From contig NZ_FQYK01000002.1 in the NCBI RefSeq assembly GCF_900141715.1, forward strand, positions 425,495 to 489,494: a stretch of DNA of 64,000 bases, read 5' to 3'. Under the pieces are notes generated by a model. The model was not told the DNA's origin. It saw only the letters and a program-made list of their open reading frames with translations, and made no database searches. Source of the stretch: Algibacter luteus (GTDB lineage: Bacteria; Bacteroidota; Bacteroidia; Flavobacteriales; Flavobacteriaceae). The position numbers were made by a program, and so were the translations under genes. Shown piece by piece: positions 1 to 64,000 of this stretch. Within the stretch, counting starts at the first letter, position 1, and each line of letters begins with the position of its first letter.

Positions 1-556
1 AGCCAATACCAAGGTCGATGGCATTTTTTTTAGGGCCTTCATAACGTGACAACCATTGGTCGAAAAGTACCAAATGATCAAACCGCGTTGGAAAATACGT
101 GCCGTAATATGGATGTATTTTATTGCGCAATACGGGAATAACAATGCCATTTTTGTACCATTGCCACGAACTGTTAAGCCCTTGTATTTGAACAAAAGAC
201 AGTAAAAAATTGGGCGTTTCTGAATACAACTTTTTTAACCAACCAATAGATGGTGCTTTTTTTACGGTTAATTGATGGTCTGTAATTTGAATTAAAATAA
301 GCTTTGATAATTTGTGAAATTCTGACCGATACGCACGCTGTTCTTGAAAAGTAGTGTGAGCCCGTTTGCTTTTAAGATGTACCGCTATAGCCTTAAGCAG
401 CAACAAACCGTTACTGTAAAACTCTGAAATTAATAAGGGTTTGCCTGCCTCTAAAGTTTTTATGGCTTGCTTAACATTGGTACTGCCGTTAAACACGCGC
501 AAAGGTTGTTTAAAAACAAAGGGAACGGGTTTGTTAACTTCAATATCTAATTTCAT
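1..556 (-). CDS. Class I SAM-dependent methyltransferase, N-terminal part (cut by window edge)
   Basis: The reading frame starts with ATG at 554-556 and runs off the left edge of the window, so only about 185 N-terminal residues are visible. The last visible residues read AIDLGIG, which looks like motif I (the SAM-binding glycine loop) of Rossmann methyltransferases. It is preceded by YYGTYFPTRFDHLVLF, a stretch I associate with HemK/RsmC-like methyltransferases that carry a long N-terminal region. The first 150 residues show no signal peptide or membrane segment. The catalytic half lies outside the window, so the substrate (rRNA, protein or small molecule) cannot be named. It lies downstream of the gene at 702-1847 on the same strand, separated by a 145-bp gap that holds a dispersed repeat. 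Confidence 0.6.
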   Translation of the reverse strand, partial: MKLDIEVNKPVPFVFKQPLRVFNGSTNVKQAIKTLEAGKPLLISEFYSNGLLLLKAIAVHLKSKRAHTTFQEQRAYRSEFHKLSKLILIQITDHQLTVKKAPSIGWLKKLYSETPNFLLSFVQIQGLNSSWQWYKNGIVIPVLRNKIHPYYGTYFPTRFDHLVLFDQWLSRYEGPKKNAIDLGIG

Positions 557-570
557 AGTTTCTTTGTATT

Positions 571-664
571 GCGTGAGGGATTGCAACAGAAATCCCACAG
601 CCTGACTGGAAGGAAGTGCGAGGAATTGCCGTGTAAAGCCCGACCCAAAAGGGGCACGCCCAAA
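571..664 (+). repeat. Degenerate copy of dispersed intergenic repeat (copy A)
   Basis: The gap between the two first minus-strand genes contains GAGGGATTGCA near its left end and AAAGCCCGACCC followed by GGGCACGCCC at its right end. The same blocks, in the same order, occur in the repeats at 8414-8523, 24204-24314 and (reversed) 9624-9710. The middle part is diverged, so this is the least certain copy. Confidence 0.5.
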
Positions 665-701
665 CTTTTATTTATACTTTGAATATCTGGCTTTTTAGTC
701 A

Positions 702-1847
702 TCATGATCGCACTTTATGCGGATACTGTGCTTCGCGATTCTGGAATGTCAGAATATGGTCTTTCACAATAACGCCTTTATCAATATTTATGGCATTTTT
801 AATGGTGGTGTTTTTTTGCCACTGCTCGCGACCAGAAACCACAGCTGGTAAGTGCACTAATAATGCAGCAGAAATGGATCTGGAGGCGCTTTCCCAATAA
901 TAACTTGGGGTATGATCTACGGCGTAGTAATCGATGTTATCTAATGCGATAATGGGTTCTTTAAAACTGGTTGGTTTGGCGAAGTAAAAGCCCATACCCT
1001 CGTCGCAACTAACATCGATAATGAGAGTTCCGGGTTTTAGTATTGATTTTTCTTCGGCAATAACGTAATTCATAGGATCGTTGGTATCTTGGTATGTGCC
1101 GTTTATGATAATTTCAGATTCGTGAATGAGGTCTTGCAGTGGGCGTTCGGTTCCGTCGTGTTCTACAACAATTAATCGCGCTTCGTGGTCTTGCCCTTTT
1201 CGTATTCTGTTATAATGCACATTGAGAACTTCTTCTCGAACTTCGTGGTCTGGTCTTTGAATGCAGATGGTAATATCTCTAAAACCATGCGCTTTTAAGG
1301 CATAAATAGCACCTCTGCTTACAGCTCCAAAACTAAATATGATGACTTTTCTTTGATTTCCGTAATGACCATCGATGCCTTTGAGTTGAAGCGCATGAAT
1401 AACGGCACAATAGCCCGCCATTTCATTATTTTTGTAGAAGGTGTGTCTGCCCATTTGCCCATTGGGGTTCCAAACGTACATATCTTCGAAAGCAATAAGC
1501 GTTAATTTTTTATCGATTGCGGTTTGTGTGATATGGCTTTGCTGTGCACAATGTGGATAACCCCAAATGGTACCGCCATCTTTTACAGCTTCTAAATCGG
1601 ATTGTAGAGGTTTGGCAATGATAACGTTTCCGATATCTGATAAAAGTGCATCTCTTGAGGCCACACCACCCGTTAAGGCTTCGATTTCTGAGTCTGAAAC
1701 ATGAAATGGTTTGCCATAACCCGTTTCAAAAATAAGTTGTTTGCGAATATGCTCGGGAAGTCTGTTTAAGTGTTCTGGATGAATTGGTACGCGCTTTTCG
1801 TCTTCTTTTTTTGAAGTACCAATGACGCCCATTTGTAATAAAGCCAT
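702..1847 (-). CDS. Alanine dehydrogenase/PNT-family enzyme, N5-(carboxyethyl)ornithine synthase-like
   Basis: 381 residues. The N-terminus GVIGTSKKEDEKRVPIHPEH is the signature start of the alanine dehydrogenase/pyridine nucleotide transhydrogenase N-terminal domain. A Rossmann segment follows around residues 165-195 (FSFGAVSRGAIYALKAHGF). Its closest remembered relatives are proteins annotated as N5-(carboxyethyl)ornithine synthase, which reductively couple pyruvate to the side-chain amine of ornithine with NADPH; lysine-type opine or saccharopine dehydrogenases share the fold. The substrate cannot be fixed from sequence alone. No signal peptide is seen, so it should be cytosolic. It is divergent from the PIG-L gene and followed on its own strand by a repeat and the partial methyltransferase. 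Confidence 0.65.
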   Translation of the reverse strand: MALLQMGVIGTSKKEDEKRVPIHPEHLNRLPEHIRKQLIFETGYGKPFHVSDSEIEALTGGVASRDALLSDIGNVIIAKPLQSDLEAVKDGGTIWGYPHCAQQSHITQTAIDKKLTLIAFEDMYVWNPNGQMGRHTFYKNNEMAGYCAVIHALQLKGIDGHYGNQRKVIIFSFGAVSRGAIYALKAHGFRDITICIQRPDHEVREEVLNVHYNRIRKGQDHEARLIVVEHDGTERPLQDLIHESEIIINGTYQDTNDPMNYVIAEEKSILKPGTLIIDVSCDEGMGFYFAKPTSFKEPIIALDNIDYYAVDHTPSYYWESASRSISAALLVHLPAVVSGREQWQKNTTIKNAINIDKGVIVKDHILTFQNREAQYPHKVRS

Positions 1848-2287
1848 GATTTTTTAAATTGAAACGAATGGCACAGTAATGACATGCGCAACACGTAAGA
1901 TTACAATGAAATAGTTGTTATCTAGCAATCAGGCATTACATTGGCCACCAGAGTTTAATTAAAAAAACAAAGACTAAGGGTTAGTCTAAAACATTCGCAG
2001 AAGTATGGCGAAAGGATTATTAATTGTAACAAACAAATAATTCTATGCCAAAGATACTCTATTTAAAGCCAATAGCCTGACGATATGCAAGTAATCCCTT
2101 TAGGAGTTAAACAAAAAACATTGTTTTTTTTGATATTTAAATTTGTGCCGAATGTATTCTCAAGAAAGCCGCACCTTTATTTTATCCAGTTGAGTTAAGA
2201 ATTGACCATTTTAAGCGTTAAATAAAAATTAAAACCAGCCTTAGCGCTGGTTTGTTTTTTATATTTGAACTTTAGCCAATCTAGATT
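1848..2287. other. 440-bp divergent intergenic region with terminator-like hairpin
   Basis: This gap separates two divergent genes, so it should hold both promoters. On the plus strand there is a TAAATTTG box at 2138-2145, a hairpin with T-run at 2232-2259, and a TATATTTG box at 2260-2267 some 20 bp before the PIG-L start. A stand-alone GTTAAACA occurs at 2106-2113. I see no tRNA and no convincing protein-coding frame here. Confidence 0.5.
2232..2259 (+). terminator. Intrinsic-terminator-like hairpin upstream of PIG-L gene
   Basis: AAACCAGC at 2232-2239 pairs with GCTGGTTT at 2246-2253 (8-bp stem, 6-nt loop), followed by GTTTTTT. It is unusual because the flanking genes are divergent, so there is no upstream coding sequence for it to terminate. 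It may end a short leader or small RNA. Confidence 0.6.
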
Positions 2288-4813
2288 ATGCAAAAACAGT
2301 TACTTTACGTCTTATTATTTACTTTTTCGCTAGCGTTTACTCACGCTCAAAAACCCAAAACACCAGCATCTTCAGAGATTTACCAAGCCATACAAAAGCT
2401 TAACTTTTTAGGTTCGGTGTTATACGTGGCGGCGCACCCCGACGATGAAAACACCCGATTAATAGCTTACATGTCTAACCACGTGAAAGCACGAACCGCT
2501 TACCTATCGTTAACGCGTGGCGATGGCGGACAAAACCTAATCGGACCAGAAATAAGTGAGCTTTTAGGCGTGATTAGAACCCAAGAATTATTGGCAGCAA
2601 GAGGTGTTGATGGCGGCGAACAACGTTTTACCAGAGCCAACGATTTTGGCTACTCCAAACACCCCGACGAAACCTTACAAATTTGGAATAAAGACCAAGT
2701 GCTAAGCGATGTGGTTTTAGCCATTAGGCAGTTTAAACCCGATGTGATAATCAATAGATTCGATCACCGAAGAGCAGGAGAAACCCACGGGCATCACACC
2801 AGTTCTGCCCTATTGAGTCTCGAAGCTTTTGAACTTGCTAAAGATAAAACGGCGTATCCTGAGCAACTTCAACAAACCAGCTTGTGGCAACCCTATCGTT
2901 TGTTCTACAACACCAGTTGGTGGCGTTATGGCAGTCAAGAAGCCTTCGATAAACTAGATAAAAGCAATATGCTGAGTATCGATATTGGCACCTATTATCC
3001 GCTTAAAGGCGTGAGCAATAACGAAATGGCGGCATTAGCACGCAGCCAGCATTTAAGTCAAGGTTTCGGAACCTTAGCACAACGTGGCACACAACAAGAA
3101 TACATCGAATTATTAAAAGGCGACCCACTTACCTATAAAACTGGCGTTTTTGAAGGTATTGATACCTCATGGAACCGTGTAAAAGGCGGAAAAGCGGTTG
3201 GCAATATTTTAAACAGTGTTGAAAAGAACTTCAATTTTAAAAATCCTGCTGCCCACCTTCCGCAGCTTGTTGAAGCTTACAAATGGCTGCAAAAAGTTGA
3301 AGACCAACACTGGAAAAACCAAAAAACCAAAGAACTGAAAGACATCATACAAATGTGTGCAGGCTTGTATTTAGAAGCTTCTGCCGAAACCAATTGGGCC
3401 ACACAAAACGATATAATTAATTTGAATATTGAAGTGCTTAACCGTAGCGACTATCCTATGGTTTTGCAAAGCCTGAATAATGCCAAAGACCTGAATATCA
3501 TAAAAAACATCACGCTAAAAAACAACGTGAAATACGATTTTAAAGAAGTGCTGAAAGTTGAAAGTGATGCGCAACCAACCACACCCTATTGGTTGAATAC
3601 TAAGGGCACTTTAGGCATGTACCAAGTGGATGACGCCAATTTAATTGGCTTGCCAGAAACCCCACGAACCTACAACATCGATTTTAATTTGTTAATAGAC
3701 AACACACCCATAACCTTTACCAAACCTATCATACAGAGGTATTCTAAACCCGATAAAGGTGAATTGTACCGTCCGTTTGAAATCATACCCGAAGCTTCCG
3801 CAAAAATTACCGAAAAGGTGATTATTTTAAATTCGGATGCGCAACGCGATATTATGGTAGTTGTCAAAGCCGGAAGAGACAACCTTGAAGGCGATGTTGA
3901 AGTTTGCCACCCTAACGACTGGAGCGTATTTCCTAAAAATCAAAAAGTGGCTATTTCGCATAAAGGCGAAGAGCAAACTTTGGTTTTTACGGTCATTCCA
4001 CCCGAAAATCAAAGCGAAGGATTTATAAGTCCGATTGTGCATATTGGCGATGCCGCTTATACCAAAGAGTTGATTGAAATTAACTATGAACACATTCCGT
4101 TTCAAACGGTTTTACTGCCTAGTGAAAGTAAAATTGTGCGCTTAGATATTAAAAAACGTGGTGAAAACATTGGTTACATTCAAGGTGCTGGCGATGTGGT
4201 TCCTGAAAGTTTACAACAAATAGGTTACAATGTGCGTGTGATAAACCCAGAAGAGATAAATCCTGAAACCCTAAGCAGATTTGATGCTATAGTGGTTGGT
4301 ATTCGTGCATACAATACCCTGGAAGATTTGAATTTCAAACAACAACAATTATTCGATTTTGTTGAAAATGGCGGTAATATGATTGTGCAATACAACACCG
4401 CGCATCGACTAAAAGTGGATGCATTAGCGCCTTACGATTTAAAATTATCGCGAGATCGTGTGACTGATGAACATGCCGAAGTACGTTTTTTAAATCCGAA
4501 TCATGAAGTTTTAAACGCACCGAATAAAATCACAACTAACGATTTTGAAGGTTGGACCCAAGAACGTGGTTTATACTTTCCGGATTCTTGGAGTAGTGAA
4601 TTTACACCTGTATTATCCATGAACGACCAAGGCGAAACTGCCAAAGATGGGAGTTTACTTATTGCCAAACATGGTAAAGGCCATTACATTTACACAGGTT
4701 TAAGCTTTTTTAGAGAGTTTCCCGCTGGTGTTTCTGGTGCCTATCGCCTATTTGCAAATATGTTGTCTTTAGGTAAAAACGACATCAAACCGAACACCAA
4801 ACTAAACGATTAA
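2288..4813 (+). CDS. Secreted PIG-L family deacetylase with C-terminal ThuA/GATase-like region
   Basis: 841 residues. Residues 1-21 are a signal peptide ending in HAQ. The PIG-L (LmbE-like) metal-dependent N-deacetylase domain follows, with the zinc motif VAAHPDDE (H50, D52-D53) and the third ligand region GETHGHHTSS near residue 165. The family hydrolyses N-acetyl groups from sugars or amino sugars. After an N-terminal domain of about 300 residues the protein continues with beta-rich segments and a region around 640-835 (IVQYNTAHRL, LSFFREFPAGVSGAYRLF) resembling the ThuA/GATase-like trimming domain often fused to PIG-L in Bacteroidetes. It is three times the length of a minimal PIG-L enzyme. 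The gene heads an apparent operon with a small membrane protein, a Na+ symporter and an oxidoreductase, suggesting periplasmic deacetylation of a sugar that is then imported and oxidised. The exact substrate is unknown. Confidence 0.85.
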   Translation: MQKQLLYVLLFTFSLAFTHAQKPKTPASSEIYQAIQKLNFLGSVLYVAAHPDDENTRLIAYMSNHVKARTAYLSLTRGDGGQNLIGPEISELLGVIRTQELLAARGVDGGEQRFTRANDFGYSKHPDETLQIWNKDQVLSDVVLAIRQFKPDVIINRFDHRRAGETHGHHTSSALLSLEAFELAKDKTAYPEQLQQTSLWQPYRLFYNTSWWRYGSQEAFDKLDKSNMLSIDIGTYYPLKGVSNNEMAALARSQHLSQGFGTLAQRGTQQEYIELLKGDPLTYKTGVFEGIDTSWNRVKGGKAVGNILNSVEKNFNFKNPAAHLPQLVEAYKWLQKVEDQHWKNQKTKELKDIIQMCAGLYLEASAETNWATQNDIINLNIEVLNRSDYPMVLQSLNNAKDLNIIKNITLKNNVKYDFKEVLKVESDAQPTTPYWLNTKGTLGMYQVDDANLIGLPETPRTYNIDFNLLIDNTPITFTKPIIQRYSKPDKGELYRPFEIIPEASAKITEKVIILNSDAQRDIMVVVKAGRDNLEGDVEVCHPNDWSVFPKNQKVAISHKGEEQTLVFTVIPPENQSEGFISPIVHIGDAAYTKELIEINYEHIPFQTVLLPSESKIVRLDIKKRGENIGYIQGAGDVVPESLQQIGYNVRVINPEEINPETLSRFDAIVVGIRAYNTLEDLNFKQQQLFDFVENGGNMIVQYNTAHRLKVDALAPYDLKLSRDRVTDEHAEVRFLNPNHEVLNAPNKITTNDFEGWTQERGLYFPDSWSSEFTPVLSMNDQGETAKDGSLLIAKHGKGHYIYTGLSFFREFPAGVSGAYRLFANMLSLGKNDIKPNTKLND

Positions 4814-4816
4814 TTT

Positions 4817-4927
4817 ATGGACGACGCACAAGAACCAAAACAAAAATGGCATAGGCTCTACTCTATTGTGCTTATTGCCAACGCCATTTATTTTATTGTG
4901 TTTTACCTCATCACCAAATCCTTTTAA
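4817..4927 (+). CDS. 36-residue single-span membrane protein
   Basis: An ATG 4 nt after the stop of the deacetylase gene opens a 36-codon frame that ends 3 nt before the symporter start. The charged N-terminus (MDDAQEPKQKWHR) is followed by one hydrophobic helix of about 20 residues (LYSIVLIANAIYFIVFYLIT) and KSF. The topology rule (positive charges before the helix) predicts an inward N-terminus. Tight spacing on both sides suggests co-translation with the symporter and an accessory-subunit role, which is inference. I do not recognise the family. Confidence 0.65.
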   Translation: MDDAQEPKQKWHRLYSIVLIANAIYFIVFYLITKSF

Positions 4928-4930
4928 AAC

Positions 4931-6643
4931 ATGCAAACTTTAAGTTGGATTGACTGGTCGGTTCTTGGTGCAACTTTAATTGCTATTGTGGCTTATGGCA
5001 CGTGGCAAACCCGAGGTAGCCAAAATGTAAAAGATTATTTAAGAGGCGGAAACACCTCAAAATGGTGGACAATAGGTTTATCGGTTATGGCAACACAAGC
5101 CAGCGCCATCACCTTTCTTTCAACTCCTGGGCAAGCCTTTAACGATGGTATGGGCTTTGTGCAATTTTATTTCGGATTACCAATTGCCATGATCGTTATT
5201 TGCATGGTGTTTATTCCCTTGTATCATCGCCTCAAAGTTTATACCGCCTACGAGTTTCTGGAAAACCGTTTCGATTTAAAAACCAGAACCCTAGCGGCTA
5301 TTCTGTTTTTAATCCAACGCGGATTAGCGGCAGGCATTACCATTTTTGCGCCCGCCATCATTTTATCTGTGGTATTAGGTTGGGATTTACTCACATTAAA
5401 TATCGCCATTGGGCTTTTAGTGATTATTTATACCGTTTCTGGTGGAACCAGAGCTGTAAACGTGACTCAAAAGCATCAAATGGTTGTGATTTTTATTGGG
5501 ATGCTTATCGCCTTCTTTTTAATTGTTGATAAACTACCTCAAGATATTACGTTTACGAAAGCTTTAGAAATTGCTGGTGCCAGTGGTAAAATGGAAGTTT
5601 TAGATTTTTCGTTTAGCTTAAATAACCGCTACACCTTTTGGAGTGGCATTATTGGCGGAACCTTTTTAATGTTGTCTTATTTCGGGACAGACCAAAGTCA
5701 GGTGCAACGTTACTTATCAGGGAAATCGGTTAAAGAAATGCAATTGGGTTTAATTTTCAACGGACTTTTAAAAGTGCCGATGCAATTCTTTATTCTATTG
5801 GTTGGGGTTATGGTTTTTGTGTTTTATCAGTTTAATGAAGCGCCTGTGAATTTTAATCCTACAGCAACGGAATTGGTTTTAAATTCGGAGTTTGCTGAAG
5901 AATACAAAGTCTTACAAAACGAGCAACAACAAATTTTTAGAGACAAGCAAAAAATAATTGAAGCTTACACCAGTTCCAATAATCCAGAGGTTGCCAAATT
6001 TATTGCAGCAGCTAATGCCGCCAATGAAGACATCAGACAAGAAGCCAGAACCCTCATTGATAAAGCTTCAGAAAAACAAGACCTAAAAGTAGAAAGCAAC
6101 GATAAAGACTATGTGTTTATTCATTTTATTTTGAATAATCTCCCACGCGGATTAATAGGCTTATTGCTCGCGGTTATTTTAAGTGCTGCCATGTCGAGTA
6201 CCGCCAGCGAATTAAACGCTTTAGGCTCTACAACAGCCATGGATTTATACAAACGAAATACCAGCGAAAAAACCGAATCCGAAATGGTTGCAGCTTCTCG
6301 TTGGTTTACCTTTTTATGGGGCATTATTGCCATTGGCGTTGCTTGTGTGGCGAATCTTGCTGAAAACTTAATACAGTTAGTCAACATTATTGGGTCTATT
6401 TTTTACGGGAATGTTTTAGGTATTTTTCTATTGGCTTTCTTTTTTAAATTTGTAAAAGGTAATGCGGTTTTTATCGCCGCTTTAATAACGCAAGTATTCG
6501 TGATTGTACTGTATTTTTTAAACGAATACGAATACATAAATCTGCCATTTTTATGGTTGAATTTTGTAGGCTGTATGATCGTTATTGCAATTGCCTGTTT
6601 ATTACAAATAGTAACACCAAACAACAAAACAGCACATGGCTAA
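4931..6643 (+). CDS. Sodium:solute symporter (SSS family)
   Basis: 570 residues with about 13 hydrophobic segments. Features typical of SSS proteins are visible: GGNTSKWWTIGLSVMATQASAITFLSTPG at the start of the transport core (the region that unwinds at the Na+/substrate site) and SAAMSSTASELNALGSTT near residue 418. Between the middle helices lies a hydrophilic, charged insert of about 75 residues (roughly 318-397) rich in Q, E and K, longer than in PutP/SglT. It probably imports a sugar or acid released by the secreted deacetylase upstream. The last 8 nt overlap the oxidoreductase gene, supporting co-translation. Confidence 0.9.
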   Translation: MQTLSWIDWSVLGATLIAIVAYGTWQTRGSQNVKDYLRGGNTSKWWTIGLSVMATQASAITFLSTPGQAFNDGMGFVQFYFGLPIAMIVICMVFIPLYHRLKVYTAYEFLENRFDLKTRTLAAILFLIQRGLAAGITIFAPAIILSVVLGWDLLTLNIAIGLLVIIYTVSGGTRAVNVTQKHQMVVIFIGMLIAFFLIVDKLPQDITFTKALEIAGASGKMEVLDFSFSLNNRYTFWSGIIGGTFLMLSYFGTDQSQVQRYLSGKSVKEMQLGLIFNGLLKVPMQFFILLVGVMVFVFYQFNEAPVNFNPTATELVLNSEFAEEYKVLQNEQQQIFRDKQKIIEAYTSSNNPEVAKFIAAANAANEDIRQEARTLIDKASEKQDLKVESNDKDYVFIHFILNNLPRGLIGLLLAVILSAAMSSTASELNALGSTTAMDLYKRNTSEKTESEMVAASRWFTFLWGIIAIGVACVANLAENLIQLVNIIGSIFYGNVLGIFLLAFFFKFVKGNAVFIAALITQVFVIVLYFLNEYEYINLPFLWLNFVGCMIVIAIACLLQIVTPNNKTAHG

Positions 6644-7610
6644 AACCATACATTGGGGCATTATAGGATTAGGTAATATCGCCCACAAATTCGCAACCGA
6701 TTTACTAACCGTTGAAGGCGCTAAACTGTACGCCGTAGCCTCAAGAAATCAAGAAAAGGCTGATACGTTTGCAAACAAATACAAGGCTCCAAAAGCTTAC
6801 GACACTTACGAAGCCTTAGCCAAAGACCCGAATATTGATGCCGTTTATATTGCAACACCACACGCATTACACCATGAAAACACCATACTATGTTTAGAGC
6901 ATGGTATTGCCGTTTTATGCGAAAAACCTTTTGCGATGAATGCCGATGAAGTGGAAAAAATGATTGCAAAAGCCAAAGAAAAAAACGTGCTGCTTATGGA
7001 AGCACTTTGGACCTACTTTTTACCACATTACCAGTATGTTTTAAAAGCACTCAAGAGTGAAACTTACGGAAAGGTTTTAAAACTAGAAGCCGATTTTGGT
7101 TTTAACCGACCGTTTGATGATACCTCCCGACTATTTAATAAAGCATTAGGTGGCGGAAGTTTATTAGACATTGGCATCTACCCTATTTTTGCGGCGCTTT
7201 CCACTTTAGGGAAACCAAATACTATTGAAGCCGAAGCGACTTATTTTGAAAATGGTGCAGACTCGTCTTGCCATATGGTTTTTGATTATGGTAAAGACGT
7301 AAAAGCCAATTTAAAAAGTACCTTGATTGAAGACACCGCAACGGAAGCCATATTTTATTGCGAACGTGGTACCATTAAAATAAATACGATGTTTCATATG
7401 CCCACGACGGTAACGTTAATTCCGAAAACAGGTACAGCTGAAACTATAGATTTTAATTACAAGACTATTGGCTACAACTACGAAGCCATACATTTTACTA
7501 AACTCTTACAAGAACGAAAAACCGAAAGCGATGTGATGACTATTGAGTTTAGCCGACAACTTATCAAGACTTTAGACCAGGTTAGAAACCTCATCAATTT
7601 AGAATATTAG
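6636..7610 (+). CDS. Gfo/Idh/MocA family NAD(P)-dependent oxidoreductase
   Basis: 324 residues. The N-terminal Rossmann fold shows GLGNIA (G11-A16), and the EKPFA motif near residue 95 is the family hallmark that includes the catalytic lysine. The C-terminal alpha/beta domain includes GGGSLLDIGIYPI near 178, the usual position of the metal-free active-site Asp/His segment. Such enzymes oxidise or reduce sugars, inositols or trans-dihydrodiols. No Tat signal is present, so this is a cytosolic member. It overlaps the symporter gene by 8 nt and likely works on the imported substrate. Confidence 0.9.
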   Translation: MAKTIHWGIIGLGNIAHKFATDLLTVEGAKLYAVASRNQEKADTFANKYKAPKAYDTYEALAKDPNIDAVYIATPHALHHENTILCLEHGIAVLCEKPFAMNADEVEKMIAKAKEKNVLLMEALWTYFLPHYQYVLKALKSETYGKVLKLEADFGFNRPFDDTSRLFNKALGGGSLLDIGIYPIFAALSTLGKPNTIEAEATYFENGADSSCHMVFDYGKDVKANLKSTLIEDTATEAIFYCERGTIKINTMFHMPTTVTLIPKTGTAETIDFNYKTIGYNYEAIHFTKLLQERKTESDVMTIEFSRQLIKTLDQVRNLINLEY

Positions 7611-7651
7611 CCAACTAAAAGTGTAGTTTTTACGACTTTAAGTCATTTTTA

Positions 7652-7683
7652 TTTGTCTAAATGTAAAGTTTGTTTTACTTTTG
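7652..7683 (+). promoter_or_regulatory. Bacteroidetes-type promoter TTTG-N20-TACTTTTG
   Basis: TTTG at 7652-7655 and TACTTTTG at 7676-7683 match the known Bacteroidetes -33 (TTTG) and -7 (TAnnTTTG) consensus with a 20-bp spacer. It lies 38 bp before the ATG at 7721, which also argues against the longer reading frame that would begin at a TTG inside the promoter. Confidence 0.75.
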
Positions 7684-7720
7684 TTACATCAATCATTTTA
7701 ATCATTTAAAAAACGAACAC

Positions 7721-8194
7721 ATGAAAACAAATTATTTATTACCACACAAGTATAAAATCTTTGGATGGGTTTTATTCATTCTGGGCATTATTTACGGTTT
7801 GATTATTGCCGCTTCAGGATACGACCACGAACCGCTGCGCATGAAGGTATTGGCCTTATTTTACGAAGGTATTTTAGAACCCTACAACGGTAACATTGCT
7901 AACATAATAGAAACGGGCGTATCAAACGAAATAGCCTCAATAGCCATAATTCTTGGCGGACTTATAGTAGGATTTTCAAAAGAAAAAATTGAAGATGAGT
8001 TTATTTATAAGCTGCGTAAAGATTCTTTAGTTTGGGCCATTATTTTCAACTACGCGGTATTAATTTTTACAATACTTTTTATTTACGACTTAACATTTTT
8101 TCATGTTTTGGTTTACAATATGTTTACGCCTTTGGTATTCTTTATCCTTCGTTTTAATTTTCTTAAACTAAAATCGAATAGTCATGAAGAATAG
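7721..8194 (+). CDS. Four-helix integral membrane protein of the regulator-linked type
   Basis: 157 residues from ATG 7721. I chose this over an in-frame TTG at 7670, which falls inside the promoter. About four hydrophobic segments are visible (approximately 12-32, 70-85, 107-125, 130-150) with a conserved-looking acidic loop after the first helix. It ends 11 nt inside an XRE regulator gene. Small membrane protein/HTH pairs of this layout are common in Firmicutes and Bacteroidetes (DUF2975- or DUF2178-like proteins with YozG-like HTH). The function is unknown; sensing or sequestration of the partner regulator is inference. Confidence 0.75.
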   Translation: MKTNYLLPHKYKIFGWVLFILGIIYGLIIAASGYDHEPLRMKVLALFYEGILEPYNGNIANIIETGVSNEIASIAIILGGLIVGFSKEKIEDEFIYKLRKDSLVWAIIFNYAVLIFTILFIYDLTFFHVLVYNMFTPLVFFILRFNFLKLKSNSHEE

Positions 8195-8384
8195 TATAAA
8201 AGTACAGCGGGCCATTCATGACATGACGCAAGCCGATTTAGCCGAAAAAATTGGTGTGAGCAGGCAAACCATAAATGCCATGGAGAAAAATAAATATGTG
8301 CCTTCTACGGTGCTTTCGCTAAAAATTGCTAAGCTTTTTAAGGTTCCTGTTGAGGACATTTTCTTTCTGGAGGACTCGGACTAA
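8184..8384 (+). CDS. Small XRE/Cro-type HTH regulator (YozG-like)
   Basis: 66 residues, nearly all helix-turn-helix: MTQADLAEKIGVSRQTINAMEKNKYVPST is the classic Xre helix 2-3 pattern, followed by LKIAKLFKVPVEDIFFLED, the YozG/Cro_C1-type ending. It lacks an effector domain, so the membrane protein encoded just upstream (11-nt overlap) is the natural partner. It is likely autoregulatory on the promoter at 7652-7683, though no operator was identified. Confidence 0.9.
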   Translation: MKNSIKVQRAIHDMTQADLAEKIGVSRQTINAMEKNKYVPSTVLSLKIAKLFKVPVEDIFFLEDSD

Positions 8385-8413
8385 ACGTAAAGCACATACA
8401 TTAGCGGATACCC

Positions 8414-8523
8414 GCGCTAACGATTGCAGTGGTTAGCTTTTGAGGAGGCGTGCATCGAGCCAAAACTATGAACGAAAAGCGTGACCCTTGTGGTAGCTTG
8501 CCTGCCGGCAGGCAGGCGCCCAA
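8414..8523 (+). repeat. Dispersed intergenic repeat (copy B) with GCCTGCCGGCAGGC palindrome
   Basis: Contains the ordered blocks GCGCTAACGATTGCAGTGG, GCATCGAG, CAAAACTATGAACGAAAAGC, TGACCCTTGTGG, then a perfect 14-nt palindrome GCCTGCCGGCAGGC at 8501-8514 and GGCGCCC. It aligns with 24204-24314 along its length and with the reverse complement of 9624-9710 except for the palindrome. Base composition is clearly more GC-rich than the surroundings. Confidence 0.8.
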
Positions 8524-8527
8524 AAAC

Positions 8528-8562
8528 AAAAAGCGTAACCCAAAATTGGATTACGCTTTTTT
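8528..8562. terminator. Bidirectional intrinsic terminator
   Basis: AAAAAGCGTAA (8528-8538) pairs with TTACGCTTTTT (8551-8561) around a 12-nt loop, with A-run and T-run flanks. It lies between the convergent XRE gene and the DUF2911 gene and can serve both. Confidence 0.8.
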
Positions 8563-8583
8563 AAATATCTATAAATCTGAAGA

Positions 8584-8660
8584 TCTAAAAAGTCTAGAAT
8601 TCTAACTAGTCTAACAATCTAACTAGTCTAAAAATCTAACCAGTCTAAAGATCTAATCTA
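8584..8660 (+). repeat. 17-bp tandem repeat, about 4.5 units
   Basis: Four consecutive 17-nt units of the form TCTAA(C/A)(T/C/A)AGTCTAAAAA start at 8584, 8601, 8618 and 8635, followed by a partial unit at 8652 that runs into the stop codon of the DUF2911 gene (8658-8660). Units 2 and 3 differ at one position only. Confidence 0.8.
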
Positions 8661-9512
8661 CATAGCTCCCCACTCTTTTAAAACATCTTCGTTCTTTTTA
8701 ATGAAGGCTTCGTACTTGGCTTCTTTGGCTAGCTCTAACGACGCTTTAGCCGCAGCAATAGCATCTTTAGTATTGCCAGCTTTGGCATGAATTAAGGCTT
8801 GTTGATGAATGAACCAGAATTTAGGTTTATCTTTTGTCATGTCCACAGCTTTATCAATCCAAGTAACGGCTTTATTAATGTCGTGGTTTGCCTCGAGATA
8901 GTAAACGGCCGAATCAAAATAATCTTGTGCTTTAGGCGAATCGCTACTCATAACGGCTTTAATACTTGCCATAACCGCGGCATCTGTTGGCACCGTAAAA
9001 TCAACTCCAACCCAAGTTTTTTCCCAAATAAACTCCAGTCTACCACCAGTGTTGGTAATGTTATTAATATCAATAGTAAACGTTTCTACATTAAATGGTA
9101 TAGGATACGTTTTTGCAGTCGTTTTTGCAGCTACGTAATCCGGGTTGAATTCTTCTGGAGTTCCAGAATCTTTTCCATCGTTATAGAAAATGATATTCCA
9201 AGATTCTGCACTTGGAACCGTAAAAATCGAGTAAGATCCTGCTTTTAACGTTTGTCCGTCAAAAGTCGCATCGGTACTAAACGTAATTTTGGTTCTTGCA
9301 TTTGCTCCGGTTCGCCATGGCTTGTCAAACGGTACTAAATCTCCAAAAATAACACGATCTTTCACGCCTGGTCTGGAGTATTCTATAGTAACATCGGTTA
9401 ATCCCACCTTTTGTTCTAATTTAGAAAATGGGCTTGGTGCAGGTGTTTGCACTTGTGCGTTAACGGTGTACAATGTTGCACACGCCATAAATAATAAGAG
9501 TATTTTTTTCAT
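8658..9512 (-). CDS. DUF2911 domain protein with C-terminal TPR-like helices, exported
   Basis: 284 residues. A signal peptide (MKKILLLFMACATLYTVNAQ) precedes the DUF2911 domain at about 30-180, recognisable from VTIEYSRPGVKDRVIFGDLV and PWRTGANARTKITFSTD. The last 100 residues (DYFDSAVYYLEANHDINKAVTWIDKAV, then AKAGNTKDAIAAAKASLELA) look like two tetratricopeptide-type helical hairpins. DUF2911 proteins are widespread periplasmic or surface proteins of Bacteroidetes with unknown function. The gene is monocistronic: it faces a bidirectional terminator on one side and a repeat plus a divergent promoter on the other. Confidence 0.85.
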   Translation of the reverse strand: MKKILLLFMACATLYTVNAQVQTPAPSPFSKLEQKVGLTDVTIEYSRPGVKDRVIFGDLVPFDKPWRTGANARTKITFSTDATFDGQTLKAGSYSIFTVPSAESWNIIFYNDGKDSGTPEEFNPDYVAAKTTAKTYPIPFNVETFTIDINNITNTGGRLEFIWEKTWVGVDFTVPTDAAVMASIKAVMSSDSPKAQDYFDSAVYYLEANHDINKAVTWIDKAVDMTKDKPKFWFIHQQALIHAKAGNTKDAIAAAKASLELAKEAKYEAFIKKNEDVLKEWGAM

Positions 9513-9623
9513 GTTAGTAGTTATTAATAATTAAGTTTTAAACATCATAAAATTAATCAATATTAAATCGGTTAGTGTTAACAAAAGCTTAAAAAACAAC
9601 TTAATACATTACAGAATAATTAT

Positions 9624-9710
9624 TTGGGCATTCCCCAAGGGTCGGGCTTTTCGTTAAAGTTTTGGCTCGATGCACGCCTCGCCAAAAGCTACCACTACAA
9701 TCCCTAATGC
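9624..9710 (-). repeat. Dispersed intergenic repeat (copy C, inverted)
   Basis: Read on the minus strand it gives GGGATTGTAGTGGTAGC, TTTTGGCGAGGCGTGCATCG, AGCCAAAACT, AACGAAAAGCCCGACCCTTG and a final TGCCCA. This is the same block order as copies B and D but without the GC palindrome. It sits in the divergent gap between the DUF2911 gene and the photolyase island, just upstream of the island promoter. Confidence 0.75.
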
Positions 9711-9764
9711 AATCCCGTAGTTTTAGGCAACTATAGGATTATCTTATCATGCTATCAAATATTT

Positions 9765-9807
9765 TGTTTAACTTTTTTCATTATTTGTTAAACATTTTAT
9801 ATCTTTA
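9765..9807 (+). promoter_or_regulatory. Promoter 1 of photolyase island with inverted-repeat operator
   Basis: TGTTTAAC (9765-9772) and GTTAAACA (9787-9794) form a perfect inverted repeat with a 14-bp spacer, so the half-sites lie 22 bp (two helical turns) apart. They are followed by a -7-like TATCTTTA at 9800-9807. The whole 45-bp block aligns without gaps with the block at 18391-18440, including an identical GTTAAACATTTT. The start codon it serves is at 9825, giving a very short leader. Confidence 0.7.
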
Positions 9808-9824
9808 CATCAAATTTAGAAGTT

Positions 9825-10481
9825 ATGGCAAAGAAAAAAACAGTTTCAAAAAACGATATCATTACCAATTATATGGGTTATGTGTTAGAGCACGACCAAA
9901 ATCCGAAAAGCGTTTACGCCTTCGCAAAAGCTAATAATTTTGACGAGGCTAAATTCTACGAACATTTTGCATCGTTCGAAGCTATAGAGAAAGGAATTTT
10001 CGAAGCCTTTTTTGTAAACTCTTTAGAAGCACTTGACAATAATGAGGATTACAACATTTTTGATGCTAGAAACAAACTATTAAGTTTCTATTACACCTTC
10101 TTTGAAAACCTGACTGCCAACCGCAGTTATGTAACACACGTTTTAGACAAATACAAAAGCGACTTAAAAGGGTTAAAAATGCTATCTGGTTTAAAGCAAC
10201 ACTTTACCGCATACATTGGTGCTTTGGGCATTCAAATGTTAGAGATTAAGCAAGAACAAATAGAAAAAATACAAGATAAAGCCCTTAAAGAATCGGCGTG
10301 GTTACAATTGTTGCTCACCATGAAATTTTGGCTTGATGATACTTCGGCATCTTTCGAGAAGACCGATATTTTTATCGAAAAATCAGTCAACACCACTTTT
10401 GATGTGCTAGATATTGCACCTTTAAAAAGCGTGTTAGATTTAGGAAAATTTCTGTTTAAAGAAAAATTTCAAATGAACTAA
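9825..10481 (+). CDS. TetR-like protein, first gene of photolyase island
   Basis: 218 all-helical residues. The first 65 have the layout of a TetR-type HTH domain (KNDIITNYMGYVLEH, KSVYAFAKANNFDEAKFYEHFAS, then IEKGIFEAFF). The recognition helix is atypical: the usual GVSxGTLYxYF is replaced by NNFDEAKFYEHF. The C-terminal 150 residues are helical, like a TetR ligand/dimer domain. It starts 18 bp after the -7 box of the shared-motif promoter and ends 6 nt before the ABC1-type kinase gene. It could be the island regulator, but the degenerate HTH makes a non-DNA-binding helper role equally possible. Confidence 0.65.
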   Translation: MAKKKTVSKNDIITNYMGYVLEHDQNPKSVYAFAKANNFDEAKFYEHFASFEAIEKGIFEAFFVNSLEALDNNEDYNIFDARNKLLSFYYTFFENLTANRSYVTHVLDKYKSDLKGLKMLSGLKQHFTAYIGALGIQMLEIKQEQIEKIQDKALKESAWLQLLLTMKFWLDDTSASFEKTDIFIEKSVNTTFDVLDIAPLKSVLDLGKFLFKEKFQMN

Positions 10482-10487
10482 GACCTT

Positions 10488-11801
10488 ATGAAAACTATAG
10501 ATAGAATACCTACTTCAAAAATACAACGTGCCAGCAAATTGGTGTCTACGGGTGCTAAAGTTGGCGTAAATTACTTGAAATATTACGGCGACAAGATTGT
10601 AAGTACCGAAGAAGATGCCAAAGCACGTTTAAACAAAAATAATGCTACCGATATTTACGATGGGCTAAAACAACTCAAAGGAAGCGCGCTTAAAGTGGCA
10701 CAAATGCTAAGCATGGAAAAAAGCATATTGCCTCAGGCTTATGTGGAAAAATTCTCGTTAGCACAATTTTCGGTTCCACCATTATCGCCACCATTAGTAA
10801 TCAAAACATTTAAAAAATATTTTGGAAAACATCCAAATGATATATTCGATACTTTCAACGCAACTTCTGTAAACGCTGCCAGCATCGGTCAGGTGCACTT
10901 AGCAGAAAAGAATGGGAAAAAACTTGCTGTGAAAATCCAATACCCAGGAGTTGCGGAAAGTATTGCTTCAGATTTAGCTATGGTTAAACCTGTTGCTATG
11001 AGTATGTTTAATATTAAAGGAAAAGATTCTAATAAATACTTTAAGGAAGTTGAAAACAAACTGGTTGAAGAAACCAACTATATTTTAGAGATTGAACAAA
11101 GTAAGGAAATTGCCAAAGCATGTTCGCACATTTCTAATTTATCGTTTCCAAACTATTACGAAAATTTATCCTCAGAACGCATCATTACCATGGATTATAT
11201 GGTTGGTGAGCACCTCTCTGAGTTTACCGCATACAATCAAAATCAAGAAAAAGCCAATAAATTAGGACAAGCCCTTTGGGATTTTTACATGTACCAGATT
11301 CATAATCTGAAAAAAGTACATGCAGATCCGCATCCGGGGAATTTCTTAGTTTCTGAAAAAGGAGAATTAATAGCACTAGACTTTGGGTGTATGAAAACCA
11401 TACCTATGGCATTTTATACACCCTATTTTGAACTAGCCAAAAAAGAAAACATTAATAACAAAGCGTATTTTATTGATAAATTGTACGAACTTGAAATTCT
11501 AAGAAACGACGATAGCAAAGAAGAGTTAGAATTTTTTACAGACATGTTTCACGATATGTTGAGTTTGTTCACACAGCCTTTTCATCAAGATACTTTCGAT
11601 TTTTCTGATGGCGAATTCTTTGGTAAAATTGCCGAATTAGGTGAACGTTATTCAAAAAGTACCGATTTAAAAAAGATGAATGGTAATCGAGGTTCGAAAC
11701 ACTTCATTTACATTAATCGTACATTTTTTGGACTTTATAACCTCATGTTCGATTTAAAAGCTCAAGATATTCAAATCAATAATTATCTGAAATTATCATG
11801 A
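10488..11801 (+). CDS. ABC1/UbiB/AarF-family atypical kinase
   Basis: 437 residues. The family landmarks are present: LKGSALKVAQMLS near 65-77 (the KxGQ region), AASIGQVHLAE and the invariant lysine in LAVKIQYPG near 150, HADPHPGNFLV near 281 (catalytic loop) and ALDFGCMK near 297 (DFG-like). KxGQ reads KVAQ here, an alanine for the usual glycine. The family (UbiB, COQ8) supports isoprenoid-quinone synthesis as an ATPase or kinase. Bacteroidetes use menaquinone, and the location in a photolyase operon suggests a specialised paralogue acting on another lipid or cofactor. The stop overlaps the next start by 4 nt. Confidence 0.85.
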   Translation: MKTIDRIPTSKIQRASKLVSTGAKVGVNYLKYYGDKIVSTEEDAKARLNKNNATDIYDGLKQLKGSALKVAQMLSMEKSILPQAYVEKFSLAQFSVPPLSPPLVIKTFKKYFGKHPNDIFDTFNATSVNAASIGQVHLAEKNGKKLAVKIQYPGVAESIASDLAMVKPVAMSMFNIKGKDSNKYFKEVENKLVEETNYILEIEQSKEIAKACSHISNLSFPNYYENLSSERIITMDYMVGEHLSEFTAYNQNQEKANKLGQALWDFYMYQIHNLKKVHADPHPGNFLVSEKGELIALDFGCMKTIPMAFYTPYFELAKKENINNKAYFIDKLYELEILRNDDSKEELEFFTDMFHDMLSLFTQPFHQDTFDFSDGEFFGKIAELGERYSKSTDLKKMNGNRGSKHFIYINRTFFGLYNLMFDLKAQDIQINNYLKLS

Positions 11802-12430
11802 CTTATTTTAGTGAATCCGACATAGAGAATTTAGAGCATATCTACAAAATCAACTTAATAAATAGTTGTTCTGGATACAAATCGGCCAACCTTATCGGAA
11901 CAAAATCTGTTGATGGTATTGAAAATGTAGCAGTTTTTAGTTCGGTGACGCATATAGGCTCAAGTCCTGCTATGCTTGGTTTCTTTTTAAGGCCAACAAC
12001 AGTCATTAGAAACACCTATGAAAATTTAATATCCACAGGATTTTATACCATAAATCATATTCATCAAAACATAACAGAAGAAGCACATCATACCTCTGCG
12101 AAATATGATGCTTCAATCTCTGAATTTGATGCGACTCAATTAAAATCAGAATATAAATCTGAGTTTTTGGCGCCTTTTGTAAAAGAAGCACCTATTCAAT
12201 TAGCAATGCAATTTGTTGAAGAGTATAACATTAAAGCCAACAATACCATTCTAGTTATTGGTAAAATTGTGGGTTTATATATTAATGGCGATTTGGTGGA
12301 GGACGATGGTTTCGTTAACTTAACAAAAGCCAAAGTAGCCGCGATAAACGGTTTAGACGGATACGTGATTCCAGAAACCAAAACACGCTATGGCTACCAA
12401 CGCCCAAAAGAACTAAAAGTTAGTTTCTAA
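11798..12430 (+). CDS. Flavin reductase-like FMN-binding protein
   Basis: 210 residues of the split-barrel flavin reductase/flavoredoxin type: ANLIGTKSVDGIENVAVFSSVTHIGSSPAMLGFFLRP near 25-65 matches the FMN-binding core, and NTYENLISTGFYTINH follows as expected. Such proteins bind FMN and reduce free flavin or another partner with NAD(P)H. It overlaps the ABC1 gene by 4 nt. In this cluster it could feed reduced flavin to photolyases, whose active form is FADH-; that is inference from context. Confidence 0.85.
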   Translation: MTYFSESDIENLEHIYKINLINSCSGYKSANLIGTKSVDGIENVAVFSSVTHIGSSPAMLGFFLRPTTVIRNTYENLISTGFYTINHIHQNITEEAHHTSAKYDASISEFDATQLKSEYKSEFLAPFVKEAPIQLAMQFVEEYNIKANNTILVIGKIVGLYINGDLVEDDGFVNLTKAKVAAINGLDGYVIPETKTRYGYQRPKELKVSF

Positions 12431-12480
12431 ATTAATCTTCGAATTAGTAATAATTCGTGCAATGCGTATTAAACTAAGGC

Positions 12481-13911
12481 ATGAAAATACTTGTAACTGG
12501 TGCAACAGGATATATTGGTAAACGCATTGTTCCCTTTTTAGTTAATGAAGGGCATCAAGTGGTTTGTGCCGTTAGAGACAAGTTACGAGCTGAAAAAAGT
12601 TATTTTGAAGAAGAACTCATTGATGTTGTTGAAGTCGATTTTTTAAAACCTGAAACACTACACAACATCCCGAAAGATATAGATATAGCTTATTATCTTA
12701 TACATTCTATGTCTAACACCTCCAAAGATTTTAAATCTTTAGAAGAGCGATGCGCCGTTAATTTTAAAGAAGCTCTGGAATTTACAGATGTTAAGCAGGT
12801 TATTTATTTAAGCGGTATTACCAATGAAGATAAGCTTTCAAAACATTTACAATCTAGAAAAAACGTTGAAGAGCTGTTAGAATCTTCAAACTATGCCTTA
12901 ACCATTTTTAAAGCTGGAATTATAGTGGGCTCTGGTAGTTCATCATTTGAAATCATAAGAGATCTTGTTGAAAAACTCCCAGTAATGATTGCGCCTAAAT
13001 GGTTAAATACCAAAACGCAACCATTAGCGGTTCGCGATGTATTAGCATTTTTAACCAGAGCTGCAGGTAACGAAGCGGTTTACAATAAATCTTACGATGT
13101 TTTTGGTCCGGAAGTGTTAACCTACAAACAAATGCTGTTACAATTTGCTCAAGTCAGAGGCTTAAAGAGATACATTCTTACGGTGCCAGTTATGACCCCA
13201 AAATTGTCATCTTACTGGTTGTATTTTGTAACCTCAACGTCATACAAATTAGCAACTTCTTTGGTAGACAGTATGGGAGTTCAAATTATTGGAAAAGCCA
13301 GCGATATTAATACATTATTAGACGTTAACCCTTTAACTTACAAAGAAGCTGTTGCCTTAGCTTTTGAAAAAATAGAGCAAAATAGCATCATTTCAAGTTG
13401 GAAAGATTCTATGGTAAGTAGCGGCAGGTTGGGAAAGCAATTGCATAAATACGTTAATGTCCCCAAGTACGGATGCTTTACAGATTATAAAGAACGACCA
13501 ATTACAGATGCGCAAAAAACTATCGATAAAATTTGGGCCATTGGTGGTACAACTGGATGGTATTATGGTACTTTTTTATGGCGTATTCGGGGTTATATCG
13601 ATAAACTTGTTGGTGGTATTGGATTAAGACGCGGGCGCACAAGCCTTACAGAACTTGATGCAGGTGATGCTCTAGACTTTTGGCGTGTTATTTTTGCTGA
13701 TAAAGACCAACAGAAACTACTACTATATGCTGAAATGCGATTGCCTGGTGAGGCGTGGTTAGAATTTAAAATTGAAGATAATTTACTAAAACAAACCGCA
13801 ACTTTTAGACCTCGGGGACTTTGGGGAAGGCTTTATTGGTATACTGTGTTGCCTTTTCACGGATTAATTTTTAATGGCATGATTAATAAATTAGTTGATG
13901 TCCAATCATAA
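12481..13911 (+). CDS. NAD(P)-binding SDR-like protein with C-terminal DUF2867
   Basis: 476 residues. The extended-SDR N-terminus has the dinucleotide loop [10 protein letters not shown] (residues 6-15), with [10 protein letters not shown] near 76 and VIYLSGITN near 105. The last 150 residues, [28 protein letters not shown] and DALDFWRV, are the DUF2867 domain. This fused architecture is the form commonly found beside photolyase genes in Proteobacteria and Bacteroidetes. Its substrate is not known. It begins 50 bp after the flavin reductase and its end overlaps the DUF2256 reading frame by 14 nt. Confidence 0.85.
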
Positions 13912-14042
13912 AAAAAACAACCTACCACAAAAAATATGTGTTGTTTGTGAAAAGCCATTCAGCTGGCGAAAAAAATGGGAAAAGAATTGGATTAATGTAA
14001 AATATTGCAGTGAACGATGCAGACGGAACAAAACAACATAGG
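13898..14042 (+). pseudogene. DUF2256 zinc-finger-like small protein, reading frame broken by one extra base
   Basis: From ATG 13898 the frame reads [20 protein letters not shown] then FSWRKKWEK, the DUF2256 signature (C-x2-C, WRKKWE). It then reaches TAA at 13994-13996 after 32 residues. Shifting by one base near 13980-13988 restores [18 protein letters not shown], the second metal-site half (YCSxRC) expected for DUF2256, ending at TAG 14040-14042. The break lies in GGGAAAAAGAA; either one A or the G is surplus relative to a WEKNW reading. It may be a true frameshift, a sequencing error or recoding. DUF2256 genes are typical photolyase neighbours. The intact frame would overlap the SDR gene by 14 nt and the CRY-DASH gene by 26 nt. 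Confidence 0.8.
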
Positions 14043-15327
14043 ATTAGTTTGGTTTAAAAACGATTTACGCGTTCATGACAATGCCGTATTAAATAAAGCT
14101 ATTTCAGAAAACGATAAAACTATAGGCTTATTTTGTTTTGAACCTCAGCTTTTCGAGAAAGACCCATTCGGATTCAGAAAAACAGAAAAATACAGAGCTA
14201 AATTCCTTATTGAAACCATTATTGATTTAAAACAGCAACTTAAGTCTTTAAATATTGAGCTTTTTGTACACCACGCTCAACCTGAAAAAATCATACCTAA
14301 TCTAGTTTCAGATTATCAAATACAGAACATTTATCTTCAAAACGAATGGACCAGTGAAGAACGTAAAATAATTAATAATGTAAAATCTTCACTTCCTGAA
14401 AGCGTGACATGGCATACGATTTACAATCAGTTTTTGTTTCATCCAGACGATATTAACTTAGAAATACCAGAGATTCCTCAAGTCTTTACCAACTTCAGAA
14501 AAAAAGTAGAAAAAGAAAGTCGAGTAAGACCTTCTTTAACCGAGCTTTCAATTCAACAAGCATTAGAAATTAATAACCAGACGGAAATCCCATCGCTTAG
14601 TAATTTGGGTTTTGACGAATTTGAAACACATGCGAACACCGCGTTTCCATTTCAAGGTGGAGAAACCGCTGCTTTAAAAAGACTAGACAACTATTTTTTT
14701 GAAACTAAAAAATTGGGCTTTTACAAGAAAACAAGAAACGGATTAATAGGGACAGATTTTAGTTCGAAATTTTCACCGTGGCTAGCAAACGGCAGTCTTT
14801 CACCTAGAACAATTTATTGGGAAGTTAAAAGATTTGAAAAAGAACGCGTCAAAAACGAATCGACCTATTGGCTCATTTTCGAATTAATTTGGCGCGATTA
14901 TTTTAAATACATCTCATTAAAACACGGTAATGCCATTTTTAAAATTGGAGGTATTCTTGAAAAAAATTACGCCTGGAATACCAACCAAACTCTGGTCGAG
15001 CAGTGGATAAATGGAACAACAGCCTCACCTTTCGTTAATGCGAATATGCTAGAGCTTAAAAAAACAGGATGGATGAGTAATAGAGGTCGACAGAATGTCG
15101 CTTCATATTTTTCGAAAGAATTGATGTTAGACTGGAGAATTGGTGCAGCCTATTTTGAATCAATGCTCATAGATTATGATGTGCATAGCAACTATGGCAA
15201 CTGGATGTATGTATCGGGTGTAGGCAACGATCTAAGAGATAGAAAATTTAATGTGCAATTACAAGCGGAACGATACGACCCAAATGGGAAATTTCAAAAT
15301 TTATGGTTACAAGAAACCCTTTTCTAA
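14017..15327 (+). CDS. DASH-type cryptochrome/photolyase
   Basis: 436 residues. The N-terminal photolyase domain starts [14 protein letters not shown]; the FAD domain contains [20 protein letters not shown] (about 248-267) and [15 protein letters not shown] near 349. The diagnostic C-terminal block is [16 protein letters not shown]. The position equivalent to E. coli Trp384 is Tyr here (GNWMY), a known CRY-DASH trait, and the flavin-N5 Asn (SN) is kept. CRY-DASH enzymes repair cyclobutane dimers mainly in single-stranded DNA and carry FAD plus methenyl-THF. The ATG lies inside the DUF2256 frame, and the next photolyase follows directly after the stop. Confidence 0.93.
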
Positions 15328-16860
15328 ATGAAAATACTTAGACTCATACTTGGTGATCAACTCAACATGAAACACTCGTGGTTTAATGAAACTAACGATA
15401 GTGTTTTGTATTGTATGTTTGAAATGCGTCAGGAAACAGATTATGTTACGCATCACATTCAAAAAGTTATTGGGTTTTTCGCAGCAATGCGTCAGTTTTC
15501 AGAAGATTTAAAAAGCAAAGGGCACGAAGTTGTTTATTATAAAATTAACGGTTCAAAAAACACCCAAAATTTAACGGATAACCTTTCACAATTAATAGAA
15601 AAAAACAACATTGAAACCTTTGAATATCTGGAACCCGACGAATATCGATTAGACCAGCAATTAGCGGAGTACTGTAATTCGCTCAGCATAAAATCTAGCG
15701 TTTTTTCTACCGAACATTTTTATACAAAGCGTTACGATTTGCAAACTTTCTTTAAAGGAAAGAAACAGTATCTCATGGAAAATTTTTATCGAGATATGCG
15801 TAAAAAACATGATATATTAATGCATGCAGGCCAACCTGAAGGTGGTAAATGGAATTTCGATAAAAGCAATAGAAATAAATGGAAAGGAGATGTTGAAATA
15901 CCTGCTTATAAATTATTTAAAAACAAGGTTGATGATATTGTTTCTGATATTGAAAAATCTAAAATAAAAACCATAGGTGAATTTGATACCAAAACCTTCT
16001 CCTATCCTATTTCGAGAGCACAAGCTTTAGAGCAACTAAAATATTTTTGCGAACAGTTATTAATTCATTTTGGAGATTATCAAGATGCGATGCATACAGA
16101 TGAAACATATCTCTTCCATTCCCGATTATCTTTTGCGATGAATTTAAAACTTATTTCTGCTAAGGATGTCGTGCAGAGTGTTTTGAATTACTATCGTAAA
16201 CATGGTGAGGATATCGACATTTCTCAGGTTGAAGGTTTTATTAGGCAAGTTATTGGATGGCGCGAATACATGCGCGGTATGTATTGGGCTTTAATGCCAG
16301 AGTTTAAGAATCAAAACCAACTGAAAAATCAAAATAAGTTACCTGACTTTTTCTGGACAGGAAACACCAAGATGAATTGCTTGAAGCAGGCTATTGATAA
16401 TTCATTAGAAAACGGGTATGCACATCACATTCAACGCTTAATGATTACTGGAAATTATGCGCTATTAACAGAAACACACCCAGATGAAGTGGACCATTGG
16501 TACTTGGGGATTTATGTAGATGCTGTAGAATGGGTGCAACTCCCCAATACGCGAGGCATGAGTCAATTTGCTGATGGTGGCAAAATAGCAACAAAACCCT
16601 ATGTATCTTCCGCTTCATACATTAACAAAATGAGTAATTACTGTGACAGTTGCCACTACAATAAAAATAAAAAAATTGGAGAAGATGCCTGCCCATTCAA
16701 TAGCCTATACTGGCATTTTCTTGATTCTAAAAGACCACAATTACAAGATAATTTTAGGATGAAAATGATGTACAGCGTTTTAGATAAAATGAAAACGCAA
16801 GATGTAGACGAAATCAAAAAAAGAGCTCAACATATTATAAATCATCAAGATGAATATTAA
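15328..16860 (+). CDS. Fe-S bacterial cryptochrome/(6-4) photolyase (FeS-BCP, PhrB/CryB type)
   Basis: 510 residues, the usual FeS-BCP length. It starts KILRLILGDQLN, the family signature. Four cysteines suited to a [4Fe-4S] cluster are at C351 (KMNC), C439 and C442 (YCDSCHY) and C455 (DACPFN), each one residue offset from the ligands of Agrobacterium PhrB (350, 438, 441, 454). The block GYAHHIQRLMITGNYALL matches the family active site. Known members repair (6-4) photoproducts and use FAD plus 6,7-dimethyl-8-ribityllumazine. The gene has zero spacing from the CRY-DASH gene and overlaps the next photolyase-like gene by 11 nt. Confidence 0.93.
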   Translation: MKILRLILGDQLNMKHSWFNETNDSVLYCMFEMRQETDYVTHHIQKVIGFFAAMRQFSEDLKSKGHEVVYYKINGSKNTQNLTDNLSQLIEKNNIETFEYLEPDEYRLDQQLAEYCNSLSIKSSVFSTEHFYTKRYDLQTFFKGKKQYLMENFYRDMRKKHDILMHAGQPEGGKWNFDKSNRNKWKGDVEIPAYKLFKNKVDDIVSDIEKSKIKTIGEFDTKTFSYPISRAQALEQLKYFCEQLLIHFGDYQDAMHTDETYLFHSRLSFAMNLKLISAKDVVQSVLNYYRKHGEDIDISQVEGFIRQVIGWREYMRGMYWALMPEFKNQNQLKNQNKLPDFFWTGNTKMNCLKQAIDNSLENGYAHHIQRLMITGNYALLTETHPDEVDHWYLGIYVDAVEWVQLPNTRGMSQFADGGKIATKPYVSSASYINKMSNYCDSCHYNKNKKIGEDACPFNSLYWHFLDSKRPQLQDNFRMKMMYSVLDKMKTQDVDEIKKRAQHIINHQDEY

Positions 16861-18322
16861 GCCACAAATACATGTTGTATGGTTGAAACGCGATTTGCGC
16901 TTGCACGATAATGAGGCTATTTTTAATGCTCTAGTTACTGGTAAAAAGGTGTTGTTTTTATATAGTTTTGAGCCTTTACTTATTAATGACTCACATTACA
17001 GCGAGCGTCATTGGAATTTTATAAAAGAATCATTGGTAGATTTAAATAACGAACTGAAACCTTTTGATTCAAAAGTATTGATTGTTCAATCTGATATAAT
17101 CGCGGTATTCAATCAATTACTTACAAAATATCAAATAAACAAAATCTTTTCACATCAAGAAACAGGACTTTTGGTTACCTACAATCGCGATAAAAACTTT
17201 AAACGATTCTGTAAAAACAACCTAATTGATTGGATAGAAAACATAAATAATGGTGTACAGCGCGGATTAAAAAATCGGGAGCAATGGACGGCGCTGTGCA
17301 ATGCATTTTTCGAAATTGACGCTTTACCTTTTCAACCAAAACCCAATCAATTATTGAGTATTAGCGACATTGAAATGCTTGAGGCAAATTTTAAAATCCC
17401 TAATTTAAATACACCTCAAACTACAGCATTCCAAAAAGGTGGACGAAGCATGGGTTTGAAATACTTAAATTCCTTCTTTGAAACACGCTACCCTAATTAT
17501 ATGCTTCATATTTCAAAACCAGAATTAGCTAGAAAGAGTTGCAGTAGAATTTCGCCTTATATAGCTTGGGGCAACTTATCAATAAGAGAAGTCTATCAAC
17601 AAGCATATCATCTAAAAAAAACGGCAAAACATAAAAAAGCAATAGAAGCATTTATGTCTCGTTTACGATGGCAAGCCCATTTTATACAAAAATTTGAAAT
17701 GGAACATACCATGGAAGAAGCCAGTATCAATAAAGGGTTTCATAAACTTAAAAAAAGTATTTCACAAGAGTATTTAGAGGCTTGGAAAACAGGTCAAACT
17801 GGATATCCGCTCATTGATGCTTGCATGCGATGTTTAAACGAAACAGGATATTTAAATTTTAGAATGCGAGCTTTAGTGGTATCCTTCTTAACGCACAATC
17901 TGTGGCAACCTTGGCAAGAAGCCACCACCCATTTATCACAAATGTTTCTTGATTTCGAACCGGGTATTCATTTTCCGCAATTACAAATGCAAGCCGGTGA
18001 AACGGGAATTAATATGCTTCGTATTTACAACCCCGTAAAGAATAGTTTAGAACACGATCCGAGTGCTACATTTATTAAAAAATGGGTTCCAGAACTAAAA
18101 CTTTTAGATACGCCTTTAGCACATCAGCCTTATTTAATGACGCCTTTAGAAGAACAGTTATTCAATTTTAAACTAGGCGAAGATTATCCGTATCCTATTG
18201 TAGCGTTAGAATCTAGTCGTAAAAAAGCAGGTGACATTCTTTGGAATCTTCGAAAAAACAAGAAAGTAAAAGCAGAAAGCCAAAGAATTCTTAAAAAACA
18301 TATTGTAAAAAATAGGTTTTAA
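16850..18322 (+). CDS. Divergent cryptochrome/photolyase-family flavoprotein with altered flavin site
   Basis: 490 residues. The N-terminal fold begins VVWLKRDLRLHDNEAIFNAL and the FAD domain has SRISPYIAWGNLSIREVY and TGYPLIDACMRCLNETGYL. Alignment by eye of DFEPGIHFPQLQM (368-380) with DYEMASNVGNWQW of the CPD photolyase at 22831-24135 is gap-free. It puts His374 where the flavin-N5 Asn (E. coli N378) sits, Leu378 at the triad Trp (W382) and Met380 at the substrate Trp (W384). Canonical dimer repair is therefore doubtful; a photoreceptor or another repair specificity is possible. The motif AGETGINMLRIYNP follows. It overlaps the previous gene by 11 nt and ends the first transcription unit of the island. 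Confidence 0.85.
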   Translation: MNIKPQIHVVWLKRDLRLHDNEAIFNALVTGKKVLFLYSFEPLLINDSHYSERHWNFIKESLVDLNNELKPFDSKVLIVQSDIIAVFNQLLTKYQINKIFSHQETGLLVTYNRDKNFKRFCKNNLIDWIENINNGVQRGLKNREQWTALCNAFFEIDALPFQPKPNQLLSISDIEMLEANFKIPNLNTPQTTAFQKGGRSMGLKYLNSFFETRYPNYMLHISKPELARKSCSRISPYIAWGNLSIREVYQQAYHLKKTAKHKKAIEAFMSRLRWQAHFIQKFEMEHTMEEASINKGFHKLKKSISQEYLEAWKTGQTGYPLIDACMRCLNETGYLNFRMRALVVSFLTHNLWQPWQEATTHLSQMFLDFEPGIHFPQLQMQAGETGINMLRIYNPVKNSLEHDPSATFIKKWVPELKLLDTPLAHQPYLMTPLEEQLFNFKLGEDYPYPIVALESSRKKAGDILWNLRKNKKVKAESQRILKKHIVKNRF

Positions 18323-18394
18323 GAATTTCAATCTCCTCATTTTCAATTATTTAATCTAAATAATAGAAAAAATCAATAGTGCTATGATAATTTT

Positions 18395-18437
18395 TGTTTA
18401 ATTTATTTCGTAAAAAGTTAAACATTTTGTAAATTTG
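18395..18437 (+). promoter_or_regulatory. Promoter 2 of photolyase island with the same inverted repeat
   Basis: TGTTTAAT (18395-18402) and GTTAAACA (18417-18424), 14-bp spacer, precede TAAATTTG (18430-18437), an exact -7 match to TAnnTTTG. TTTC at 18406-18409 sits 20 bp upstream, where the -33 element belongs, so the operator half-sites bracket the -33 region. The next start codon is at 18455. Confidence 0.75.
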
Positions 18438-18454
18438 AGTAATAAGATTACAAA

Positions 18455-18883
18455 ATGATACTAAACACAACACATTTTAATAAAGAACACAAGCAGTTAC
18501 TAAGCGATTTGGTAGGTGTGCCTTTTTCATTTTTAGAAGCGTTTAAAATGAAAGGTGTTGGGTCAAAACGTATGATCATTGAAGATGTGAGTCCGAATTT
18601 ACAGTTATATATGAATCTTGTTTCAGATATTAATTACGCCAACATCGAGTTGCGTAAAAACGGGGTTCTCATTTACATTAATAAAGGATTACAAAACTAT
18701 ACTTGGGCTATTCCATACTATCAATTGGTGATCTATAAAACAAACGGCGCAAGTATTCATGCTCAAGGAAGATACATTCACTTTAAAAATAACAAAACGT
18801 TTAGAGAGAACAAATCATTTTTCAGAAAAATGCTTGATGAAAAGATTAGGTACGATGAAAAATATAATTTTTTAGGCGTATGA
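18455..18883 (+). CDS. Uncharacterised 142-residue protein opening the second island operon
   Basis: I do not recognise a named domain. The sequence is soluble and mixed alpha/beta, with basic and aromatic character: LQLYMNLVSDINYANIELRK, then a run of predicted beta strands (GVLIYINKGLQNYTWAIPYY, QLVIYKTNGASIHAQGRYIHF) and a charged C-terminal helix (RENKSFFRKMLDEKIRYDE). No cysteine pairs or signal peptide are seen. It starts 18 bp after the -7 box of the shared-motif promoter, and its stop overlaps the DUF2805 start as ATGA, so translation is probably coupled. This suggests a dedicated role in the photolyase system. Confidence 0.8.
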   Translation: MILNTTHFNKEHKQLLSDLVGVPFSFLEAFKMKGVGSKRMIIEDVSPNLQLYMNLVSDINYANIELRKNGVLIYINKGLQNYTWAIPYYQLVIYKTNGASIHAQGRYIHFKNNKTFRENKSFFRKMLDEKIRYDEKYNFLGV

Positions 18884-19152
18884 ATTTAACGATCAATGAA
18901 ATTGATAGAATAATTGAAATGGCCTGGGAAGACCGAACCACATTTGAAGCCATTAAATATCAATTTAAACTCGATGAGCAACAAGTTATTGAGCTCATGA
19001 GAAAAGAAATGAAACCAAGTAGTTTCAGGCTTTGGCGAAAGCGAGTACAAGGAAGAAAAACCAAACATGAAAAATTGAGAGTTTTTGAAAAAGGACGATT
19101 TAAATGCAGCAGACAAAAGCAAATTACGCACAACAATATTTCAAAACGTTAA
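18880..19152 (+). CDS. DUF2805/TIGR03643 small basic protein
   Basis: 90 residues. The start NEIDRIIEMAWEDRTTFEAI and the core QFKLDEQQVIELMRKEMKPS then FRLWRKRVQGRKTKHEKLR are characteristic of TIGR03643 (DUF2805), an HTH-like helical fold with a very basic tail. The family is repeatedly found beside photolyase/cryptochrome genes. Its role is unproven; the fold and charge suggest nucleic-acid binding. Translation is coupled to the preceding unknown gene by a 4-nt overlap. The C-terminal 20 residues (KCSRQKQITHNN) are longer than the core family. Confidence 0.88.
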   Translation: MNLTINEIDRIIEMAWEDRTTFEAIKYQFKLDEQQVIELMRKEMKPSSFRLWRKRVQGRKTKHEKLRVFEKGRFKCSRQKQITHNNISKR

Positions 19153-19204
19153 TAACGTGCTTTGATTGAATTAAAACCTCAAGACAGCACATAAAAAAGA
19201 AGCT

Positions 19205-19900
19205 ATGGAAATAGAAAAATTAATCACTAAAAAAAACGGTAATAAATTGAATGGTTTCACTTTGGAAGACATTGGAAACGATCATTTATTTACAGGTTTA
19301 GAAACACCAATGAAACCAGATGCTTTCAAACTTTCGGATTCTGAAAAGAAAGCGCGTATTGCAATTCTGTTTGAAGAAATTATGGATGTTATGGGTTTAG
19401 ATTTGAATGATGATTCATTACAAGGAACACCCGAGCGTGTCGCTAAAATGTATATTGATGAGATTTTCTCTGGACTAAACCCTGCCAATAAACCAAAGGT
19501 TGCTTTGTTTGACAACAAGTACCAATACAACCAGATGTTGATTGAAAAAAATATTACGTTTTATTCAAACTGCGAGCATCATTTTGTACCCATAATAGGG
19601 AAAGCGCATGTGGCTTACATATCATCTGGAAAAGTTATTGGGCTTTCAAAACTAAATAGAATTGTTCAGTACTATGCCAAACGACCGCAGGTGCAAGAGC
19701 GCTTAACTAACCAGATTGCAAACGAGTTAAAATCTATTTTAGAAACCGATAATGTTGCAGTAATAATCGATGCGAAACATTTATGTGTATCATCTAGAGG
19801 TATAAAAGACGACACGTCCTCAACCGTTACGGCTTATTATGGCGGGCAATTTAATACTTCGGAAAAAATAACAGAATTACAGAACTATATAAACACTTAA
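19205..19900 (+). CDS. folE: GTP cyclohydrolase I
   Basis: 231 residues. Zinc ligands are visible as C123 and H126 in NCEHHFVP and C194 in HLCVSSRG, matching C110, H113 and C181 of E. coli FolE. QGTPERVAKMYIDE and the C-terminal SSTVTAYYGG are further family marks. The enzyme converts GTP to 7,8-dihydroneopterin triphosphate, the first step to folates and pterins. Its place inside the photolyase island suggests it supplies the methenyl-THF or pterin antenna of CRY-DASH and CPD photolyase. It could also be a second copy of a housekeeping folE elsewhere, which this window cannot show. Confidence 0.95.
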   Translation: MEIEKLITKKNGNKLNGFTLEDIGNDHLFTGLETPMKPDAFKLSDSEKKARIAILFEEIMDVMGLDLNDDSLQGTPERVAKMYIDEIFSGLNPANKPKVALFDNKYQYNQMLIEKNITFYSNCEHHFVPIIGKAHVAYISSGKVIGLSKLNRIVQYYAKRPQVQERLTNQIANELKSILETDNVAVIIDAKHLCVSSRGIKDDTSSTVTAYYGGQFNTSEKITELQNYINT

Positions 19901-19904
19901 AATT

Positions 19905-20129
19905 ATGGATTTAATAAACAAAGCATTAGAATTTGAAAAAAGAAAAATGAGATCTTTATCTACTAGCGACCGTGTAAAAATCTCTAGAGAAGCCAAAGCC
20001 TTAATTTTGGATTTAAACCAAATTTACAAGGTTAAAAAAGACGAAAAAATCATGGATATCATGAAACGTTTAACCGTAATAAAAAGAAAGGTAGAAAAGC
20101 GATTAAAAGGTGCGCCTCTAACTGCTTAA
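19905..20129 (+). CDS. Short helical charged protein, tandem paralogue 1
   Basis: 74 residues, about a third Lys/Arg/Glu/Asp: ALEFEKRKMRSLSTSDRVKI, REAKALILDLNQIYKVKKDE, IMDIMKRLTVIKRKVEKRLK. It is predicted to be two or three amphipathic helices with a strongly basic C-terminus. It starts 4 nt after folE. The product of the gene at 20272-20487 is a clear paralogue (same ALEFEKRK start and MKRLTVIK.K.EKRLKG end). I know no function. Confidence 0.8.
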   Translation: MDLINKALEFEKRKMRSLSTSDRVKISREAKALILDLNQIYKVKKDEKIMDIMKRLTVIKRKVEKRLKGAPLTA

Positions 20130-20271
20130 CTATTAAAAACAGACTATTCTTTTAAAGAAATATTAAAAATTTCCTAATAAATCTATAGAAAAATAGTTAA
20201 TCTCGCATAATTTACTATATTGCCAAATTCGTGCACAAATCGCACAATTTTAGTAAGATTAAAAACAAATT

Positions 20272-20487
20272 ATGGAGATTATTGAAAAAGCTTTAGAGTT
20301 CGAAAAACGCAAGCACACTTTCAAAACAACAAGTGAGCGCATCGAATCGTCTAGAGAAGTTAAAGATTTAATATTAAGCTTAAACACAATATACAAAAAA
20401 GACAAAGATCCTGAAATAATGGACTTGATGAAGCGCTTAACAGTCATTAAGCAAAAAATTGAAAAAAGGCTAAAGGGCAGGCCATAA
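20272..20487 (+). CDS. Short helical charged protein, tandem paralogue 2
   Basis: 71 residues: KALEFEKRKHTFKTTSERIE, SREVKDLILSLNTIYKKDKD, then MDLMKRLTVIKQKIEKRLKG. It aligns end to end without gaps with the protein at 19905-20129 and shares about 60 percent of its residues by eye, so the pair arose by local duplication. A 142-bp AT-rich gap separates them, containing no shared-motif operator that I can find. The next gene follows after 22 bp. Confidence 0.8.
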   Translation: MEIIEKALEFEKRKHTFKTTSERIESSREVKDLILSLNTIYKKDKDPEIMDLMKRLTVIKQKIEKRLKGRP

Positions 20488-20509
20488 CATAAACTATGCC
20501 CTGAAACCT

Positions 20510-21193
20510 ATGAAAACAATAATAGTAGTTGGTGGAAGTAAGGGCATTGGAAAAGCTTTAGTAGAAAAGCTTTTAGCTCATAGCAATGTTATAAACATTA
20601 GCAGAAGTACTCCCGAAATATCGCATCAAAATTTAACACACTACAGTTGCGATATTATACAGAACGATTTACCCGAAATTGAATCAGCAGATGGTTTAGT
20701 ATACTGCCCAGGTAGTATTAACCTAAAACCTATTGCTCGCTTAAGTATAGACGATTTTAAAAATGATTTTGAAATTAATGTACTTGGTGCGGTTAAAGTG
20801 ATACAGAAATACCTCCCGATTCTTAAAAACGGAGAGCACCCATCTGTGGTTCTTTTTAGTACGGTGGCGGCCAAATTAGGTATGCCCTATCATGCCAGCA
20901 TAGCAGTTGCAAAATCTGGCGTTGAAGGTCTAGTAAAATCATTAGGAGCAGAATTAGCGCCGACTTTACGCATTAATGCCATAGCGCCAACCGTAACAGA
21001 TACCGATCTTGCATCGAAATTGTTGAGAAACGAGAAAATGATTGAAAACATAACAGAACGTCATCCACTCAAAAAGTTCCTTTCTCCAGAAGAAGTGGCA
21101 GATATGGCTGTGTTTTTACTATCTGATGGCTCATCTTCAATATCCGGTCAAATATTCGAAATGGATTGTGGCATTGTAAGTTTTAAAATATAA
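20510..21193 (+). CDS. Short-chain dehydrogenase/reductase-like protein lacking the catalytic Tyr
   Basis: 227 residues with the classical SDR cofactor loop GGSKGIGKAL (8-17), CPGSI near 66-70 in the NNAG position and the active-site strand VVLFSTVAAK (S117). In the YxxxK motif the lysine is K135 (VAKSG) but the position four residues earlier is Ile131, in HASIAVAKSG, so the catalytic tyrosine seems absent. Related SDR proteins with HASxAxAK are known to me as atypical members. Activity may be altered, or Tyr127 (PYHAS) may substitute. A GxxFxxDCG-like end (FEMDCGIVS) closes the fold. It is followed 3 bp later by the glutathione peroxidase gene. Confidence 0.85.
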   Translation: MKTIIVVGGSKGIGKALVEKLLAHSNVINISRSTPEISHQNLTHYSCDIIQNDLPEIESADGLVYCPGSINLKPIARLSIDDFKNDFEINVLGAVKVIQKYLPILKNGEHPSVVLFSTVAAKLGMPYHASIAVAKSGVEGLVKSLGAELAPTLRINAIAPTVTDTDLASKLLRNEKMIENITERHPLKKFLSPEEVADMAVFLLSDGSSSISGQIFEMDCGIVSFKI

Positions 21194-21195
21194 GT

Positions 21196-21735
21196 ATGAA
21201 CCCTCTAAAAGCTTTTCTCGCAACATTATCATCAAATTCGAAACCACAAAAAAGTATGGAAATAGATAGTCTATATAGCATCAAAATAAATGCCTTAAAT
21301 GGCGAACCTATCGACTTATCGAAATTTAAGGGTAAGCATATACTTTTTGTCAATGTAGCCTCTAAATGCGGTTTTACACCACAGTACAAAGCGCTTCAAG
21401 AATTACATGAAACTTACCAAGATAAATTACAAATTATTGGCGTGCCTTGTAATCAATTTGGTGGGCAAGAACCAGGTAATGCAGAAGACATATCATCATT
21501 TTGCGAATTAAATTATGGTGTAACTTTTTTAATCACTGAGAAGATTGACGTTAAAGGCAAAGACCAACATCCTTTATATTATTGGCTTACAACCAAAGAA
21601 AACAACGGTATAAAAAATTCGAAAGTCAAATGGAACTTTCAAAAATACTTAATAGACCCTTCAGGAAACTTCGTTGATTATTATTTTTCAACGACAAACC
21701 CATTGAGTTCAAAAATCACAAATCACATAAAATAA
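21196..21735 (+). CDS. Glutathione peroxidase family thiol peroxidase
   Basis: 179 residues from the first ATG; an internal ATG at 21256 (MEIDSLYSI) would give the standard 159-residue length, and the extra 20 residues are not obviously a signal peptide. The peroxidatic residue is cysteine C58 in NVASKCGFTPQY, with the Gln and Trp of the catalytic set in PCNQFGGQEPG and KWNFQKYLID. Bacterial Cys-GPx enzymes usually reduce lipid or organic hydroperoxides with thioredoxin. The position in the photolyase island fits a defence against light-generated peroxides. Confidence 0.93.
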   Translation: MNPLKAFLATLSSNSKPQKSMEIDSLYSIKINALNGEPIDLSKFKGKHILFVNVASKCGFTPQYKALQELHETYQDKLQIIGVPCNQFGGQEPGNAEDISSFCELNYGVTFLITEKIDVKGKDQHPLYYWLTTKENNGIKNSKVKWNFQKYLIDPSGNFVDYYFSTTNPLSSKITNHIK

Positions 21736-21740
21736 TTGCT

Positions 21741-21917
21741 ATGTTCTCATTATTTAAAAAGAAATCAAAAAAAGAAAAATTAGAAGCAAAATTTAAAAAA
21801 CTTATGGCTGAATGGCATAAGTTATCATCGATAAACAGAGCTGCTAGCGACCAAAAATACGCTGAAGCTCAATTAATCGCTCAACAAATCAGTTCGTTAA
21901 AACATGAAACTTCTTAA
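21741..21917 (+). CDS. Lacal_2735-type small protein
   Basis: 58 residues: MFSLFKKKSKKEKLEAKFKK, LMAEWHKLSSINRAASDQKY, AEAQLIAQQISSLK. It matches the pattern of the short Flavobacteriaceae family named after Lacal_2735 (MFxLFKKKS start, one long charged helix, S.NR..SD.KYAEA). The function is unknown. It starts 5 nt after the GPx stop and its end overlaps the TspO start by 14 nt, so it is very likely translated. Confidence 0.8.
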   Translation: MFSLFKKKSKKEKLEAKFKKLMAEWHKLSSINRAASDQKYAEAQLIAQQISSLKHETS

Positions 21918-22365
21918 ATACATCGCTGTATTTCTAATACTCAATTTTGGAGCCCTAGCCATAGGCAGTTGGCTTATGGATAATGGCCCACAAACAGATT
22001 GGTATTTAAATCTTAATCAAGCCCCTTGGACACCTCCAGGTTGGGTTTTTGGTATGGCATGGACTACCATTATGTTTTGTTTTTCAATTTATATGGCCAA
22101 CCTCTATAAAAGGTTACCCAAGAGTAATGTTCTAGTTTTATTTGCCATACAATTTGTACTTAACATTGTTTGGAATTATATCTTTTTTAATCAGCACCTT
22201 GTTGGTTTAGGCTTCACGGTCATATTATTATTAACCTTTGTGGTGGCCGTATTTGCCATAAAATATATTCAAAAAATGGGTTTGTTAACCCTCTTAATCC
22301 TACCCTATTTAATTTGGTTATGCATTGCTTCCTCTTTAAATGGCTACATTTTACTAAATAATTAG
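21904..22365 (+). CDS. TspO/MBR (tryptophan-rich sensory) membrane protein
   Basis: 153 residues, five hydrophobic helices. The family core WYLNLNQAPWTPPGWVFGMA (37-56 region) and the following MAWTTIMFC, IQFVLNIVWNYIFF are the TspO signatures; W and P residues of the porphyrin-binding pocket are kept. Bacterial TspO proteins bind tetrapyrroles, can degrade protoporphyrin IX photo-oxidatively, and control oxygen- and light-dependent responses in Rhodobacter. In this cluster it probably deals with photosensitising tetrapyrroles. Confidence 0.93.
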   Translation: MKLLKYIAVFLILNFGALAIGSWLMDNGPQTDWYLNLNQAPWTPPGWVFGMAWTTIMFCFSIYMANLYKRLPKSNVLVLFAIQFVLNIVWNYIFFNQHLVGLGFTVILLLTFVVAVFAIKYIQKMGLLTLLILPYLIWLCIASSLNGYILLNN

Positions 22366-22366
22366 A

Positions 22367-22831
22367 ATGAAAATTTACAGACTACATAAAAAGCAGAATT
22401 TACCCATTAGTATTGAGAAGGCTTGGGATTTTCTTTCCGACCCTAAGAATTTAAAAACCATTACACCAGATTATATGGGATTTCATATTTTATCTGGTGC
22501 AGACCGTCCTATGTTTGCTGGTCAAATAATTCAGTATATTGTAACACCGGTTTTAGGCATAAAAACCAAATGGGTTACCGAAATTACGCATAGTGTAGAC
22601 AAACATTATTTTGTAGACGAACAGCGTTTTGGACCCTACGCGTTATGGCATCACAAGCATTTTATAAAAGCTATTGATGGTGGTGTTGAAATGGAAGATA
22701 TTATTGACTACAAAGTACCATTTGGTTGGCTTGGGCAATTGGTTCATCCTATTCTAGTGAAACCTAAACTTGAAGAAATTTTTAATTACAGAACCACAAA
22801 ATTAGAAGAACTATTTGGTAAATATAAATAA
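22367..22831 (+). CDS. SRPBCC (START/Bet v1-like) ligand-binding protein
   Basis: 154 residues. HKKQNLPISIEKAWDFLSDP at the start and the C-terminal long helix KPKLEEIFNYRTTKLEELFG are typical of the SRPBCC fold, with VTEITHSVDKHYFVDEQRFG and MEDIIDYKVPFGWLG in between; this subtype (cyclase/dehydrase-like, CoxG-neighbour) commonly accompanies photolyases. The ligand is unknown. The last base overlaps the first base of the photolyase start (TAATG), so translation is coupled. Confidence 0.85.
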   Translation: MKIYRLHKKQNLPISIEKAWDFLSDPKNLKTITPDYMGFHILSGADRPMFAGQIIQYIVTPVLGIKTKWVTEITHSVDKHYFVDEQRFGPYALWHHKHFIKAIDGGVEMEDIIDYKVPFGWLGQLVHPILVKPKLEEIFNYRTTKLEELFGKYK

Positions 22832-24135
22832 TGAGCAAACCTATAAACATATTTTGGTTTAGAAGAGATTTAAGATTAGAAGATAATGTAGGATTATATA
22901 AAGCCTTACAATCTGAACATCCTGTTTTACCCATTTTCATTTTTGATTCTGAGATTTTAGAAAAATTACCCGAGGATGATGCTCGTGTTTCGTTTATACA
23001 TGAAACATTACAAAATATGAGCAATTTGCTGCAGAAAGAGCACAATAGCAGCATTGCCATTTACCAAGGGAAACCTATTGAAGTTTATAAAAAACTGATT
23101 AAGGAATATAACATTCAAGAAGTTTACACCAACCATGACTACGAGCCTTATGCCAAAACGAGAGATAAAGCAATCGCATCATTATTAAAAGACAACGCTA
23201 TTGCTTTTAAAACATTTAAAGACCAAGTTATTTTTGAAAAAGATGAGATTGTAAAAAGTGACGGGAAGCCTTATGTGGTTTACACACCTTACATGAAACT
23301 TTGGAAACAAACCTTTAGAAATCTCGATTTTAAACTATTCCCTTCGGAAAACATACTGGACAACTTAATATCGAAGACCGATTTACCAAATTTAAGCTTA
23401 TCGGATATTGGTTTTAAAACGTCTGATCAACGAATAACACCCTATACGGTTACTCCAAGCTTAATAAAAAACTACGAAGCCACACGGAATTTTCCAGCTA
23501 AAGATGCAACGTCTAGATTAGGACCGCATTTGCGTTTTGGTACAGTGAGTGTTAGAAAAATGGTTGAAAAAGCCATTGCTGAAGACAATGAAATATTTTG
23601 GCAAGAGCTTATTTGGCGCGAATTTTTTATGAGTATTCTTTGGCATTTTCCACACACACAAAACGAAAGCTTTAAAGCTAAATACGATCGTATTGAATGG
23701 CGGAACAACGAAACTGAATTTAAAGCGTGGTGTGAAGGTAAAACAGGTTATCCGTTAGTGGATGCTGGTATGCGACAACTCAATGCCACAGGATTCATGC
23801 ATAACCGTGTTCGCATGTTAGTGGGAAGCTTTTTGTGCAAGCATTTACTTATTGATTGGCGCTGGGGAGAGGCTTATTTTGCGGAAAAACTACACGATTA
23901 TGAAATGGCCAGTAATGTTGGTAATTGGCAGTGGGTTGCTGGTAGCGGTGTTGATGCTGCACCCTATTTTAGAATTTTTAATCCGACCACGCAGATTGAC
24001 AAATTTGATAAGAAATTAGAATACATAAAACAATGGGCTCCTGATTTTCAAGAATTGACTTATCCTGAACCCATTGTAGATCATAAATTTGCTAGAGAAC
24101 GTTGTTTAGAAACCTATAAGGCGGCTTTAAATTAA
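22831..24135 (+). CDS. phrB: Class I cyclobutane pyrimidine dimer photolyase
   Basis: 434 residues. IFWFRRDLRLEDN opens the antenna domain; the FAD/catalytic domain shows TSRLGPHLRFGTVSVRKM, WRWGEAYFAEKLHDYEM and ASNVGNWQWVAGSGVDAAPY then FRIFNPTTQ. All key positions are conserved: Asn362 (flavin N5), Trp366 (inner triad) and Trp368 (dimer stacking). It repairs cyclobutane dimers using blue light and FADH-. It is the last gene of the island and is translationally coupled to the SRPBCC gene. A dispersed repeat follows, and I see no intrinsic terminator directly after it. Confidence 0.95.
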   Translation: MSKPINIFWFRRDLRLEDNVGLYKALQSEHPVLPIFIFDSEILEKLPEDDARVSFIHETLQNMSNLLQKEHNSSIAIYQGKPIEVYKKLIKEYNIQEVYTNHDYEPYAKTRDKAIASLLKDNAIAFKTFKDQVIFEKDEIVKSDGKPYVVYTPYMKLWKQTFRNLDFKLFPSENILDNLISKTDLPNLSLSDIGFKTSDQRITPYTVTPSLIKNYEATRNFPAKDATSRLGPHLRFGTVSVRKMVEKAIAEDNEIFWQELIWREFFMSILWHFPHTQNESFKAKYDRIEWRNNETEFKAWCEGKTGYPLVDAGMRQLNATGFMHNRVRMLVGSFLCKHLLIDWRWGEAYFAEKLHDYEMASNVGNWQWVAGSGVDAAPYFRIFNPTTQIDKFDKKLEYIKQWAPDFQELTYPEPIVDHKFARERCLETYKAALN

Positions 24136-24203
24136 ATTTTATAAACAGCCCTTGTAAAAACATCCAATACCTACCCCAATTCCCCTTACCAATGTAAACA
24201 CTT

Positions 24204-24314
24204 GCGTTAGCGATTGTAATGGTTAGCTCTTGCCGAGGCAAGCATCGAGGCAAAACTATAAATGTAAAGCGCGACCCTTGTGGTAACCTGCCTGCCGGCA
24301 GGCAGGCGCCCAAA
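24204..24314 (+). repeat. Dispersed intergenic repeat (copy D) with 20-nt perfect palindrome
   Basis: It aligns with copy B: GCGTTAGCGATTGTAATGG, GCATCGAG, CAAAACTATAAATGTAAAGC, CGACCCTTGTGG, then the palindrome CCTGCCTGCCGGCAGGCAGG at 24287-24306 and CGCCCAAA. It lies just after the photolyase island, so copies C and D flank the island in opposite orientation. Confidence 0.8.
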
Positions 24315-24405
24315 TAATTGAAGCTTAAAAAACATAACATTTTATTAAGAATACGTTGCTTATAATTTTGGTACCTTTATTAATGAACAAAAACAAACTA
24401 AAATT

Positions 24406-24768
24406 ATGAATACAAAAGAGGTAGCAAATAAGTGGGTACAGATGTGTCGCGAGGGCAAAAATATGGAATGTATTGAAGCACTTTATGGCGATAATGTAAC
24501 GAGCAAAGAAATGCCTGGGGTACCTTATGGCGAAGTTATAACAGGTAAACAAAATGTGTGGAACAAAAGTAAACAATGGCTGGATAATGTGGTTGAGTTT
24601 CATGGCGGCGAAATAACAGATCCCGTGGTGGCTGGTAACCATTTTACGAGTAAAATGAGTTATGACGTGACGTTTAAAGACCGTGGTCGCCAGCAATTGG
24701 ATGAAGTATGCGTGTTTGAAGTTAACGATGGTAAAATTGTAAATGAGCAGTTTTTTTATACCATGTAA
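24406..24768 (+). CDS. NTF2-like/SnoaL-like fold protein
   Basis: 120 residues, one NTF2-like cone: TKEVANKWVQMCREGKNMEC then IEALYGDNVTSKEMPG, a GKQNVWNKSKQWLDN helix, and beta strands VVAGNHFTSKMSYDVTF and DEVCVFEVNDGKIVNEQFF. The family covers isomerases and ligand binders; nothing here names a substrate. A TAATTTTG -7 box lies at 24363-24370 with no clear -33. The gene is monocistronic, with a strong terminator 22 bp after its stop. Confidence 0.75.
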   Translation: MNTKEVANKWVQMCREGKNMECIEALYGDNVTSKEMPGVPYGEVITGKQNVWNKSKQWLDNVVEFHGGEITDPVVAGNHFTSKMSYDVTFKDRGRQQLDEVCVFEVNDGKIVNEQFFYTM

Positions 24769-24790
24769 GTTCCTTTTTTTAAATTTTACA

Positions 24791-24816
24791 AAACCCCAAT
24801 TTTTATTGGGGTTTTT
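24791..24816. terminator. Intrinsic terminator after NTF2-like gene
   Basis: AAACCCCAAT (24791-24800) pairs perfectly with ATTGGGGTTT (24805-24814) around a TTTT loop, followed by TT. Confidence 0.9.
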
Positions 24817-24922
24817 GCTTTTTAATTGACAGGTTTGTACTATGATAAAAATCACGATTTTAATCTCCTAAATTTTATACTTTTAAAAGCGTTAATTTTT
24901 CTACAAACTAAATTCTTGCTTT

Positions 24923-26590
24923 ATGACTGATTTACAAATTGCTAAAACAGTAACTCTGAAACCCATAATTGACATTGCCAAAAAATTTGGAGTTCCAGCT
25001 GATTCTATCGAAATGTATGGGAATTATAAAGCAAAAATTCCGTTGCGTTATATTGATAAAAAGAAGGCTGATAGGAGTCATCTTATATTAGTATCGGCTA
25101 TTTCGCCAACACCAGCTGGAGAGGGTAAAACAACTATGTCTATTGGTTTATCCGAAGGTTTAAACCGTTTAAATAAAAAAACAACAGTGGTTTTAAGGGA
25201 ACCCTCGTTAGGTCCTGTATTTGGAATTAAAGGTGGTGCTACTGGTGGCGGTTACTCGCAAGTTTTACCAATGGAAGATATTAACTTGCATTTTACAGGT
25301 GATTTTTCGGCAATTGAGAAAGCACATAACTTATTAGCTGCCCTTATTGATAATAATATACAAAGTAAAACCAACTCGTTACATATAGACCCCAGAACGA
25401 TAAGTTGGAAACGTGTTGTAGATTTAAACGATAGAGCATTAAGACGTATAATTGTTGGTTTAGGTGGCACAACTTCTGGAGTGCCAAGAGAAACAGGGTT
25501 TGATATTACAGCGGCTTCTGAAATTATGGCAATTCTTTGTTTAGCTGAAAATTTAATGGATTTAAAAACTCGATTGGGTAATATTTTTATTGGGTATACT
25601 TTTAACAAAACACCCATTTACGCAAGAGATTTAAAAGCCGAAGGTGCCATGACCGTGCTTTTAAAGGATGCTATAAAACCAAATTTGGTGCAAACTATTG
25701 AGGGCAACCCAGCAATTATTCATGGTGGCCCATTTGCGAATATTGCGCAAGGTACCAACTCGGTTATTGCAACGTTAATGGGTATGTCGCATTCCGAATA
25801 TACGGTTACCGAAGCTGGTTTTGGTTTTGATTTGGGTGCAGAGAAATTCTTTGATATTAAATGCCAAAGTGCGGGTTTAAAGCCTAAAGCAGTGGTATTA
25901 ACCACCACTATACGCGCCTTAAAATATCATGGTGGTGCCAATTTAAAATCATTAACTGAAGAAAATTTAGAAGCTTTAGAAAAAGGAATTCCAAACCTTG
26001 AAAAGCATCTTGAAAACATTGGTAAGTTTGGTGTTGCGCCCGTGATTGCGATTAATAAATTTGAATCGGATACCGATGCTGAAATTGAATTCATCATGGC
26101 ATTTGCTAAACGCAAAGGCATTCGAGTTGCCTTATCAAATGTTTGGAAAAAAGGTGGTGAAGGCGCTTTAGATTTAGCAAAACAGGTGATTGAAATTGTG
26201 GAAGAAAACAAATCGGATTTTAAGCCATTATACGACTGGAAGTCTGGTGTTAAAGAAAAAATAGCTACAATTGCCACCGAAATTTACGGTGCTGAACATG
26301 TGGATTATAACTATAAAGCAAAAGTGCAATTGGAAAAAATAGCCCATTTAGGTCTGAACCACTTACCTATTTGCATCGCCAAAACGCAAAAATCATTATC
26401 AGATAATCCTAAATTACTGGGCAGACCTAAAGACTTTATCATCACTGTGCGTGAAATTGAAATAGCTGCTGGTGCTGGTTTTTTAATTCCAATAACAGGT
26501 GATATTATGCGTATGCCTGGTCTACCAGCGCATCCATCATCAGAAGATATTGATATTAACGAAGCTGGTGAAATAAGTGGGTTATTTTAA
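24923..26590 (+). CDS. fhs: Formate-tetrahydrofolate ligase
   Basis: 555 residues, full length for the family. The ATP loop is TPAGEGKTT (63-71). Other landmarks are REPSLGPVFGIKGGATGGGY near 94, GNPAIIHGGPFANIAQG near 262 and TGDIMRMPGLP near 530. It makes 10-formyl-THF from formate, THF and ATP in one-carbon metabolism. It stands alone between a terminator and a monocistronic neighbour. Although adjacent to the photolyase island it is outside the operon and is ordinary housekeeping. Confidence 0.97.
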   Translation: MTDLQIAKTVTLKPIIDIAKKFGVPADSIEMYGNYKAKIPLRYIDKKKADRSHLILVSAISPTPAGEGKTTMSIGLSEGLNRLNKKTTVVLREPSLGPVFGIKGGATGGGYSQVLPMEDINLHFTGDFSAIEKAHNLLAALIDNNIQSKTNSLHIDPRTISWKRVVDLNDRALRRIIVGLGGTTSGVPRETGFDITAASEIMAILCLAENLMDLKTRLGNIFIGYTFNKTPIYARDLKAEGAMTVLLKDAIKPNLVQTIEGNPAIIHGGPFANIAQGTNSVIATLMGMSHSEYTVTEAGFGFDLGAEKFFDIKCQSAGLKPKAVVLTTTIRALKYHGGANLKSLTEENLEALEKGIPNLEKHLENIGKFGVAPVIAINKFESDTDAEIEFIMAFAKRKGIRVALSNVWKKGGEGALDLAKQVIEIVEENKSDFKPLYDWKSGVKEKIATIATEIYGAEHVDYNYKAKVQLEKIAHLGLNHLPICIAKTQKSLSDNPKLLGRPKDFIITVREIEIAAGAGFLIPITGDIMRMPGLPAHPSSEDIDINEAGEISGLF

Positions 26591-26697
26591 ATCTTCTATT
26601 GTTGAATGAAACTAATTAAGATTTCAACTTAAGTTTACAAAAAAGCAAAGTACGATTGATTCGGGTTTTAGACAGATTTTTAGATTCTTGTCTTAAG

Positions 26698-26726
26698 CTC
26701 ATATTAATTATATTTACACTTAAACC
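26698..26726 (+). promoter_or_regulatory. Putative promoter TTG-N18-TATATTTA
   Basis: TTG at 26698-26700 and TATATTTA at 26719-26726 resemble the Bacteroidetes -33/-7 pair, 14 bp before the pentapeptide-repeat gene. The last -7 base is A instead of G. Confidence 0.45.
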
Positions 26727-26739
26727 CATTAATTGAAAC

Positions 26740-27309
26740 ATGCAGAATTTTATAGAAGAGCAAACTTTTGAAAACAAAATCTTTTCAAAATATGAATTTG
26801 AAAAAGGTGATTATGAGTTATGTAAATTTATAAATTGCGATTTTCAGAATAGCGACTTGTCGAATAGCCAATTTATTGATTGCGAATTTCACGATTGTAA
26901 TTTGAGCTCGATTATAGTTTCAGACACAGGTTTACAAAATGTGCATTTTAAAGATTGTAAAATGCTGGGTATTGATTTTGAAAAATGTAGCGATTTTGCT
27001 CTTGAACTTAATTTTAAAAATTGCCAACTTAATCACGCGTCGTTTAATAACAAAAAATTAGCAAAAACAGTTTTTGAAAATTGTAAAATCCAAGGTGTAG
27101 ATTTTAGAGATTGTCATTTGAATTCTGCTGTTTTTAATCATTGCGATTTACTTAACAGTACGTTCTTGAACGCAAATTTAAATAATGTAGATTTTAGGAG
27201 TGCTAAAAACTTTTCAATAGATCCTGAAAAAAACAATTTAAGTGGCGCTCGTTTTTCATTATTTACGGTTGAAGGGCTTTTACATAAATACAAAATTAAA
27301 ATTGAGTGA
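26740..27309 (+). CDS. Pentapeptide-repeat protein, Qnr/McbG-like layout
   Basis: 189 residues forming a right-handed quadrilateral beta helix: repeated five-residue units with central F or L such as CKFINCDFQNSDLSNSQF, CKIQGVDFRDCHLNSAVF and CDLLNSTFLNANLNNVDF. The C-terminus SAKNFSIDPEKNNLSGARFS then EGLLHKYKIKIE resembles the end of chromosomal Qnr- and McbG-type proteins, which protect DNA gyrase as DNA mimics. Cysteines are frequent at repeat positions. No signal peptide is seen. Whether it binds gyrase is not shown; many pentapeptide proteins have other roles. Confidence 0.85.
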   Translation: MQNFIEEQTFENKIFSKYEFEKGDYELCKFINCDFQNSDLSNSQFIDCEFHDCNLSSIIVSDTGLQNVHFKDCKMLGIDFEKCSDFALELNFKNCQLNHASFNNKKLAKTVFENCKIQGVDFRDCHLNSAVFNHCDLLNSTFLNANLNNVDFRSAKNFSIDPEKNNLSGARFSLFTVEGLLHKYKIKIE

Positions 27310-27340
27310 TTAATTTAATCCATGATAAAACTCTGAACAG

Positions 27341-27940
27341 ATGAAAAAGATTTATTCGGTTGAAGAATACGTAGAAGAACATCCAAACTTTAGTGACGCA
27401 TTAAGTAAGCTGAGAAATATTATTTTAACCACAGAAGTTGAAGAGACCGTTAAGTGGAGCGCACCTGTTTACACTGTAAATGGCAAAAATGTTCTAGGAT
27501 TAGGCGCTTTTAAGAATCATTTCGGAATTTGGTTTTTTAATGGTGTATTTTTAAAAGACAAGCACAATTTACTAGTGAACGCCCAAGAAAATAAAACCAA
27601 AGCGTTACGACAAATGCGTTTTGAAACGATAGAGCAAATAGACAAAACTATTGTTTTACAATATGTAAAAGAAGCAATTGAAAACCAGAAACTAGGTAAA
27701 GAAATTAAACCGGAAAGAGGCAAAAAAGAAACTGTTATTCCCAAGGAACTTAACTTGATATTAAACTCTAATAAAGACTTAAAATCAGCATTTAAAAATT
27801 TGTCGCCCTACAAGCAGCGCGAGTATTGCGAATATATTGACTCTGCAAAACGGGAAGCCACAAAACAAACAAGACTAGAAAAAATTACTCCAATGATTAT
27901 GCAAGGCATTGGTTTAAATGATAAATATAAAAACTGCTAG
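27341..27940 (+). CDS. DUF1801/YdeI-OmdA-type protein
   Basis: 199 residues. The N-terminal DUF1801 part (residues 5-110) contains EETVKWSAPVYTVNGKNVLGL and FGIWFFNGVFLKD; the C-terminal OmdA part contains LSPYKQREYCEYIDSAKREATKQTRLEKI. YdeI-type proteins are widespread and linked to cationic peptide resistance in Salmonella, but the biochemistry is unknown. It lies 31 bp after the pentapeptide gene and may share its transcript, and is convergent with the next gene (7-bp gap). Confidence 0.85.
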   Translation: MKKIYSVEEYVEEHPNFSDALSKLRNIILTTEVEETVKWSAPVYTVNGKNVLGLGAFKNHFGIWFFNGVFLKDKHNLLVNAQENKTKALRQMRFETIEQIDKTIVLQYVKEAIENQKLGKEIKPERGKKETVIPKELNLILNSNKDLKSAFKNLSPYKQREYCEYIDSAKREATKQTRLEKITPMIMQGIGLNDKYKNC

Positions 27941-27947
27941 ATTTATT

Positions 27948-28382
27948 TTATTCGTTGACACATAATCCAGAGATACGTTCTGTAGATTCTAATATACTTC
28001 TTTGCGTAGAAACCTTTAAATCTAAAAATGCTCTCATTTTATTAAACTTACTTTTATCAATCTTATTTTGATCTAAATACATTTCAAAATCTGAAATATA
28101 GTTTAACATTCTAAGTTTATTTTCTAATTGAATTCTTTCAAGATTTAAATCTTGTCGACGTTTATACTCGATAAACTTTCTTTTTTCTTTAAAATTCATT
28201 CTTTTTTTAAAAGGTAACATAAAGCATCTTGTGTATTTATACTGACCATTAAAAGCAGTTCTATCATTATATAATTCAAATAAAATATTAGAATCATCTT
28301 CTGCGATACTCTTTTCTTGAAACAAAAACAATACCAAACAATTAAGAACCAAAAATCCGACTATAAAGAGGAACAAATTCAT
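27948..28382 (-). CDS. Uncharacterised membrane-anchored protein
   Basis: 144 residues. An N-terminal hydrophobic helix (NLFLFIVGFLVLNCLVLFLF) is followed by a strongly charged helical region (KKRMNFKEKRKFIEYKRRQD, LNLERIQLENKLRMLNYISD) that may form a coiled coil. I recognise no family. The gene is monocistronic, with a 285-bp AT-rich gap upstream. Confidence 0.65.
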   Translation of the reverse strand: MNLFLFIVGFLVLNCLVLFLFQEKSIAEDDSNILFELYNDRTAFNGQYKYTRCFMLPFKKRMNFKEKRKFIEYKRRQDLNLERIQLENKLRMLNYISDFEMYLDQNKIDKSKFNKMRAFLDLKVSTQRSILESTERISGLCVNE

Positions 28383-28616
28383 AATGAATTAATTTTAAAT
28401 TACTTACAATACACTAGTAAGACAATTTAAAAACCTTTTACCCTAACTTAACACTCATATATTATACGATTTTGATAAAATAGTACCAATCCAATTATGA
28501 AGAATAAATAGCTGTATGCCTTTTAAAAATGGCAGTTTTACATTTTTTTATAATATTTAGCTGAAACCTTAAAAAAATTTGAAATTTAAGTTTTAAGAGC
28601 TGGGTAAAGTGCAAAA

Positions 28617-28644
28617 AAAAAAGCTCCCTATCAGGAGCTTTTTT
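28617..28644. terminator. Intrinsic terminator for the nusB-yajC transcript
   Basis: AAAAAAGCTCC (28617-28627) pairs with GGAGCTTTTTT (28634-28644), loop CTATCA. It lies 24 bp beyond the yajC stop on the minus strand. Confidence 0.85.
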
Positions 28645-28667
28645 AATTTATAGTATAAAACTATGAT

Positions 28668-28964
28668 TTACTTTACTGTAGCAGGTGTATTAAGTTTTGT
28701 ACTCATTTCCATGGAAATAGCAGATCTATCAAACTTTAATTTTCCAGCCATAGTTTCTATAATACAACTGTTGTCTTTATCATTTAAATCTGCAATTTTA
28801 CCGTGTAATCCGCTTTTTGTAATCACGCGATCACCACGTTTTAATTCGGCTGCAAATTTCTTTTCTTTTTTTGCACGTTTCATTTGTGGTGCAATCATAA
28901 AGAAATACACGACCACAAACATTAATACAAATGGTAATAAACTACTAATTCCTCCTTCTCCCAT
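28668..28964 (-). CDS. yajC: Preprotein translocase accessory subunit YajC
   Basis: 98 residues: one N-terminal membrane helix (LLPFVLMFVVVYFFMIAPQM) followed by a basic stretch RAKKEKKFAAELKRGDRVIT and the SH3-like KSGLHGKIADLN core. It belongs to the SecDF-YajC part of the holotranslocon. It is the last gene of a minus-strand unit nusB, DUF1573, yajC, the order usual in Bacteroidetes, and is followed by a strong terminator. Confidence 0.95.
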   Translation of the reverse strand: MGEGGISSLLPFVLMFVVVYFFMIAPQMKRAKKEKKFAAELKRGDRVITKSGLHGKIADLNDKDNSCIIETMAGKLKFDRSAISMEMSTKLNTPATVK

Positions 28965-28975
28965 GTTTTCTATAT

Positions 28976-29449
28976 TTAGCTTTTAGCTGGAACCACTTTG
29001 TTAGGATCTGGTTTTACAAACGCTGTAATTTTTACAACCTCAGAACCTTTTTCTGTATTTGCAGTTACTGTTATAGTTTTAGATATTTTATTAGAACCAC
29101 TGCCATTAAAGTTTACAGTAAATTCTCCTGAATCTCCAGGCATCAACGGTTCTCTACTCCAGTTTTGTGGCACTGTACATCCGCAAGAACTTTTAATATC
29201 TGTAATAACTAAAGGTGCATCACCAGTGTTTTTATATTTAAAAGTAGTTTCTACTTTAGATTTAGCTTCAATTTCACCAAAATCGTGCTCGGTTTTATCG
29301 AATTCAATTACTGGAAACTTAGATGCAACAGCATCTCTTTCTGCAGCAACTGCAATATTAGTTTCATCAATTTTTTTTGTAGCATCCTCTTTACAAGATG
29401 TAAATGCTATTAAACACATGGCGCTAAGACCTAATATTATTTTTTTCAT
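28976..29449 (-). CDS. DUF1573 lipoprotein
   Basis: 157 residues. The N-terminus MKKIILGLSAMCLIAFTSC has a lipobox with Cys19 as the lipidated residue. The immunoglobulin-like DUF1573 core reads FDKTEHDFGEIEAKSKVETT, FKYKNTGDAPLVITDIKSSC and GCTVPQNWSREPLMPG. The family is abundant in Bacteroidetes and has no assigned biochemical role. It lies 11 bp before yajC and 105 bp after nusB on the same strand. Confidence 0.9.
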   Translation of the reverse strand: MKKIILGLSAMCLIAFTSCKEDATKKIDETNIAVAAERDAVASKFPVIEFDKTEHDFGEIEAKSKVETTFKYKNTGDAPLVITDIKSSCGCTVPQNWSREPLMPGDSGEFTVNFNGSGSNKISKTITVTANTEKGSEVVKITAFVKPDPNKVVPAKS

Positions 29450-29554
29450 AATAGAAAATTTTTAATTTTTTTAAGATGCACAAAAATAGTAATTATTTAA
29501 ACGATTAAAAATTTTTTACATCCTTCTTAACACTTCTAACAATAAGAATGTGGC

Positions 29555-30502
29555 TTACATTAAACCTCGTCCTACTTTTTTTAATTCGCCAGACGCTTCA
29601 TATTCTTTTACAAGCTTGTCTAAAATACCATTTATAAATATGCTGCTTTTTGGTGTTGAATACTCCTTTGATATTTCAAGATACTCGTTAATAGTCACTT
29701 TAACTGGTATAGATGAAAAACTTTTAATCTCGCAAATCGCCATTTGAAGTAACACATAATCAACTGTTGCAATTCTATCAGCATCCCAGTTTTTTGTTTT
29801 CTGACTTATTTCTTCGTTAATCGCAGTTTGATTTAAAAGTGTTTTCTTAAACAAATCAATTGCATACTCCTTGTCTTCTGCATCTTTATACAATTTTGGA
29901 GTAAAATATTGCTCTGGCGAAGCTTCCTTAACTTTTCTAAGCAATTTTAAAATAGTCGTATTTACGGTTGGAAGATCATCTAACCACGTCAGATTTTTAT
30001 CCTCCATATACTCGTAAAGCTTTTCGTTTGGCGCAATAATATCTTTAAATACATCAACTATAAAGTCTTTGTCTTCTTTAAAATCAGACACTCTAGTTTT
30101 CATATAGTCCTTATATAAATCGCTAGCTAAAATGTCTTTAAAAATAATATCGATGTATTCACCATCTAATTCCCAATTGGTAATTTTATTCGCTTCAAAT
30201 TGAGATTGTAATGTTTTATTTTCCCTTAAAAGTTTTAATAATTGGTTATTAACAAACTTTCTGTTTGGATCTTTATCTTCTTTAGTGGCAAGGTGTTTTT
30301 TTTGTTTCTTTTGTAAATCGCTTTCTGCTCTTTTTTGAACTTCAATTAATAAGGACAATAATAATAAGTACAAGTTGTACATATTATCTATACTGAAAAG
30401 TAAAAATTTTTGGTCTTTACTAAAGTCATCACTTTCACTACCCTTAAAGGCATACATGGTTTGCATAACTTTTACACGTATATGTCTTCTATTTAGCATC
30501 AT
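29555..30502 (-). CDS. nusB: Transcription antitermination factor NusB, long Bacteroidetes form
   Basis: 315 residues, about twice the E. coli length. The N-terminal 170 residues include a charged helix (QKRAESDLQKKQKKHLATKE) absent from enterobacterial NusB. The NusB fold occupies the C-terminal part, with NWDADRIATVDYVLLQMAICEI and SIPVKVTINEYLEISKEYST as landmarks. NusB with NusE binds boxA in rRNA leaders. It may start at either of the two consecutive methionines (30502 or 30499). The minus-strand -7-like box TATTTTTG lies at 30562-30555. Confidence 0.93.
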   Translation of the reverse strand: MMLNRRHIRVKVMQTMYAFKGSESDDFSKDQKFLLFSIDNMYNLYLLLLSLLIEVQKRAESDLQKKQKKHLATKEDKDPNRKFVNNQLLKLLRENKTLQSQFEANKITNWELDGEYIDIIFKDILASDLYKDYMKTRVSDFKEDKDFIVDVFKDIIAPNEKLYEYMEDKNLTWLDDLPTVNTTILKLLRKVKEASPEQYFTPKLYKDAEDKEYAIDLFKKTLLNQTAINEEISQKTKNWDADRIATVDYVLLQMAICEIKSFSSIPVKVTINEYLEISKEYSTPKSSIFINGILDKLVKEYEASGELKKVGRGLM

Positions 30503-30674
30503 TACAAAGAACTTTTATTAAAAAGATGAAGTGTTTTCATTGTTTTTAGTGCCGCAAAAATAACACTATATTTAAAATAAACACGCTAATTTTATAAATA
30601 TTACACTGAAACACTTTAAGCTAGATTTAACAAATAGCTTGGTGCATAAACTCTAGAATTTGGCATTTATACTT

Positions 30675-30682
30675 TATATTTG
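30675..30682 (+). promoter_or_regulatory. -7 box TATATTTG upstream of ABC exporter gene
   Basis: An exact match to TAnnTTTG, 23 bp before the start codon at 30706. The nearest TTTG upstream (30659-30662) is only 12 bp away, so the -33 element is unclear. Confidence 0.5.
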
Positions 30683-30705
30683 TTAACCTATTCGGAAGAC
30701 TTCAA

Positions 30706-32469
30706 ATGAAAGAATTAAAGCATTTAAATAAATACTTTTACAAATACAGAACGCATCTTATCATTGGTTCTATCATTACTGTTGTAGCGCGTTTATTTTT
30801 ACTTTACACACCTCGTTATGTCAAAAAAATATTTGTAGCTATTGAAAGGTATTTTGATGAGACTATAACTAAAGATGTTTTTAAAGCAGAAATAGCAGAA
30901 GCTATAATGTATATTATTGGTGCCGCTTTAATTGCTGCAATTCTTACCTTTTTTATGAGGCAAACCATTATTAATGTGTCCCGTTATATTGAGTACGATT
31001 TAAAGAATGAAATTTATGCCCAATACCAGAAGCTGTCGTTAAACTTTTATAAAAAAAACAGAACAGGCGATTTAATGAACCGCATTACCGAAGATGTTTC
31101 AAGAGTAAGAATGTATGCTGGTCCTGCGCTTATGTATAGTATTAATACGATTGCATTATTTGTGGTTGTTATTATTTACATGATTAATGCCTCTCCCAAA
31201 TTAACCTTATATACCATAGTTCCGTTACCAATTTTATCGGTTATCATTTATAAATTGAGTAAAGAAATTCACAAACGAAGCACCATAGTACAAGAATATT
31301 TATCGAAGCTTTCAACATTTACACAAGAATCTTTTAGTGGTATTTCAGTTATAAAGGCCTATGGCATTGAACCACAAACATCGGTAAATTTTAAGGTGCT
31401 AGCAGCAGAAAGTAAAGCAAAACACATCAATTTAACTAAAGTTCAGGCTTGGTTTTTTCCCATGATGATTTTACTTATTGGCACAAGTAACTTATTGGTT
31501 ATTTACATTGGTGGTTTACAATATATTAATGGCGAAATTGAAAGTATTGGTACCATTGCGGAGTTTATTATTTACGTTAATATGCTCACGTGGCCTGTAG
31601 CAACTGTGGGTTGGGTAACTTCTATTGTGCAGCAAGCTGAAGCATCACAAAAACGAATTAATGAGTTTTTAAAGATTAGTCCAGAAGTTAAAAATTCTAC
31701 AGAAGCCCATTCTGAAATTACTGGCGATATTGAATTTAAGAACGTATCCTTCACCTACGACGACACCAATATTCAGGCTTTAAAAAATATTAGTTTTACT
31801 ATAAATGAAGGAGAAACTTTGGCAGTTCTGGGAAAAACGGGTTCAGGGAAATCTACTGTTTTAGATTTGGTAGGAAGACTTTATGATATTGATAAAGGGT
31901 CTATAATTATAAATGATACCGAAATAAGTCAGCTTAATTTAACCGATTTACGCAACAGTATTGGTTATGTGCCACAAGATGCCTTTTTGTTTTCTGATTC
32001 GATAAAAAATAATATAAAATTTGGGAAAGAAGATGCTACAGATGAAGAGGTTTTTGAAGCAGCAAAAAACGCCCAAGTACACAAAAACATTATTAAGTTC
32101 AATAAGGGTTATGATACCGTTTTAGGGGAACGAGGTATCACCTTATCTGGAGGACAAAAACAACGTGTTTCTATTGCTAGAGCTATAATAAAGTCGCCAA
32201 AAATATTATTATTTGACGATTGCTTATCTGCAGTAGACACTGAAACTGAAGAGAAAATTTTAAACAACCTCAACAAAATAACTAAAGGTAAAACCTCAAT
32301 CATAGTAAGCCATCGTGTGTCTTCAGTAAAAAACGCCAATAAAATTATTGTATTAGACGATGGCAAAATAGTACAACAAGGTAATCACGACTCGTTAATA
32401 AATGACGAAGGCTATTACAAAGATTTATACCTAAAACAACTTAGTGAAAAACCAAAACGCAATTTATAA
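30706..32469 (+). CDS. ABC exporter, fused membrane and ATPase domains (MsbA/MdlB type)
   Basis: 587 residues: six membrane helices in residues 1-320, then one nucleotide-binding domain with LGKTGSGKST (Walker A, near 382), a Q-loop in SIGYVPQDAFLF, LSGGQKQRVSIARAI and the Walker B strand ILLFDDCLSAVD. The residue after the Walker B Asp is Asp rather than the usual catalytic Glu, so this may be a degenerate site complemented in a homodimer or heterodimer. The export substrate (lipid, peptide or drug) cannot be told. It is transcribed alone. Confidence 0.92.
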   Translation: MKELKHLNKYFYKYRTHLIIGSIITVVARLFLLYTPRYVKKIFVAIERYFDETITKDVFKAEIAEAIMYIIGAALIAAILTFFMRQTIINVSRYIEYDLKNEIYAQYQKLSLNFYKKNRTGDLMNRITEDVSRVRMYAGPALMYSINTIALFVVVIIYMINASPKLTLYTIVPLPILSVIIYKLSKEIHKRSTIVQEYLSKLSTFTQESFSGISVIKAYGIEPQTSVNFKVLAAESKAKHINLTKVQAWFFPMMILLIGTSNLLVIYIGGLQYINGEIESIGTIAEFIIYVNMLTWPVATVGWVTSIVQQAEASQKRINEFLKISPEVKNSTEAHSEITGDIEFKNVSFTYDDTNIQALKNISFTINEGETLAVLGKTGSGKSTVLDLVGRLYDIDKGSIIINDTEISQLNLTDLRNSIGYVPQDAFLFSDSIKNNIKFGKEDATDEEVFEAAKNAQVHKNIIKFNKGYDTVLGERGITLSGGQKQRVSIARAIIKSPKILLFDDCLSAVDTETEEKILNNLNKITKGKTSIIVSHRVSSVKNANKIIVLDDGKIVQQGNHDSLINDEGYYKDLYLKQLSEKPKRNL

Positions 32470-32610
32470 TGGTTTAATTTATAAGTGGGTAACGCATTTT
32501 TTATTCAATTAAATGCAAGAAAAACCAATATTTTAAAAAGATTATTCATTATTTATTGGTTAGTATCGATTTTTTTTAGATTTTTGATACTATAACTAGA
32601 ATATTAAATT

Positions 32611-32994
32611 ATGAATAATGGTATGATGGAGAAAGAAGAAATTTTTTCAAAAGTTTTAAGAGCAGGACGAAGAACCTACTTTTTTGATGTTAGAGCTACG
32701 AAAGCTGAAGATTATTACTTAACAATCACAGAAAGTAAAAAATTCACAAATGACGACGGGTCGTTTCATTACAAAAAACATAAAATTTATATTTATAAAG
32801 AAGACTTTGCTGAGTTTAAAGATATATTAGCTGAAATGACTGAATATATCGTAAATGAAAAAGGAGATGAAGTTATAAGTGAGCGTCATCAAAAAGATTT
32901 CAAAAAAGAAGTTGAAGATGATGGTACCAGAGTTACTGAAGCAGACTTAAAAACACCTGAAAGCTTTACAGATATAGATTTTGATGATATTTAA
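32611..32994 (+). CDS. DUF3276 / PUR-alpha-like nucleic-acid-binding protein
   Basis: 127 residues. A PUR repeat: EEIFSKVLRAGRRTYFFDVR, AEDYYLTITESKKFTNDDGS and YKKHKIYIYKEDFAEFKDIL. The acidic tail (EDDGTRVTEADLKTPESF, DIDFDDI) is typical of the Bacteroidetes family. Its PUR domain was described in Borrelia and Bacteroides-like proteins as binding single-stranded nucleic acid. It is monocistronic, with a terminator 24 bp after the stop. Confidence 0.92.
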   Translation: MNNGMMEKEEIFSKVLRAGRRTYFFDVRATKAEDYYLTITESKKFTNDDGSFHYKKHKIYIYKEDFAEFKDILAEMTEYIVNEKGDEVISERHQKDFKKEVEDDGTRVTEADLKTPESFTDIDFDDI

Positions 32995-33017
32995 TCTCAA
33001 ATTCAATTAAAATACTT

Positions 33018-33047
33018 AAACCGCATGGTAAACATTGCGGTTTTTTT
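33018..33047. terminator. Intrinsic terminator between convergent genes
   Basis: AAACCGCA (33018-33025) pairs with TGCGGTTT (33036-33043), followed by TTTT. It overlaps the end of the convergent acyltransferase gene by about 2 bp. Confidence 0.85.
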
Positions 33048-34077
33048 ATGACTTAACTGCTGCTATAGCCACAACTAAACAGACAATTATTACAAAACAT
33101 GCCGTTACAATATTAAAACACAATAGCATTGCAACAAATAAGCTAGCTAACCATAGTGGTGCTAAAGTTATAGCTACTGCAAACCTAAACGTAGAAACAA
33201 ACTCAATCTCTTTCACTTTAGGTTTTACTGCAAATTTCCAAATAACATAAGGCACAATAAACACGATGATAAAAAGAAATTTTAAAATTCGACTTAAAAT
33301 GTTCTTTTTCTTAAATTTCTGAATATTATAATTTTCAAAGTTCGATTTGATACAAGCATTAACAGCTTTAGGATCTAAAAAATCGAAATTTAAGTCTTCT
33401 AATCGCTTTAAAGTTTCCTGATAGCTTTCCGAGGGTATATGGGTTGTTAGTTGCGTGATTTCAGCATGAATTCTAGCCTTTAACTCCATAACATCATTAT
33501 TTCTGTTGTCTGAAATAAATTGAGTTGCCGCTATTGGCTTGCCGAAATAAACCGATGTACTATCTGGAAATTTGTGAGCGTGCCTATAGTTAACACCAAC
33601 AGGAAGTAGTTGTAAATCGAGATTAGGATGCTTTTCTAAAGTATCAAAAACTATTCTTGTAAACCCTTTACTTAATGGTCTAACCGTTCGGTTTAAATTA
33701 TGATTGCCTTCAGGAAAAATAACAACGCACGCATTTTCAGTTAATAATTCAGAGCAAGCTTCAAAAATTGCATTATTGTTGCTAATGTTTCCCCAACCGT
33801 CCCTAATTCTATACACCGGAAGCATTTGTAAACTTTTCAAAATTTTAGCTATTAGAGGCTTTTTAAAAACAGCCGCCCTTGTTAAAAAATAGGAAAATCT
33901 ACCAGATTTTGTTGCAATAATTAATGCATCTAAAAGTGCATTTTGGTGGTTACTTAATAATAAAATAGGTTTGTTTTTCGGAACATATTTTACATCATAA
34001 ATTTTTATCCTTCTGAAATAGAAAAACATCCCTACGCTTAAATACGCCCTTACAAAAGTTAACCATAAAAATTTCAA
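33046..34077 (-). CDS. Lysophospholipid (PlsC-like) acyltransferase
   Basis: I place the start at TTG 34077, overlapping the stop of the transporter gene as TTGA. It gives KFLWLTFVRAYLSVGMFF, the usual family beginning and 343 residues; an ATG at 34140 would add 21 residues fully inside the upstream gene. The acyltransferase motif is LLSNHQNALLDAL (His and Asp separated by five residues, as in the Bacteroidetes subfamily), with VVIFPEGNHN as the substrate motif. The C-terminal 80 residues carry two or three membrane helices. It acylates lysophosphatidate or a similar lipid. Confidence 0.87.
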   Translation of the reverse strand: MKFLWLTFVRAYLSVGMFFYFRRIKIYDVKYVPKNKPILLLSNHQNALLDALIIATKSGRFSYFLTRAAVFKKPLIAKILKSLQMLPVYRIRDGWGNISNNNAIFEACSELLTENACVVIFPEGNHNLNRTVRPLSKGFTRIVFDTLEKHPNLDLQLLPVGVNYRHAHKFPDSTSVYFGKPIAATQFISDNRNNDVMELKARIHAEITQLTTHIPSESYQETLKRLEDLNFDFLDPKAVNACIKSNFENYNIQKFKKKNILSRILKFLFIIVFIVPYVIWKFAVKPKVKEIEFVSTFRFAVAITLAPLWLASLFVAMLLCFNIVTACFVIIVCLVVAIAAVKS

Positions 34078-34979
34078 ACTACCGCTGTTTTTTGTGCTGA
34101 CCAATAAAAGGCTAATAAGAGCCCTGAAATAATATGCCAAATACCCCAGAATGCCGCTAAAATAGCCATTCCTCCTAGTCCGTTAAAGAACGAAAATATG
34201 AGTAACAATCCTAATCCTGAGTTTTGAATTCCTGTTTCAATGGCTAAAGTTTTTTGATTTTTTAATGATAAGCCTAACATTCTCGCAATAAAAAAACCTA
34301 ATGCCAACGCCAGAATATTATGCCCAATTCCTATTAATAAAACATGATGAATGTAAGCATTAAAAACATCTATATTCTGTGAAAAAGCAACAATAACAAT
34401 GGCAGCAAACACAAAAATCGACAACGGTTTTAATATTTTAGAGAGCTTTAGCGCTAGGTTTTCAAATTTATATCTGAAAAGCATTCCTAACACCAGAGGA
34501 ATACCCAATATTAGAGTTACTAATTTTACTAACTCTGATGAATTTAATTCCACAGTCTTTAAAATATCAGATGTTGGCTGATAGAGTTCACTGTAAAAGT
34601 GAAAATTAAATGGCGTCATAAATACTGCTAAAAACGTTGCAAAAGCAGTAAGACTAACTGATAGTGCCGTATTACCTTTAGCCAAATGTGTCATGAAATT
34701 AGATATATTGCCACCAGGACAAGCGGCAACCATAAACATCCCCAAAGCTATACTTGGCTTTGGGTTTAGTAAAACAACTAATAGAAAAGTGGCAAGTGGC
34801 AATAGTACAAACTGGCATAATACTCCAACTACAACTAACTTAGGTTGTTTGAATAATTGTTTAAAATCATTTGGAGTGATACCCAAAGCAACTCCAAACA
34901 TCACCACTGCCAGAGCAATATTTAAAACCCATAATCCGCTACTATCGAAGTTTATTCGAACATTATCTAACTCTTGCAT
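34074..34979 (-). CDS. Bile acid:sodium symporter (BASS) family transporter
   Basis: 301 residues with about nine hydrophobic helices. The family crossover motif is present as FMVAACPGGNISNFMTHLAKGN near 82 and the second as GIQNSGLGLLLIFSFF near 244, both known to shape the two Na+ sites. Bacterial members move small organic acids such as pantoate, pyruvate or keto acids rather than bile acids. The start is 3 bp after the stop of the CsaA-like gene, and its stop overlaps the acyltransferase start. Confidence 0.9.
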   Translation of the reverse strand: MQELDNVRINFDSSGLWVLNIALAVVMFGVALGITPNDFKQLFKQPKLVVVGVLCQFVLLPLATFLLVVLLNPKPSIALGMFMVAACPGGNISNFMTHLAKGNTALSVSLTAFATFLAVFMTPFNFHFYSELYQPTSDILKTVELNSSELVKLVTLILGIPLVLGMLFRYKFENLALKLSKILKPLSIFVFAAIVIVAFSQNIDVFNAYIHHVLLIGIGHNILALALGFFIARMLGLSLKNQKTLAIETGIQNSGLGLLLIFSFFNGLGGMAILAAFWGIWHIISGLLLAFYWSAQKTAVV

Positions 34980-34982
34980 ATT

Positions 34983-35318
34983 TTAATTTACCGAAGTACC
35001 GTTTTTTACCTTATCTTCTGGATTAAGGAGAATCACATCTTTTCCATCAACAGCGCCCAACACTAAACATTCACTCATAAATTTTGCAATTTGCTTTTTA
35101 GGAAAGTTTACTACAGCAACAATTTGCTTGTTTAATAAGTCTTCTTTTTTGTATAATGTTGTAATTTGAGCTGAAGATTTTTTAATGCCTAAATCGCCAA
35201 AATCAATAGTCAGTTGGTACGCGGGGTTTCTAGCTTCTAAAAAATCGTTGACTTCAATTATGGTTCCAATCCTTAAATCAACTTTAGTAAAATCATCAAA
35301 AGTTATTGTTTCATTCAT
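34983..35318 (-). CDS. csaA: CsaA-type tRNA-binding domain protein
   Basis: 111 residues, a single OB-fold tRNA-binding domain: FDDFTKVDLRIGTIIEVNDF, AYQLTIDFGDLGIKKSSAQI and NKQIVAVVNFPKKQIAKFMS. The length and pattern match CsaA, a dimeric protein with chaperone-like and tRNA-binding activity. It is the first gene of a three-gene minus-strand unit and divergent from the thioredoxin-like gene (47-bp gap). Confidence 0.9.
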   Translation of the reverse strand: MNETITFDDFTKVDLRIGTIIEVNDFLEARNPAYQLTIDFGDLGIKKSSAQITTLYKKEDLLNKQIVAVVNFPKKQIAKFMSECLVLGAVDGKDVILLNPEDKVKNGTSVN

Positions 35319-35365
35319 TTTTTAAAAATACAAATAATGTCGAACTTTGAATAAAACTTTTTAAT

Positions 35366-35923
35366 ATGGCACGTACACCCTCAAATATGCTTCCTTTAGG
35401 TACCAAAGCACCTAATTTTTCGATTATAGATTCAATTTCAAATAAAGTTTTATGTCTTGATGATTTAAAAGGAATAAAAGGAACGGTTATTATGTTTATA
35501 TGTAACCACTGCCCTTTTGTAATTCATGTTAATTCGGAGTTAGTTAAAGTTGCTAATACTTACGCGGACAAAGGCATCAGTTTTGTTGCGATTTCTAGTA
35601 ACGATGCTATTAATTACCCACAAGATTCACCGGAAAAAATGAAAATTCATGCTAAAAACGAAGATTACCCTTTTCCATATTTATATGATGAAACACAAGA
35701 AGTAGCTAAAGCATATGATGCCGCTTGTACTCCAGATTTATATGTTTTTGATGATAAATTAGAATTAGTTTATAGAGGGCAGTTGGATGATTCTAGACCA
35801 GGAAATGGTATACCGCTTACAGGTAAGGATTTAAGACATGCACTGGATTGTTTAATTGAAGGAAAAGAGAATAAAACTGAACAAAAACCAAGTATTGGTT
35901 GTAATATTAAATGGAAGCATTAA
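35366..35923 (+). CDS. Thioredoxin-fold (AhpC/TSA-like) protein with CNHC motif
   Basis: 185 residues. The fold starts LGTKAPNFSIIDSISNK and the redox motif is C46-N-H-C49 in FICNHCPFVIHV; the strand GISFVAISSNDAINYPQDSP and cis-Pro segment CTPDLYVF follow. This subfamily (thioredoxin family, PA2830-like) is widespread; the partner is unknown. No signal peptide is present, so it should be cytosolic. Its last 4 bases overlap the convergent GNAT gene. Confidence 0.88.
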   Translation: MARTPSNMLPLGTKAPNFSIIDSISNKVLCLDDLKGIKGTVIMFICNHCPFVIHVNSELVKVANTYADKGISFVAISSNDAINYPQDSPEKMKIHAKNEDYPFPYLYDETQEVAKAYDAACTPDLYVFDDKLELVYRGQLDDSRPGNGIPLTGKDLRHALDCLIEGKENKTEQKPSIGCNIKWKH

Positions 35924-36405
35924 CGTAGTTTTAACTGCCAAATGCCAATATTTTGCCATTCACCGAATTTCAACCCAACTTCTTTTAAGTGTGCGACTTG
36001 CTCAAATCCGAATTTCTCATGAAGATTTATGCTAGCCTCGTTCGGAACGGTTAAAACTCCTAATACGGTATGCAAATCTGTTTCTTTTAACAGTCTTATT
36101 AATTCGGCATATAGTTTAGAACCTATTTGCTTCCCATGGGCGGTATGCTTGACGTAAACCGTAGATTCTGCGGTATAATTATAGGCAGGTCGTGGTCTAA
36201 AACGGCTGCCGTATGCAAACCCTAAAATTTCATTGTTCTCTTCATAAACAATATAAGGGTATTCGAAAACGATATGATTAATTTTATCCGTGAATGTTTC
36301 AAGTGATAATGGGTCAATATCAAAATTAACCGTAGTATTTAATACATAATAATTGTAAATATCCAGTAATGCTGACGCATCATCAATATGGACAGATCTA
36401 ATCAT
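35920..36405 (-). CDS. GNAT acetyltransferase, phosphinothricin/methionine-sulfoximine acetyltransferase type
   Basis: 161 residues. The order IRSVHIDDASALLDIYNYYV, AYGSRFRPRPAYNYTAESTV, YVKHTAHGKQIGSKLYAELI and GVLTVPNEASINLHEKFGFE is that of Pat/MddA-type N-acetyltransferases, with the acetyl-CoA loop HGKQIG. These acetylate phosphinothricin, methionine sulfoximine or similar amino acids. The gene directly follows the DinB-like gene on the same strand (their ends abut) and probably shares its transcript. Confidence 0.9.
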   Translation of the reverse strand: MIRSVHIDDASALLDIYNYYVLNTTVNFDIDPLSLETFTDKINHIVFEYPYIVYEENNEILGFAYGSRFRPRPAYNYTAESTVYVKHTAHGKQIGSKLYAELIRLLKETDLHTVLGVLTVPNEASINLHEKFGFEQVAHLKEVGLKFGEWQNIGIWQLKLR

Positions 36406-36951
36406 TTAACTCCAGCCTTTACGTTTTATTAAATTTTCAATATGCGCATAATGATGATTACTATGCCATGCATAATTACCAACATTAAAACCTAGGGCTA
36501 CTTCATTATTGGTTTCTGGATGAATAAAGCATTTCTTTAGATCATTTTCAGACAACGTTTTTAACAAATACACTAGTTTATAATGAATCGCTTTAAGGTG
36601 ATTTAAAGACATTTCTAAAGGAGCTGTTTTAGAATCCATAAGTTCTGCCCATCGTTCTTCATAATAAGCTTTAATAACTGGTTTCTCTTCTGTTAAGGCC
36701 CATTTGAATCGTGTATAGCTATGATGATGACTATCGGATAGATGATGAACCACCTGCCTAATGGTCCAGCCATCCGGTCTATATTGAGTATCAAGTTGGT
36801 TATTAGATAAGTCTATTACCAAATTTTCTAATCGGTTTGGAAAATGCTCTAAAATAGAAATCCAACTTTCAATATGTTGTTTTGAAATGTTATTAGGGCA
36901 ATCAAACTGCCCAATAGGATACTTTAATCTTTCTAGCTCTTGTTCTGTCAT
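36406..36951 (-). CDS. YfiT/BstA-like DinB-fold metalloprotein
   Basis: I place the start at ATG 36951 (MTEQELERLKYPIGQF), which gives 181 residues and the conserved family opening; an ATG at 36969 adds six residues. The four-helix DinB fold carries histidines suited to a metal site: HHLSDSHHH near 65 and WHSNHHYAHI near 163, as in Bacillus YfiT. YfiT was described as a metal-dependent hydrolase and relatives as bacillithiol S-transferases. Confidence 0.88.
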   Translation of the reverse strand: MTEQELERLKYPIGQFDCPNNISKQHIESWISILEHFPNRLENLVIDLSNNQLDTQYRPDGWTIRQVVHHLSDSHHHSYTRFKWALTEEKPVIKAYYEERWAELMDSKTAPLEMSLNHLKAIHYKLVYLLKTLSENDLKKCFIHPETNNEVALGFNVGNYAWHSNHHYAHIENLIKRKGWS

Positions 36952-36972
36952 AAGAACAAATATAGACAATTG

Positions 36973-37395
36973 CTAAGAGATTTCTATCAAGCCTTGTTTA
37001 ACATAATTTACAGCTTCATATAAATTAGAAAAATGCCTAATTTCCTTTTTGAAAAATAGTTTTTCTATCATAGAATTTAAATACCCTGCTTTGTTTTGTG
37101 AAACCACACAATAGGCTTTTACTTTATAGTTAGATTTATAAAACTTCAACCAATCTGCTGCCACAAGTGAATATGAATTGATTCGATTAGAAATATATAC
37201 CACATCAGAGCCATCCGAATTATAAAATGCCCCAATATCTTCAACCATAAGTTTTATTTGATTTTCCCAACTTATAACTTCACCTCTACAAAATTGAGAA
37301 ATTACAAATTCTTTAAAAATAAAAACATTTCCAAAGGAATAATTAATCTCTTTTAAGCAATCTTTATACAATTCTGTATTCACAATACTAATCAT
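36973..37395 (-). CDS. Uncharacterised STAS/SpoIIAA-like protein
   Basis: The ATG at 37395 (MISIVNTELYKDCLKEI) gives 140 residues; an upstream ATG at 37485 would add 30 hydrophobic residues that overlap the terminator region of the neighbouring gene, so I reject it. Alternating strands and helices (YSFGNVFIFKEFVISQF, DVVYISNRINSYSLVAADWL, KAYCVVSQNKAGYLNSMIE) resemble SpoIIAA/STAS-like proteins of Flavobacteria. No catalytic motif is evident. Confidence 0.65.
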   Translation of the reverse strand: MISIVNTELYKDCLKEINYSFGNVFIFKEFVISQFCRGEVISWENQIKLMVEDIGAFYNSDGSDVVYISNRINSYSLVAADWLKFYKSNYKVKAYCVVSQNKAGYLNSMIEKLFFKKEIRHFSNLYEAVNYVKQGLIEIS

Positions 37396-37476
37396 GCCGT
37401 AAAAATATACAGAATGACTTACTAGATTAATAATATTCGACCAAATAGTAATTAAAAAAGTTAAAGAAACGATATA

Positions 37477-37502
37477 AAAAAACACCCTTAAAGGGTGTTT
37501 TT
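37477..37502. terminator. Intrinsic terminator for PPIase gene
   Basis: AAAAACACCCTT pairs with AAGGGTGTTTTT, nearly without loop, 43 bp beyond the stop of the minus-strand PPIase gene. Confidence 0.8.
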
Positions 37503-37544
37503 AATTTATTGATTCTAATTTAATTCGTATTTGTAAGAATGTTA

Positions 37545-38477
37545 TTATTTCACATCCATAAGTTCAACATCAAATACTAATGTTGCATCTGGTGGTATTA
37601 CGCCACCTGCTCCTGCACTTCCATAAGCTAAGTTGCTAGGTATTACTAATCTAGCTTTATCACCTACTTTTAATAATTGAATACCTTCATCCCAACCTGG
37701 AATAACTTGACCAACGCCAAGTGGAAAATCTATTGGTGCATTTCGTTTATATGAAGAATCGAACACAGTTCCGTCTGATAATTGACCTTTGTAATGTACA
37801 GAAACTGTTTTTCCTTTTTCTGCTTTGACCCCAGCACCTTCTTGAATGATTTGGTAACGTAAACCACTTTCAGTTTTACTAAAACCTGCTGCTAATTTAT
37901 CCAGCTCCGCTTCTGCGGCAGCTTTAGCCTCAGCTAATCTTTTTTCTCTTGAGCCTTCAAAAGTTCGAAAAGCTTCAACAGCATTGAACGCTTCTGCCTC
38001 AGTTCCTTGTCTTAAAATCTCAATACTTTCAATTTTATCACCTTGTGCGATGGCATCAACTACTTCTTGACCGTGCTCTACTTTTCCAAAAACGGTATGC
38101 TTATTATCTAACCATGGTGTTTCAATATGAGTTATAAAAAACTGACTACCGTTAGTTCCAGGTCCTGCATTTGCCATAGACAATACTCCAGGTCCGTCGT
38201 GCTTTAAATCTGGGTGAAATTCATCATCAAATTGATATCCAGGATTTCCAGCACCTGAACCTTGTGGGCATCCACCTTGAACCATAAAATCCGGTATCAC
38301 TCTATGAAATTTTAAACCGTCATAGTAAGGTGTGCCTTGAGGTTTTACTTTATTTTCTAGATTTCCTTCTGCTAAAGCCACAAAGTTACCTACTGTTCCA
38401 GGGGTTTTTGTGTATTCTAAAGCAATAAGAATTTCTCCTTTTGTTGTATTAAATTTTGCGTATAAGCCGTCTTGCAT
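37545..38477 (-). CDS. Peptidyl-prolyl isomerase, cyclophilin-FKBP fusion
   Basis: 310 residues with two PPIase types. The cyclophilin domain spans 1-150 (GLKFHRVIPDFMVQGGCPQG, GVLSMANAGPGTNGSQFFIT, LDNKHTVFGKV). An alanine/glutamate-rich helix (SREKRLAEAKAAAEAELDKL) links it to an FKBP domain at about 205-310 (GKTVSVHYKGQLSDGTVFDS, PLGVGQVIPGWDEGIQLLKV, IPSNLAYG). Both sites look complete. The form is common in Bacteroidetes. No signal peptide is present. A -7 box TATATTTG lies on the minus strand at 38507-38500. Confidence 0.95.
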   Translation of the reverse strand: MQDGLYAKFNTTKGEILIALEYTKTPGTVGNFVALAEGNLENKVKPQGTPYYDGLKFHRVIPDFMVQGGCPQGSGAGNPGYQFDDEFHPDLKHDGPGVLSMANAGPGTNGSQFFITHIETPWLDNKHTVFGKVEHGQEVVDAIAQGDKIESIEILRQGTEAEAFNAVEAFRTFEGSREKRLAEAKAAAEAELDKLAAGFSKTESGLRYQIIQEGAGVKAEKGKTVSVHYKGQLSDGTVFDSSYKRNAPIDFPLGVGQVIPGWDEGIQLLKVGDKARLVIPSNLAYGSAGAGGVIPPDATLVFDVELMDVK

Positions 38478-38546
38478 GATTCTAATTTTTAAGAAAGTGC
38501 AAATATAGCAAACAAAGTGTGAAGTATAAAGTTAGAATGACAAAGT

Positions 38547-40751
38547 TTAATTGGCAACTTCGCTTATAAACTTTATGCGGTAAAGTCGTAATTCTTCATG
38601 ATCATAATCACCATCAAACTCTTCAATAGCGGCATCAATACTATCAGATTCAGATTCCATAAAATAGTCATGAATTTCTTCTTGTTGATCTTCATCTAAA
38701 ATATCGTGCAACCAATAATCAATGTTTAATTTTGTACCAGAGTATACGATAGCTTCCATTTCTTTGATAAACTCTTCCATAGACATCCCTTTAGAACTGG
38801 CAATATCATCAAGAGGTAATTTCCTATCTATATTCTGAATGATGTAAAGTTTATTTGCAGAGTTACTACCTGTAGATTTTACAACCAAATCGTCTGGACG
38901 AATAATATCGTTTTCATCGACATACTTTTCAATTAAAGCTACAAAATCTTTACCGTATTTTTTCGCCTTTCCTTCACCTACACCATGCACGTTAGAGAGT
39001 TCAGTGAGATTAATTGGGTATTTTAATGCCATATCTTCCAATGAAGGGTCTTGAAAAATCACAAATGGTGGAACGCCTAACTTTTTAGCGTTCTTTTTTC
39101 GCAAATCTTTAAGCATCCCCATTAACACTTCATCTGCCACAGCCCCTCCGCCTTTAGCAGCGGTTATAATCGTGCCGTCTTCTTGCTCTCCTTCAAAAAC
39201 ATGATCTTCGGTCATCATAAAAGATTTCGGATTTTTAATAAAATCTTTACCCTCTTGGGTTAATTTTATAACGCCGTAAGTTTCAATATCCTTTCGAAGG
39301 AAACCTGCAACCAATACTTGCCTTAATAACGCCATCCAATATTTATTGTCTTTTTGCTTTCCGGAACCAAAAAATGGTTGTTCGTTAGTTTTATGCGAGT
39401 TAATTAAAGCGTTTTCTTTTCCAATAATAACATTAACTAAATCTTTCGATTTGTACTTTTCGTTGGTTTTATCGATGATCTCGAGCATTAATTTTACTTG
39501 ATCTTGGGCTTCAACTTTCTTTTTAGGATGTCTTACATTATCATCCATATCGCCACCTTCACCTGTTTTGTTATCAAATTCTTCACCAAAATAATGAAGT
39601 ATAAACTTCCTCCTTGAAATAGATGTTTCGGCAAATGCAACAACTTCTTGCAACAAGGCTTGTCCTATTTCTTGTTCAGCCACAGGCTTACCAGACATAA
39701 ATTTCTCAAGCTTTTCTATATCCTTGTACGCGTAATATGCTAAACAGTGTCCTTCGCCGCCATCCCTTCCGGCTCTTCCTGTTTCTTGGTAATAACTCTC
39801 AATACTTTTAGGAATATCATGATGAATTACAAAACGCACATCGGGCTTATCTATACCCATACCAAAAGCAATGGTAGCAACAACCACATCAACATCTTCC
39901 ATTAAAAATTTATCTTGATGACTGGAGCGTGTTTTAGCATCTAACCCAGCGTGATAAGGCACTGCATTTATACCATTAACCTGCAATACTTGCGCAAGTT
40001 CTTCAACACGTTTTCTGCTCAAACAGTAAACAATACCAGATTTATTATCGTTTTGTTTTATAAATCGGATAATATCAACATCAACGTTTTTAGTTTTTGG
40101 TCGAACTTCGTAATACAAATTTGGTCTGTTAAAAGAAGCTTTAAAGGTTTTTGCATTATGAATACCAAGGTTTTTAATAATATCTTCTTGAACTTTTGGA
40201 GTTGCTGTAGCCGTTAAGCCTATTATGGGAATATTATCGCCTATGCGCTTGATGATATGGCGTAAATTTCGATATTCTGGCCTAAAATCATGCCCCCATT
40301 CACTAATACAATGCGCCTCATCAATAGCCATAAAAGATATTTTTACAGACCTGAGAAAATCAACATTCTCTTCTTTGGTAAGCGATTCTGGCGCTACATA
40401 AAGTAACTTAGTAATACCATTAACAATATCCGTTTTAACTTGCTTAATTTCGGTTTTATTTAAAGAAGAATTTAATACATGTGCAACACCATTCTCTTTT
40501 GAAACACCTCGAATAGCATCCACTTGATTTTTCATCAATGCAATTAAAGGGGAAACAACAATTGCTGTGCCATCTTGCATAAGAGCAGGCAATTGGTAAC
40601 ACAATGATTTACCACCACCTGTAGGCATGATTACGAACGTGTGATTTCCTGATAATATACTTTCTACAACGCCTTCTTGAAGTCCTTTGAATTTATTAAA
40701 TCCAAAATATTTTTTTAGTGAAGCATGCAAGTCACTCTTTGATATGGACAT
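38547..40751 (-). CDS. recQ: ATP-dependent DNA helicase RecQ
   Basis: 734 residues. Motif 0 and I: FKGLQEGVVESI and TGGGKS (44-49); DEAH box at 144-147 followed by CISEWGHDFRPEYRNL; motif VI YYQETGRAGRDG. Then the RQC winged-helix region and an HRDC-type segment (LKDLRKKNAKKLGVPPFVIF, NLTELSNVHGVGEGKAKKYG). The acidic tail (about 100 residues, DEDQQEEIHDYFMESESDSI) is beyond the E. coli length. It unwinds DNA with 3'-5' polarity in recombination repair. It is divergent from the kdsD/kpsF-like gene. Confidence 0.96.
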   Translation of the reverse strand: MSISKSDLHASLKKYFGFNKFKGLQEGVVESILSGNHTFVIMPTGGGKSLCYQLPALMQDGTAIVVSPLIALMKNQVDAIRGVSKENGVAHVLNSSLNKTEIKQVKTDIVNGITKLLYVAPESLTKEENVDFLRSVKISFMAIDEAHCISEWGHDFRPEYRNLRHIIKRIGDNIPIIGLTATATPKVQEDIIKNLGIHNAKTFKASFNRPNLYYEVRPKTKNVDVDIIRFIKQNDNKSGIVYCLSRKRVEELAQVLQVNGINAVPYHAGLDAKTRSSHQDKFLMEDVDVVVATIAFGMGIDKPDVRFVIHHDIPKSIESYYQETGRAGRDGGEGHCLAYYAYKDIEKLEKFMSGKPVAEQEIGQALLQEVVAFAETSISRRKFILHYFGEEFDNKTGEGGDMDDNVRHPKKKVEAQDQVKLMLEIIDKTNEKYKSKDLVNVIIGKENALINSHKTNEQPFFGSGKQKDNKYWMALLRQVLVAGFLRKDIETYGVIKLTQEGKDFIKNPKSFMMTEDHVFEGEQEDGTIITAAKGGGAVADEVLMGMLKDLRKKNAKKLGVPPFVIFQDPSLEDMALKYPINLTELSNVHGVGEGKAKKYGKDFVALIEKYVDENDIIRPDDLVVKSTGSNSANKLYIIQNIDRKLPLDDIASSKGMSMEEFIKEMEAIVYSGTKLNIDYWLHDILDEDQQEEIHDYFMESESDSIDAAIEEFDGDYDHEELRLYRIKFISEVAN

Positions 40752-40946
40752 GAATTGAATAAAATTATTGTTTTAATTACATCTCTCTTATGCCGAAACA
40801 TGGGTTAGTTAATTTCATAAAGCATTTAGAGAACCCTCATATTTTTTTCGTTAGTTTTGTAACTAATTTTCAAATTACAACAAATTTTAATTTGATTTAC
40901 ACTAAAGATAACAAAATCTTTAAAAATGAACCAAAAATAATAAATT

Positions 40947-41912
40947 TTGAAAAACAAAAATTCTATTATTGACATAGCTAAACAGACTATTGAAATGGAG
41001 GCTAATGCCATTTCAAACTTGTCAAACCTTATAACTAATGATTTTGCACAGGCCACGGAACTTATTTATAATTCTAAAGGGCGTGTCATAATTACAGGCA
41101 TAGGAAAAAGCGCCATTATTGCAAATAAAATTGTTGCCACTTTAAATTCAACAGGAACACCTGCCATTTTTATGCATGCCGCAGATGCCATTCATGGTGA
41201 TTTAGGTTCAATTCTTAAAGATGATGTCGTTATTTGTATTTCTAAAAGTGGAAACACCCCCGAAATTAAAGTCCTAATTCCGCTCATAAAAAGTGCTCAA
41301 AACAAAATGATTGCTATAACTGGTAATAAAGATTCTTTTTTAGGAGAACATGCCGATTATATTTTAAACACCTTTGTTGAAAAAGAAGCTTGCCCAAATA
41401 ATTTAGCACCAACTACCAGTACAACCGCTCAATTAGTTATGGGAGATGCTCTTGCCATATGTTTGTTAGAATTGAGAGGCTTCTCAAAAAACGATTTTGC
41501 AAAATATCACCCAGGAGGTGCATTAGGAAAAAAGTTATACCTAAGAGTTCAAGATATATCCGCTGTTAATGAAAAACCAAAAGTATTACCAACTACCAAT
41601 ATTAAAAATGTAATTATTGAAATTACCGAGAAAATGTTAGGTGTAACTGCGGTTGTTGAAAATGATAAAATTATTGGTATTATTACAGATGGTGATTTAC
41701 GTAGAATGCTAAGTAAAGTTGACGATTTTTCAAAATTAACAGCAAAAGATATCATGAGTGCAAATCCAAAGCGTATTGAGTCTGATGCTATGGCTATAGA
41801 CGCTTTAGAACTTATGGAAACCAACGGCATTTCTCAACTATTAGTTGAGGAACAAGGTAAATACGCCGGAGTGGTGCATTTACACGATTTAATAAAAGAA
41901 GGTATTATATAA
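40947..41912 (+). CDS. KpsF/GutQ-family sugar-phosphate isomerase (arabinose-5-phosphate isomerase)
   Basis: 321 residues starting at TTG 40947, which gives the standard family N-terminus KNKNSIIDIAKQTIEMEA; I see no better ATG. An SIS domain (about 30-180: KGRVIITGIGKSAIIANKIV, CISKSGNTPEIKVLIPLIKS, HPGGALGKKLYLRVQDI) is followed by two CBS domains (210-321). The family interconverts ribulose-5-P and arabinose-5-P for KDO synthesis. The stop overlaps the tatC start by 1 nt. It opens a four-gene unit with tatC, a CMD gene and lptB, combining KDO/LPS supply with export. Confidence 0.93.
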   Translation: MKNKNSIIDIAKQTIEMEANAISNLSNLITNDFAQATELIYNSKGRVIITGIGKSAIIANKIVATLNSTGTPAIFMHAADAIHGDLGSILKDDVVICISKSGNTPEIKVLIPLIKSAQNKMIAITGNKDSFLGEHADYILNTFVEKEACPNNLAPTTSTTAQLVMGDALAICLLELRGFSKNDFAKYHPGGALGKKLYLRVQDISAVNEKPKVLPTTNIKNVIIEITEKMLGVTAVVENDKIIGIITDGDLRRMLSKVDDFSKLTAKDIMSANPKRIESDAMAIDALELMETNGISQLLVEEQGKYAGVVHLHDLIKEGII

Positions 41913-42739
41913 TGGCAAAGAAAAATATTAACGAGATGTCCTTTCTAGATCATCTTGAAGATTTACGTTGGCATTTAATTAGAATTTGTTTAGCAGTTAT
42001 AATCGTTGCTACGCTTGTATTTATTTTTAGCAGGTTTGTTTTTGAAGCTATCATTTTTGCGCCTCTAGAAATGAGTTTTCCTACTTACGATATGCTATGT
42101 AGAACAGCAAATTTTATTGGCGTAGATACCACCTTTTGTGCTGAAAAAATGCCGATGATTCTGCAAAACAGAACTATGGCAGGTCAATTTTCGGCAGATA
42201 TCTGGACCGCCATATTAGGTGGGTTCGTCATTTCTTTTCCTTATGTTATTTATCAACTTTGGAAATTTATCAGTCCAGGTTTACATAGTAAAGAACGTAA
42301 ACACTCAAGAGGTTTCATCATCATCTCATCCCTATTATTTTTTATAGGTGTCCTTTTTGGGTATTATATTGTTACGCCCTTATCTTTAAACTTTTTGGCT
42401 AATTATAGTATATCTCCCAAAGTAGATAACCAAATTGATATTAGTTCTTATATAGCCTTAGTGCGTTCTTCGGCTTTAGCCTCCGGACTTATTTTTGAGC
42501 TTCCAATCATTATTTATTTTTTAACCAAAATAGGTTTAGTTACACCAGAAATTTTAAGAAAATACCGAAAATATGCTTTGGTAGTTGTACTTATTCTGTC
42601 GGCAATAATTACCCCTCCAGATATTGCAAGTCAGGTTATTGTTGCCATTCCAATTATAGTTTTATATCAAGTAAGTATTTATATTTCTAAAATTGTAATT
42701 AGAAACCAAAAAAGAAAAGAAAAATTAAAACATGGCTGA
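41912..42739 (+). CDS. tatC: Twin-arginine translocase subunit TatC
   Basis: 275 residues with six hydrophobic helices. The N-terminus MSFLDHLEDLRWHLIRICLA is the TatC signature involved in signal-peptide binding. FPYVIYQLWKFISPGLHSKERK lies near 110-130 and the final helices LVVVLILSAIITPPDIASQV near 226-245. TatC recognises twin-arginine signal peptides. It shares one base with the previous gene and overlaps the next by 8 nt. Confidence 0.96.
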   Translation: MAKKNINEMSFLDHLEDLRWHLIRICLAVIIVATLVFIFSRFVFEAIIFAPLEMSFPTYDMLCRTANFIGVDTTFCAEKMPMILQNRTMAGQFSADIWTAILGGFVISFPYVIYQLWKFISPGLHSKERKHSRGFIIISSLLFFIGVLFGYYIVTPLSLNFLANYSISPKVDNQIDISSYIALVRSSALASGLIFELPIIIYFLTKIGLVTPEILRKYRKYALVVVLILSAIITPPDIASQVIVAIPIIVLYQVSIYISKIVIRNQKRKEKLKHG

Positions 42740-43079
42740 TATTGTAAAAGAATTTAATGATTATCGTGCTAAAATGAATGATAAAATTCTAGCCGATAAC
42801 AACAAGGTAATTAAACGAATATTTAATTTAGATACTAACGCTTACGCGGAAGGCGCCTTAGATGTGAAAACAAAAGAGCTTTTAGGATTAGTAGCTTCTA
42901 CAGTATTACGATGTGATGATTGTATAAAATACCACATGGAAACCAGCTATAAAATTGGATTAAAAAAAGAAGAAGTTGTTGAGGCGTTAAGTATCGCAAC
43001 TTTGGTTGGTGGTACCATTGTTATTCCGCACTTACGAAAAGCCTACGAATTTTGGGATGCTTTAGAATCTCAAGAATAA
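42732..43079 (+). CDS. Carboxymuconolactone decarboxylase-like (AhpD-type) protein
   Basis: 115 residues, all helical. The AhpD-like redox motif is C61-D-D-C64 with H68 ([18 protein letters not shown]), followed by [20 protein letters not shown]. Such small CMD proteins are thiol-based peroxidase partners or decarboxylase-like. The ATG lies within the last 8 nt of tatC, so it is translationally coupled. Confidence 0.9.
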
Positions 43080-43146
43080 TATAAATAAAAAATTCTGCTA
43101 TAATAGTGTATATGATTTTACTATTTTTAGCGTTTGTTATAACAAT

Positions 43147-43887
43147 ATGATATTAAGAGCCGAAAATTTAATGAAGTCCTACAGCGGACGAAAAGTAGTA
43201 AAAGACGTTTCTCTTGAGGTAAATCAAGGTGAAATTGTTGGACTTTTAGGACCTAATGGTGCTGGAAAAACTACATCGTTTTACATGATTGTTGGCTTAA
43301 TAAAACCCAATGGCGGTCATATTTTTCTAGATAATACCGAAATTACTAAATATCCAATGTACAAACGTGCACAGAATGGTATTGGTTATTTGGCTCAAGA
43401 GGCATCGGTATTTAGAAAATTAAGTATTGAGGACAATATTTTAAGCGTGCTTCAACTTACTAAACTGAGTAAAAAAGAACAGCATGATAAAATGGAATCG
43501 CTTATTGAAGAGTTTGGGTTAGGACACATTCGAAAAAGTCGTGGCGATTTATTATCGGGTGGCGAACGTAGAAGAACTGAAATTGCTCGTGCCTTAGCAA
43601 CAGACCCAAGTTTTATTCTTTTGGATGAACCCTTTGCAGGTGTAGATCCTGTTGCGGTTGAAGACATTCAAAGAATTGTTGCGCAACTTACTAAAAAGAA
43701 CATTGGTATTCTTATTACCGACCATAACGTACAAGAAACGTTAGCGATTACTGATAGAACCTATTTAATGTTTGAAGGGAGTATTCTAAAAGCCGGAAAA
43801 CCAGAAGAATTGGCCAACGATGAAATGGTTCGTAAAGTATATTTAGGACAAAATTTCGAGCTTCGTAAAAAGAAAATTAGAGATTAG
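43147..43887 (+). CDS. lptB: LPS export ABC transporter ATP-binding protein LptB
   Basis: 246 residues. Walker [10 protein letters not shown] (35-43), signature [16 protein letters not shown] and Walker [14 protein letters not shown] are all intact; DNVQETL-like [20 protein letters not shown] is the LptB-specific switch region. It energises LPS transport to the outer membrane with LptFG. A 67-bp gap separates it from the CMD gene, and its end overlaps the convergent DUF808 gene by 4 nt. Confidence 0.96.
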
Positions 43888-44777
43888 TGATGGGCATTTT
43901 TCTTCTTAAAAATCTTTTTAAAAATTTTCACAAAAAATAAAGCTAAAATTCCAACCAGAAGCCCAACAATAAATTCTTCAACAATTGTCGGTAATTCTAT
44001 TTCTTCTAAAAGGTGATGAATGTATTCCACATTATGAGAAAAAATTCCTCCTGCAACAAGAATTAAAGCAATAGTACCTATTACTGCTAAGCTTTTAATT
44101 ATTATTGGCAAAGCTCTAATTAAAAGGTTACCTATAGTTTTAGAAATGCTTTTTTCTCTTTTACTGAATTTAACTAGTCTATACCCCAGATCATCCATTC
44201 TAACTATGAGTGCTACAATTCCATATACACCAACAGTAGCAATTACACAAACAATTGAAACTACCAAAATCTGGAATAAAATAGGTTTTGCTAAAACGGT
44301 TCCTAGTGCAATAATGACGATTTCAACGGATAAAATGAAATCGGTAAATATGGCTGATTTTATCTTCGTTTTTTCAAGTTCTAACAATTCTTTTTTAGAA
44401 AGGCTAGCCTTTAAATCCAGATGTTGTTCAGTTACAGTTTCGTGAGGCACAATGTATTCATAAATTTTTTCCGCGCCTTCATAAGCCAAATAAATAGCAC
44501 CAAGAATAAGCGCTAATGTAATCGCCCAAGGCGCAAAAGCACTTAGTAAAAATGCAACTGGTAGAATAATTACCTTATTTCGAGCTGAACCTTTAGTTAT
44601 TGCCCAAAGCACTGGCAACTCTCTAGAAGACACAAATCCGGTTGCTTTTTCAGCATTTACGGCCAAGTCATCACCTAAAATACCAGCCGTTTTTTTAGTT
44701 GATATTTTACTCATGACCACCACATCATCCATTAAAGCAGCGATATCATCTAGTAATGCAAAAAAACCTGAAGCCAT
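43884..44777 (-). CDS. DUF808/YedI-like membrane protein
   Basis: 297 residues. The conserved N-terminus [20 protein letters not shown], then [20 protein letters not shown] and [20 protein letters not shown], is the DUF808 (YedI) signature. Four to six membrane helices follow, and the C-terminus is lysine-rich ([11 protein letters not shown]). The function is unknown. It lies 7 bp downstream of pssA on the same strand. Confidence 0.92.
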
Positions 44778-44784
44778 TTAAATT

Positions 44785-45531
44785 TTATTTTGTAGTTAAA
44801 TTGTCTAGAACAGACATTATGATGTATAATAATATAATTAAAGGAATTGCCGCGAACTTTAAAACAATAAGTAATACAACACAAAGTAGTATAAAAATAT
44901 AACGTATGGAGTTATCCTTGAAACTATAATTTTTAAATTTTAAAGCGAATAATTTTATGCTTGAATTTAACAGATAACAACTTACAAGCGTCAAAATAAC
45001 TAAAAACCATAGGTTGAGTATTATTGAGTTAATAGCATTACTATTCTGAAATTCTATAATTAAAGGCAACGAAATAATTAGTAAAGTATTCGCTGGTGTT
45101 GGTAAGCCTTTAAAATAAGTTTGTTGGTCTTCATCTAAATTAAATTTTGCAAGTCTGTAGGCTGAAGCTAAAGTAATTAATAAGCCCAAAAGCGGTAATA
45201 ATGGTAGATTCAAATGGAAATCTAAGTTGTTAGAGACCCAAGTACCTTCGGTTACAATTTCATTTTCAAGCGTTAATGCCAATAACTTAAACATGACTAT
45301 TCCTGGAACCAATCCGCTAGTAACCATGTCTGCCAATGAATCCAATTGCAATCCTAACTCACTTTGAACATTTAATTTTCTGGCTGCAAAACCATCAAAA
45401 AAGTCGAAAAATATACCTAAAAAAACAAATAATGCTGCCGTAACAAAGTTGTTATTTACCGCTAAAATTACTGCTATACTACCACAAAATAAATTTAATA
45501 ATGTTAATGCATTGGGTATTTGTTTTTTCAT
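44785..45531 (-). CDS. pssA: CDP-diacylglycerol-serine O-phosphatidyltransferase
   Basis: 248 residues with about seven membrane helices. The CDP-alcohol phosphotransferase motif is complete: D43-x2-D46-G47-x2-A50-R51-x8-G60-x3-D64-x3-D68. The N-terminus IPNALTLLNLFCGSIAVILA is typical of PssA. It makes phosphatidylserine, the precursor of phosphatidylethanolamine. It is divergent from the PorV-like gene. Confidence 0.93.
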   Translation of the reverse strand: MKKQIPNALTLLNLFCGSIAVILAVNNNFVTAALFVFLGIFFDFFDGFAARKLNVQSELGLQLDSLADMVTSGLVPGIVMFKLLALTLENEIVTEGTWVSNNLDFHLNLPLLPLLGLLITLASAYRLAKFNLDEDQQTYFKGLPTPANTLLIISLPLIIEFQNSNAINSIILNLWFLVILTLVSCYLLNSSIKLFALKFKNYSFKDNSIRYIFILLCVVLLIVLKFAAIPLIILLYIIMSVLDNLTTK

Positions 45532-45620
45532 ATAATGTTATTTTTATGCTGTAAAAATAACAAACAATTTGAGTCTTAAGCAATATCTATTATAATTTGC
45601 AGTTTTAAAGAATGTAAATT

Positions 45621-46718
45621 ATGTGCATCTTTGTAAAAAAATTGCGATTGAGACTTTACATCACTACGATACTTTGCGCCTTATCGATATCATTATTTGG
45701 ACAAACCGTTAGAAAATATTCAAATGAGTTTATGAATATTGGCGTTGATGCAGCCGCTTTGGGTATGAGTAGTGCAGTAACTTCACATTCTTCCGATGTA
45801 AATTCAGGATATTGGAATCCTGCAGGGTTATTGAAACTAGAAGACAATCAACTTGCCTTAATGCATTCTAGTTATTTTGCGAACATTGCTAATTATGACT
45901 ATGCCGCTTTTGCTATGCCTTTAGATGATAGAAGCGCCGTAGGTATCTCTTTAATACGTTTTGCTGTTGATGATATATTAAACACCACCCAGCTTATCGA
46001 TGCACAGGGTAATATAAATTACGATAGAATCAGCTTATTTTCTACTGCCGACTACGGGTTAACGTTTTCATATGCACGAGAATTACCCGTGCAAGGCTTA
46101 AATTATGGTGTGAATGCAAAAGTTATAAGAAGAGTTATTGGCGATTTTGCTTCGTCTTGGGGTTTTGGATTAGATGTTGGTCTTCAATTTGAAACTCAAA
46201 ACAATTGGAAGTTCGGACTTATGGCGAGAGATTTAACGACAACATTTAACGCATGGGCAATAGATGAAGAAGAATTTGCTACGATTAGTGATGCTGTTGA
46301 AGGCCAAAATCAAGAATTACCTGAAAGCACTGAAATTACTATTCCAAAATTACAAATTGGAATATCTAAGTTGGTAGATTTTAATTATGATTATACGCTA
46401 TTAACCTCGGTAAATTTGAATGTACGTTTTGAAGAAAACAACGATATCTTCTCAACATCTTTTGCTAGTATAAACCCAGCTTTGGGCTTTGAATTTGGAT
46501 ATATTGATATGGTTTATCTAAGAGCCGGAATGGGTAATTTTCAAAATGAAACTCAGTTTGATAATAGTCAGGAACTTACTTTTCAACCAAGTTTCGGTTT
46601 AGGTTTTAAATATAACGGAATTCAAATAGATTACGCGTTTACTGATATTGGCGACCAAAGTGTTGCCCTTTATTCAAACGTGTTTTCACTAAAACTTGAT
46701 TTTAGTATCTTTAGATAA
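45621..46718 (+). CDS. PorV/PorQ-family outer-membrane beta-barrel protein (PorV2-like)
   Basis: 365 residues. An N-terminal signal (RLYITTILCALSISLFG, cleavage before Q) leads into YSNEFMNIGVDAAALGMSSA and DVNSGYWNPAGLLKLEDNQL, the start of the PorV/UPF0164 family, followed by amphipathic strands of a 14-strand barrel to the terminal LDFSIFR (aromatic last residue). PorV is a shuttle of the type IX secretion system; this is a second-type paralogue whose client is unknown. The annotated ATG (45621) lies close to a TTG at 45639 (LRLRLYITT), which could be the true start. It shares one base with the next gene. Confidence 0.85.
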   Translation: MCIFVKKLRLRLYITTILCALSISLFGQTVRKYSNEFMNIGVDAAALGMSSAVTSHSSDVNSGYWNPAGLLKLEDNQLALMHSSYFANIANYDYAAFAMPLDDRSAVGISLIRFAVDDILNTTQLIDAQGNINYDRISLFSTADYGLTFSYARELPVQGLNYGVNAKVIRRVIGDFASSWGFGLDVGLQFETQNNWKFGLMARDLTTTFNAWAIDEEEFATISDAVEGQNQELPESTEITIPKLQIGISKLVDFNYDYTLLTSVNLNVRFEENNDIFSTSFASINPALGFEFGYIDMVYLRAGMGNFQNETQFDNSQELTFQPSFGLGFKYNGIQIDYAFTDIGDQSVALYSNVFSLKLDFSIFR

Positions 46719-47887
46719 TGCAAAAAACATTCCTACTTTTATTTCTTTTTTTGTTTTTTAAACTTAGTTTCGCTCAACAGCATCAATTATCTGAAGCAGC
46801 TGAAATTAGTGTACTTACCGTTGGTCCAGGTACTTCTTTAAATGATGCCTTTGGCCACAGTGCATTTAGAATTAAAGATTTAAATCAAGGTATTGACCTA
46901 GTATATGGTTATGGCGAATATGATTTTGATGCACCAAATTTCTACTTAAAATTTGCTCAAGGGAAACTTAATTATTTAATAAGTAGAACTAACTTTAATA
47001 GATTTTATCAAGTTTATACTTATTATAATAGAAGCATAAAAGAGCAAGTTCTTAATTTATCATCTACTGAAAAACAAAAGCTTTATGATTATTTGGTAAA
47101 TAACTATAAACCAGAAAATAGAGCTTATTTATACGAGTTCTTTTATGATAATTGCGCCACAAAAATTAAAGATGTGAGTAATATTGTGTTGAATAACGCG
47201 ATAACTTTTAACAAGCCAAAAGATTTTAAAGAAGCCTCATTTAGAACCTTAATTCAAAACAATCTAAATCGAAATTCGTGGGGTAGCTTGGGTATAGACT
47301 TAGCTTTAGGTGCCGTAATCGATAGAAAAGCTTCGCCTGAAGACCACATGTTTTTACCTGAAAACATTTACAAATTTTTTAAAAATGCCACCATTAAAAA
47401 TAAAGAGCCCTTAGTTAAAGAAAGTAAAACTTTATATGCTAAACGTGAAACAAAATTTACTAACTCGTTTTTTAGCAGTCCATTATTTATCTTTGGAATT
47501 ATTGGCTTAATTATACTTTTCATTACCTATCAAGATCATAAAAATGAGCAGCGTACTAAATGGTTAGATATTTCTATATTCGCAGTCACAGGGTTAATAG
47601 GCATTGTTATTTTATTACTGTGGTTTGCAACAAATCATACTGGCACGCACCAAAACTATAATTTACTTTGGGCTTTTGCATTAAACATACTTTGTATTGG
47701 TCAACTTTTAAAACCAATACCTAAACCATGGTTTATAAAATACATTAAGCTATTAGTAATATTGTTATGTCTGTTAGCACTACACTGGACAATTGGTGTT
47801 CAAGTATTTGCAATTGGATTAATTCCGTTTTTAATAGCACTTTTTATTAGGTATATTTTCTTGGTGAAGCATTTTAATAAACTGTAA
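46718..47887 (+). CDS. DUF4105 membrane protein
   Basis: 389 residues. A signal peptide (LLFLFLFFKLSFAQ) is followed by the DUF4105 domain, recognisable in ISVLTVGPGTSLNDAFGHSA, DLVYGYGEYDFDAPNFYLKF and EFFYDNCATKIKD, which carries His and Cys residues suggestive of a papain-like/NlpC-type lipid-modifying fold. The C-terminal third has four membrane helices. The function is unproven. It is translationally coupled to the PorV-like gene. Confidence 0.88.
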   Translation: MQKTFLLLFLFLFFKLSFAQQHQLSEAAEISVLTVGPGTSLNDAFGHSAFRIKDLNQGIDLVYGYGEYDFDAPNFYLKFAQGKLNYLISRTNFNRFYQVYTYYNRSIKEQVLNLSSTEKQKLYDYLVNNYKPENRAYLYEFFYDNCATKIKDVSNIVLNNAITFNKPKDFKEASFRTLIQNNLNRNSWGSLGIDLALGAVIDRKASPEDHMFLPENIYKFFKNATIKNKEPLVKESKTLYAKRETKFTNSFFSSPLFIFGIIGLIILFITYQDHKNEQRTKWLDISIFAVTGLIGIVILLLWFATNHTGTHQNYNLLWAFALNILCIGQLLKPIPKPWFIKYIKLLVILLCLLALHWTIGVQVFAIGLIPFLIALFIRYIFLVKHFNKL

Positions 47888-47905
47888 TTGAATCTATTAT
47901 GCTTA

Positions 47906-49297
47906 TTACTGACCTCTAAAAAAGATGATGGTACTCAAGGTTTTAATCATGATGTTCATATCTAAGAAAAAGCCTCTATGTTTAATATAATATAAATCAT
48001 ACTGAAGCTTCAATAAACTATCATCAATAGAAGAAGCATATCTCGTTTTTACTTGTGCCCAACCCGTAAGTCCTGGTTTTACAATATGTCTTGTTTCATA
48101 AAATGGAAGCATTTTCGATAATTCTTTTACAAAAAACGGACGTTCAGGTCTTGGACCAATCAAACTCATTTCACCTTTTAAAATATTTAAAAATTGAGGC
48201 ATTTCATCTAATCTTGAATGTCTCAAAAATTTACCAAAAGGGGTTACTCTAATATCTCCTTTCTTAGCCCAAGCCGCACCAGATTCTTCAGCATTTTTTA
48301 TCATGGTACGGAATTTAATAATTTTAAATATTTTTCCGTTTTTACCAATCCTATCCTGTGTATAAAACAAAGGTCCACGGTTTCCTAAAACATTCCCTAA
48401 CAATACAATTGGTAAAAAAACTAGGCCAGATATAACTCCTAATAAAGAAATTAAAACATCAAAAAGTCTATGAAAAAACAGATACAGTTTATTTTGATTG
48501 TTTCTGCTAAATGGAAAGTATTTATAAAAATCTTTTCCAACAAACTGCACAGGAATTCGTTGCGCTAAATCTTCATAAACTTGAGTGTATTCATTAATAG
48601 GAAAACCCTCTTCTAACAATTTAATGAGCGTATAATATATTTCAGAAGTAATGTTTTCTGAACTATAACTTGCCACAACAATTTCAGATAAATTTTCATT
48701 TTTAATAATCTCGCGAATTTGGCTAGCTCCAAATTCAGGAATGGCTTTATATTTTACTGAAGCCAATTTATCTTTTTCGCAGTTAACAAAACCAACTATC
48801 TTATAGTTAGGATCTGAACTTTTAAAAGCTTCAACAATAGTTTCAATATTTGAAGTTTCGCCAATTATAAGAACTTTTTTATAAAATCTAGGAGATACGA
48901 TAAAGGTGATATAAGCTAATCGCCATAAAATTAAGGCAATGAGAATGGCAAAATAAAAAAACAGTATTTGGAGTCTATTATCTGGTAATACTGGAGTAAA
49001 GAAGGGCGTTAACAAGTAAAACAAAACCGTAGTAGAAACCGTAAATACAATAGCCGTAGAAATTTTTTCAATCCTACTTGATTTTTGTAAATCATACATT
49101 TCAAAAACAGTCCCAAATACAGATACGTATAAAATAAGTACAAAAACCCAGGTCCAATTTTCTTTTGTTAAAGTAAAATAATCAAATTCAAAACTATTAC
49201 TAACTAAATAAAGTACAAAAAGGATAGAGAGTATATCAAAAATACGCAAGAGTATTTTTCTTTCAGAAATATTGAAATGAATACCGCTATCAAACAT
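47906..49297 (-). CDS. Initiating polyprenyl glycosylphosphotransferase of polysaccharide locus
   Basis: 463 residues. Four N-terminal membrane helices and a central CoA-binding-like domain (KVLIIGETSNIETIVEAFKS near 143) are followed by the C-terminal bacterial sugar transferase domain: FFHRLFDVLISLLGVISGLV, IGKNGKIFKIIKFRTMIKNA, LRHSRLDEMPQFLNILKGEM and RHIVKPGLTGWAQV. This is the WcaJ/WbaP architecture, which places the first sugar phosphate on undecaprenyl phosphate. It is the last gene of the minus-strand glycan locus, 61 bp after the GT4 gene. Confidence 0.95.
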   Translation of the reverse strand: MFDSGIHFNISERKILLRIFDILSILFVLYLVSNSFEFDYFTLTKENWTWVFVLILYVSVFGTVFEMYDLQKSSRIEKISTAIVFTVSTTVLFYLLTPFFTPVLPDNRLQILFFYFAILIALILWRLAYITFIVSPRFYKKVLIIGETSNIETIVEAFKSSDPNYKIVGFVNCEKDKLASVKYKAIPEFGASQIREIIKNENLSEIVVASYSSENITSEIYYTLIKLLEEGFPINEYTQVYEDLAQRIPVQFVGKDFYKYFPFSRNNQNKLYLFFHRLFDVLISLLGVISGLVFLPIVLLGNVLGNRGPLFYTQDRIGKNGKIFKIIKFRTMIKNAEESGAAWAKKGDIRVTPFGKFLRHSRLDEMPQFLNILKGEMSLIGPRPERPFFVKELSKMLPFYETRHIVKPGLTGWAQVKTRYASSIDDSLLKLQYDLYYIKHRGFFLDMNIMIKTLSTIIFFRGQ

Positions 49298-49357
49298 TAT
49301 TTTGAGAATTATTTTGAGAGACCATAAAGATAGTAAGTAAAATCTATAAACATGGTA

Positions 49358-50371
49358 TTAATTTAAGACTTTAATCCAATAATTTTTAACAACGTTCCAG
49401 TCTAAATTTTCGGCACACCTTCTTGCTTCTTCTGCAATCTTATTACCATAATTTTTCGAACTTATTAATTTCTTTATCGCATCAACAAATGCGCTTTCCA
49501 TATTTGGCTCAACGAGAATTCCGTTTTCATTATGTTTAACAAAAAAGGGTATACCTCCAACATTGGTCGAAACTACCGGTAATCCAAGTGCCCATGATTC
49601 TATAATACTTACCGGCATGTTATCAACATGTGTTGTATTGATAAAAATATTATAATTTTCAGAAAGATTAATCCATTCTTTTTTATCAAGTTTACCCGTG
49701 AAAATCACTTCTACTTGTAATTCATTTGCGTAATTTTTAGCTTTTTGTAAACTTCCGTCACTATCCGGACCAACCATACAGAGTTTAGCATTTATACTTT
49801 CATCTTTTAAGGCTTTTAAAACTTTTATTGCTAGAAACGGATTGTAAATTTCAGAAAATGAACGCACCCAAAGTAAGTTAGCCTCATCGAACTCGCGCTT
49901 CTTAAATTTATAATTTCCTAATTCTATTGAATTAGGAATACAAATAAGATTTTTATAACCGAACGCCTCAAATTTAGATTTAATATATTTTGAAGGCGAT
50001 ACGTTTTTATACGCATGATTAAAAATGGCTTTTGAGAGTTTTGGTGATTGCTGTAAACGATTTGGTAGTTTGCCTCCATGAAGGATTGGAATATATTTTA
50101 AATGAAGTAATCTGCACATTTGACTAACAAAATAGGCGTAGTAAAAATTTAACGTACTATAAGTGTCAATAAGTACATAATCGGCACGATTGCTATACTT
50201 AAAACAAACCCATAACATATGTAATAATCTTAGAACAATATTTTTTTTACTTGAAGCATAGTATATTTTATACCCACTTTCTTCTAACAACCGGCCTAAA
50301 ATGTCAATCGATGACATATTAGCATGCTTACTAACCCCAGATTTGTTTCCTATATAAATTAAAGTTTTCAA
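49358..50371 (-). CDS. GT4-family glycosyltransferase
   Basis: 337 residues, GT-B fold. KTLIYIGNKSGVSKHANMSS opens the acceptor domain; the donor domain contains FNTTHVDNMPVSIIESWALG then LPVVSTNVGGIPFFVKHNEN, the E-x7-E region of GT4 enzymes. The donor and acceptor sugars cannot be predicted. The start overlaps the stop of the O-antigen ligase gene by 4 nt. Confidence 0.9.
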   Translation of the reverse strand: MKTLIYIGNKSGVSKHANMSSIDILGRLLEESGYKIYYASSKKNIVLRLLHMLWVCFKYSNRADYVLIDTYSTLNFYYAYFVSQMCRLLHLKYIPILHGGKLPNRLQQSPKLSKAIFNHAYKNVSPSKYIKSKFEAFGYKNLICIPNSIELGNYKFKKREFDEANLLWVRSFSEIYNPFLAIKVLKALKDESINAKLCMVGPDSDGSLQKAKNYANELQVEVIFTGKLDKKEWINLSENYNIFINTTHVDNMPVSIIESWALGLPVVSTNVGGIPFFVKHNENGILVEPNMESAFVDAIKKLISSKNYGNKIAEEARRCAENLDWNVVKNYWIKVLN

Positions 50372-51747
50372 GATGCGACAGGCATTAGATTCTTCTTTTT
50401 AAGTGCTACATTAGCCTTTTTAGTTCTTTTAGATGTAAACTGGATATCAAGCAAACAGAGTCCGTAAATAAACGCAGGTGCCGCAATACGCATAGAAGAA
50501 TGATTTATCGTTAAAAACCAAAAAAAGTAACAAGAAAAGAAGAAAATATTAGATTTATTTCTAATTCGAAAAAGCAAAGGCGAGATTAATAATATTAGAA
50601 AAGCCACCATGCCAAATAAACCATGCTCAGATAAAATTCTACTCATTTCATTATGTGAAGCCGCATCAATACCTTCGTTTATTTGTCTGAGTTCTTTTAT
50701 TTTACCTACTCCCACTCCCAAAACTGGATTTTTTAAAAATTCGTCTATTTCAAAGGAAACCAAATCTGCCCTTCCTGTTGAAATATCAGATTTCTCTCTA
50801 CCTAATGCATCCTTATTAGCGTAGCGCATATCTATTAAACCACTTGTTTGAAAAGAAGTATATAACCAAATTAATAAACCCATGCTCACAAAAAGTAAAA
50901 CGGTTCTACTAATTCTAAATTTTGTTTTTTGATTAACTTTCCTGAAATAATAGAAAACAAAAACAGTTATCATAATAATAGCAGTTATTACGCCTCCTCT
51001 ACTAAATGTGACAATAGCTCTGTAACTTATTGCAGCAAGAAGCAAACCATTAAGTATTTTTAGGAATAATGAAGGTGATAACATGAAAAACCTAACACTT
51101 AATACAAACATTCCAATCCCTAAAACTGTAGAAACTTGATTAGGACCAAACCCGCCAGAAGCTGCAAAATTTGATCCAGTGCCACTTATAATATCTCTTA
51201 TACTTGGCGTAAAAACGAACAAATAGATGGTTGTGGTAATTAAAGGCAATAACATAGCTAACAACACTCTATGAATATTTTGGTAAGAAATTTTACGTTT
51301 ATAACAAAAAATTGCTACCACTCCCAAACAGACCGGACCGCTTAAATTAAAGGCTATTGCCGTTCGAATTGTAGTTTGCTCTGTCATATTAAAACCAGCC
51401 ACTAGAATTCCTGGTATTAATAGAAAAATATATACAATAAACGGAATAGGTTGTTTGAGCCTAGTCGTTAAAATACCCATCAAACAGAAAAGAATTACGA
51501 GATATTTAGACAGTTCGTAGAGAAAGTTCCCTCCAGTCATTCGTAAAAATACTTCGGCACCAACCACGTAACTACAAGCTATTAATACATGTAATGTTTT
51601 TTGAGAAGGCTTGCTATATAATATTTTATTTGAAAAATATAGAACTATGCCTAGTATATAAACTTTAGAAAGTACCTCTAAACTATATACAGCTAACCCA
51701 ATAAGGATATGCAAAACAATTAGTTTTATGTAGTTACTGTTTTTCAA
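50368..51747 (-). CDS. O-antigen ligase/polymerase (Wzy/WaaL) family membrane protein
   Basis: 459 residues with about 11-12 hydrophobic helices. The Wzy_C-type periplasmic loop is visible as FLKNPVLGVGVGKIKELRQI and DAASHNEMSRILSEHGLFGM, and a TFSRGGVITAIIMI helix contains the conserved arginine. It either polymerises repeat units or ligates the glycan to its acceptor. Its basic C-terminus (SKRTKKANVALKKKN) is cytosolic. It overlaps both neighbours by 4 nt. Confidence 0.92.
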   Translation of the reverse strand: MKNSNYIKLIVLHILIGLAVYSLEVLSKVYILGIVLYFSNKILYSKPSQKTLHVLIACSYVVGAEVFLRMTGGNFLYELSKYLVILFCLMGILTTRLKQPIPFIVYIFLLIPGILVAGFNMTEQTTIRTAIAFNLSGPVCLGVVAIFCYKRKISYQNIHRVLLAMLLPLITTTIYLFVFTPSIRDIISGTGSNFAASGGFGPNQVSTVLGIGMFVLSVRFFMLSPSLFLKILNGLLLAAISYRAIVTFSRGGVITAIIMITVFVFYYFRKVNQKTKFRISRTVLLFVSMGLLIWLYTSFQTSGLIDMRYANKDALGREKSDISTGRADLVSFEIDEFLKNPVLGVGVGKIKELRQINEGIDAASHNEMSRILSEHGLFGMVAFLILLISPLLFRIRNKSNIFFFSCYFFWFLTINHSSMRIAAPAFIYGLCLLDIQFTSKRTKKANVALKKKNLMPVAS

Positions 51748-52817
51748 ATGATTTGATTATAAATTTCTATCATAGTTTTTAACTGAAATTTCTCTGAAAA
51801 ATTTTCTTGAATATGCTTGTTATACTTTTTAGCATGTTTCTTTCTATTTTCCTCATTTTTGATATAAAACATGATGGCATGAGCTAACGCATTTGTATCA
51901 AGAGCATTTACTACCATTCCATTTTTATCATGTTTTATAACACTTTCACACTCTCCTACTCTAGTGGCAATTACTGTTAAATTAGCCAAACCGTATTCTA
52001 ACAAAGCTATAGGTAATCCTTCCGATTTTGAAGACAATACACCAATATCGCATTGTTCTAAAATATGAAACACATCAGGTTTGCTACCTAATAAGTATAC
52101 AGATTCTTTCAAATCTAGTTCATCTATTTTATGCTTTACATCTTCAGAATAAGCATCCTGAAAATCTTTACCTACTAAATGCAAAGTCCAATCGGGATAA
52201 TGTTCAACTACTATTTTAAAAGCATCTAATAGCGTCATCTGATCTTTTTGCGGTCTTAAATTCGCTAAACATATTATTCGCTTTCCTGAAACACCACTTA
52301 AATTTGTAATTCCCGATTGCCTATCTATTGTTGCGAAATTAGGTAAATAAGTTACCTTTTTCGCTTTTAAATTTTCTCTTGCCCAAGTTTCTAGAGCCTT
52401 ATTCACACTAAAAATATGTGAAAAATATTTAGCAAAAAACTTTAAAACTCCATACTTTCTATTTTCTAAAAACTCGCTGTTTCCATAATGATCGTGCCAA
52501 ACAATATTTACATTCTTATTTAAAAACTTAATAAGTGTGGCTACAAAAAACGAACTCGAATGAGCATGAATTATATTAATATTGTTAGCTTTAACATAAG
52601 CGTTTAGTGCGCTTATTGCCTTATAATCAATAGTTTTTTGCTTGTTTAAAAATAAATACCCTACTTCATTTAATAAACTTTCTTTTAACAGCCCTTCTTT
52701 TCTAGTAGTACATAAAAAAGACTTTTCTATTTCATGGGATAGTGCATTGGCTAAATTTACTGCCACACGCTCTGCTCCACCTGTTTCTAAAGAGTCTATT
52801 AACTGTAATACTCTCAT
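51744..52817 (-). CDS. GT4-family glycosyltransferase
   Basis: 357 residues. The N-terminus VLQLIDSLETGGAERVAVNL is the classic GT4 acceptor-domain opening, followed by INIIHAHSSSFFVATL. In the donor domain LEQCDIGVLSSKSEGLPIAL precedes LEYGLANLTVIATRVGECES with the conserved E-x7-E arrangement. The donor is unknown. The stop overlaps the polymerase gene by 4 nt. Confidence 0.92.
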   Translation of the reverse strand: MRVLQLIDSLETGGAERVAVNLANALSHEIEKSFLCTTRKEGLLKESLLNEVGYLFLNKQKTIDYKAISALNAYVKANNINIIHAHSSSFFVATLIKFLNKNVNIVWHDHYGNSEFLENRKYGVLKFFAKYFSHIFSVNKALETWARENLKAKKVTYLPNFATIDRQSGITNLSGVSGKRIICLANLRPQKDQMTLLDAFKIVVEHYPDWTLHLVGKDFQDAYSEDVKHKIDELDLKESVYLLGSKPDVFHILEQCDIGVLSSKSEGLPIALLEYGLANLTVIATRVGECESVIKHDKNGMVVNALDTNALAHAIMFYIKNEENRKKHAKKYNKHIQENFSEKFQLKTMIEIYNQII

Positions 52818-53935
52818 TATGCTTTTAACAATTTTATTAATTCATTTTCGAAAACATCCAAAGTATAACTTTGAGACCACTTAGTCGCTTCTTCTGAAAT
52901 CAATTTTAAACGTTTAGTATTATTTAGAAATCCTTGAATCGTTTCAACAGCGTTATCAATATCTGGATCAACAATTATACCTCTGCTACCATAACCTAAC
53001 ATATTTGGAATACATGAAACCGAAGTAGCAATTGGAACAACCCCAAAAAACATGCCTTCGGTTATGGCTTTAGGCCAACCCTCAGATTTTGAAAGTAATA
53101 TTAAAAAATCTGCCTCTTTTAATGCGGCTTTAACATCTTCTTTTTCGTGATTCCCTTGTAATTTAATAAACGAATTTAAATTGTTTTTGGAAATATAATT
53201 CTGCAAATTAGATTTAAGCACACCATCTCCAAATAAATCTAACATAACATCAAAACCTTTATTCTTCAATTTAGATACAATTTGAATGGCTAATAGAGGA
53301 CGTTTTCCTTCAACTAAACTTCCAACATAAACAAATTTCAAAGCACCTGTGTAACTTCTTAATGTTGGTACTTGTCGATCAGCATCTCTATAAGTTGCTG
53401 TGAAAAAGGATTTTACATTTTTTGTCTGGTTTTTCCAATCGCCATAAACAAGAGCAGTCATATTTCTTGTTAGAAATGTATTTGAAAGCATCCACTTTTG
53501 AAACTTGTAGCTTAAAGGTTGAGTAGCATTTGGATCCCAATTACCTGCGTATTTAGCAGTTTTCATTTTTTTTGGAAAAAAAACCTGAACCAAGCACCCA
53601 ATTAATCCAATATTTCCCGGACACCTTAAATGAATATGATCGGTTTTTCTACAAGCATTAAAAATTACAATAAAAATTCTAGGTATTTTAATAATTGATT
53701 TTAGTGCGTGTTTAAATCCTGTAAATTGAATTGAAGGAATGGCATTAAAGCTTAAATTTTGATGCTTATATTCTAAATCAATGGCACTTATCTGTTCCAT
53801 ACCTAAAGGAGCCACAACAGTTACTTCATCGACATGATTAAACCAAATATTCATCTCACGAACATAAGGGGCATATGCCGAAATGCGATTTCCAATTAGC
53901 TTATGCTCTACATGTGATATGATTAAGAATTTCAT
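52817..53935 (-). CDS. GT4-family glycosyltransferase
   Basis: 372 residues from ATG 53935 (MKFLIISHVEHKLIGN), the natural start for this fold; an ATG at 53977 would add 14 residues within the next gene upstream. Donor-domain motifs are FVYVGSLVEGKRPLLAIQIV and LLSKSEGWPKAITEGMFFGV then VPIATSVSCIPNMLGYGSRG. It shares one base with the following GT4 gene. Confidence 0.9.
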   Translation of the reverse strand: MKFLIISHVEHKLIGNRISAYAPYVREMNIWFNHVDEVTVVAPLGMEQISAIDLEYKHQNLSFNAIPSIQFTGFKHALKSIIKIPRIFIVIFNACRKTDHIHLRCPGNIGLIGCLVQVFFPKKMKTAKYAGNWDPNATQPLSYKFQKWMLSNTFLTRNMTALVYGDWKNQTKNVKSFFTATYRDADRQVPTLRSYTGALKFVYVGSLVEGKRPLLAIQIVSKLKNKGFDVMLDLFGDGVLKSNLQNYISKNNLNSFIKLQGNHEKEDVKAALKEADFLILLSKSEGWPKAITEGMFFGVVPIATSVSCIPNMLGYGSRGIIVDPDIDNAVETIQGFLNNTKRLKLISEEATKWSQSYTLDVFENELIKLLKA

Positions 53936-53969
53936 TGGGTGATTTAAGTTATTTAAAATAACATAGGCT

Positions 53970-54923
53970 TTATTCAAACATTGTTTTTAAAATGTATTTA
54001 GCTTGAGCTTGAGGGGTGCAATGCCTGCTAAAATATTGCTTCCCATTTTCCGCAACTCTTTTATGAATATCAGGATTATTTATAACTTTATCAAACACGA
54101 TTTTAAATTCACCTGTTTGTTCTATGAAATAAATGTTGTTTTCATGAGTAAAATCAACAGGAAGTTCTATTTTAAATGGAAACGATAATACAAACAAACT
54201 TTGATTTAAGTATTCTGCCAATCGCCAACTTACAGCTCCATAAACAGCGGCATTATTTAACGCAACTTTTGATTTTGTACTTAATTTAGAAAAGACTTTT
54301 GGTGGATATTTTTTATCATTTAATACATCATCAAAATCAAAATTATTCCCATCTGATCTTGGAATAAAGCCACCTTCAAACTTTAATCGTGGGTCTTGTT
54401 TACAATATCTAATAAATTCAGCACGTATTTGATTCGTTTCTGGCTCTTTTTTCCAAATACTTGCAGTGAAAAATATAAAATCTTCTTTCTCAGTTTTTAA
54501 ATTATAATTTTTATATCTGGGTCTCCTTTTTAATATATATAATTCTCTTGCAAGAGTTCTTGGTTTTAAATATTTAAGTAACCCTATATTAAAAAGTCTT
54601 AAATAAAGCGGCAAAATATTTATGGGATAATGTGGAAATAATGGTTTTACCTTTTCTTGCTTAAAAGCTTCGTTATCTATAAGCTTGTTTGTTACAAAAT
54701 ACGAATCCACTTGGTTGTATAAATCCTGATCGAAATACACAGGGTCATCATTATTAATAACGCCAACTTTATCGTTTATTTTAAATATAATAACTGGCTT
54801 ATTATTATACTTTACAAACGAATTATCCATTTGAAATTTCACCCTAAACTCTTTATTGAAACCGTATAAATAGTAAGATGAGTAAAAGTTAGGTATGTTC
54901 AGTATATAAACAGTTTGCATCAA
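53970..54923 (-). CDS. Glycosyltransferase-like protein of GT-B type
   Basis: 317 residues, two possible starts at adjacent methionines (54923, 54920). The C-terminal 120 residues (KSKVALNNAAVYGAVSWRLA, YLNQSLFVLSFPFKIELPVD, then VAENGKQYFSRHCTPQAQAK) look like the donor half of a GT-B enzyme of the type that reports a glycosyl transferase group 1 C-terminal region. The N-terminal half has no motif that I recognise. It overlaps the GT2 gene by 4 nt. Confidence 0.7.
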   Translation of the reverse strand: MMQTVYILNIPNFYSSYYLYGFNKEFRVKFQMDNSFVKYNNKPVIIFKINDKVGVINNDDPVYFDQDLYNQVDSYFVTNKLIDNEAFKQEKVKPLFPHYPINILPLYLRLFNIGLLKYLKPRTLARELYILKRRPRYKNYNLKTEKEDFIFFTASIWKKEPETNQIRAEFIRYCKQDPRLKFEGGFIPRSDGNNFDFDDVLNDKKYPPKVFSKLSTKSKVALNNAAVYGAVSWRLAEYLNQSLFVLSFPFKIELPVDFTHENNIYFIEQTGEFKIVFDKVINNPDIHKRVAENGKQYFSRHCTPQAQAKYILKTMFE

Positions 54924-55915
54924 TTAGTCTTTGGTTTGTTAAATATAAGTGAAATCCAACCAACAACACGACCAATACCTTCGGTTAATGCTTGTTTCTT
55001 TTGTTTGCTAGTTATGGCGTTACTTAAACGAATTACCGTTAATAAAAATACCGTGGCATGCCATTTTAATTTCGCTTTTAATGAAGGTTTTGGATATTTA
55101 ACCCGCCAAACGTACCACCCATTTCTTACAACCATTTTGCCATAATTGTATTGATTTGGACGACCCGAAGCATGATGATGATGTGCAAGTTGCGCATTCG
55201 TATTCACATATAAATTGCCAAGTTTTGCGATTCTAAGCGAAAAATCGGCATCTTCGTAAAGTCCGTAACCTTCAAAATAAGTTGAAAATTTCAATTTAGA
55301 AAATACCTCTTTTTTATACGATGATACGCCTCCCATTATTAATTCTACTGGATATATTTTACCAGAGGGCGGCAAAAAACCAACAGATCTACCATGAGCA
55401 AAACTTGGCAAATAACCTGGGGAAACATCGGGTGCTAATTTGAATTTTCGTCTTAATTTAAATCTTGAAGGTTCTGTACGTTCCCATCCATCAAAATAAA
55501 ATTTATCTGAACTTGTTCTATTTTCTGCGGTTTTTTTCCAGTCAACCTCGTTAGTAATATAACCCCCAATAGCCAAAGCATCTGGTTTTTTCTTATAAGT
55601 ATCAATTAAGTGCTCAAAATAAGTTGGAGTCAAAACAATATCGTCATCTAAAAAACAAATGATTTCTGAATCTTTTGAAACCAAGTTAACACCAAAATTT
55701 CGCTGTTTAGTTAAACCTCTATAACTATCCTCGACTTTAAAATATTTTAAATTCTCAAAATGATTAATTTGAAGTGCATTTTGCGTTTCATTATTAGTCG
55801 AGCCATCAATAATAAGAATTTCATTAGGATATAAGGATTGTGATTTTACCGAATTAAGTAATTCGAGCAACGGCTTTTTGCGCATGTAAGTACAAACTAT
55901 TAAAGAGAAATTCAT
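54920..55915 (-). CDS. GT2-family glycosyltransferase
   Basis: 331 residues, GT-A fold. FSLIVCTYMRKKPLLELLNS opens the nucleotide-sugar domain and the DXD-like site is CFLDDDIVLTPTYFE near 92. GGVSSYKKEVF, then GYGLYEDADFSLRIAKLGNL (ED near 226) is the usual acceptor-side acid motif. About 100 C-terminal residues include a hydrophobic helix (KLKWHATVFLLTVIRLSNAI) that could tether it to the membrane. It overlaps the preceding gene by 4 nt. Confidence 0.93.
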   Translation of the reverse strand: MNFSLIVCTYMRKKPLLELLNSVKSQSLYPNEILIIDGSTNNETQNALQINHFENLKYFKVEDSYRGLTKQRNFGVNLVSKDSEIICFLDDDIVLTPTYFEHLIDTYKKKPDALAIGGYITNEVDWKKTAENRTSSDKFYFDGWERTEPSRFKLRRKFKLAPDVSPGYLPSFAHGRSVGFLPPSGKIYPVELIMGGVSSYKKEVFSKLKFSTYFEGYGLYEDADFSLRIAKLGNLYVNTNAQLAHHHHASGRPNQYNYGKMVVRNGWYVWRVKYPKPSLKAKLKWHATVFLLTVIRLSNAITSKQKKQALTEGIGRVVGWISLIFNKPKTN

Positions 55916-55917
55916 AG

Positions 55918-57447
55918 TTACAAGTTATTATTTAATCGATTAGCCCAAGTTTTACTAATCAACCATTGCTTTTTAAATTTGGAAAAATATTTAAAAGGAT
56001 TTTTAATGTCTTGTTGTCGGTAATACTTGAGAAATAGAGTTGTTCTGTAACCTAATAACTGTTGTGCCGTTGAATTTTGCATCCTATTTAGCATTACGGT
56101 TGGTGAAGGTTTTGGCAACAATTCATCAGTTTCCCAAGGATGTACAAACTTAGTTCTAAACCCTCCTATTGGCGCTTTTAAATGAACAATTTCTGGTGAA
56201 GGTAAATAGATAATATCAACACCTTTATTTCGTAATTGCATTCCAAAATCTACATCTTCACCATAACCAAACTCATATTTCAAATCAAATTTAATGCCTT
56301 CATGTTCAGTTGATTTAACGACGCTACAACCAGAGCCAAAAGCTGTCCATTGCACTGTCTTATTTAAGCTTTTTATATCGTTTACACCTAAACAACTCAA
56401 GGTGGTAGCAGACAAACCTAATCTTTGCATCTTTTTTAAAACTGAATCTAAAAAATTCTCTTGAATTCGAATGTCATCATCGGCGAGAAAAGTATAATCA
56501 GATTTAACTTCTTCCAAAGCCAAATTTCTTGCATTACAAGCTCCTGTTTGATGAATAAATTTATGGATAATTTTAAAAGACCATGTCTCTGTTTTAATAA
56601 AATCTAAACTAGTAACACTGTTTTTATCTTGATTTTGCTCTACGATGATAACTTGCTTTGGTTTATGCGATTGCGCTTCTAAATCTTTTAGAAAATTATA
56701 AACGTGTTCCGATCTCCCGATGGTTGGTATAATAACATCAATAGTGCTTTTTGCTTTTGCTTCAATTTTCTCTAATGGTTCTAAATCGAAATTAAGATTT
56801 GGTGTTTTCTTTTTAACAAATAAGGTTCTTAAAAATGATACCAGAGGGAATTTTTTCTCATTCACTATAAAATTCAATAGCAATAGAAAGCCCCAAACGC
56901 CTTTGTAATGCAGTTTTACAAATTTAAATAAATTATAGCTTGAAGCTGTTTTAGGTTTTATGTCACTATATCCTTCAATCAAACCCGGATCAGAATAACA
57001 AAACAAACCTTGAGACATCCCTAATTTTGCAATAGAATTTAAGCCAAAATCGAAAGTATCACTTTTATTCACAATTTTTTCAAACTGGGTGATTTGAGAA
57101 GTATGAATAACACCCACCAAACTACTAATTAACCAAGTAGGGTATTTAACGCTTGTATTAACTTTAATGAAAGGTGAGTCTTCAACATAGCCTATTTGCT
57201 CTGGAATATAGTTAGTCTTGCTATATGATAATAATGTGTTTTTTAATTTAAATGAAGATTTTATAGCTTCAAAATTGACGTTTGCTTCAACCGATTCATG
57301 ACACCAAATTAGAAGTGAATTTTGAAAACGATTTGCTAAATCGAATAAGACATGTAGAGGCTTTTCAAATGGACTACTTAATAATTTGCTCGAATTACCA
57401 TCGACAATCTTAATAACCTTTTCTTTTCTATGAACTAGCAGTATCAT
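55918..57447 (-). CDS. GT2-family glycosyltransferase with extra N-terminal domain
   Basis: 509 residues. The GT2 domain occupies about 235-470: STIDVIIPTIGRSEHVYNFL, ACNARNLALEEVKSDYTFLA, DDDIRIQENFLDSVLKKMQR and KYEFGYGEDVDFGMQLRNKG. The first 230 residues (ILLVHRKEKVIKIVDGNSSK, LLIWCHESVEANVNFEAIKS, then KFPLVSFLRTLF) form an additional domain which I do not recognise. The ATG overlaps the next upstream gene stop by 4 nt. Confidence 0.88.
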   Translation of the reverse strand: MILLVHRKEKVIKIVDGNSSKLLSSPFEKPLHVLFDLANRFQNSLLIWCHESVEANVNFEAIKSSFKLKNTLLSYSKTNYIPEQIGYVEDSPFIKVNTSVKYPTWLISSLVGVIHTSQITQFEKIVNKSDTFDFGLNSIAKLGMSQGLFCYSDPGLIEGYSDIKPKTASSYNLFKFVKLHYKGVWGFLLLLNFIVNEKKFPLVSFLRTLFVKKKTPNLNFDLEPLEKIEAKAKSTIDVIIPTIGRSEHVYNFLKDLEAQSHKPKQVIIVEQNQDKNSVTSLDFIKTETWSFKIIHKFIHQTGACNARNLALEEVKSDYTFLADDDIRIQENFLDSVLKKMQRLGLSATTLSCLGVNDIKSLNKTVQWTAFGSGCSVVKSTEHEGIKFDLKYEFGYGEDVDFGMQLRNKGVDIIYLPSPEIVHLKAPIGGFRTKFVHPWETDELLPKPSPTVMLNRMQNSTAQQLLGYRTTLFLKYYRQQDIKNPFKYFSKFKKQWLISKTWANRLNNNL

Positions 57448-58592
57448 GTCTTCAGAATAGATTTATAATATTCTAGATTTATTTCAGTATTTTTTTCAAT
57501 ATCAAAAAGATTCTCCACTTTCAATCTGGCAGCTTTACCCATTTGCTCACACAAACTTTCATCGTTTAATAATTCTATAATTTTATTTGCATATTCATCA
57601 ATTTCAGAAGGATGTACTAAAAATCCGTTTACACCATCATCAATAAGTTCTTGTGCCCAACCTATATTTGTATTTACAACAGGTTTATGCATTGCCATAG
57701 ATTCTATAGTTACCATTCCGAATGTTTCCGCAAATGAAGGATAAGCACAAACATGTGCCTTTTTTATATGTTCTTTCACATCTTCATATGGAATTTTCCC
57801 TAAATAATTGACTTGCTTTTTTGCCTCATTTGTAAAAAGAGATTCCATGAGTTTATAAGTGGACTTACTTCCAGTTTTTATATCGTTTGAATCTCCTCCT
57901 ATCAAAATTAATTTTGCATTTGGTTGTTTTTTTATGACTTGATTAAAAATTTCTGCCAATTCTAAAACGCCTTTTTTTCTTATAATCGTGCCAATGTACA
58001 AGATTGTATTTCTATTATATAAACTAGGGCTTTCATTATTAAATAATTCCAATTGAAGTCCATTATATATGGTTTTAATCTTGTGTTTATTTAAACCAAA
58101 TATTTTTCTGGTTTCATTTCCAGCGAAAGATGTTGGAGCAATATAGGCGTTAGCTTTTTTCAATGCTTTTTTTTCGAGTACAAAATTTTTGAACTTTTGT
58201 TTTCTGCCTTCTAATTTACAGAAGTATGCGTCACTACCATGCAAGCGAATAACGAGTGGTACTTTAAGTTTTATGAATGCCGTGATTCCGGTCCAATCGG
58301 GTGCTTCTAGAATATCAATCCGTTTATGTTGCACAACATTATTGATGTATAACTGTAAATGCATTCGATAGAAATACCATGTAAAAAACTTGAATGTTTC
58401 TTTTTTTATCAAATGAATTTCAACACCCTGATCCATTATAACCTCTGATACTTCCTGATGATAAACAAAAACAGTTACATCATTCCCTTGTTTTGCTAAA
58501 ACAACGGCTAAGTTTTTTATGCTTGAAGCTATTCCAGCAGCATGTTTTACCGTTGGATGAGGATATTCAGATGTTATAAAGCCTATTCTCAT
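57444..58592 (-). CDS. GT4-family glycosyltransferase
   Basis: 382 residues. RIGFITSEYPHPTVKHAAGI and ASSIKNLAVVLAKQGNDVTV open the acceptor domain; ILYIGTIIRKKGVLELAEIF and AHVCAYPSFAETFGMVTIES then MAMHKPVVNTNIGWAQELID are the donor-domain motifs. Length and pattern are typical GT4. It overlaps both neighbours by 4 nt. Confidence 0.93.
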   Translation of the reverse strand: MRIGFITSEYPHPTVKHAAGIASSIKNLAVVLAKQGNDVTVFVYHQEVSEVIMDQGVEIHLIKKETFKFFTWYFYRMHLQLYINNVVQHKRIDILEAPDWTGITAFIKLKVPLVIRLHGSDAYFCKLEGRKQKFKNFVLEKKALKKANAYIAPTSFAGNETRKIFGLNKHKIKTIYNGLQLELFNNESPSLYNRNTILYIGTIIRKKGVLELAEIFNQVIKKQPNAKLILIGGDSNDIKTGSKSTYKLMESLFTNEAKKQVNYLGKIPYEDVKEHIKKAHVCAYPSFAETFGMVTIESMAMHKPVVNTNIGWAQELIDDGVNGFLVHPSEIDEYANKIIELLNDESLCEQMGKAARLKVENLFDIEKNTEINLEYYKSILKT

Positions 58593-59983
58593 TTTATAAT
58601 GGAATCAATAGTATTCCAGATGTTTTTTGAAGCTTCAGTTGGTGTTTTCCCAACAACAATTTCGTACCATTTTTTACAAGTTGTCACATTAGATAATTTA
58701 CCATCTAATATTTGCTTAACCAAACTTTCTAAATCATTTTTATCGGTGCAAAATACAGCCGCGTCAAGACTTGGCATACTTCTAAAATGCACGTATTTAT
58801 AATTCTGACCAATATCTCGAATGCCTTTTTTTAATTGCGGTTGCTCATAATTATAATAAATGCAAGGTTTGCTATGAGCTACAAAATCGAATACCGTTGA
58901 CGAGCATACATTGGTTACAAATTCACTATGTTCGCAGACGTTGTAAAGCATTTTAAAATCTTCAATCGTAGGTAATATTTGATTCCATTGGCTTCCAACC
59001 TGCTGCCAAATAGGATCCAATACCTTAATAATATCTTTATTAGTCTCAATTACCTTATCATATCTTGGCGTAAAATCTACAGGGCATTTCCGGTAAATAA
59101 TGCCTAAGTTTTCACCTTTATTGTTTAAACTTCTCACCGCATTTGCTAAATCTTCTAAATAAAATTGATCTAAAGGTGAAGTTGTTTCATCATCTCCAGA
59201 ATAACAGATATATCTTTTGTTAATATCTAAATCATACTGTGCAAAAAACGCTTCTCTAGTTTGCTTTAGCGATGTATCGTAATGTGGTTCAAACTGAGGC
59301 GTTCCTGTAACAAATACTTGATTTTCTTTTACAAAAGGATAGTATTGCAATACTTGTTGTTTCATTAAATCACTCCAAACAAAATAATAATCGGTTTCCA
59401 CAACTTGCATTGCTTTTGGAACATTGTCCCAGGAATACACAAATGCTACAGTTGGAATGCCTAAATCTTGAGCAGCCAATAAGGCGCTTATAGATTGTGT
59501 TGCACGTTGTGTTGTACAAAACACCAAATCGGGTTTATGCTCTTGTAGTTGCGCTTTACAATATTTGTATTTTGAAGTTGATCGTTCTAATTTATTAATC
59601 TTTGCTCTTAATTTAATAACGCCTTTTTCAGATGAATACAAACCAATTAGCCACTGGGTATAAATGCTTTTAATACTATTTTTTAAGCCTTTGTAATTAA
59701 ATGGAAACTTGTAAGTTGGATAAACCTTATCCTTAAATTTATCTCTTGAAACATTTAATTCAGCGCGTTTTCTTGCCCTTGAATAAATTGATAAAAGTGG
59801 ATGAGCGCTATGGTCTTCAATCTTAACCTCCTTGAACCCTAAATTATCTTTAAGTGAAAAAATAGTATTGTTCCAATACGTGATATCAAACCCCATATCT
59901 TCACCTATTTTTTTAAAATCTGTGAAGGCAAAATTTCTTAAACCTACACCATCTGGAAAAAAAACAAAAACTTTTTTCTTCAT
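58589..59983 (-). CDS. Uncharacterised glycosyltransferase- or CDP-glycerol transferase-like GT-B protein
   Basis: 464 residues, no membrane segments. The N-terminus KKKVFVFFPDGVGLRNFAFT and the region PDLVFCTTQRATQSISALLA, QDLGIPTVAFVYSWDNVPKA suggest a Rossmann-like first half; the second half VFVTGTPQFEPHYDTSLKQT, LYNVCEHSEFVTNVCSSTVF and HSKPCIYYNYEQPQLKK resembles the donor half of CDP-glycerol or surface-carbohydrate transferases. I cannot place it in a named family with certainty. It shares a base with the pyruvyltransferase-like gene and overlaps the GT4 gene by 4 nt. Confidence 0.7.
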   Translation of the reverse strand: MKKKVFVFFPDGVGLRNFAFTDFKKIGEDMGFDITYWNNTIFSLKDNLGFKEVKIEDHSAHPLLSIYSRARKRAELNVSRDKFKDKVYPTYKFPFNYKGLKNSIKSIYTQWLIGLYSSEKGVIKLRAKINKLERSTSKYKYCKAQLQEHKPDLVFCTTQRATQSISALLAAQDLGIPTVAFVYSWDNVPKAMQVVETDYYFVWSDLMKQQVLQYYPFVKENQVFVTGTPQFEPHYDTSLKQTREAFFAQYDLDINKRYICYSGDDETTSPLDQFYLEDLANAVRSLNNKGENLGIIYRKCPVDFTPRYDKVIETNKDIIKVLDPIWQQVGSQWNQILPTIEDFKMLYNVCEHSEFVTNVCSSTVFDFVAHSKPCIYYNYEQPQLKKGIRDIGQNYKYVHFRSMPSLDAAVFCTDKNDLESLVKQILDGKLSNVTTCKKWYEIVVGKTPTEASKNIWNTIDSIIK

Positions 59984-60813
59984 TAATTTGCGTCTTTTTT
60001 AAACGGACAAACATCCATCAATTTAGAACATAATTCTTCTATATTTTCTTGCCTAGGACGTGCATCCATTTGAGAAAACAAAAAATCTAAGGCTTCTAAC
60101 TTCATTTTATCGCTTACAATTTCTGGTTTATACGGGGCAATTCCAACCGATTCAAAGTAATCTTGATATTTTATGTCATCGCCAAAAATATCTCCAGAAA
60201 ATTTTTGCCAAACAGCAGGGATTCCATAGGCATGAGCCACTATTAAACCGTGCAATGACGATGAAACTATTTTTTTACATTTTAAAAAATCATCAGTGGT
60301 TTTCTCAATATTGTTCGTCATTAAATCAATCAACAACATTGAATCTTCGTTTTTATAAAATTCTTTTACTTTATTAAAGTCGCTATAATGTGGAATAATT
60401 CCTATGGCGTATTCTTTTTTAATTTTTGGATTGTAAAACTTAGGCAGCAATAATGCTGGATCACCATATACTTCTGGAACTTCGTAACCTTGTTTCAAGA
60501 GATGTTTTCTTGTTTGCGGACCTCTTACAGCTAAAAATTTAGCTTTTTTTATAGGATAATCTTTTGAAACGATACCGCTACCCCAAACAATGCATTTAGA
60601 ATTTACGTTGGTTAAAACACTACCAATAGTCACATATATAGGGCTAAAAAAATCGTACAATGAAAACTTTGAAGGTTTCGACCAAATTACTTTTTTTTGA
60701 GAAATTTTTTCAACGAGATATTTTCCTAAAAGGTCGCCATAATTTTCTTTAGACTTCCCTTGCATCTTAATTTCATTCCACCAAAATAATCTAATCTTAT
60801 CCGATGAAAACAT
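59983..60813 (-). CDS. Polysaccharide pyruvyltransferase family protein
   Basis: 276 residues. The family pattern is present: ENYGDLLGKYLVEKISQKKV, GSVLTNVNSKCIVWGSGIVS, AVRGPQTRKHLLKQGYEVPE then VYGDPALLLPKFY, and CKKIVSSSLHGLIVAHAYGI with the SSLHG histidine. Members (CsaB, WcaK, ExoV) add pyruvate ketals from PEP to sugars, giving negative charge. It is 1 bp from the NeuB-like gene, so PEP is the co-substrate of two neighbouring genes. Confidence 0.92.
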   Translation of the reverse strand: MFSSDKIRLFWWNEIKMQGKSKENYGDLLGKYLVEKISQKKVIWSKPSKFSLYDFFSPIYVTIGSVLTNVNSKCIVWGSGIVSKDYPIKKAKFLAVRGPQTRKHLLKQGYEVPEVYGDPALLLPKFYNPKIKKEYAIGIIPHYSDFNKVKEFYKNEDSMLLIDLMTNNIEKTTDDFLKCKKIVSSSLHGLIVAHAYGIPAVWQKFSGDIFGDDIKYQDYFESVGIAPYKPEIVSDKMKLEALDFLFSQMDARPRQENIEELCSKLMDVCPFKKDAN

Positions 60814-60814
60814 G

Positions 60815-61690
60815 CTATACTTTTTGGTTTTTTAATTTATCGCGTTGTACCTGCTCAATGGGTAAAATATCTTGACTTTTAAATTTCAATGCTTTATAAA
60901 CCGCATTAACATCTCGAGATAATTTGCGCAGTCCCATTGGCTCTAAAGAAGCGGCATGGTCCGTACCTTTCCAGGTTCTATCAATAGTGTAGTGTCTTTC
61001 AATAATATTAGCACCTAAAGTGAAGGCAGCAACATCAACAGCAATTCCTAAATGATGACCTGAAAAACCTATATGTTTCACATCATCTTTATATTTGTCA
61101 ATAAGTACATTAATATCTAACAAGCACACATCTTCAAAAGGTACGGGATAACCCGAAGTGCAATTGTAAAGCACCAAATCTTTATTTCTATTTTTTCTTT
61201 TGAAAAGGTTGACCAAATCTTCAATTTCATTCTTGGTAGTCATACCAGTAGAAATGTGAAGTTCGCCTTTATAATTATCACATAACCATTCTAGCATGGG
61301 TATATTGTTGTTACAAGCTGATGGTATTTTAATAAATTCAGGATTAAGGGACGAAATTTCTTTTGCAGAAGTTAAATCCCATACCGACGTTGAGTACGTA
61401 ATTCCAATTTCATCACAATAGGCTTTCAATTCTTGGTGTTGATTCACATCAAACTCTAAATATTCTCTGTGCTCACCATAAGTGTCTCCATAAGAATTTG
61501 CAGGGTTAGGGTGTGGTTGATTATACTGATCTTCAGTTAATAATTCTTTATTATTTCGCTTCTGAAATTTAACAGCATCAACATTACAGAATATTTTTGC
61601 AACTTTTATAAGTTCTTTGGCAATTTCCATATCGCCTTTATGGTTGCATCCAATTTCTGCGATGATATATGGTTTTTTATATGTATTCAT
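60815..61690 (-). CDS. NeuB-family nonulosonate (sialic acid) synthase lacking SAF domain
   Basis: 291 residues. The TIM-barrel NeuB domain is complete: AEIGCNHKGDMEIAKELIKV near 11, DAVKFQKRN near 39, LHISTGMTT near 148 and TDHAASLEPMGLRKLSRDVN near 246. It ends at residue 291, whereas classical NeuB, NANS, PseI and LegI have about 335-350 residues with a C-terminal SAF (antifreeze-like) domain; that domain is absent. The family condenses PEP with ManNAc, ManNAc-6-P or related sugars. The CMP-activating enzyme is encoded 16 bp upstream. Confidence 0.9.
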   Translation of the reverse strand: MNTYKKPYIIAEIGCNHKGDMEIAKELIKVAKIFCNVDAVKFQKRNNKELLTEDQYNQPHPNPANSYGDTYGEHREYLEFDVNQHQELKAYCDEIGITYSTSVWDLTSAKEISSLNPEFIKIPSACNNNIPMLEWLCDNYKGELHISTGMTTKNEIEDLVNLFKRKNRNKDLVLYNCTSGYPVPFEDVCLLDINVLIDKYKDDVKHIGFSGHHLGIAVDVAAFTLGANIIERHYTIDRTWKGTDHAASLEPMGLRKLSRDVNAVYKALKFKSQDILPIEQVQRDKLKNQKV

Positions 61691-61706
61691 AAGATTTAGG
61701 AGCTAA

Positions 61707-62861
61707 TTAAAATCTTTTATTATAATTCATAACAAACTGACAGGCTTCGCGAATGGCACCATTCCCAGAGTTTTTAGAAAGTACCACATCGGCATGTGAT
61801 TTTACAATATCGGTGGCGTTGTTTGGCGCTAAAGACCAACCTACACTGCAAATATTCGAGAGGTCGTTAACATCATCACCTACATAAGCCACATTGCTTA
61901 AAGATACATTCCCTTCTAAGATGATGTGCTTTAAAAGTGAAAATTTATCTTTCACACCAAGAAACACATGTTCTATTTTTAATTTTTCCATGCGTTTGGC
62001 AACTAACTCTGAATTTTCAGAAGTCATTATCATGACCTCAACATCAAACTGTCTTAAAATTTCAAGTCCCATGCCATCACGCATGTCAAAGTTTTTAGTG
62101 TGTTCACCGTCCTTTGTATATGAAATAGTACCGTTTGTAAAAACGCCATCAACATCTAAAACAAAATGTGTTATTTGTTTCGATTCTTTTTCTCGTTTTT
62201 GTCTTTCAATTAAGAGGCTTTCAACAGCAATCCAATCCGATTCAGAATCAATTTCTAATAACGAATCTTCGGGCATTTGAACAACAGCAGTTTTAGCTCC
62301 TATTCTATTTTTATGTTTCTTTAAAGCTCCTTTTTTCACAGCATAAACCGCTCCGTTTTCAATTAACAAACCTTCAAAATCTTGACGTCTAGGTCTATTA
62401 AAAGGATTATAATTTAAGGGCTTTCCGTTTTTATCCCATAAAAAGCGATGCGTATTTACAACGGTTAAAGCAGAATCAAAACTTTCTGTAAGTTTATCCA
62501 AACATGCATTAATATTTTCTTTTTTTGTAAAAGGAGATGTAGCTTGTAATAAACAAAAAACATCAAAATCATATTTAATAGATTCGCAATATTCTAGCAT
62601 CGCCATTTCTGTGGATGCCGTATCACTGGAACTTGCTTCACTTCGCATTAATGCCTTAACTTTATTTGTCCAGTGATATTCTTTACTGATAAAATCAATG
62701 ATTGATGCATCATTAGTATATACAATAATTTCATCTAAATTAGAAAAAATAGCTTCACCTAAAACCCATGTAAACAAAGGCCTTCCAACCATTTTTCGTT
62801 TGTTTTTATTAGAAATACCTTTTGAGCCTTTTCTAAGCGGGATAAAACCTATTTTTTTCAT
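61707..62861 (-). CDS. CMP-nonulosonate cytidylyltransferase fused to KdsC-like HAD phosphatase
   Basis: 384 residues in two domains. Residues 1-215 are the acylneuraminate cytidylyltransferase: GFIPLRKGSKGISNKNKRKM, TWVLGEAIF, FDVFCLLQATSPFTKKENIN. Residues 230-384 are a KdsC/NeuNAc-9-phosphatase-like HAD domain with nucleophile D236 and D238 in LDVDGVFTNGTISYT, VMIMTSENSE and VAYVGDDVNDLSNI. The order is that of vertebrate CMAS. It activates a nonulosonate to CMP-sugar and may dephosphorylate its 9-phosphate precursor. It lies 68 bp after the partial GT gene and upstream of neuB. Confidence 0.93.
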   Translation of the reverse strand: MKKIGFIPLRKGSKGISNKNKRKMVGRPLFTWVLGEAIFSNLDEIIVYTNDASIIDFISKEYHWTNKVKALMRSEASSSDTASTEMAMLEYCESIKYDFDVFCLLQATSPFTKKENINACLDKLTESFDSALTVVNTHRFLWDKNGKPLNYNPFNRPRRQDFEGLLIENGAVYAVKKGALKKHKNRIGAKTAVVQMPEDSLLEIDSESDWIAVESLLIERQKREKESKQITHFVLDVDGVFTNGTISYTKDGEHTKNFDMRDGMGLEILRQFDVEVMIMTSENSELVAKRMEKLKIEHVFLGVKDKFSLLKHIILEGNVSLSNVAYVGDDVNDLSNICSVGWSLAPNNATDIVKSHADVVLSKNSGNGAIREACQFVMNYNKRF

Positions 62862-62929
62862 TTATAATGTATATTAATATATATCATGCTAAAATACAGT
62901 TTGTTTTTTAAACCATAAATTTAAAATCT

Positions 62930-64000
62930 TCAATTAATTATTGAATTATATTTTGCAATCACCTCTTTAGAAATCGTTGCCCTATCTAAACTAGGCATTA
63001 TTGTTTTTTGATTATACTTACATGCAGATTGAATTAATTCCATATTGTTTAACGCGTTATCAATCAAAGTTTCTATTTCAGAACTATTGTTACAATCTTC
63101 AATTAAAAATCCATTTTTACCATGTTCAATTATTTCAGCCGTTGCTCCACCCGGATTTGATTGAATTGGAAATGCGCCCATAATAATTGACTCCAACAAC
63201 GTATTTGGCATGCCATCAGAGTTACTATTTCCAATGTAAATCAAGGCTTGACCCATTAATTTAATTAATTCCATTTGAGGTAAAAAATCTGATTTTGGGT
63301 ACACAGTTAAATCCAGCTTGCTATTCAAATTTCTTTTCATAATAAAGTCTTCGACTTCATTATCGGCTCCAAAAACTATTACTGGATGGGTATTTAATTT
63401 GACTGAAAGTGACTCTAATGCTTTAAGCACTGTAATTGCTCTACCCGAACGCCCTTGGTAACCTTTAACAAGAATGAGTTTTCTTTGATTCAAAGGTGAA
63501 ATATGCGCTTTATAATCGTCAATGGGATAGCCTCCTCCACCAGGGTAAACACCTAAAACTTGACCATCAAATCCATATGCTTTAGCTAAATCGATATCAC
63601 GTTTACAATCGGCGAACATATAATTAACTCGGGGTAAAACCTGTTTAATATCATTTAGATACTTAGCTTGATTTTGGAAATAAAACAAATCGCTTCCCCA
63701 GGATGAATACATCCATTTTATGTTTGGATACTTTTGCATTACTGGTAAAATAGGAACGCAAGAAATATAGAGCACAAAGCTATGAACAACATCTGGTTGT
63801 ATTTCTAAAAGTGCATTTTCAAAAGCTTTTTCTGTACTCTTTTCTATTAAAACACTTAGTTTGTTATAAAGCCAAGGCAATCGTTTTTTTATAAATACTC
63901 GTGCCTTGTTGTTTATAAATTTAAATTTCCAACCAACTATTTGATTTACCCATGATAATTTCTCAGAATAGCCGCCATCTCTTACATTAAACCAATGCAC
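62930..64000 (-). CDS. GT4-family glycosyltransferase (cut by window edge)
   Basis: At least 356 residues; the frame is open to the right edge and the GTG at the edge is probably an internal Val (VHWFNVRDGGYSEK), so the N-terminus lies outside. The donor domain shows LVKGYQGRSGRAITVLKALE, YIGNSNSDGMPNTLLESIIM then GAFPIQSNPGGATAEIIEHG, matching GT4 E-x7-E enzymes. It starts or continues the polysaccharide locus that runs leftwards. Confidence 0.9.
   Translation of the reverse strand: MHWFNVRDGGYSEKLSWVNQIVGWKFKFINNKARVFIKKRLPWLYNKLSVLIEKSTEKAFENALLEIQPDVVHSFVLYISCVPILPVMQKYPNIKWMYSSWGSDLFYFQNQAKYLNDIKQVLPRVNYMFADCKRDIDLAKAYGFDGQVLGVYPGGGGYPIDDYKAHISPLNQRKLILVKGYQGRSGRAITVLKALESLSVKLNTHPVIVFGADNEVEDFIMKRNLNSKLDLTVYPKSDFLPQMELIKLMGQALIYIGNSNSDGMPNTLLESIIMGAFPIQSNPGGATAEIIEHGKNGFLIEDCNNSSEIETLIDNALNNMELIQSACKYNQKTIMPSLDRATISKEVIAKYNSIIN

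Follow-up and report, generated by a model that had tools for sequence, protein, structure and literature searches.

What reads the inverted repeat that stands before both operons of a photolyase island in Algibacter luteus, and are the island genes the only ones it serves? The window, that is, the whole stretch of 64,000 nucleotides analysed, carries operator 1 at 9765-9794 (TGTTTAAC-N14-GTTAAACA) and operator 2 at 18395-18424 (TGTTTAAT-N14-GTTAAACA), both on the forward strand, and at each of them two inverted half-sites 22 bp apart match TGTTTAA-N16-TTAAACA exactly. Five bases separate the end of either operator from a -7 box on the same strand, TATCTTTA (9800-9807, near TAnnTTTG) or TAAATTTG (18430-18437, TAnnTTTG-like), and at both promoters 17 bases lie between that box and the ATG (9825 and 18455). 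A two-turn inverted repeat common to both island promoters, with half-sites 22 bp apart and with coding starts at the same short distance behind the -7 box, had been described in the first-pass annotation, and the window sequence bears this description out. The pattern proposed there for scanning, TGTTTAA-N15-TTAAACA, is one base short of the true gap; it was discarded as missing both sites and as giving, with up to three mismatches, a chance-level count in the window (27 matches, 27.45 expected). With the gap at 16 and up to two mismatches there are four matches against 3.02 expected, operators 1 and 2 being the only exact ones; with numbers so near to chance the window count on its own is no evidence, and it is the genome-wide exact count that serves as such.

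The island genes all run in the forward direction. Behind operator 1 the first gene of the operon encodes a TetR-like protein (9825-10481; TetR_C_23), and Pfam scans identify after it an ABC1/UbiB-like atypical kinase (10488-11801), a flavin-reductase-like protein (11798-12430), an NAD(P)-binding and DUF2867 protein (12481-13911), a member of the DNA photolyase/cryptochrome family (14017-15327), a photolyase-related protein of the DPRP family (15328-16860) and a second DNA photolyase/cryptochrome family member (16850-18322). The second operon starts with a gene (18455-18883) whose product has no Pfam family at E up to 1, and a DUF2805 protein (18880-19152) and GTP cyclohydrolase I (folE, 19205-19900), both recognized by Pfam scan, come after it. 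DUF2452 proteins occupy the same slot before DUF2805 in two other genera (L107 and L147); DUF2452 was rejected as an identity for the 18455-18883 product, these proteins not being its blastp relatives at 1e-6.

The whole-genome scan for which the first-pass annotation had called, done at gap 16, finds the motif above random. The 3.38 Mb genome holds six exact copies, each upstream of a gene, against one of the reversed pattern (13 against seven at one mismatch). Outside the window, the site at C13:19043 lies between a CarH-type gene, whose stop is 11 bases before it, and crtI-crtB-crtZ(like)-crtY (crtZ is so named by position and resemblance, having no Pfam match), and that at C5:566622 precedes a GHMP kinase gene, probably for mevalonate kinase since it adjoins a diphosphomevalonate decarboxylase gene. 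Another, at C9:145093, precedes a gene for a fasciclin-domain protein, and the one at C14:144944 stands at a contig end before a secreted-looking protein, and 41 bp further along a second copy follows with one mismatch. In three genera operators come in pairs, 40-42 bp apart, ahead of fasciclin genes or genes of secreted type (L032 13945 and 13986, L108 4003 and 4045, L162 4046 and 4086).

A CarH search of the genome has a single match, the MerR/B12 gene of CarH type immediately ahead of that site and crtI on contig 13 (C13:18132-19028 plus stop). The earlier statement that no MerR/CarH/LitR-type photoreceptor gene lies in the window agrees with this sole match elsewhere and with Pfam scans of 18 window proteins at 5-25 kb, which found none. 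From the sequence comparisons set out here, the repeat is very probably the operator of this unlinked light-sensing repressor, with its MerR and adenosylcobalamin-binding domains, encoded beside crtI. The protein has an N-terminal MerR winged helix (PF13411, MerR_1; E 1.1e-12) and a B12-binding four-helix bundle (PF02607, B12-binding_2; E 1.1e-8), and it aligns to Thermus thermophilus CarH at E 2e-13, sharing its Trp, Glu-His and axial His. The W-x9-EH motif is kept, W143, E153 and H154 being invariant in 14 aligned CarH proteins, as is the axial His of ExHxxG in the Rossmann part (NEIHDIG against GERHEIG; H193 invariant in the 14). His132 of the T. thermophilus protein, its light-state cobalt ligand and a residue that may not be family-defining, is replaced by Gln144, also invariant in the 14 aligned. 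The closest solved structures, by sequence as by fold, are those of T. thermophilus CarH; that protein or its B12 domain accounts for all 20 best fold matches of the predicted structure, a model of moderate quality (mean pLDDT 78) whose full-length matches have TM about 0.55.

Could the repeat be a chance palindrome of AT-rich DNA, or a generic promoter feature? The region is AT-rich and window matches at two to three mismatches are at chance level, but the comparison with relatives makes this hardly credible: 199 genomes of the same family, one per genus, hold 580 copies of the motif against 25 of the reversed control, so that the scan of related Flavobacteriaceae, also proposed at first pass, finds it non-random. 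A gap-13 control yields 23 copies in the same 199 genomes, of which 21 were examined: 17 turned out to be within ORFs, and no regulon-type gene stood behind any of the 21. Exact direct repeats of the half-site at 22 bp occur in only 64 places when the two strands are pooled. Among the 150 pairs with gaps of 10-22 in 37 genomes, gap 16 accounts for 95, about 21 times the average for the remaining 12 gaps (4.6 per gap).

Among the matches listed there are 90 gap-16 sites of other genomes, not chosen by function, and for 63 of them a homologue of a gene from the regulon or the island begins no more than 300 bp away, with one of the 90 inside an ORF; the reference genes came from the A. luteus genome only (window island and neighbours of the six sites), its own sites being outside the 90. 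By an automatic rule the homologues behind these listed sites are fasciclin (19), TetR (13), crtI (11), the 18455-18883 type (eight), the L032-type secreted protein (five), DUF2867 (three, in other genera), SRPBCC (two), GHMP kinase (one) and TspO (one). The strict rule leaves 27 sites with no reference-type gene behind them. Four GLPGLI/Porph_ging proteins, one rhodopsin, one desaturase-family protein, one pterin-synthase-folE operon, one MsrA-folE pair and one sigma factor-crtI-crtB operon are within these 27, and about a dozen have no evident light link. The sites before Porph_ging (GLPGLI) family proteins belong to four genera (L095, L109, L120 and L126). In genome G034 a copy of the motif (L122 9496) extends over the beginning of the bacterial rhodopsin gene, a placement that suggests CarH control of that rhodopsin.

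The distribution of the motif bears on who reads it. A CarH homologue is present in 161 of the 199 genomes, 150 with a main-clade protein (E below 1e-60) and eleven with a divergent one. The motif is present in 147 of the 150 main-clade genomes (134 of the 137 that are at least 90% complete), the three without an exact site being G020, G115 and G158, and in none of the 19 genomes at least 90% complete that have no CarH at all. Six of the 38 genomes with no CarH match do have the motif (G003, G102, G170, G172, G192 and G208), all six being 73-88% complete. Motif presence is associated with main-clade CarH plus two divergent I-type proteins at a Fisher p of 7.6e-30, uncorrected for shared ancestry.

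The first-pass annotation had offered as reader either the TetR-like first gene or an unlinked regulator, and it is the second that is the better of the two, with CarH on contig 13 as its bearer. An autoregulatory TetR-like protein binding the island sites has in its favor the position of its gene, first behind operator 1, HTH-like N-terminal helices in its predicted fold and the 13 homologues behind the 90 listed sites; further, the motif is present in two (G102, 81% complete, and G170, 73%) of the five genomes with a TetR match and no CarH match. It is nevertheless very unlikely, and the TetR-like gene was rejected as site reader on the phyletic tests: 30 of the 31 main-clade CarH genomes with no TetR homologue keep the motif, while it is absent in the other three of those five genomes, among them G082 and G202, 99% complete and with TetR and no CarH, which have no copy near TetR or genome-wide. 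The sites are also at crtI, fasciclin and GHMP-kinase genes, and in the TetR-like protein a Pfam search that allowed E up to 1 detects no TetR N-terminal domain.

Which protein binds cannot be told from co-occurrence by itself, and a different regulator might always travel with the carotenoid cluster and bind the sites, CarH being a passenger. Three findings make this improbable. In the 30 best-scoring of the 161 CarH genomes, crtI is behind CarH at all 30 loci, and 28 of the 30 intervening gaps hold the site with at most one mismatch (two do not). The half-site itself, TTAAACA, includes TAAACA and with it the known CarH core TnnACA. Third, a base change in the operator accompanies a change in the CarH recognition helix. 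A two-mismatch site copy also overlaps the carH start codon at 24 of the 30 loci; in A. luteus (L062 1478-1507) its left half is perfect and its right half coincides with the start sequence ATGAACA, and such copies may reflect autoregulation or, in part, coding constraint.

The helix change is to R-K-WE-T/S, from R-I-WE-K, in nine of the eleven divergent CarH genomes; in the main clade the helix was read in 38 of the 150 proteins, 36 of them I/K. The nine genomes have two TGTTTAA sites in all, against two for the control, and the form TGTCTAA-N16-TTAGACA is in five of the nine (nine sites) against five of the 190 others (six sites), with a Fisher p of 1.2e-5 uncorrected for phylogeny. On manual reading of the result table, 11 of these 15 TGTCTAA sites are at carH, crtI, fasciclin, folE, TetR, ABC1 or SDR genes or operons, the rest being in G006, G021, G144 and, for one of its two, G158. 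Divergent CarH proteins with R-I-WE-(Q/R) keep TGTTTAA, right before TetR in G025 and beside carH in G007, and in G049 (R-V-WE-Q) TGTTTAA sites occur twice, once at an ECF sigma-crtI operon and once at a fasciclin gene. A tree of 50 CarH proteins, some of its branches long and many forks open, unites the K types and G025 in one supported group with G007 and G049 beside it, and helix and operator thus vary together inside one clade; since the R-K-WE-T/S proteins fall in one clade, the operator change amounts to few events. A one-residue code for the operator base was rejected as holding only in part: G158 (R-V-WE-K) has the TGTCTAA form, G074, with an I/K helix, has a C-type site with one mismatch ahead of crtI, four of the nine R-K-WE genomes have no exact C-type site, and G020 and G115 have neither exact form. 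In eight of the nine R-K-WE types the CarH gene faces an operon of one or more fasciclin genes and then crtI (L193-L199, L201), so that gene order too links fasciclins to carotenoids.

Because the motif follows CarH and not TetR, and because helix change goes with operator change, the repeat is taken as the operator of an unlinked CarH regulon, and we infer with high confidence from these sequence relationships that CarH binds it. The claim that it is the operator of the island stands insofar as both island promoters have it, and is too narrow for a regulon that most probably extends genome-wide, to judge from the genes behind the sites, over photolyases, folE, carotenoids, fasciclins and, in one relative, a rhodopsin.

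Where the operator lies with respect to the promoter was assessed from 111 distinct sites scanned in both directions, with 0.18 occurrences of TAnnTTTG expected per position. The element starts at site position 16 in 40 cases and at position 36 in 16, giving two spacing classes, A and B respectively; the island sites, with both their -7 boxes at position 36, are class B. A further 21 cases at position -5 are attributed, by estimate rather than by tool, to the motif itself, whose TG and T-rich flank overlap the element. In the dark a B12-bound CarH oligomer would occupy the two inverted half-sites and cover the core promoter. In class A the right half of the operator would overlap the -7 box, and in class B it ends 5 bp before that box and would cover the region of the expected -33 element. 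Light would break the Co-C bond, the oligomer would release the DNA, and photolyase, folE, carotenoid, isoprenoid and fasciclin genes would be expressed together. Dark repression with release by light is proposed by analogy with characterized CarH proteins. MerR proteins classically activate from the promoter spacer, and the existence of two classes, with the island in the second, would also fit a CarH that represses at crtI and activates at the island promoters. This is unlikely, though somewhat less so than a TetR reader or a passenger CarH, given that the operator is over the core promoter in both classes and that, in the available text of PMC9304148, characterized CarH proteins repress in the dark.

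The CarH proteins of T. thermophilus and Bacillus megaterium have in common with the flavobacterial one the protein family, the TnnACA core, the placing of the site over the core promoter and carotenoid targets (here, TAnnTTTG at position 16 or 36 and the crtI homologues behind listed sites). The operators differ. Known ones are described, in that part of PMC9304148, as three or four tandem 11-bp direct repeats nnnnTnnACAn, whereas the flavobacterial ones are two inverted half-sites 22 bp apart with no conserved third; a middle half-site at 11 bp in the T. thermophilus style was not found across the 111 sites, and a third central half-site was rejected, the middle of the operator being unconserved. 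Within the 30 CarH-crtI gaps, where 11-bp direct repeats were looked for and tandem arrays of them were not found, there are 20 exact convergent pairs at gap 16 and no exact direct pair at 11 or 22 bp; one mismatch per half-site gives 31 convergent pairs, one direct pair at 11 bp and none at 22 bp. The 31 direct pairs then seen at 21 bp are a pseudo-direct reading, the half-site being nearly self-complementary.

The class II LitR proteins of Pseudomonas (PplR, PmlR) resemble the present case in their light-induced photolyase, folE and cryptochrome-like genes; as far as the accessible part of PMC9758184 goes, they keep one of two B12-binding domains, where flavobacterial CarH keeps its B12 motifs, PmlR2 works with a LOV photoreceptor and the sites are TGTACA-N12-TGTACA. 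Chryseobacterium lacus, also of the Bacteroidota, makes carotenoids in light and its authors speculated on a CarA/LitR-like regulator, with neither an operator nor an established regulator identified in the portion of PMC7064467 at hand. Literature searched by title and abstract contained no flavobacterial CarH operator or regulon, which is weak evidence of novelty as subscription journals are poorly covered there. Most probably this is a variant architecture of the CarH-type operator with a genome-wide regulon. In a phylum scan the motif is in 53 of 296 genomes and, by a split made by hand from the result table on motif counts alone, in 28 of 30 of the same family, none of six from elsewhere in the order, 19 of 37 from other orders of the class and six of 223 from outside the class; its occurrence in those other orders means that the operator may predate the family.

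A fuller proposal, to which we give even chances, is that flavobacterial CarH binds with two-fold symmetry, in contrast to the head-to-tail mode of known CarH, and places a pair of DNA-binding domains on inverted half-sites separated by two helical turns. The recognition helix would largely determine one base of the half-site, and by this mode CarH would run a global light regulon that joins the repair of DNA and the supply of pterins to isoprenoid flux, rhodopsin and envelope proteins with fasciclin domains that may hold carotenoids. The site-bearing fasciclins are at most candidate carotenoid binders; according to the text available of PMC10147662, an algal FAS1 protein binds carotenoids and a cyanobacterial homologue did not. 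If the CarH reading is right, the inverted design needs a protein-DNA geometry unlike that of the solved CarH complex. CarH is in use in optogenetics, and the natural operator change would offer a specificity test for it. A large family of light-exposed bacteria would gain a defined light switch, and a single sequence would predict its light-responsive genes, including those for unstudied fasciclin, GLPGLI-type and secreted proteins.
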